Positions 1 to 19,295 of a DNA stretch of 19,295 nt are shown here, piece after piece. The notes under the pieces are model-generated. The model had not been told where the DNA came from. It searched no databases and worked only from the letters and a program-made list of their open reading frames with translations. Numbering within the stretch: position 1 is the first letter of the stretch; every line of letters starts with the position of its first letter. The translations under genes were made by a program, and so were the position numbers. The DNA lies in NCBI GenBank assembly GCA_002780065.1, contig PEWQ01000170.1, positions 1 to 19,295 of the forward strand. Direction: 5' to 3'. This stretch comes from Candidatus Hydrogenedentes bacterium CG07_land_8_20_14_0_80_42_17 (GTDB lineage Bacteria > UBA8481).

Positions 1-188
1 AACTGTGCCTCCATGACATCTCCCGTTATATTTGAAATTGCAAATTGGAAAGTGCAAATTGAAAATTTTATTTTTCCAATTTTCATTTTTCAATAACTGT
101 GCCTCCATGACATCTCCCGTTATATTTGAAATTGCAAATTGGAAAGTGCAAATTGAAAATTTTATTTTTCCAATTTTCATTTTTCAAT
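1..188. repeat. Perfect 94-bp tandem repeat, two copies, running off the window edge
   Basis: Positions 1-94 and 95-188 are identical as read base by base. Each unit starts with AACTGTGCCTCCATGACATC and ends in a very AT-rich half. Within each unit AAATTGGAAA (42-51 in copy 1) is matched by its reverse complement TTTCCAATTT (73-82), so each unit can fold into an AT-rich hairpin. Copy 1 begins at base 1, so the array may have more copies outside the window. No spacer separates the copies and no protein is supported here. The function is unknown; the repeat lies downstream of gltX. Confidence 0.9.
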
Positions 189-260
189 TATTCCACACAT
201 CCATTGACGCGAGGCGCCTGTGCCTCCCCAAACCGAGGACGCCTGTGCCTCCATGTCGTG
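189..260. repeat. Intergenic DNA with degenerate GAGG...TGTGCCTCC motifs
   Basis: This stretch after gltX holds two further copies of the TGTGCCTCC word seen at the head of each 94-bp unit, at 219-227 and 244-252. In both, GAGG precedes the word (211-214 and 235-238), so GAGGC can pair with GCCTC around a short loop (211-226). The pattern GAGG(A)CGCCTGTGCCTCC therefore occurs twice within about 45 bases. It may be a small genome-wide palindromic repeat. No run of T follows on the minus strand, so it is not a convincing intrinsic terminator for gltX. Confidence 0.6.
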
Positions 261-1721
261 CTACCGGTCGATTGTATTTGCAATTATTCCTAAAGCCTTC
301 TCAACTCGCTTCAACGCGCGATTGCGGCCTATCAAAAAGATCGTAGTGAAAAGTCCCGGAGCGTGCTGTCTTCCTGTCACTGCAACACGCATCGGATGAA
401 ATACTTTCGGATGTTTGAATCCTTTCACATCCGCTCGGCCTCGAATCTCTTTCTCTAGTTCTTCTATGCTCCATGGATTAGCGGCTTGAATTGCTTCTCG
501 ACCAACTTCAATTCGGCCTTGCAAGTCGTCACCCTTGAAATGTTTCTTCACCGACTCTTCATCGAATTCGATCTCTTCTTCATAAAAAAATCTTAACTTT
601 TCAATCACATCAATCACTGTCTCTGCCCGCTCTTTTCCGAGCTCTAATGTCTTTTTTATCCATTCATTCTTATCAAGTGTGACACCCCAATCTTTCAACT
701 GCTCGTCTTTCAATCCAAACTTCTCTACGTAAGGCATAATTAGCGGTTCGAATCTATCCCACGATAATTCCATTAAATATTTTCCATTCAGCCATCTGAG
801 TTTTGTTTCGTCAAAGACTGCGCTCCGCTTGTTGACTCTCTCAAGACTGAAAAGTTCTGCTAATTCATCTCTCGAAAAAATTTCACGGTCATCGCCAGGC
901 GACCATCCTAAAAGCGTGAGATAATTTAAAAGCGCTGTCGGCAAAAATCCGCGCTCTCTGTATTCCTGAACCGATGTCGCACCGTGCCGCTTTGAAAGTT
1001 TTTTTCCGTCAGGAGCAAGTATCACCGGCAGGTGAACAAACGCAGGCGGCTCCCATCCAAACGATTCATATAATCGAACATGCTTCGGAGTCGACGGTAT
1101 CCATTCCTCTCCGCGCATAACATGCGTGACATTCATAAGATGATCGTCAATAACATTCGCAAGGTGATATGTCGGAAATCCATCACTCTTCAATAAAATA
1201 AAATCGTCCTGCTGTGTATTCGGATATGCAATCGTTCCGCGTAATTCGTCTCTGAAAATCGTCTCGCCGTCTAAAGGCATCTTGAATCTGATTACGTGCG
1301 GAGTCTTCTTTGACAATTCCAATTCTACTTCTTCAATTGAAAGGTTTCTGCATCTCCGATCATAGCCTTCAGGCACGCCCTTGCCTGTCTGCTCCTTGCG
1401 CATCTCTTCAAGCCGTTCCTGCGAACAGAAGCATCTGTATGCCGCTCCAAGCTCCACAAGCTTTTCTGCGTGCTCACGGTATATCTCTTTTCTATCCGAC
1501 TGAAATATCGGACCTTCATCCCAATTCAATCCCATCCATTGAAGAGCATCGACAATTCCGTCGGCGTGCGACATGTCCGACCGCTCCCTGTCGGTGTCCT
1601 CAATTCGAAGAATAAACTTTCCGTTGTTATGCCGCGCAAAAGCCCAAGCATAAAGCGCAGTTCTGGCTCCGCCAACATGAAGCGCACCGGTCGGTGAAGG
1701 AGCAAATCGTGTGACTATCAA
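261..1721 (-). CDS. gltX: Glutamyl-tRNA synthetase
   Basis: A class I aminoacyl-tRNA synthetase that charges tRNA with glutamate (or tRNA-Gln as well, in organisms using the amidotransferase route). The Rossmann core opens with RFAPSPTGALHVGG, containing the HIGH-type motif HVGG at residues 15-18, and the KMSKS-type loop KLSKR is at 241-245. A CxC pair (C97, C99) followed by C124 resembles the zinc-binding insert of many GluRS. The C-terminal anticodon-binding region is complete (RVAVTGRQHAPGLF, then IGRNRALKRVEKAL), and 486 residues is the usual length. The start is TTG at 1719-1721; no in-frame ATG precedes the conserved RFAPSPTG, and a GGTGAG stretch sits about 10 nt upstream. It lies 27 nt after accA and is the last gene of the unit. 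Whether it is discriminating or non-discriminating cannot be told by eye. Confidence 0.98.
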   Translation of the reverse strand: MIVTRFAPSPTGALHVGGARTALYAWAFARHNNGKFILRIEDTDRERSDMSHADGIVDALQWMGLNWDEGPIFQSDRKEIYREHAEKLVELGAAYRCFCSQERLEEMRKEQTGKGVPEGYDRRCRNLSIEEVELELSKKTPHVIRFKMPLDGETIFRDELRGTIAYPNTQQDDFILLKSDGFPTYHLANVIDDHLMNVTHVMRGEEWIPSTPKHVRLYESFGWEPPAFVHLPVILAPDGKKLSKRHGATSVQEYRERGFLPTALLNYLTLLGWSPGDDREIFSRDELAELFSLERVNKRSAVFDETKLRWLNGKYLMELSWDRFEPLIMPYVEKFGLKDEQLKDWGVTLDKNEWIKKTLELGKERAETVIDVIEKLRFFYEEEIEFDEESVKKHFKGDDLQGRIEVGREAIQAANPWSIEELEKEIRGRADVKGFKHPKVFHPMRVAVTGRQHAPGLFTTIFLIGRNRALKRVEKALGIIANTIDR

Positions 1722-1748
1722 TTCAAACTCTCACCCACGCACCAAGCA

Positions 1749-2723
1749 TCATGACTCGGCTTCATGAAATATTCCAATCTTGCGGAATTTTTCGTATCTC
1801 TTTGCCAATCGCTCATTCGTATTCATCTTCGAGATCTCTTCAAGCGAAGATATCAGCCGTTCCGATAGTCTCTTCGCTGTGTCGTCCCAATCTCTGTGAG
1901 CGCCGCCCGGCGGCTCTTCAATAATACCGTCTATAACTCCGAGCGATTCTGCATGCCTCGCTGTAATCTTCATAGCCGCGGCCGCTTCCGGCGCCCTTAT
2001 CGCATCGCGAAAAAGAATCGACGCACAGCCCTCCGGCGAAATTACGGAATAAATCGCGTTCTCGAGCATATAAACCCGATCTGCAACTCCTACCGCGAGC
2101 GCGCCGCCTGAGCCGCCTTCGCCGACAACCACGGAGATCGTAGGCACTTCCAACTTCATAAACTTCTCGATTGCATCCGCAATCACCCACGCCTGCCCGC
2201 GTTCCTCCGCTCCAATTCCAGGATAAGCACCAGGCGTATCGATTAAACTTATTACCGGCTTCTTGAAACTCTCCGCAAATTCAATGAGCCTTATTACCTT
2301 TCTATAGCCCTCAGGATGCGCCATTCCGAAATTGTGTTTCACTCGCTCATTTGTCTCTCTGCCTTTGATATGTCCCAACAGCAAAACTTCTCTGCCTTTT
2401 AAATTTGCCATCGAAACATTAATGGCCGCATCGTCTCCGAAACTTCGATCTCCGTGCAATTCCAAAATGTCGTCGAAGATGCGTGTTGCAAGATCAAATG
2501 CGCCAGGTCGCAGTGCATGCCTCGCGAGCTGAGTTCTCTGCCATGCAGTCAATCGTTCGGTAAGTTCCCTCTGAGCCTCAACCAACTTCACCTCGAGTTC
2601 GGAAATCTCTTTGAACAAAGATTCCACTCCGCCCTCTCTGGCCGCAGAACGCAGTTCCTGTATCCGCGTCTCAAGCTCCAATATCGGCTTCTCAAAATCT
2701 AAAAGCTTTTCCTTGTCAGACAT
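1749..2723 (-). CDS. accA: Acetyl-CoA carboxylase carboxyltransferase subunit alpha
   Basis: AccA with AccD forms the carboxyltransferase that moves the carboxyl group from biotin to acetyl-CoA, giving malonyl-CoA for fatty acid synthesis in the cytoplasm. The N-terminal helical region (LDFEKPILELETRI) is typical of the family, and the crotonase-like core carries DTPGAYPGIGAEERGQ (162-177), GEGGSGGALA (201-210) and ISPEGCASILFRD (228-240). The last usually reads ILW(K/R)D, so F replaces W here. At 324 residues it matches stand-alone AccA, not an AccD-AccA fusion. An ATG start with GGAG 8 nt upstream is convincing. It sits 18 nt after the propeller gene and 27 nt before gltX, apparently in one transcript. 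accD is not in the window. Confidence 0.98.
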   Translation of the reverse strand: MSDKEKLLDFEKPILELETRIQELRSAAREGGVESLFKEISELEVKLVEAQRELTERLTAWQRTQLARHALRPGAFDLATRIFDDILELHGDRSFGDDAAINVSMANLKGREVLLLGHIKGRETNERVKHNFGMAHPEGYRKVIRLIEFAESFKKPVISLIDTPGAYPGIGAEERGQAWVIADAIEKFMKLEVPTISVVVGEGGSGGALAVGVADRVYMLENAIYSVISPEGCASILFRDAIRAPEAAAAMKITARHAESLGVIDGIIEEPPGGAHRDWDDTAKRLSERLISSLEEISKMNTNERLAKRYEKFRKIGIFHEAES

Positions 2724-2741
2724 CTCTTACACTCCAATGCT

Positions 2742-4913
2742 TCATAACCTTATTTTAGCGTATCTCACATTCCCGCTTTGATCTACTGCTTTCACGGTAA
2801 ATGTCCAGCCACTGCCTCTCCGAATTACTCTGAAATATTCCAGAGATTCATCGCAAATTCCATCCTCAGACTTCAATGACTGCCATCGTCCGTTTTCATC
2901 TAGATAATAAAGTGCAGATATTCTTCCCATACTGTCTGTTGCACTGCCGTAAATTATCACTTCTCCGCTTGCACTTGTATCGCATTTTATCGATACATTC
3001 GGAGCTGTATTGTCTATAAGAAATCTTTCTGATGTCATATCGGAACTTGAACTGCTCTCTTCATCGTTATCCAATCGATCACTTACCGTAACTCGCAGAA
3101 GATAATATCCGTCAGAATACAGCGCTGAATTCAGTAAATATGCTGTCCCGCTGTAGTTTGAGATTATCGGAATTGTTTCGCCGAATTCTTCGTCGAGCAA
3201 AACTATATTCGAAATTAATCTGTCTCTGTCCTGATCCTCAGCCTTCCATGAAAATAAGTAGCTTCCCGCAAAACCGCTCATCAGATTTTCAAAACTGTTT
3301 TCACCCTTCTGCTGATTTACTATGTTGCGGACAGCTTGAGCAAACTGCATCACCATCTGGCCGAATGGCCCACTGCGAGCCAACTTCTGTATTTCGCTCT
3401 GCGAAAATGAAACCGGTGCGCCTGAAAGTTCGGTAATTCTTGGGCTTCTGTTGAAGACCTGATATGTGACTTCAAGATGCTTTATGTAATCCGATTCCTC
3501 TATTCTATTATGCCTGATTTCGAACTGAAGATACTGTGCGGAAGGGCTCTCGATCTTCAATCCTGAACCTCGTATCGGTAAACTCCATGCCGACCATGTG
3601 ACATCTGGCGTAGATGAGTTTCCACTTCGAGTCCGAATCTCCCATTCTCCATCAGCCTCGAAATTAATCACGCCCCACGACGCTGGGCCCTGAGCGTCAA
3701 GCACCTGTGAACGGCAAAATGCATCTTCTCCGGCATCTACTATTTTATGCAAAACCGCGGGTTTCCCCGTTCCTATAAAATTTTTGGAAAGAGTCACAAT
3801 ATTCTTCTCATCGATTCCAAGAATTAGAGTGCTCTTCATCAATCCGTCGACGCGATAGATCGCTCCTAACTCGGATGCTGAAACAAATAATCCTCTCTCT
3901 GAAAAATTCAGAGAACGAATCATTGAACGGCTCTGTATCCACGGCTCGACTTTTCCCCCAGCATTGATGCGATAGATCATTGCAGTTCCTGCTGGCGCAG
4001 GAGCCGGAGCTGGTTGAGGTGCTTCCTCTTCTCCTGCACTCTCTTCAGAGTCGGGATCTGGATTTTCTCTTTCACTCGGAGTTTGAATAGTTGCACTGAC
4101 TCGAGAATTATTGCGGGCGTTTGAAATCGCAATCGCATAAAGATTTTTTTCGGAATCGAAAGTCATGTCGCATATCTCTTCTTGAGGCGGGTCGAAAATA
4201 ACCGTCACTGAAGGAGTATCTTTTTCAAGACGAGTTACCAATAAAATATTTCCTACCGCGCCTTGTGTTCCTGCATAGAGTTTTTCACCGTCAGTAGCCA
4301 TAGAGAGTATGTGAAGATCCGTCGATGTATAAATTTTATCCAGTCTTCCGTTTCTCCATCTGTAAATAGAGCCGCCACGGCCTGTTGCGCCGCTCCCTGT
4401 AGCAATCCACAATGCGCCGTTAATCTCGGTTATCCGCCAGATATACGAATCAGGAAGAATAAGTTCGTCGAACTTTTCTAATCCGTTTTCAGTGCGGTGA
4501 AATTTTAAGATCTTGCCGATCGGTGAAACTCCGGCAACAATATCTCCGTCAACAGTTTTTGCCAGAGCGTAAACTGCTACTCCTTCACCATCCCAAACAG
4601 ACGAAATCATCGAGTCTGATATTTCCGAATCGACGCGAATTATTTTAGCGCCGTCGCCCGTTCCAAGATATGTCGCATCGTCAAATTCCAATATCGACCA
4701 GATATAATCAACAGGTATAGGCAAAGGCAGAGTTCCAATGCCCGGTTTTATCTTCCCCGAAGGATCAACCTCAAATCCGTTCACTTTGAATTTTGAAAAA
4801 TCACTGCGGCTCTGAAATGTCCAACTGCCGTTCTTCGCCGCATCTGCATATCCGATCTCGAAAACCATCAGCAAAAGAGCAGGCAATATTTTTACCAGCG
4901 TCCGAATCCTCAT
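2742..4913 (-). CDS. Secreted multidomain beta-propeller protein with C-terminal Ig/FnIII-like domains
   Basis: Function unknown. Residues 1-25 form a signal peptide ending near YADA, so the protein is exported. Residues 71-391 contain about seven propeller-like repeats of the type IWSILEFDDATYLGTGDGAK: an aromatic or hydrophobic start, a turn, then a G-rich strand and a final I-x-R-[VIW]. The fifth repeat is interrupted at about 265-310 by an acidic, then Pro-Ala-rich linker. Residues 400-490 look like a beta-sandwich (WEIRTRSGNSSTPDVTWSAW), and 490-635 and 638-723 look like two further Ig/FnIII-like domains (FLIDNTAPNVSIKC; VKAVDQSGNVRYAKIRL). No catalytic motif was seen. Its ATG overlaps the S55 gene's stop in ATGA (4910-4913), so the two are probably translated together and may act at the same extracytoplasmic site. 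A sensor, scaffold or glycan-binding role is possible but unproven. Confidence 0.8.
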   Translation of the reverse strand: MRIRTLVKILPALLLMVFEIGYADAAKNGSWTFQSRSDFSKFKVNGFEVDPSGKIKPGIGTLPLPIPVDYIWSILEFDDATYLGTGDGAKIIRVDSEISDSMISSVWDGEGVAVYALAKTVDGDIVAGVSPIGKILKFHRTENGLEKFDELILPDSYIWRITEINGALWIATGSGATGRGGSIYRWRNGRLDKIYTSTDLHILSMATDGEKLYAGTQGAVGNILLVTRLEKDTPSVTVIFDPPQEEICDMTFDSEKNLYAIAISNARNNSRVSATIQTPSERENPDPDSEESAGEEEAPQPAPAPAPAGTAMIYRINAGGKVEPWIQSRSMIRSLNFSERGLFVSASELGAIYRVDGLMKSTLILGIDEKNIVTLSKNFIGTGKPAVLHKIVDAGEDAFCRSQVLDAQGPASWGVINFEADGEWEIRTRSGNSSTPDVTWSAWSLPIRGSGLKIESPSAQYLQFEIRHNRIEESDYIKHLEVTYQVFNRSPRITELSGAPVSFSQSEIQKLARSGPFGQMVMQFAQAVRNIVNQQKGENSFENLMSGFAGSYLFSWKAEDQDRDRLISNIVLLDEEFGETIPIISNYSGTAYLLNSALYSDGYYLLRVTVSDRLDNDEESSSSSDMTSERFLIDNTAPNVSIKCDTSASGEVIIYGSATDSMGRISALYYLDENGRWQSLKSEDGICDESLEYFRVIRRGSGWTFTVKAVDQSGNVRYAKIRL

Positions 4914-6547
4914 TCTTTAACCTCCACTCTCACAGAACCGATTCCGGATATTGGTATATCCGTCGATTCTTTTTGCCAAATGCTGTTTGGCTTGGTAGTT
5001 CTTCCTCTCTGAATTCTCTGCACAGTCGGCGGCAATGACGGAAGAATTCCTCTGTCCGTTTCTGTCAAGAGCCCCGATGAAGACGTAATCTGAGCAACAA
5101 GCATATTGCTCGGTTCATACTCAGCTAATGTTTTCATTAAGTCCTGAAGAGTTCTGGGCTGAGCTAATTCGCTTCTCGCAAACCCTCGGCCGCCAGTCAC
5201 CGTAACCTGTATCGTTCCTTCGTTCATTCCTTCGGGAATCGGAATATCGATCCGCTCGATTCGCTCCCCTTCATCGTAGACTCTCAACAGCACCTCGATC
5301 GGTAAGGTCTCGCCCGGCTTCACCGCGCCGCGCAATGCTCTGACTCCGTAAATTTTGCCTCTGCGTAAATCCTGATCCGCAGTCACTTCAACCTCGATTC
5401 TGTCCGGAAAGAATTTTTGAAAAGGATTTTCAAAAAGAAGAGTAACCGGCAGCGTCGGCATTACTTCCAATGGCGAGTTCGATACGACTCCGCGATCCCT
5501 CAACTCTATAATCTTTTCATCCTTAAAAATTCTGACTGCGACTTCAACTCCCGCGGCACCCTTAGCAAATAATCCTGACTGTGCTGACGCCGACCATGCG
5601 ATATCAATTAGCTGAGGAGTCAATACATAATCCTTCGCTATCGTATAAGAAAATTTCTTCTCGCCCCAAAGTGTCTTCAGCTCAACTGTCATCGGAAGCA
5701 TCGAAGCTGTCGGTCCTACCATTCCCGAAATTCCAGGGTCGCCGTCTCTAAGCATTACTCCGACATTTTCACTCGCGGACCCGAGTTTAAAAGAAATCTG
5801 CTGAGAAGGCATTATAGTCTCGATTATCGCTCCGCACATCGGAAGCCTGCTTATTCCCCGATTGAGAAACGGATGCCCGAATGCAATTACATTTGAATCT
5901 TCAACGTAGGTCACTGTCCCGATTGCCGTCATGGAAATATCGCCGTCAATCAGTTTTACTCCGACTGCACTGCCAGGTTCGAGTGATTGTTTTCCTGAGG
6001 TTCTTCCGGCAGGCGCTGATAAAAAACCGAGCCCGTCGATACGGCTCCACGCGGCGCCTGTTCTGTCAACTGGAAGGCCTGAAACCCAAAGCGGAGCCGA
6101 AAGCGGAATCATTCCATTCACTGCTGAAGTATCCATGCTCTGTTCCTCGATCAATTTCTTCATGAGCTTGATTGATGTCACACCTGCAATAGGATCTTTT
6201 GAGAATGCCCAGCCGTATGCCAACGCGCCAAGCAATCGTCCCCTAAAATATATCGGTGAACCGCTCATGCCGGCAATAATTCCGGTATGTTCAAATGGGT
6301 CGCCAATAAGTCGAATTAAAATTAGATCACGATTAGGTTCAACTTTATTAATCGTACCGATATATTTGACCGGAAAATGAATTATTGAATCGCCGCGTAG
6401 TACTGTCAGGCCGTAGCCGTCTTCCCCGGGAATAAGTTCTTCCGCAGAAATAAATCTTTCGTTATTTGTCTCGCTCAGCGCCGGTAATGAAATTAACGAA
6501 AGCGATATAAGAGCCAAAATTAATTTTGCTTTGTAATCAAAATTCAT
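4910..6547 (-). CDS. Exported SpoIVB/S55-type serine peptidase-like protein with permuted motif order
   Basis: Numbering is from the ATG at 6545-6547 (545 aa). This start puts a signal peptide (about 1-25, ending LPALS) at the N-terminus and has GAGGTG 10 nt upstream; an ATG at 6601 would add 18 residues before it. GMSGSP (93-98, S95) followed by GRLLGALAYGW matches the catalytic-serine segment of SpoIVB (peptidase family S55). D83 in LIGDPFEHTG lies where SpoIVB has its catalytic Asp, and VIAFGHPF (H225) resembles the SpoIVB catalytic-His segment ALGH. In SpoIVB the His precedes Asp and Ser; here it follows them. No PDZ domain is visible. The C-terminal third looks like beta domains with a short tail. 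SpoIVB belongs to sporulation, but nothing here suggests that role. It overlaps the propeller gene by 4 nt. Family assignment is strong; protease activity is inferred. Confidence 0.85.
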   Translation of the reverse strand: MNFDYKAKLILALISLSLISLPALSETNNERFISAEELIPGEDGYGLTVLRGDSIIHFPVKYIGTINKVEPNRDLILIRLIGDPFEHTGIIAGMSGSPIYFRGRLLGALAYGWAFSKDPIAGVTSIKLMKKLIEEQSMDTSAVNGMIPLSAPLWVSGLPVDRTGAAWSRIDGLGFLSAPAGRTSGKQSLEPGSAVGVKLIDGDISMTAIGTVTYVEDSNVIAFGHPFLNRGISRLPMCGAIIETIMPSQQISFKLGSASENVGVMLRDGDPGISGMVGPTASMLPMTVELKTLWGEKKFSYTIAKDYVLTPQLIDIAWSASAQSGLFAKGAAGVEVAVRIFKDEKIIELRDRGVVSNSPLEVMPTLPVTLLFENPFQKFFPDRIEVEVTADQDLRRGKIYGVRALRGAVKPGETLPIEVLLRVYDEGERIERIDIPIPEGMNEGTIQVTVTGGRGFARSELAQPRTLQDLMKTLAEYEPSNMLVAQITSSSGLLTETDRGILPSLPPTVQRIQRGRTTKPNSIWQKESTDIPISGIGSVRVEVKE

Positions 6548-6579
6548 TCGTAGTCTGCACCTCAAAATTTCTTTGAATG

Positions 6580-6608
6580 AAGATAAACTAGAATCAGACA
6601 ATAGGCAA
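6580..6608 (-). promoter_or_regulatory. Candidate promoter for the S55-propeller-accA-gltX unit
   Basis: Reading the minus strand, TTGCCT (6603-6608) and TATCTT (6580-6585) are separated by 17 nt, each matching 4 of 6 consensus bases. The -10 box lies about 33 nt before the preferred ATG at 6547 and after the histone gene's terminator. The match is modest, and the -35 lies inside an inverted repeat. Confidence 0.3.
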
Positions 6609-6623
6609 TCACCAATCGCCTAT
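6601..6623. repeat. Short inverted repeat ATAGGC...GCCTAT
   Basis: ATAGGC (6601-6606) and GCCTAT (6618-6623) are inverted with an 11-nt centre, and TATCGCC repeats the right arm just beyond. It lies between the histone terminator and the S55 gene. It may be an intergenic repeat or a second hairpin after the terminator; no T run follows. Confidence 0.5.
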
Positions 6624-6630
6624 CGCCTAA

Positions 6631-6670
6631 TAAAAAAGGCGGCAAACCGAAGCAAACTCCGATTGCCGCC
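6631..6670 (-). terminator. Intrinsic terminator of the histone gene
   Basis: On the minus strand GGCGGCAA (6663-6670) and TTGCCGCC (6638-6645) form an 8-bp GC-rich stem, and the inner TCGGAG/CTTCGG bases extend it in part. A run of six T (6632-6637) follows at once. It starts 38 nt after the histone stop codon. This is the clearest terminator in the window. Confidence 0.88.
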
Positions 6671-6707
6671 AATCCAATTCAAACTCGATAATCGAGTTGA
6701 GTTATTA

Positions 6708-6908
6708 TTAAATGTCCTGAGGACGAATTGTCTGACGACCATTCGCCTTTGCTCGAGCGATAGCAGCTTTGATTGACTCAACTGTCGCTTTGTTTGCCGC
6801 CTCAACAAAATCACCTGAGACGCGAACTCCACCTGCTTTTGCGACCTCTTTGATTCTGGATGCCAGAACCACCTGAATCGATGCCGGTTTCGATGCCTTC
6901 TTTGCCAT
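6708..6908 (-). CDS. Bacterial histone-fold DNA-binding protein (66 aa)
   Basis: A small basic protein: a Lys/Ala-rich tail (MAKKASKPAS) followed by a histone fold that I align by eye with archaeal histones such as HMfB. The segment RIKEVAKAGGVRVSGDF fits helix 1 and loop 1 (HMfB: RIIKDAGAERVSDD). Residues 34-56 fit the long helix 2. GRQTIRPQDI fits loop 2 (HMfB: GRKTIKAEDI). R58, T60 and D65 keep the spacing of the conserved R-x-T and the R52-D59 salt bridge. The frame stops right after DI with TAA TAA TAA, so helix 3 is essentially absent, as in the short histones known from some bacteria (Bdellovibrio Bd0055 type). It is expected to dimerise and bind DNA in the nucleoid; the DNA-binding mode is open. 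The ATG has GGGAGGTGA 8 nt upstream. It is a single-gene unit with its own promoter and terminator. It is not HU: none of the HU beta-arm motifs are present. Confidence 0.88.
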   Translation of the reverse strand: MAKKASKPASIQVVLASRIKEVAKAGGVRVSGDFVEAANKATVESIKAAIARAKANGRQTIRPQDI

Positions 6909-6916
6909 TATTTATG

Positions 6917-6925
6917 TCACCTCCC
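6917..6925 (-). promoter_or_regulatory. Very strong ribosome binding site of the histone gene
   Basis: The minus strand reads GGGAGGTGA, nearly full complementarity to the 16S anti-Shine-Dalgarno, with 8 nt to the ATG at 6908. It is the best such site I noticed in the window and fits an abundant protein. Confidence 0.85.
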
Positions 6926-6984
6926 GTCTTTTTTTTCTAGCCATGAACTTTTCAAACTAGCTGAAAATCCATGAAACTTATTGA

Positions 6985-7013
6985 AAACTACATAGAGTAA
7001 AAGAAATAGTCAA
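6985..7013 (-). promoter_or_regulatory. Candidate sigma-70-type promoter of the histone gene
   Basis: On the minus strand TTGACT (7008-7013) and TAGTTT (6985-6990) are 17 nt apart. A run of T and A lies immediately upstream (7014-7030) and could act as an UP-like element. The predicted leader is about 70 nt. The -35 matches 5 of 6 consensus bases; the -10 is weaker. Confidence 0.5.
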
Positions 7014-7022
7014 CAAAAAAAT

Positions 7023-7047
7023 AAAAAAAAATGCTCTACAAGGCATT
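7023..7047 (-). terminator. Weak candidate terminator of the GT39-type gene
   Basis: On the minus strand AATGC (7043-7047) and GCATT (7030-7034) form a 5-bp stem that encloses the TAG stop codon, followed by an uninterrupted T run. The stem is short and AT-leaning, so termination would be weak. The T run also adjoins the histone promoter. Confidence 0.4.
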
Positions 7048-8583
7048 ATTTTCGGCGCTAGCCCTCAAAGGATTCCTTAAAATCGAAGCGTAAACTATTC
7101 CGCTTCTTGTCAAAATCGGTCTGCCTATTCCCGAAAACATTTTGCCATTGTAAGATGAACTTCCCAAAATTAAAAACCAATCGGCATTTCTTTTCGAAGT
7201 AATATTAATTTTCTTTCCGGCAAAATTCAGCAGACGATTCAATTCAAGTCTCCATTCAGGAGAATCAAAATACAGCGGGAGGTCTGAAGAGCCTCCTGGA
7301 ACTATTGCGTAATCTCCATTCGGAAGTCCCGAAAGAATTCTAAACGTCAAAATGTCTCCGCTCGCAGTCACAGGCATATTCCATTTTACAGCCGTTTTTG
7401 GACCTCCAATTAATTCGCTGATGTAAAAACTTTCAGCAGGATGAAAAAGCAAAAGCGAAATTAAAAACGGCAATCCAATCGCAGTGACAGCAATGAGTTT
7501 GTATCTAGGAAACCGTTCCGCAATAGTACCTGCTCCCAAACCGCCTAGAAGAGCCATGACAGCGGCTACAGGCATAAGATGTCTCATCCCTTCACGCAGA
7601 AATTCATGAGCCAGAATTCCCGTGATAAATGCAAAGAGCAAAAAAGAGCGGAGCATATTCGAGAGCGGGCCTCGTCTGAAAATTAATTCATACAAAGCAA
7701 AAAGAAGAAGAATGGGCGGAAAACCGATTGCAAACCAGACAAAGATATAATGCCATTGAGGGGCGCTGCACGGACCAAAATAAAGAGTAGACGGTCTAAT
7801 AAGAATTTCACCCGTCTCGGCAGAAGGCATCATTCCTGCAAAATATGTAATGTGGCTCCATAGTGCCGACGGTTCAATTACAAGAACCGGCCACGTCAAT
7901 AAAAATCCAAAAAAAGTTCCTGCCATAAACAACTTCAGGCGGACATAAAAAGGCAATTCACTTTGAATTCCTTTCCATAACCATATCGGAACTGCAAAAA
8001 GAAGTATCGCTCCTGATATTTTTGTTCCGATAGAAAGTCCTGCAAATAATCCCGCAAGTAAAAAATTTCCGTGAGTCCTTGCTGCAAGAATTTCCGAAAG
8101 TGATAGAAGAATAAACGACGTAGCTACTGATTCATTGGAAGCCTGAGCTGAGAAAGCGAAAAGAGGCGGAGCTACGAGCAATGAAAGAAGAACAGAGTAT
8201 GCGGCAAGTTTGCCTCGAGGCCTTCGCACTATAGAATAAACCCTTGTCACCGCTATTGCATAAAGAACTGCAGGAAAAAATCGAATCCAAAAGATTTTTT
8301 CTCCGCCGAGAATCAATCCGAACGCAACCAGAATTTTTGCAGGAGAAGGCCGTTCCGTTCCGAACCAGACTGAATAAGTTGGAATGTTTCCATGAAGCCA
8401 GCCAATAAAACATTTTGCATCCAGAATCATTCGAGCCTCATCGAACGTGAGCCCGTATGCGTTCAAATGAGAAGTAACAAGAATTAACGACAAAATAAAT
8501 ATTAGAATCGGCGTCAATCCTGCTGAAGGTCTTTCATCCAGAATGGGTAATGGTGCCGGTCTTATAGTTATATAGTTATTCAT
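7036..8583 (-). CDS. GT39/PMT-type multi-pass membrane glycosyltransferase
   Basis: A polytopic membrane protein of 515 residues resembling the dolichyl-phosphate-mannose mannosyltransferase/ArnT group (GT39, PMT_2), which moves sugars from polyprenyl-phosphate carriers on the outer face of the inner membrane. A first membrane segment (about 24-40) is followed by LTFDEARMI with D48-E49, where the family carries its acidic catalytic residue in the first periplasmic loop. Some ten further hydrophobic segments run to about 380, and a soluble C-terminal region of about 130 residues follows. The acceptor is unknown; neighbouring glycosyltransferase and methyltransferase genes suggest surface glycan or glycoprotein. 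The ATG at 8581-8583 overlaps the end of the transposase gene by 8 nt, and codons 2-11 (NNYITIRPAP) lie in the element's left arm. It has no good ribosome binding site, so the native start may be the TTG at residue 23, after the arm. Confidence 0.85.
   Translation of the reverse strand: MNNYITIRPAPLPILDERPSAGLTPILIFILSLILVTSHLNAYGLTFDEARMILDAKCFIGWLHGNIPTYSVWFGTERPSPAKILVAFGLILGGEKIFWIRFFPAVLYAIAVTRVYSIVRRPRGKLAAYSVLLSLLVAPPLFAFSAQASNESVATSFILLSLSEILAARTHGNFLLAGLFAGLSIGTKISGAILLFAVPIWLWKGIQSELPFYVRLKLFMAGTFFGFLLTWPVLVIEPSALWSHITYFAGMMPSAETGEILIRPSTLYFGPCSAPQWHYIFVWFAIGFPPILLLFALYELIFRRGPLSNMLRSFLLFAFITGILAHEFLREGMRHLMPVAAVMALLGGLGAGTIAERFPRYKLIAVTAIGLPFLISLLLFHPAESFYISELIGGPKTAVKWNMPVTASGDILTFRILSGLPNGDYAIVPGGSSDLPLYFDSPEWRLELNRLLNFAGKKINITSKRNADWFLILGSSSYNGKMFSGIGRPILTRSGIVYASILRNPLRASAENNAL
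8552..8580 (+). repeat. Left inverted arm of the Y1 element
   Basis: 29 nt beginning GGTGCCGGTCTTATAG and followed by an AT-rich direct repeat. It matches the reverse complement of the right arm at 28 of 29 positions once one extra 8-nt unit in the right arm is left out. It overlaps the transposase stop codon and the start region of the GT39-type gene. Confidence 0.85.
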
Positions 8584-9433
8584 AATTTATGCGGATTAGA
8601 TTCACATAACCAGATGTTCGGTTAAAGTAACGACCAATCTCACTCGGGCCGTATCCGCAATTTAACATTTCTTTTATTGCATCTTTTCGTATTCGACTGA
8701 TGTTTCTATCGCGACTTAATCCACGCATTTCTTTTATTGTAATTTTGAAGTTGGCTGAGTATCGGTTAGCGATATTTTCAATTGTTTCACGTTCTCTGCG
8801 ATCAAAGCTTTGAATACTCTGTCTGTCTTTCCTTCTCTTATTAATTTTAATTGATTCCTGCATGGTTCCAATAAATGTCTTATAGTTAGGAGTAACTTTC
8901 TCTAATCTACTTTTTAGAAGATCCTTATAATTATTTATACCCGCTTTGCCCTCATAACCCGGAACCTTTACAAATGATTTCCATAGGCATTTTTTGCCCA
9001 TATAATATTTCTCACTGCTCCATAAATATCTTTGCTCTTTTGTTTCCAACCCAGCCCGTCTGGGATTTTCATGTATATAAAATATCAATGACTCCAAATA
9101 CGAGTCATCCAGCACTATAAAACTTTTATACCGACCTTGAAACAAATGTCCATCCCTTCCATAAATCCGATTGAAATCGTGACTGTATTTCGAATGAACA
9201 TTGTGTATTACGGAAGATAGCATATCCGATCCTCGACGTATAAGGATGTGAATATGATTAGGCATTAAACAATAAGCTCCAAGATTTCCACGGCTAGCAT
9301 AAAGCCTATCATCCAACAATTTGAGATAATACTCATAATCTGCTGGGCATTTAAAAATTCTCTGTCGCTCGTTGCCGCGGGCAATAACATGATACCAATA
9401 ATCTTCAAGATCAATTCTTGGTGGACGTCCCAT
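8576..9433 (-). CDS. REP-associated-type Y1 (HUH) transposase
   Basis: A 285-residue single-strand transposase of the TnpA-REP/RAYT branch of the IS200/IS605-like Y1 family. It opens with the family signature MGRPPRIDLEDYWYHVIARG. The HUH motif is at 60-62 in YCLMPNHIHILI (H60-I-H62). The catalytic Tyr is probably Y119 in LIFYIHENPRRAGL, following FQGRYKS (98-104). A C-terminal extension (about 210-285) has a DnaA-domain-4-like helix-turn-helix (LNCGYGPSEIGRYFNRTSG). The frame is intact and all key residues are present, so it may be active. The family nicks and joins single-stranded DNA at short palindromes and often occurs as one domesticated copy per genome. The ATG at 9431-9433 has no clear ribosome binding site. 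The gene is AT-rich. Confidence 0.93.
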   Translation of the reverse strand: MGRPPRIDLEDYWYHVIARGNERQRIFKCPADYEYYLKLLDDRLYASRGNLGAYCLMPNHIHILIRRGSDMLSSVIHNVHSKYSHDFNRIYGRDGHLFQGRYKSFIVLDDSYLESLIFYIHENPRRAGLETKEQRYLWSSEKYYMGKKCLWKSFVKVPGYEGKAGINNYKDLLKSRLEKVTPNYKTFIGTMQESIKINKRRKDRQSIQSFDRRERETIENIANRYSANFKITIKEMRGLSRDRNISRIRKDAIKEMLNCGYGPSEIGRYFNRTSGYVNLIRINYE

Positions 9434-9465
9434 ATTTTCAATATATCATTTAGTCGGTTATTATC

Positions 9466-9502
9466 AATAACTATATAACTATATAACTATAAGACAGGCA
9501 CC
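9466..9502 (-). repeat. Right inverted arm of the Y1 element
   Basis: 37 nt which, read on the minus strand, begin GGTGCCTGTCTTATAG. It has three AGTTATAT-type units where the left arm has two, and T instead of G at its seventh base. It ends 7 nt before the GT4 start codon, so the 5' leader of that gene comes from the element. Confidence 0.85.
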
Positions 9503-9509
9503 TAAATTT

Positions 9510-10643
9510 ATGAAAATTCTTATGTTAGCGGATGTGTATCATCCGGACACTATTGGCGGAGCAGGGCGCGTTGCTGCAGAGCTTGCAAACGGTCTGCATA
9601 AGCTCAACTGCAATATCCGTGTTATCACACGCGCAACGTCACGAGCTCCTCAATTACGGGAAAGCATAGACGGAATAGAATTTTTTAGGTATCCAATAAA
9701 TCCTTCAAAACCTTTTTCCTTCATTCAAACAGCGCGAAAAGAAATTGAGAACTGTCTGTCCGTCGCTCTTGAAAATTTCCGGCCTGATATTATAGATTTG
9801 CATCAGCCGCTCTCCGCTTATTCGTCTTTCTCTTTACAATACCTCAAGAAAATTCCAAGCGTTTATACATTTCATTCCAGCTGGGCTGATGAATTAGCCG
9901 TGCGCGGCGGAATACACGCGCTCTTCTCTCCGATAGCTCGATTAGTTGAAAAACAAGTTTTAAAGAATGCCGATAAGATTGTTGTTCTTTCTGCCTATTC
10001 AGAAAAACGCGTGCTTTCAATTAACTCAAAGTGCAGAATAAAAATAATACCAGGTGGAGTCGATCTCGAAAAATTCCCTCTCAAAAAAAATTGTGCGCTT
10101 CATTCTCCGCCGGTCATTTTGACGGTTCGCAATCTCGTGAGAAGAATGGGGCTGGATCATCTTATTAATGCCGCAATTATATTGAAAAAAAAAGGCGTGA
10201 AATTCGAGCTAAGAATTGGAGGCACCGGCCCGCTGGAAAAAAAATTGCGTTCTGCCGCAGAACCGCTCGAAGATTCCTGCAAATTTCTCGGATACATTCC
10301 TGAAGAAAAAATAAGTTCTGTCTATCGCGATGCTGATCTCTTTGTGCTCCCTACAATCGCAATAGAAGGCTTTGGGCTCGTGATTCTCGAATCTTTTGCG
10401 TCCGGTACTCCGGTAATAGGAACCGACATTGGAGCCATCCCTGAACTTTTAGAACTCCAGGGAAGCGAATATGTCGTTGAGTCATCAGATGCTCCTGCTC
10501 TAGCGAAAAAAATCGAGCTGTTCTTCGAACGTAAAGATAAAATTGCTCCTTCCCAACTTAGAAATATCGCCGAAGAATTTCCTTGGTCTGAGCGCGCAAA
10601 AAAAATCCTAGCTCTGTATCATGAATTATCTTTGAAAAAATAA
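9510..10643 (+). CDS. GT4-family glycosyltransferase (GT-B fold)
   Basis: A cytoplasmic or membrane-associated retaining glycosyltransferase that transfers a sugar from an activated nucleotide donor to a lipid or glycan acceptor. The N-terminal half begins MKILMLADVYHPDTIGGAGR, with the glycine-rich acceptor-side loop at 16-20. PGGVDLEKF (181-189) and a second Rossmann domain follow. The nucleotide-sugar site has the E-x7-E motif EGFGLVILE at 286-294, then GTPVIGTDIGAIPELL. The length (377 aa) is normal for GT4. Donor and acceptor are not predictable. It is one of only two convincing plus-strand genes here. Its start lies just past the transposon's right arm and has no clear Shine-Dalgarno. 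It converges with the methyltransferase gene, with only 4 nt between the two stop codons. Confidence 0.92.
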   Translation: MKILMLADVYHPDTIGGAGRVAAELANGLHKLNCNIRVITRATSRAPQLRESIDGIEFFRYPINPSKPFSFIQTARKEIENCLSVALENFRPDIIDLHQPLSAYSSFSLQYLKKIPSVYTFHSSWADELAVRGGIHALFSPIARLVEKQVLKNADKIVVLSAYSEKRVLSINSKCRIKIIPGGVDLEKFPLKKNCALHSPPVILTVRNLVRRMGLDHLINAAIILKKKGVKFELRIGGTGPLEKKLRSAAEPLEDSCKFLGYIPEEKISSVYRDADLFVLPTIAIEGFGLVILESFASGTPVIGTDIGAIPELLELQGSEYVVESSDAPALAKKIELFFERKDKIAPSQLRNIAEEFPWSERAKKILALYHELSLKK

Positions 10644-10647
10644 CCGT

Positions 10648-11412
10648 TCATCGTTTTTTAAGAATAAAAATCCGGTGGCTCCCAGAATTAGGAAAAATTG
10701 TCCTGGCAACAGGTTCGATCAGGATTGAGAAAAAAGTTATCAATTCCCAAAAAGCTTTTTTCAAGAAAAAAGTATGTAGAACGCGCACGCCTCTATTGAC
10801 GTCCTCAGAATTAATCCTTCTTCTTCGACTTTGAATTCTTTCAATAATTTTCAGCAAAGGAAGATGCTCTACAGGAATTTCTTCTTCAATCTCAAAACCG
10901 CAATCATTAAACTTTTCCCGCCACCATTTTATATTTTGGGGAATGACGTGCGATTGCCATTTCATTCCAACTCGATCTAAAAGTTCGCAAAGAAGCAGCT
11001 TTCCGCCGATTCTCAAAATTCGATTCGATTCATGTAAAGACTCAATCTTTTTTTTATCCGGCAAATGCTGAAGAACTGTTATCGCCATAATAAAATCTAG
11101 CGAATTTTTTCGAAACGGAATTGTATCTGCACTCCCTATAACTTGCGGCCGAGCTGATTCCGAGATATCCAGTCCCCAAATTCTAAAGCCCTTCTTTCTC
11201 AGTCTCTTTATCCATCTGCCTCTGCCGCAACCTATCTCGATCGCAAAGTTGCTCTTTATTCCATTCAAAGCCTTCTCTATAGCTCTCAAATAAATCCTGT
11301 CCAAGAATCGATTAAAGCTCTTCGGAAGCCCCGGATAGCAAACTGCCGCAAGATCGTCATGTACCTCGCTATGAACATTTCTCCAATATTTATTTGTATC
11401 AACTTCAGTCAT
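10648..11412 (-). CDS. Class I SAM-dependent methyltransferase
   Basis: A Rossmann-fold methyltransferase of 254 residues. Motif I is EIGCGRGRW at 59-67, the ribose-binding acidic residue is in LDIS at 81-84, and ADTIPFRKNSLDFIMAI followed by LQHLPD (115-120) matches motifs II-III of the Methyltransf_11 group. The C-terminal part is basic and contains a hydrophobic stretch (about 217-240, FWELITFFSILIEPVARTIF) that could bind a membrane. The substrate is unknown; the surroundings suggest a glycan or lipid-linked saccharide, but a small-molecule substrate is equally possible. Its ATG overlaps the 3' end of the upstream methyltransferase by 8 nt, with AAAGGA 7 nt upstream, so the two are coupled. 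Confidence 0.88.
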   Translation of the reverse strand: MTEVDTNKYWRNVHSEVHDDLAAVCYPGLPKSFNRFLDRIYLRAIEKALNGIKSNFAIEIGCGRGRWIKRLRKKGFRIWGLDISESARPQVIGSADTIPFRKNSLDFIMAITVLQHLPDKKKIESLHESNRILRIGGKLLLCELLDRVGMKWQSHVIPQNIKWWREKFNDCGFEIEEEIPVEHLPLLKIIERIQSRRRRINSEDVNRGVRVLHTFFLKKAFWELITFFSILIEPVARTIFPNSGSHRIFILKKR

Positions 11413-12130
11413 TAACTTTTCCTTTAATACAAATCACCCACGCAAACCTGCGTAAAAATGGAATCGTGTTAAATAAAATTTTTTCCGTTCTCATAAAAAT
11501 TTGTCGAAGAATGCCATTCTTCATCATCACAAAACCGGGAAAAAGATAATAATAATCAATCTTCATTTCAGAATAAAAAACAACGCATTTTCGCACTAAT
11601 TCCTTTTCAGAATACCAGTTCGCCATGCCCCGATATCTCTTTCTCAAAAAGCGAATAAAAAAAATAAACGGGTTTCCTCTTATCGGCTCGACAAACGCAA
11701 ACCGAGCTCCCGGTTTCATCACTCTTGAAAAATCTTTAAAAACAATTTTTAGATCAAGAAACATCAAGACAGAAAAAACTGCGAGACGGTCGAATACATT
11801 TTTTCTGAATGGAAGTCGATGCGCATCGGCACAAACATAATTAACTCGATTAGATAAAATTCGCTTCAATTTCAAATTGCTTAGGGCAGAAAAAGACAAG
11901 TCGACAAGGACTATTCTTGCTCCGGACTCTGCCATCCGAACAGCATTTCCGCCCATTCCGCAACCTATTTCAAGTAAAGTTGATTTTTTTTCTAAATTTA
12001 AAGACTGAATCGCATCCGAGTCAGCCTCGATTCTCTTCAATGATTTTATGCTGTTCGAACTCTGATTCCACTCGAGTTCATAAAACTCTGTAATTTTTTT
12101 TACACTATTTTTATTTTTTACTTTATCCAT
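11405..12130 (-). CDS. Class I SAM-dependent methyltransferase
   Basis: A 241-residue methyltransferase with motif I LLEIGCGMGGN at 52-62, VDLS at 76-79, and CADAHRLPFRKNVFDRL at 100-116, the usual Methyltransf_11/UbiE-like order. The C-terminal half (about 135-241) is unusually basic, aromatic and hydrophobic (FIFFIRFLRKRY; DYYYLFPGFVMMKNGI), which suggests membrane contact. It resembles its downstream neighbour only in the SAM fold, so the pair need not share a substrate. The gene is visibly AT-rich compared with accA and gltX, which fits an accessory or acquired block. The ATG at 12128-12130 has only a weak upstream purine stretch. The substrate is not predictable. Confidence 0.85.
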   Translation of the reverse strand: MDKVKNKNSVKKITEFYELEWNQSSNSIKSLKRIEADSDAIQSLNLEKKSTLLEIGCGMGGNAVRMAESGARIVLVDLSFSALSNLKLKRILSNRVNYVCADAHRLPFRKNVFDRLAVFSVLMFLDLKIVFKDFSRVMKPGARFAFVEPIRGNPFIFFIRFLRKRYRGMANWYSEKELVRKCVVFYSEMKIDYYYLFPGFVMMKNGILRQIFMRTEKILFNTIPFLRRFAWVICIKGKVND

Positions 12131-12237
12131 GTATAATTTTTTCTTTCAAAATTCTCTAAAGTTAAACAATTCTAATGCCGAAAATTAAATCAAAGCAATT
12201 CCCGTTTAAGGACAGCTTTATTGGAAAGGATTCCATT

Positions 12238-12756
12238 ATGTCGATCGCAGGAGTCATATCAGCTTCACATCAACCTTATTCATACGACAATGAATCTACA
12301 ACAAAATCGTCCGGTATGCGAGAAGCAAAAGAGCTCACACCTGAAGAAGAAAAAAAAGTTGAAGAACTCAAAGACAGAGATGAAGAGGTTCGCAGGCACG
12401 AGCAGGCGCACATTGCGGCGGCGGGGCAATATGTTCGAGGCGGAGCACAGTATGATTACAAGCGGGGACCTGACGGAAATACTTACGCAGTAGGCGGCGA
12501 GGTCAAAATAGATACATCCGCAGAGAAAGATCCTAAAGCCACCATACAAAAAATGGAAGTTGTAAAGCGAGCCGCATTAGCCCCAGAGCATCCATCAGCA
12601 CAAGACAGGAGAGTAGCCTCAGAAGCAGACGCAGTAGCAATGAAAGCTCAACGCGATCTTGCCCAAACAATTTCACAGAGCGAAGGCATCTCGCAATTAG
12701 CCGCACTAAAAAAGGCGAATAACGACACATCTCATAAAATCGATCTTGCGGCGTGA
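12238..12756 (+). CDS. SprA-related putative metalloprotease-fold protein (HExxH)
   Basis: A 172-residue protein of the SprA-related family (a group annotated as having a putative metalloprotease catalytic domain). Numbered from the ATG at 12238, HEQAH at 54-58 supplies an HExxH zinc motif. It is followed by the family's conserved stretch: [16 protein letters not shown], then [25 protein letters not shown]. An acidic, charged helical segment precedes the motif, and there is no signal peptide or membrane segment. AAAGGA lies 7 nt before this ATG; an in-frame ATG at 12175 lacks such a site and would add 21 residues unlike the family. It stands alone on the plus strand between two minus-strand units. 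Proteolysis has not been shown for the family as far as I know, and the biological role is open. Confidence 0.85.
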
Positions 12757-12836
12757 TGCGTAATTAATGCTGGAGTGCCCTCGCCGCTACCCCTCTCAGA
12801 AAGAACGTGTGAAATAATTGAAAATTGATCCCGTAT

Positions 12837-13625
12837 CTAGTAATACGAAAACGAACCGTCGTGTTTCATGAGTTTGATTGTTCGTCTAAGCATAAAATAT
12901 CCAATCGTAAAAAGTAGAATAGCAAGTATCAAAAGAAAAATTGCAGAGTGCCACGGCAGAGTGCCGTGAAGCATAATTGATCTTGTAATCGAGATTGCAT
13001 GAGTTGCCGGAAGAAGATTCGAAATAGCTTGAAAAAAATTAGGAAGGAGTGAAACAGGAAAGTAAACTCCGGTTAATATGGATCCGGCTCCGCCGGCCAA
13101 CGCCATGATTCTGCCCGTAGTACGGATTCTGAGGTCAAATGCGGCTTGAATGAAGCCTGCGCCCAATGCGGCGGATCCTGCAATTATGAATAAAGGTATC
13201 AGTAAAAATAATCTGTCATAATGAATATTCACTCCGAACCACATAGCAGCAGCTAAAATAAAGAAAGTTCTGCCCAAAGCTCTAACAGCCTTTATCAAAG
13301 ATGAAGCAATGACAAACATGAAAACGCTCGGGCCCAGAGTCATCATCGTCTCGAATGTTCCCATTGATATCTCGCTGATAATAAAATTACGCGGAGCGGA
13401 AACAATTGCTGAAACGAATCCGTAAAGTCCAACTCCGATAACTGTCACTGTAAAATAATCGTTGCCTTCCAGCAATTCTTTCGGCACCAATTTCCCTACA
13501 TAAAAAATACCGGCAAAATAAATTACAGCGGTAATAAGTTCAGCTAAAAACGAAAGTCTATACGCCATTCTTCCAGCCGTTTCGCGTTCGACCAAAGCGT
13601 AGCATATTTCAAAAAATCTTCTCAC
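12837..13625 (-). CDS. ABC-2 type transporter permease
   Basis: A 262-residue inner-membrane protein with about six hydrophobic segments. It includes the family's conserved region before the fifth segment (GGAGSILTGVYFPVSLLPNFFQAISNLLPATHAI, 179 onward), typical of ABC-2 exporters for drugs, lipids or polysaccharides. The start is GTG (13623-13625) in a GTGA overlap with the stop of the ATPase gene, so the two are made together as one exporter. The short cytoplasmic C-terminus ends MKHDGSFSYY. The substrate is unknown. It is the last gene of the long operon; 80 nt then separate it from the convergent SprA-related gene, and I see no clear hairpin terminator there. Confidence 0.92.
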   Translation of the reverse strand: MRRFFEICYALVERETAGRMAYRLSFLAELITAVIYFAGIFYVGKLVPKELLEGNDYFTVTVIGVGLYGFVSAIVSAPRNFIISEISMGTFETMMTLGPSVFMFVIASSLIKAVRALGRTFFILAAAMWFGVNIHYDRLFLLIPLFIIAGSAALGAGFIQAAFDLRIRTTGRIMALAGGAGSILTGVYFPVSLLPNFFQAISNLLPATHAISITRSIMLHGTLPWHSAIFLLILAILLFTIGYFMLRRTIKLMKHDGSFSYY

Positions 13626-14401
13626 CGTTCTTCCTCGGAATTTTCCATAATCTTTTCAAGCTCGGATTGAGAAGTCGGCCTTCCTCGCCACAAAATATTT
13701 CCTCTCGAAAGAACAAAAGCGCTTTCAGCGAGCGACGCTAATTCAATGTCATGCCCGGCAATAATAATCGAAAGATCTCTTCTTTGCCGAAATTCGAGAA
13801 GTGCCGCAATTAGCGCTTTCTTTGCGGCAATATCAATCGACCGCGTCGGTTCATCAAGAAGAATCACCTGCGGTGAGCCGAGAAATGCTCTGGCAACAGC
13901 AAGTTTCAGTTTCATGCCGGTCGTGTAAGTCCAAACAGGCTGACCGACAATTTCAGAACTCAATTCAAGTCTTTCGCATGCCGGAATAATTTCGGAAAGT
14001 TTATCTCTTGAAAGCCTGGCGTAAAACCTCAGGTTCTCATATCCGGTAAGTCTTTCCTGAAATTGCCGCTCGTTGGCAGTAATGTATACAACTTTTTCGG
14101 CATTACGCCGCACTGCGCCTTTCGTCGGTAATAGAACTCCCGAAATGATTCTAAGAAGAGTTGTTTTCCCCGAGCCATTGCGGCCGAAGAAGCAGTGAAA
14201 AGTATTCGGACTTATTTCATAATTTATATTCGACAATGCTCTGATAAATTTTTTTTGGGAAAAAGGGCGCCAAAAAGACGAACGTCTCTGAAATTCCATG
14301 CAAACATTTTCTAGTTTAACAAAATGATTCAGTTCTTCAGTCCTCTGCGTATTATTTCCATCTCTAGAATTTTTTGCTCGTTCTTCAAATATTTTTTCCA
14401 A
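13622..14401 (-). CDS. ABC-2 type transporter ATP-binding protein
   Basis: The nucleotide-binding subunit that powers the neighbouring permease. Walker A is GRNGSGKTT (73-81), the Q-loop region is ANERQFQERLTGYENL, the signature is the degenerate TTGMKLKLAVARA (160-172) in place of LSGGQ, Walker B is VILLDEPT (179-186), the D-loop is SID, and the switch His is H217 in AGHD. The TGMK form is common in ABC-2 exporters. The start is uncertain. TTG at 14399-14401 overlaps the GYF gene by 73 nt and adds about 24 residues unlike the family. A CTG at 14330-14332, with AGAGGA 8 nt upstream and a CTGA overlap with the GYF stop, would give a typical N-terminus (NHFVKLENVCMEF). The first ATG is at residue 35. 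Confidence 0.92.
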   Translation of the reverse strand: MEKIFEERAKNSRDGNNTQRTEELNHFVKLENVCMEFQRRSSFWRPFSQKKFIRALSNINYEISPNTFHCFFGRNGSGKTTLLRIISGVLLPTKGAVRRNAEKVVYITANERQFQERLTGYENLRFYARLSRDKLSEIIPACERLELSSEIVGQPVWTYTTGMKLKLAVARAFLGSPQVILLDEPTRSIDIAAKKALIAALLEFRQRRDLSIIIAGHDIELASLAESAFVLSRGNILWRGRPTSQSELEKIMENSEEER

Positions 14402-14823
14402 AATTCTTTTTTCTGTCTCTGCAATAATTCATCAGGAGCATTTCTGCAGATAATCCATAGTTCGCGCAATTTCGGCGGCAAATCTTTCGGAGCCTGATCA
14501 TTAGGTCTCGCTCTAACCGGCGGAGCAGTCTGAACGGGAGTCGTAGAACCAAATGGGCTCGATGCTGTTCTATTGCCAAAAGGCCCAAAAGGCATTGCGC
14601 CCTGCTGAGCGGCAAAAGGCGGTGGAGTAACACTTGCAGGCGCAAACGGAGGTGGAACCGCAGGTGTAAGATAAACTGCAAGTTCCTGAACATTTTCTGC
14701 CGCACTCCATTCGTCACTTCCCTCTGCGCAAACCTGAAGATCATGTTTCAATATCTTCTGCAGTTCGAACGCTTCATACGGTCCGGCTACATTTCCGTTA
14801 ACAAAAGCATAATATCTGCTCAC
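14329..14823 (-). CDS. GYF_2-domain protein with proline-rich linker
   Basis: A 164-residue protein of unknown function. Residues 1-52 (YYAFVNGNVAGPYEAFELQK, then AEGSDEWSAAENV) look like a GYF_2 (DUF4339-type) domain, a small fold thought to bind proline-rich peptides. Residues 53-115 are a Pro/Ala/Phe-rich, probably disordered linker (repeated PPPFAP-like units), which such a domain might itself bind. Residues 117-164 form a charged helical tail. No signal peptide or membrane segment is visible. GTG (14821-14823) is the start, in a GTGA overlap with the dxs stop. The gene lies between dxs and the ABC exporter genes in the same transcript. An adaptor role is a guess. Confidence 0.75.
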   Translation of the reverse strand: MSRYYAFVNGNVAGPYEAFELQKILKHDLQVCAEGSDEWSAAENVQELAVYLTPAVPPPFAPASVTPPPFAAQQGAMPFGPFGNRTASSPFGSTTPVQTAPPVRARPNDQAPKDLPPKLRELWIICRNAPDELLQRQKKEFWKKYLKNEQKILEMEIIRRGLKN

Positions 14824-16745
14824 TTGCCAGCTCCCTCTCCAACCATCATCTCTTTAATCGTCTCGATAAGATTAGCCGATGTCAAACCAATTTCCTCTCT
14901 GATTATTTTTTGTTCTCCGTGCTCTATAAATCTATCCGGAATTCCGATTCTGCGCGCAGAAACTTTTACTCCGCTGTCGGCAAGAGCTTCTAGCACTGCA
15001 GAGCCTGCTCCGGTTTGCAGAGCCGATTCTTCGAAAGTGACAATCCGCCCTGTCTTCTTTGCATACGCAATGACAGTTTCAGTATCAAGAGGCTTGACAA
15101 AACGCATATTCACAACTGCAGCTGAAATATTAAAATCTTTATCGAGAATTTCAGCCGCATCGATCGCAAAATTAGCAAGCTGACCAAATGAGAAGATAAC
15201 CGCATCAGTTCCGTCCCTGATTATTTCAGATTTTCCAAATTCGATTGGCAGAGAAGATGACGCAATAGATGCCGGCCCTCTCGGAAACCTCAGCGCTACA
15301 GGTTTTCTAAGCTGTAGCGCAAACTCCAGCATTGCGGATAATTCTTTGTCGTTTCGAGGAGTCATCACCGTCATGTTGGGAATCATTCTGAGATATCCAA
15401 TATCAAAAGCGCCCTGATGAGTCTCTCCGTCATCGCCGACAATGCCGCCTCTGTCGATTGCAAAGACCACAGGCAGATTTTGAATGCAAACATCATGAAT
15501 TATCATATCGAAAGCGCGCTGAAGAAAAGTCGAGTAGATCGTCACAATCGGTTTGTATCCATTCGCCGCCATTCCTGCGGCTGAAACAACAGCATGCCCC
15601 TCCGCTATTCCGACATCAAAACATCTCTTCGGAAATTTCTCGGCAAATCGATTCAATCCCGTTCCGCTCAACATTGCCGCAGTGAATGCAACTATCTTCT
15701 CGTCTTTTTCAGCAAGTTTAATCAAAGTGTCGGAAAAAATTCGAGTCCACGAAAGTTTTGCAGGAGAAGTTTCAATGACTCTATCGCCTGTCCTCGGATC
15801 AACTCCCTTCACTGCCGCATGGCCGCGTTCAGGATCGCCTAGAGCCCAATCCGAACCTTTTCCTTTCGAGCTTCTAACATGCAGTAGAACCGGAGTTCTC
15901 AGAGGCTTAATGCGTTCGAGAATAGTAATAAGCTCCTTCAGATTATGCGCGTTGACAGGTCCGTAATAAGTGAAACCCAGTTCTTCGAAAAGAAGGCTCG
16001 GCAGAATCATATTCTTCACGCCCTCTTTTAGTTTCGTCGCCTTCTGCAGAATCGCCTGTCCAATCTTCGCCGCGGCAGGAAATCTTTTATCGATGAGCAC
16101 CTTCTCGTTTAATTGCGAAATCAATTCCTCGATATCGTCTTTTGCTTTGAAGTAAAACGGAGAAGTCATAATTTTGTTTAAGTATTGAGATAACGCTCCG
16201 ACATTTCCGGCAATCGACATTGCATTGTCATTTAGAATTACAAGCATATCTGTCTTCAAAGCTCCTGCATTGTTCAGTCCTTCGAAAGCTAGTCCGCCTG
16301 TCATCGAGCCGTCGCCGATAATTGCGACTACTTTCTCATTTCCTCCGCTAAGGTCGCGAGCCATTGCAAAACCGAGTGCGGCGGATATCGACGTAGAAGC
16401 GTGCCCCGCTCCAAATACATCATAAATGCTTTCGTTGCGCTTTAGAAAACCTGAAATGCCTTTATGCGTACGCAATGTTTTAAATGCTTCTCGCCTGCCT
16501 GTTATTATCTTGTGAGCATAAGCCTGATGTCCAACGTCCCAGATTATCTTATCGCGCGGAGTATTAAAAACTTTATGAACCGCAAGAGCGAGTTCAACCG
16601 CGCCAGTAGAACTGCCGTAATGTCCTCCGGTCTGAATCATCGTCTCTGCGATATAATTGCGAATTTCCTCTGCTAATTGATTCAGCTCTTCAATATTCAA
16701 AGAGCGTATATCAGCCGGATCGTTTATTTTTTGGAGCAAACTCAT
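14820..16745 (-). CDS. dxs: 1-deoxy-D-xylulose-5-phosphate synthase
   Basis: A thiamine-diphosphate enzyme that condenses pyruvate with glyceraldehyde 3-phosphate to give DXP, the first step of the MEP isoprenoid route and a precursor for thiamine and pyridoxal. Numbered from the ATG at 16745 (641 aa), the N-terminus has TGGHYGSSTGAVELALAVH, and IIWDVGHQAYAHKIITGRR follows. The TPP motif runs from GDGS (144-147) to NDN (172-174), and DRGGIVGDDGETHQG lies in the Pyr domain. The C-terminal domain is complete (GIPDRFIEHG). A TTG at 16755-16757 would add four residues; the ATG is preferred because its MSLLQKINDP fits the family. The ispA stop is 26 nt upstream. The pairing with ispA is common: Dxs begins, and IspA extends, isoprenoid synthesis. 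Confidence 0.98.
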   Translation of the reverse strand: MSLLQKINDPADIRSLNIEELNQLAEEIRNYIAETMIQTGGHYGSSTGAVELALAVHKVFNTPRDKIIWDVGHQAYAHKIITGRREAFKTLRTHKGISGFLKRNESIYDVFGAGHASTSISAALGFAMARDLSGGNEKVVAIIGDGSMTGGLAFEGLNNAGALKTDMLVILNDNAMSIAGNVGALSQYLNKIMTSPFYFKAKDDIEELISQLNEKVLIDKRFPAAAKIGQAILQKATKLKEGVKNMILPSLLFEELGFTYYGPVNAHNLKELITILERIKPLRTPVLLHVRSSKGKGSDWALGDPERGHAAVKGVDPRTGDRVIETSPAKLSWTRIFSDTLIKLAEKDEKIVAFTAAMLSGTGLNRFAEKFPKRCFDVGIAEGHAVVSAAGMAANGYKPIVTIYSTFLQRAFDMIIHDVCIQNLPVVFAIDRGGIVGDDGETHQGAFDIGYLRMIPNMTVMTPRNDKELSAMLEFALQLRKPVALRFPRGPASIASSSLPIEFGKSEIIRDGTDAVIFSFGQLANFAIDAAEILDKDFNISAAVVNMRFVKPLDTETVIAYAKKTGRIVTFEESALQTGAGSAVLEALADSGVKVSARRIGIPDRFIEHGEQKIIREEIGLTSANLIETIKEMMVGEGAGK

Positions 16746-16771
16746 TTCTGCATTCAACCCCGATTCTTAAA

Positions 16772-17722
16772 TCAATTCTCGCGTTTCAAAACATAACTTA
16801 TCAAAGAGAATAAAATCGTATTCTCTTTTCCGAGTTTATTCAAGCCGTTGAAAGACTCTTCGATCAATCCGCATGCTTTCTTTTTAGATTCTTCTAGTCC
16901 GATAATAGCCGGATATGTGCTCTTCCCTTTTGCGCTGTCCGCGCCGACAGGTTTGCCCATCAGAAGAGAAGTTGATTCGACATCGAGAATGTCATCTACA
17001 ATTTGAAATGCAAGTCCTGCGGATTGTCCGACTTTTTCCAAAAGTTTCACTTCATCCGACGAGGCGTCCATTACAACAGCGCCGGCAAGTATTGCTCCTT
17101 GAATCAGAGCCGCAGTCTTGTGTTCATGAATCATGACAAGCTCGTCCGAAGAAACTCCGCGTTTTTCTCCAAGAATATCCAATGCCTGTCCCATCACCAT
17201 CCCGTCAATGCCAGAGGCGCGGCGCAAAATTTCAATAACAGCTCGTCTCCGTTTCAATTCGGTTTTATTGAGCGCCGAGAATGCCTTCAGTATGAGATAA
17301 ATTCCAGCTGTCACAGCAATAGGCACACCGAATTTAATGTGGCAAGAGAGCCTGCCGCGACGCAAGGAATCGTTATCCATTACGGGCAAATCATCGTGAA
17401 TTAGCGAATACGTATGAATGTATTCGAACGCAGAGGCTACAGCGATAATATCTTTAGCTTCAATTTCTTCCCCCGATTGAGTCTTTAGCCGGAAATTTTT
17501 TTTATGCCAATCAGCATTAATATCTTCGTTTGAAAAAGCTATTGCCGAGGCAAGAACCAGAGCAGGCCTAAGTCTCTTTCCTCCGACTTTCAATGAATAT
17601 AGCGCGGCTGAAGCGCATTTAGAATTCGCAACTAAACTAAAATCGCGTTCCGAAAAATCTAAAATTAAATCGGAAGTAAATTTAAGAAAATTATTAATTT
17701 TATTTGCAGTGTCTTTAGTCAC
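16772..17722 (-). CDS. ispA: Short-chain polyprenyl synthetase (farnesyl/geranylgeranyl diphosphate synthase)
   Basis: A trans-prenyltransferase that joins IPP to allylic diphosphates. The first Asp-rich motif is DDLPVMD (110-116), the bacterial DDx4D form. The second is DDILD (243-247) in FQIVDDILDVES. The GGKRLRP substrate-binding segment is at 47-53, and GKSTYPAIIGLE follows. The residues before the first motif (IHTYSLIH) resemble those of E. coli IspA, which favours a C15 or C20 product. Odd point: after HIKFG, the family's A-G-D-x-L element reads TAGIYLI, with Ile for the usual Asp. A charged insert (about 68-90) precedes the catalytic helix. The start is GTG (17720-17722), the Shine-Dalgarno is weak, and the gene is 14 nt after xseB. 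Length (316 aa) is slightly above average. Confidence 0.93.
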   Translation of the reverse strand: MTKDTANKINNFLKFTSDLILDFSERDFSLVANSKCASAALYSLKVGGKRLRPALVLASAIAFSNEDINADWHKKNFRLKTQSGEEIEAKDIIAVASAFEYIHTYSLIHDDLPVMDNDSLRRGRLSCHIKFGVPIAVTAGIYLILKAFSALNKTELKRRRAVIEILRRASGIDGMVMGQALDILGEKRGVSSDELVMIHEHKTAALIQGAILAGAVVMDASSDEVKLLEKVGQSAGLAFQIVDDILDVESTSLLMGKPVGADSAKGKSTYPAIIGLEESKKKACGLIEESFNGLNKLGKENTILFSLISYVLKREN

Positions 17723-17736
17723 TTTTTTTCTATTAA

Positions 17737-17943
17737 CTATTTTTCTTCGCCGGCTGAAAGTTTTTCAATTCTTAGCCTAGCAGACTCTAAGATTTTTTCG
17801 CATTCCTTGTGCAAATGAATCCCTTCTTCGTAAAGTTGCAATGCATCTTCAAGAGGAACGTCTTCGCGCTCTAATAGTCCTGCAGTCTCTTCCAGCCGCT
17901 TTAGCTTTGACTCAAAAGACTCTGTCTTCTCTTCCTTCTTCAT
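17737..17943 (-). CDS. xseB: Exodeoxyribonuclease VII small subunit
   Basis: The small subunit that several-fold decorates XseA to form exonuclease VII, which degrades single-stranded DNA from both ends. It is 68 residues from the ATG at 17941-17943 and follows the family pattern: SFESKLKRLEETAGLLEREDVPLEDALQLYEEGIHLHKECEKILESARLRIEKL, given here by its key elements FESKLKRLEE, PLEDALQLYEEG and ARLRIEKL. This start has GAGGTG 5-6 nt upstream and forms an ATGA overlap with the xseA stop; an in-frame ATG at 17979 would add 12 residues unlike the family. It is predicted to be a helical hairpin. Neighbours xseA and ispA confirm the assignment. Confidence 0.95.
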   Translation of the reverse strand: MKKEEKTESFESKLKRLEETAGLLEREDVPLEDALQLYEEGIHLHKECEKILESARLRIEKLSAGEEK

Positions 17944-19295
17944 CTCTTCACCTCTTCCCCGGATTCTATCACTTCGCATTCAGCAAATCCTTTATGAAAT
18001 TTTACAAAAACTTTATCTTGAATTCCAAGTTCTGCTCCGTTCTTCACTGCCTTTCCATTCTTCATTACTACAGAATATCCGCGTCTCAAAATAGAATCCG
18101 GATTCACTCCGGCTAATCTTGCCCCTAATAACTTCAGTTTCTGATTCTTTGAATCCTGAAATAAACGAATACTATGTTTAAGTCTAACTTTTAAGGAATC
18201 GGTTTTAGAACTTCGCTCCGCAATTTTATGCAGAGGCGAGGACAACTCGATTCTGTTCATCAATGAATCCATTCTGCTCTTCACTGAATCAATTCGTCCG
18301 GAAATTAACGCATCGATCGATTCCCTGATTCGATCTGTCTTCTCAATTCTGAGTTTCAGAGTGCTATCGGGCGAACGAAGAGTTCGTCCGAGCATACTGC
18401 ATCGTTCGAAAGCAGACCGAACAATTTTTCCGCTGCGCTCTGCAAGACGAAAACTCAATTTCGTTAAAGCCGCCTTGATATCTTCAACCGAAGGCGTCGC
18501 CAATTCAGCGGCTTCAGTCGGAGTCGCTGCGCGCCGGTCTGCAACAAGATCTGCAATCGTGGTATCGGTTTCGTGGCCGACCGCGGAGATTATAGGAACA
18601 GGCATTGCTGAAATTGCTCGAGCGACAATCTCGGTATTGAAGCCCCACAGGCTCTCGATCGAGCCGCCGCCTCTGCCGACAATTACAACATCAACATCTC
18701 CATATTTAGCCATTCTTTCAAGTCCTGCCGCTATCGACGGAGCTGAAGACTCGCCCTCCACCGCTACCGATTCGAGAATTACGGTAGCGAGCGGGAACCT
18801 GCGCGAAAGCACATTCAAAATATCCTGAAGCCCTGCGCTCTCTTTTGAAGCAACCACGCCAATTCGCCGTGGAAATGCCGGTAGAGCCCTTTTTCTTTCT
18901 TGAGAAGTCAATCCTTCTGCAATAAGTTTTTTCTTAAGCTCCTCGAATTTTTTCCATAAAATTCCGGAACCGCTCTTCGTCATAGAACGCACATAAAGCT
19001 GATAATTTCCTCTCTGGGAATAAACTGTGACATTGCCATTGGCAATAACTTCCATTCCGTCGGAAGGAGTAAAATCTATCTTTCTATTTTCCGGCGAGAA
19101 AAAAACACATGTGATCTGAGCCTCCTCATCCTTCAAAGAAAAATACATGTGTTTTCCGAGATGATGTTTAAAATTGGAAAGCTCGCCGATGACTGAAACA
19201 TTCTGTAAATTCGAATCCGAATCGATAAGATCTTTTATTTTACGAGTAAGCTGAGCTACTGTTTCAGGGCGTTCTTCGTCAGACTTCTCCTGAAA
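17940..19295 (-). CDS. xseA: Exodeoxyribonuclease VII large subunit (5' end outside the window)
   Basis: The catalytic subunit of exonuclease VII. The frame stays open to the window edge: 49 codons upstream of the internal ATG at 19148 read PETVAQLTRKIKDLI, then VSVIGELSNFKHHLGKH and MYFSLKDEEAQITCVFF, the N-terminal OB fold of XseA. So the gene continues past 19295 and that ATG is not the start; probably only a few residues are missing. The core carries RIGVVASKESAGLQDI, VVIVGRGGGSIESLWGFN and IISAVGHETDTTIADLVADR, and then RAATPTEAAELATP. A long charged helical (coiled-coil) region and the C-terminal RRGYSVVMKNGKAV follow. It ends in an ATGA overlap with xseB. It may be the first gene of the xseA-xseB-ispA-dxs-GYF-ABC unit. 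Confidence 0.96.
   Translation of the reverse strand, partial: FQEKSDEERPETVAQLTRKIKDLIDSDSNLQNVSVIGELSNFKHHLGKHMYFSLKDEEAQITCVFFSPENRKIDFTPSDGMEVIANGNVTVYSQRGNYQLYVRSMTKSGSGILWKKFEELKKKLIAEGLTSQERKRALPAFPRRIGVVASKESAGLQDILNVLSRRFPLATVILESVAVEGESSAPSIAAGLERMAKYGDVDVVIVGRGGGSIESLWGFNTEIVARAISAMPVPIISAVGHETDTTIADLVADRRAATPTEAAELATPSVEDIKAALTKLSFRLAERSGKIVRSAFERCSMLGRTLRSPDSTLKLRIEKTDRIRESIDALISGRIDSVKSRMDSLMNRIELSSPLHKIAERSSKTDSLKVRLKHSIRLFQDSKNQKLKLLGARLAGVNPDSILRRGYSVVMKNGKAVKNGAELGIQDKVFVKFHKGFAECEVIESGEEVKR

Follow-up and report, generated by a model that had tools for sequence, protein, structure and literature searches.

Does the protease gene of this locus encode an ordinary peptidase of the SpoIVB type (family S55), or one whose catalytic segments stand in the opposite order? 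The window, meaning the whole stretch of 19,295 nucleotides that was analysed, carries on its minus strand a gene for a 545-residue protein (P0001). The first-pass annotation had read this protein as a SpoIVB-like peptidase with permuted motifs and had proposed D83, S95 and H225 as its catalytic residues. The gene and the parts of its product are as follows.

4910..6547, minus strand: gene for a predicted permuted S55/PA-type serine protease, 545 aa (ATG at 6545-6547, TGA at 4910-4912).
6473..6547, minus strand: predicted Sec signal peptide, residues 1-25, read from the sequence as MNFDYKAKLILALISLSLISLPALS.
6143..6463, minus strand: Ser barrel, residues 29-135, corresponding to the SpoIVB/HtrA C-terminal barrel (hhalign, AlphaFold2 strands, VIA).
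5714..5980, minus strand: His/Asp barrel, residues 190-278, corresponding to the SpoIVB N-terminal barrel (profile comparison, AlphaFold2 strands).
4913..5560, minus strand: C-terminal region, mostly beta, residues 330-545 (AlphaFold2 secondary structure).

The motifs lie where they had been placed, namely D83, GMSGSP with S95, and AFGHPF with H225, and S95 and H225 are 130 residues apart. Other parts of the earlier description also held: no PDZ family matched the protein at E<=1, the C-terminus is beta-rich in the AlphaFold2 secondary structure, the setting is not one of sporulation, and the N-terminus looks by eye like a typical Sec signal, with which the protein would be exported. Pfam Peptidase_S55 (PF05580) matched residues 86-122 (E=2.6e-6), passing the curated cut-off with 28.1 vs 25 bits, and the match spans only profile positions 166-201 of 210. 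The SpoIVB equivalog TIGR02860 matched residues 47-111 at 23.4 bits, far short of its cut-off of 305.25, and the sole match in a PDB sequence search was the SpoIVB chain 9lnf (residues 47-123). Judged from sequence, the S55 resemblance is far above chance; because the curated models match the Ser part alone, the protein resembles half a SpoIVB domain. An ordinary, non-permuted S55 annotation was rejected, since the Pfam match is confined to the Ser block, with the His segment lying after it.

Both halves were compared with 32 aligned SpoIVB sequences drawn from Bacillota genomes. The Ser half (residues 28-140) aligned with the SpoIVB Ser half at an hhalign E of 2.8e-19. The His half (residues 185-300) scored 29.4 against the SpoIVB His half, with AFGH aligned to ALGH, a match that is modest alone (probability 34%); decoys from 100 column shuffles scored 13.6±2.6, with a maximum of 23.9. 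When an HMM was built from the permuted His halves and run on the 32 SpoIVB sequences, its top-scoring domain covered the catalytic His in 30 of them, with scores reaching 13.7 bits; the maximum among 640 shuffled SpoIVB controls was 3.2 bits. Used alone, the His-half profile also retrieved a true SpoIVB from a genome (G072, E 2.4e-4), where the order is canonical. The full permuted profile matched both segments on 9lnf, the solved SpoIVB chain, in the opposite order, its match to the His segment being weak. These scores bear out the earlier suggestion that the GH segment is a homologue of the SpoIVB His segment, and the segment order of the protease is reversed, with residues 29-135 corresponding to the SpoIVB/HtrA Ser barrel and residues 190-278 to the SpoIVB His segment. 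The proposal of a permuted SpoIVB-like protease thus stands as regards a homologous His segment lying after the Ser segment, and falls as regards D83 as the acid, which is taken up below.

The first scan of genome contigs, made with an alignment of two orthologs of the source phylum, returned 80 relatives from many phyla; a single-sequence scan of the contigs returned none, its patterns having fallen in variable stretches. Since the patterns of the first scan included the Ser motif, genomes were also searched with the His half alone. Positive genomes numbered 14 of 59 in Planctomycetota, 18 of 81 in Bacillota, 18 of 57 in Myxococcota, and 54 of 60 in Acidobacteriota, and a further Bacillota search covered mostly the same genomes as the 81-genome sample. 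The Ser-first order was observed in 85 of the 87 His-half matches, whose frames were extracted as loci; some of these loci belong to genomes that had already contributed to the training set. The remaining two are one true SpoIVB, in His-first order, and one match cut by a contig end. Both the permuted form and SpoIVB are carried by two Bacillota genomes (G004 and G005). The reversed order therefore also holds in relatives found without the Ser motif. The permuted family is large and occurs in many phyla, a breadth that the first-pass annotation had missed.

In the chymotrypsin plan, the His follows strand 3 and the Asp follows strand 5 of one barrel, while the Ser follows strand 3 of the other. 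An AlphaFold2 model of the protease, built with 58 relatives, reached a pLDDT of 88.3 and a pTM of 0.85 (P0001 numbering is model numbering plus 25). Its predicted strands make up two barrels of six strands each. The first, the Ser barrel, carries S95 between its strands 3 and 4 and is followed by a C-terminal helix and a linker; in the second, H225 lies between strands 3 and 4, and D268 ends strand 5. All three residues would thus occupy the strand positions that characterise clan PA, the Ser and the His each following strand 3 of their own barrel and the Asp closing strand 5. The His barrel modelled alone folded in the same way (pLDDT 90.8). VIA matched the first barrel (model residues 4-115) to DegQ 127-243, which is the HtrA C-terminal barrel, with Z 7.6, and to 9lnf with Z 6.4. 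For the isolated His barrel, VIA matched PA proteases, mostly through their second barrel and at middling Z; since the two barrels share one topology, this result speaks neither for nor against its identity as barrel 1. No match was obtained at E<=0.001 when Foldseek was run with the full model. The top match of the isolated His barrel in a structure search was 9lnf, but at an rmsd of 16.4, so the identity of the His half rests on sequence profiles. Whole beta-barrels, in this predicted fold, appear to be swapped in order, a level of the permutation that the earlier reading had not noticed.

A further arrangement would have the active site lie between two molecules, with the Ser barrel of one chain meeting the His barrel of another in a domain swap, so that each site is canonical. 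The linker between the barrels (~50 residues, partly of low pLDDT in the model) could let the halves pair in trans, and SpoIVB shows segment swapping between its own domains (PMC12502668). Against this, the single chain folds at a pTM of 0.85, and mean-field couplings from 163 sequences, which recover strand pairs, exceed 20 cluster shuffles between the barrels (20th pair 4.1 vs 2.2), though such couplings read alike for cis and trans pairing. No coupling enrichment was observed at the catalytic loops, with 2 pairs in the top 40 vs 1.3 expected. We regard the domain swap as quite improbable and prefer a site formed within one chain, for which the candidate residues are these.

6263..6265, minus strand: codon of the predicted nucleophile Ser95, in GMSGSP (S in 163/163).
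5873..5875, minus strand: codon of the predicted general base His225, in AFGHPF (H in 163/163).
5744..5746, minus strand: codon of the predicted triad acid Asp268, second barrel, end of strand 5 (D in 163/163).
6299..6301, minus strand: codon of D83, the acid first proposed (Asp in 9/163; not catalytic on such evidence).

In an alignment of 163 permuted relatives from many phyla, S95, H225 and D268 are each invariant, D203 is kept in 161 and K254 in 158. D83 is an Asp in just nine of these relatives and a Lys in the nearest ortholog. D268 sits 43 residues past H225; in chymotrypsin, His57 and Asp102 are 45 residues apart. In the hhalign alignment, D268 faces an Asn shared by all 32 SpoIVB sequences, Asn290 of B. 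subtilis SpoIVB in the numbering of the deposited chain. The alignments therefore point to D268 as the conserved acid, at the place of chymotrypsin Asp102, and a triad of S95, H225 and D268 would be expected to come together in one active site.

We judge it highly improbable that the triad of a permuted SpoIVB-like protease consists instead of D83, S95 and H225. The aligned SpoIVB counterpart of D83 is Asp363, a residue that all 32 orthologs share and that was long held to be the triad acid, yet in the SpoIVB crystal it is ~24 A away from His236 (PMC12502668). With that distance, and with so few relatives keeping the Asp while D268 is invariant, D83 was discarded as the acid. The crystallographers put forward Thr393 as the third residue, and their paper holds no discussion of Asn290 (PMC12502668). 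In the permuted family, the place of Thr393 is taken by Ala, Ser or Gly. Chymotrypsin Ser214 braces the triad (PMC3434108), and by strand position Thr393 appears to occupy the Ser214 place, outside the triad. The odd active site of SpoIVB may then be simply read, with Asn290 at the Asp102 place and Thr393 apparently at that of Ser214.

The gene directly downstream of the protease offers a view of its partner:

2742..4913, minus strand: partner gene, exported beta-propeller and Ig-like protein, 723 aa.

The ATG of the partner overlaps the TGA of the protease by 4 bp (ATGA, 4910-4913), an overlap that suggests translational coupling. Its propeller and Ig-like matches are weak in the window and clearer in relatives. 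Of the 80 loci, 58 have a propeller relative encoded downstream on the same strand, a conserved pairing that the first-pass annotation had missed, and seven more are cut by contig ends; the propeller partner is missing at the Bacillota and Atribacterota loci. In six Armatimonadota-like loci (L037, L042, L046, L048, L059, and L080), protease and propeller form one open frame, and these fusions argue for a physical partnership of the two. Fusion calls were dismissed for L072, a wrong-frame ORF, and for L004, L017, L066, and L074, where long open frames lie beside the real gene. The window neighbours accA, gltX, and a glycosyltransferase gene are kept in the nearest relative alone. Transfer of the protease gene with a nearby Y1 transposase was also considered and is unsupported, the gene order being retained in L004 and L003.

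The pairing would also suit a structural complex in which the permuted fold is a pseudo-enzyme, an envelope binding or scaffold module held together with the propeller. Proteolytic activity here is predicted, and some PA-fold proteins, such as MamO, are inactive and have taken on new roles (PMC4794232). Pseudo-enzymes usually lose at least one catalytic residue; S95, H225 and D268 are each retained in 163/163 sequences across many phyla, and we consider the pseudo-enzyme unlikely relative to an active protease.

To place the family within the cell, we compared its distribution with that of Omp85 within one phylum, Bacillota. Omp85 was present in 20 of the 81 genomes, and the permuted family was present in 18, all inside those 20, and in none of the 61 genomes without Omp85 (Fisher p 4e-16, or 2e-15 minus the seed genome, values whose independence is overstated by shared ancestry). 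In 15 of the 18 genomes, an Omp85 gene lies 1.7-13 kb downstream of the protease on the same strand. Both genomes of the source phylum also carry Omp85. The loci that have no propeller sit among envelope genes: FlgI, BamA, and OmpH at L027, TamB and MreB at L081, TamB at L055 and L062, and MlaD at L082. The permuted family thus tracks the outer membrane in Bacillota, a point missing from the first-pass annotation. For Firmicute members, the envelope link was already partly known: Vpar_0521 of Veillonella parvula was detected in outer-membrane fractions and described as conserved in diderm Firmicutes but of unknown function (PMC5491611). Based on gene order and domain annotation, Vpar_0521 is probably an ortholog of the permuted family.

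We consider it likely that the protein is a permuted chymotrypsin-type (PA clan) exported serine endopeptidase of the diderm envelope, with a propeller partner in most lineages. The Ser barrel would come first, then the linker, then the His/Asp barrel, and the active site would lie in the groove between the barrels. There, Ser95 would attack the peptide bond, with His225 as the base and Asp268 orienting His225. Its site of action may be the periplasm or the outer membrane of diderms. Operon and fusion data suggest that, in most lineages, the propeller/Ig partner probably brings substrate to the protease, presents it or regulates the enzyme, and the propeller could accordingly be an adaptor, a regulator or itself a substrate. 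Co-occurrence and neighbouring genes are consistent with a part in maintaining the outer envelope, for instance by maturing surface proteins or controlling their quality. A more speculative history, which we hold only tentatively, is that a natural barrel-level circular permutation gave an ancient diderm envelope protease with a dedicated propeller partner, and that SpoIVB is a re-ordered offshoot, reused by a diderm spore-forming ancestor, whose triad Asp was lost and is now Asn290.

In the open-access literature, to which the search was confined (subscription journals lay outside it), no paper was found that describes a chymotrypsin fold with a naturally swapped order, or that reports this family's permutation, its correct acid, its breadth or its propeller partner. 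The genome-record label 'SpoIVB peptidase S55' hides both the permutation and the outer-membrane link of a large family. For a conserved gene in the envelope cluster of diderm Firmicutes that has lacked an explanation, the permuted family also provides a concrete target.

Among known systems, SpoIVB (MEROPS S55, clan PA; PF05580, TIGR02860; PDB 9lnf) is homologous to the protease in both halves. The two share the GMSGSP Ser segment and a GT.T...[AF]GH His segment, and both are exported, the permuted one by prediction. The barrel order is opposite, however, and the permuted protease is not tied to sporulation and does not reach the TIGR02860 cut-off (23.4 vs 305 bits). In sporulation, SpoIVB is further marked by cutting SpoIVFA and by autoproteolysis. 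Two features of S55 are absent: a PDZ before the protease domain, and a His segment before the Ser segment, the latter both in P0001 and in the 85 Ser-first matches. SpoIVB has its invariant Asn290 where the permuted protease has Asp268, and Thr393 where the family has Ala, Ser or Gly.

HtrA/DegP/DegQ (S1C) resembles the protease in the predicted fold of the Ser barrel (VIA Z 7.6 to DegQ 127-243), in the plan of its H-D-S triad, whose His follows strand 3 and whose Asp ends strand 5, and in its diderm envelope setting. HtrA differs in having the His barrel first, which is the canonical order, and in possessing PDZ domains; no clear sequence similarity to it was observed in the present analysis. 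Vpar_0521 is annotated as 'N-terminal SpoIVB, C-terminal DUF1090' (COG3064) and adjoins DUF2233, TolC, TamB, BamA, and Skp genes, as does L082; its N-terminal SpoIVB domain is a likeness to the permuted family, whereas its authors describe no permutation (PMC5491611).

Finally, MEROPS counts the order of the triad residues along the chain among its clan criteria, with clan PA defined by His, Asp, Ser (PMC3434108). Here the order is Ser95, His225, Asp268, and the permuted family departs from a criterion that helps define protease clans. Two six-strand barrels are predicted, the first of which matches PA C-terminal barrels. The protease would work like a PA-clan serine protease, yet it breaks the His-Asp-Ser order.

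Three further open reading frames in the window were annotated through sequence or profile matches:

6708-6908, minus strand: 66-aa ORF, histone-fold-like (PDB sequence matches)
8576-9433, minus strand: Y1/IS200-type transposase-like protein, REP-associated type (domain profile matches)
12175-12756, plus strand: SprA-related family protein, 193 aa (PF12118, E 2.7e-28)

The first of these lies a short way upstream of the protease gene, and its product is similar to bacterial histone-fold proteins, with 9qt0 as the best PDB match (E 6e-6) and 8cmp, 8fvx, and 9f2c following at E ~0.006 each. The transposase-like product also carries a DnaA C-terminal-like helix-turn-helix.

Among the sampled Bacillota genomes, three with the permuted protease family (G028, G037, and G020) had their best Omp85 match on a different contig; two (G040 and G082) had Omp85 and no permuted family member.

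Chain A of the SpoIVB structure deposited as 'S378A' (PDB 9lnf) was observed to read GMAGAP at the motif, with Ala at both Ser378 and Ser380; the structure paper (PMC12502668) names only S378A. SpoIVB Asn290, which that paper does not discuss, falls at position 208 of our ortholog alignment (locus L095) and is Asn in all 32 SpoIVB orthologs aligned. At the site of this Asn, members of the permuted family carry an invariant Asp, the predicted triad residue.

Follow-up and report, generated by a model that had tools for sequence, protein, structure and literature searches.

Bacterial histones of the kind considered here were described in papers from 2023 to 2025. FtF histones are tetramers with the family profile R48, N52, R54, T56 and D61, whereas the bacterial dimers are without R48 and N52 (PMC11390915). 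Most reports of FtF histones in bacteria concern Spirochaetota, Planctomycetota, Bdellovibrionota and Myxococcota (PMC11390915). For the FtF histone HLp of Leptospira perolatii (PDB 9QT0, 9QT1 and 9QT2), crystal and DNA-complex structures revealed a ring-shaped homotetramer with about 60 bp of DNA around its basic rim (PMC12701072). Its tetramer interface involves R49, N53 and R55, with R55 and D62 forming an RD clamp and T57 making a loop-2 DNA contact; the DNA contacts are A13-S14-K15, K17, K21, T27, G29, T56 and T57 (PMC12701072). Further systems for comparison are the archaeal FtF histone HTkC of Thermococcus kodakarensis (PDB 9F2C; PMC11390915), the dimer HBb of Bdellovibrio bacteriovorus (Bd0055; PDB 8CMP, 8FVX and 9EZZ; PMC11317129, PMC10627809) and the archaeal nucleosomal histones HMfA and HMfB.

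Here we compare with these systems a 66-codon gene of a Candidatus Hydrogenedentes genome. Based on its sequence and on analogy with HLp, we posit with a probability of about 0.78 that it is a chromosomal, vertically inherited bacterial FtF alpha3 histone, which would form a homotetramer wrapping about 60 bp and would be one of several nucleoid organisers.

The histone gene and its neighbourhood

The window, that is, the whole stretch of 19,295 nucleotides that was analysed, stems from a genome of 2.39 Mb (207 contigs, 87% complete) with a single histone copy. The original prediction had placed a stand-alone histone-fold gene at 6708-6908; these coordinates are exact, and the strand, which had been left unstated, is the minus strand. 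The open reading frame runs from an ATG start to a TAA stop at 6708-6710 and encodes MAKKASKPASIQVVLASRIKEVAKAGGVRVSGDFVEAANKATVESIKAAIARAKANGRQTIRPQDI. The features of the locus are as follows:

6708..6908, minus strand: histone gene, FtF-type alpha3 histone of 66 aa by its sequence and predicted fold (ORF; phmmer to HLp E 6.4e-6; AlphaFold2 pLDDT 82.9; Foldseek HLp TM 0.91)
6917..6925, minus strand: Shine-Dalgarno sequence GGGAGGTGA, ending 8 nt ahead of the histone ATG (read directly from the sequence)
6632..6670, minus strand: predicted intrinsic terminator 3' of the histone gene, a 14-bp GC-rich stem and then TTTTTT (fold)
4910..6601, minus strand: SpoIVB-type (S55) peptidase-like protein, conserved downstream neighbour beyond the terminator, start codon uncertain (Pfam PF05580, 2.8e-6; also in J006)
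7036..8583, minus strand: PMT_2 glycosyltransferase, conserved upstream neighbour (Pfam PF13231, 4.2e-9; also in J006)
Segments of the histone, by residue: basic tail 1-10; alpha1 16-25; loop 1 26-31; alpha2 32-55; loop 2 56-62; short alpha3 63-65

Because a Shine-Dalgarno sequence lies upstream and a terminator follows soon after the stop codon, the histone gene looks like a transcription unit of its own, with the terminator separating it from the downstream SpoIVB-like peptidase gene. The terminator folds with -21.9 kcal/mol (z -4.9), and none of 200 shuffles was equally stable; the hairpin is absent from the list produced by a simple terminator scan of the window. These signals of a single-gene transcript are kept in Candidatus Hydrogenedentota bacterium J006 (RFFU01000034.1), an order-level relative from a different family, where the ortholog has the Shine-Dalgarno sequence AGGAGGTGAT at the equivalent place and a downstream stem followed by CCTTTTTCTTTTT. 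A promoter scan of the minus strand detected nothing resembling a sigma-70 site ahead of the histone gene, which is evidence neither way, and an Rfam search of the window returned no matches.

The histone occurs at the same place in both genomes examined for the phylum, and the two orthologs are 69% identical. The gene order common to the window and J006 is gltX, accA, a large Ig-like protein, the SpoIVB-like protein, the histone, the PMT_2 transferase and a GT4 transferase. Over 57 aligned codons the two histone genes show 27 synonymous and 14 nonsynonymous differences, and 37 of the 55 base differences fall on third codon positions. Comparison of this pair suggests that the gene is under purifying selection. 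As the G+C content of the two compared stretches is 15 points apart (43% in the window, 58% in J006), the conservation lies at the level of the protein.

The sole difference in gene content seen within the conserved block is an IS200-like (Y1_Tnp) transposase at 8576-9433 on the minus strand of the window, which has a weak DnaA-C-like C-terminus, resembles REP-associated transposases and is absent in J006. The SpoIVB-type S55 peptidase-like protein and a secreted Ig-like protein of 723 aa form a conserved pair (2742-6601, minus strand) that adjoins accA in both genomes. Elsewhere in the window we observed a stretch of about 94 bases repeated in tandem beyond the end of gltX (1-180), where KLQIGKCKLKILFFQFSFF occurs twice in the ORF products, at about 32 and about 126, a SprA-related family protein (12175-12756, plus strand; Pfam PF12118, 2.7e-28) and a GYF_2-domain protein with no assigned role (14329-14823, minus strand).

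The ORF at 6708-6908 is a real gene. It is short, and all its Pfam and NCBIfam matches stay under the curated cut-offs, which would suit a spurious frame in an intergenic stretch; this reading is refuted by a profile score far above that of shuffles, by selection at the protein level, by the conserved Shine-Dalgarno sequence and terminator and by the predicted fold, and we consider its probability negligible. It is likewise very improbable that the gene is an archaeal contaminant or was recently acquired from archaea, a phage or a plasmid. Such an origin could be argued for since FtF histones occur widely among archaea and inter-domain transfer has been proposed (PMC11390915), but it is a bacterial FtF histone that matches best, the neighbours (gltX, accA) are bacterial and the gene order recurs unchanged in J006, which belongs to a different family. 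The argument of the original prediction that bacterial neighbours speak against archaeal contamination is thus strengthened by synteny in J006. Searching 50,697 phage and 72,556 plasmid records with tblastn gave no histone match close enough to be detected in either set, and a phage or plasmid origin was rejected. An ancient transfer of the gene from archaea would be compatible with these data.

Histone identity and relation to described classes

A phmmer search of the window protein against all PDB sequences returned HLp as the best match (6.4e-6), followed by HTkC (0.0055) and HBb (0.0058). With a profile of seven sequences, the window protein included, the values were 4.5e-20 for HLp, 2.2e-17 for HTkC, 4e-15 for HBb and 8e-5 for HMfA. 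A profile of 14 homologs, from which the window protein and its J006 ortholog had been left out, scored the window protein at 65.2 bits, whereas the best of 20,000 shuffles reached 16.9 bits. The single-sequence scores in Pfam and NCBIfam were all under the curated cut-offs, so standard annotation would miss the gene. One of these matches, to the malate:quinone oxidoreductase Mqo, was dismissed as chance, being below cut-off, limited to 40 residues of an enzyme of 490 and contradicted by the fold and the PDB matches. The protein has a net charge of +8, a pI of 10.7 and no extra domain. Judged by the PDB matches, the 14-homolog profile, the J006 ortholog and the predicted fold, the 66-residue product is a histone, and the proposal that a bacterium encodes a histone fold in a gene of its own, here with a single domain, is borne out.

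The AlphaFold2 monomer model, built with an alignment of 16 sequences, has a pLDDT of 82.9, with helices at 16-25 and 32-55, a short HHH at 63-65 and low confidence for the first ten residues. Foldseek ranked HLp first (TM 0.91 to target, rmsd 0.9 Å), with HTkC at TM 0.87 and HBb at TM 0.77-0.82. VIA-align gave Z 7.9-8.0 for HLp and Z 5.2-5.4 with rmsd 1.8-1.9 Å for archaeal nucleosomal histones, so that the overall order was HLp, then HBb and HTkC, then the archaeal nucleosomal histones. The monomer model has the short alpha1, long alpha2 and roughly one-turn alpha3 of the alpha3 group, at rmsd 0.9-1.7 Å to HLp, HBb and HTkC. HMfA and HMfB share the histone fold and the RxTxxxxD motif with it but have a longer alpha2 and a full alpha3, whereas the chain of the window protein stops at I66, after a single turn of alpha3. 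Four-helix-bundle stacking of the HMfB type would therefore not be available to it. The original prediction had likened the protein to archaeal histones such as HMfB; the shared fold and motif stand, while the closest kind is the bacterial FtF alpha3 histone HLp and not the archaeal nucleosomal type. DUF1931 histones are pseudodimers with two folds over about 138 positions, whereas the window protein has one fold in 66 aa and scores 13.7 bits against the Pfam DUF1931 cut-off of 21.8.

Residues R52, N56, R58, T60 and D65 of the window protein align to R49, N53, R55, T57 and D62 of HLp and to R48, N52, R54, T56 and D61 of the FtF profile, and all five are invariant in 16 FtF-like rows. R58, T60 and D65, whose positions had been predicted correctly, make up the loop-2 motif RxTxxxxD, and K20 corresponds by alignment to the FtF alpha1 lysine (profile K16; HLp K17). 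HLp (34% identity) further resembles the window protein in its single fold, short alpha2, truncated alpha3, short N-terminal tail and basic alpha1, where K15, K17 and K21 correspond to R18, K20 and K24. Its neighbour genes differ, the window histone not adjoining smc/map. HTkC shares the fold, the alpha1 lysine and an arginine at the tetramer position, but it is archaeal and less similar (E 0.0055), has a glutamate at the position of N56 and lacks a similar N-terminal tail, as alpha1 begins almost at the first residue of its 59-residue chain (match from residue 3). HBb shares RxTxxxxD, ends directly after alpha3 and coexists with HU, but has S and D in place of R52 and N56.

Profiles of the FtF and the bacterial-dimer (HBb) type, both built without the window protein and its J006 ortholog, scored the window protein at 67.0 and 29.6 bits. 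Motif and tree had served to sort the training rows, which makes the comparison mildly circular; scoring only residues 1-51, ahead of the motif, reduces this and gave 30.7 bits for FtF and 9.4 bits for the dimer, so that the preference does not depend on the motif alone. When rows were left out one at a time, 22 of 23 FtF rows fell at least 19 bits to the FtF side (HTkC 14.7), and dimer rows were negative. The original prediction had also called for placement in a tree with archaeal and Bdellovibrio-type histones. In a tree built from 34 rows over 64 columns, HBb-type histones included, the window protein falls outside the HBb-type clade, which is supported at 96/96. The tree puts it and its J006 ortholog into a group of weak support (69/92 and 81/87), separate from HLp itself, and does not settle the deeper placement. 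According to sequence and model, the window histone thus groups with the FtF alpha3 histones rather than with the bacterial dimers or the HMf type.

Proposed assembly and role in the nucleoid

By analogy with HLp, we infer that two chains would pair via alpha2 into a histone-fold dimer, and that two such dimers may close face to face via R52, N56 and R58, which sit where alpha2 ends and in loop 2, so that the tetramer would have the shape of a ring. Its basic outer rim (R18, K20, K24, S31-G32 of loop 1 and T60 of loop 2) might then wrap about 60 bp of DNA with no sequence preference, as HLp has been shown to do. The aligned counterparts of the HLp contacts are A16-S17-R18, K20, K24, V30, G32, Q59 and T60, so that most basic contacts appear to be kept, while the contact T27 of HLp is replaced by V30. 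The leucine-rich dimer core of HLp is also changed, with L35, L39 and L42 replaced by A38, T42 and S45, which makes the stability of the dimer uncertain and requires another packing of the core, perhaps involving F34. At the second and third of these positions the J006 ortholog has V and L.

Both the source genome and J006 have two genes of the HU/IHF family and a full-length SMC; searches of both genomes found no other histone and no DUF1931 histone. Since these other organisers are encoded, the histone would act beside them as one nucleoid component among several and not as the sole one, unlike in Leptospira, from which HU has been reported absent. In the source genome, codon usage gave no sign of high histone expression, but it is uninformative there because the ribosomal genes are likewise unbiased. 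The J006 histone has a codon adaptation of 0.713, above every neighbour tested and within the range of ribosomal genes, a mildly positive sign of high expression.

Two other readings concern what the protein does with DNA. As a bacterial dimer like HBb of Bdellovibrio, it would stay a dimer and bend DNA in the manner of HU/IHF, with no wrapping. The common fold with HBb as a close structural match, the shared RxTxxxxD, the basic residues of alpha1 and a dimer core unlike that of HLp would fit such a protein; the joint presence of R52 and N56, which bacterial dimers are without, the 37 bits towards the FtF profile and the position outside the supported HBb-type clade make it quite unlikely. Slightly more weight, though still little, may be given to a histone fold that does not organise the genome and serves as a specialised regulator at a few sites or, like the TAFs of eukaryotes, as part of a different complex. 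Two HU/IHF genes and SMC are already at hand, codon bias for high expression is missing from the source genome, and the authors of the family survey call a global role uncertain for many families (PMC11390915). On the other hand, the nearest characterised relatives belong to the genes with the highest expression in Leptospira and are likely to be essential there (PMC11390915, PMC10627809), the codon adaptation in J006 lies in the ribosomal range, and the protein is strongly basic with no additional domain. We therefore prefer the FtF tetramer as one of several nucleoid organisers. More tentatively, and with somewhat less than even odds, we suggest by analogy that an FtF histone would wrap DNA, giving nucleosome-like particles, in a small uncultured phylum outside the main hosts reported, together with two HU/IHF-family proteins and with a dimer core that no longer depends on leucine-rich packing as in HLp.

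Distribution among bacteria

The gene represents a new example of the known FtF kind, and the surveys of bacterial histones that were consulted do not name its lineage; the small size of the phylum suggests that it is not one of the four main FtF host phyla. With this gene, a deep lineage joins the patchy record of histones in bacteria, a point that bears on whether these are old or were repeatedly acquired; the gene also offers a natural case of an FtF histone beside HU/IHF, unlike in Leptospira. The seven-sequence profile matched 34 of 386 genomes sampled across bacteria, a distribution as patchy as published. Bacterial histones are probably under-counted, because the standard Pfam and NCBIfam cut-offs miss this one and because the fraction found here compares with 1.86% in a published survey that used another genome set and method (PMC10627809). 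Several of the sampled genomes, G030, G132, G151, G177 and G312 among them, carry more than one histone gene (two or three). Of those in G030, one has the FtF residues R and N, while the other (L003) has R and A and is closer to the dimer type.
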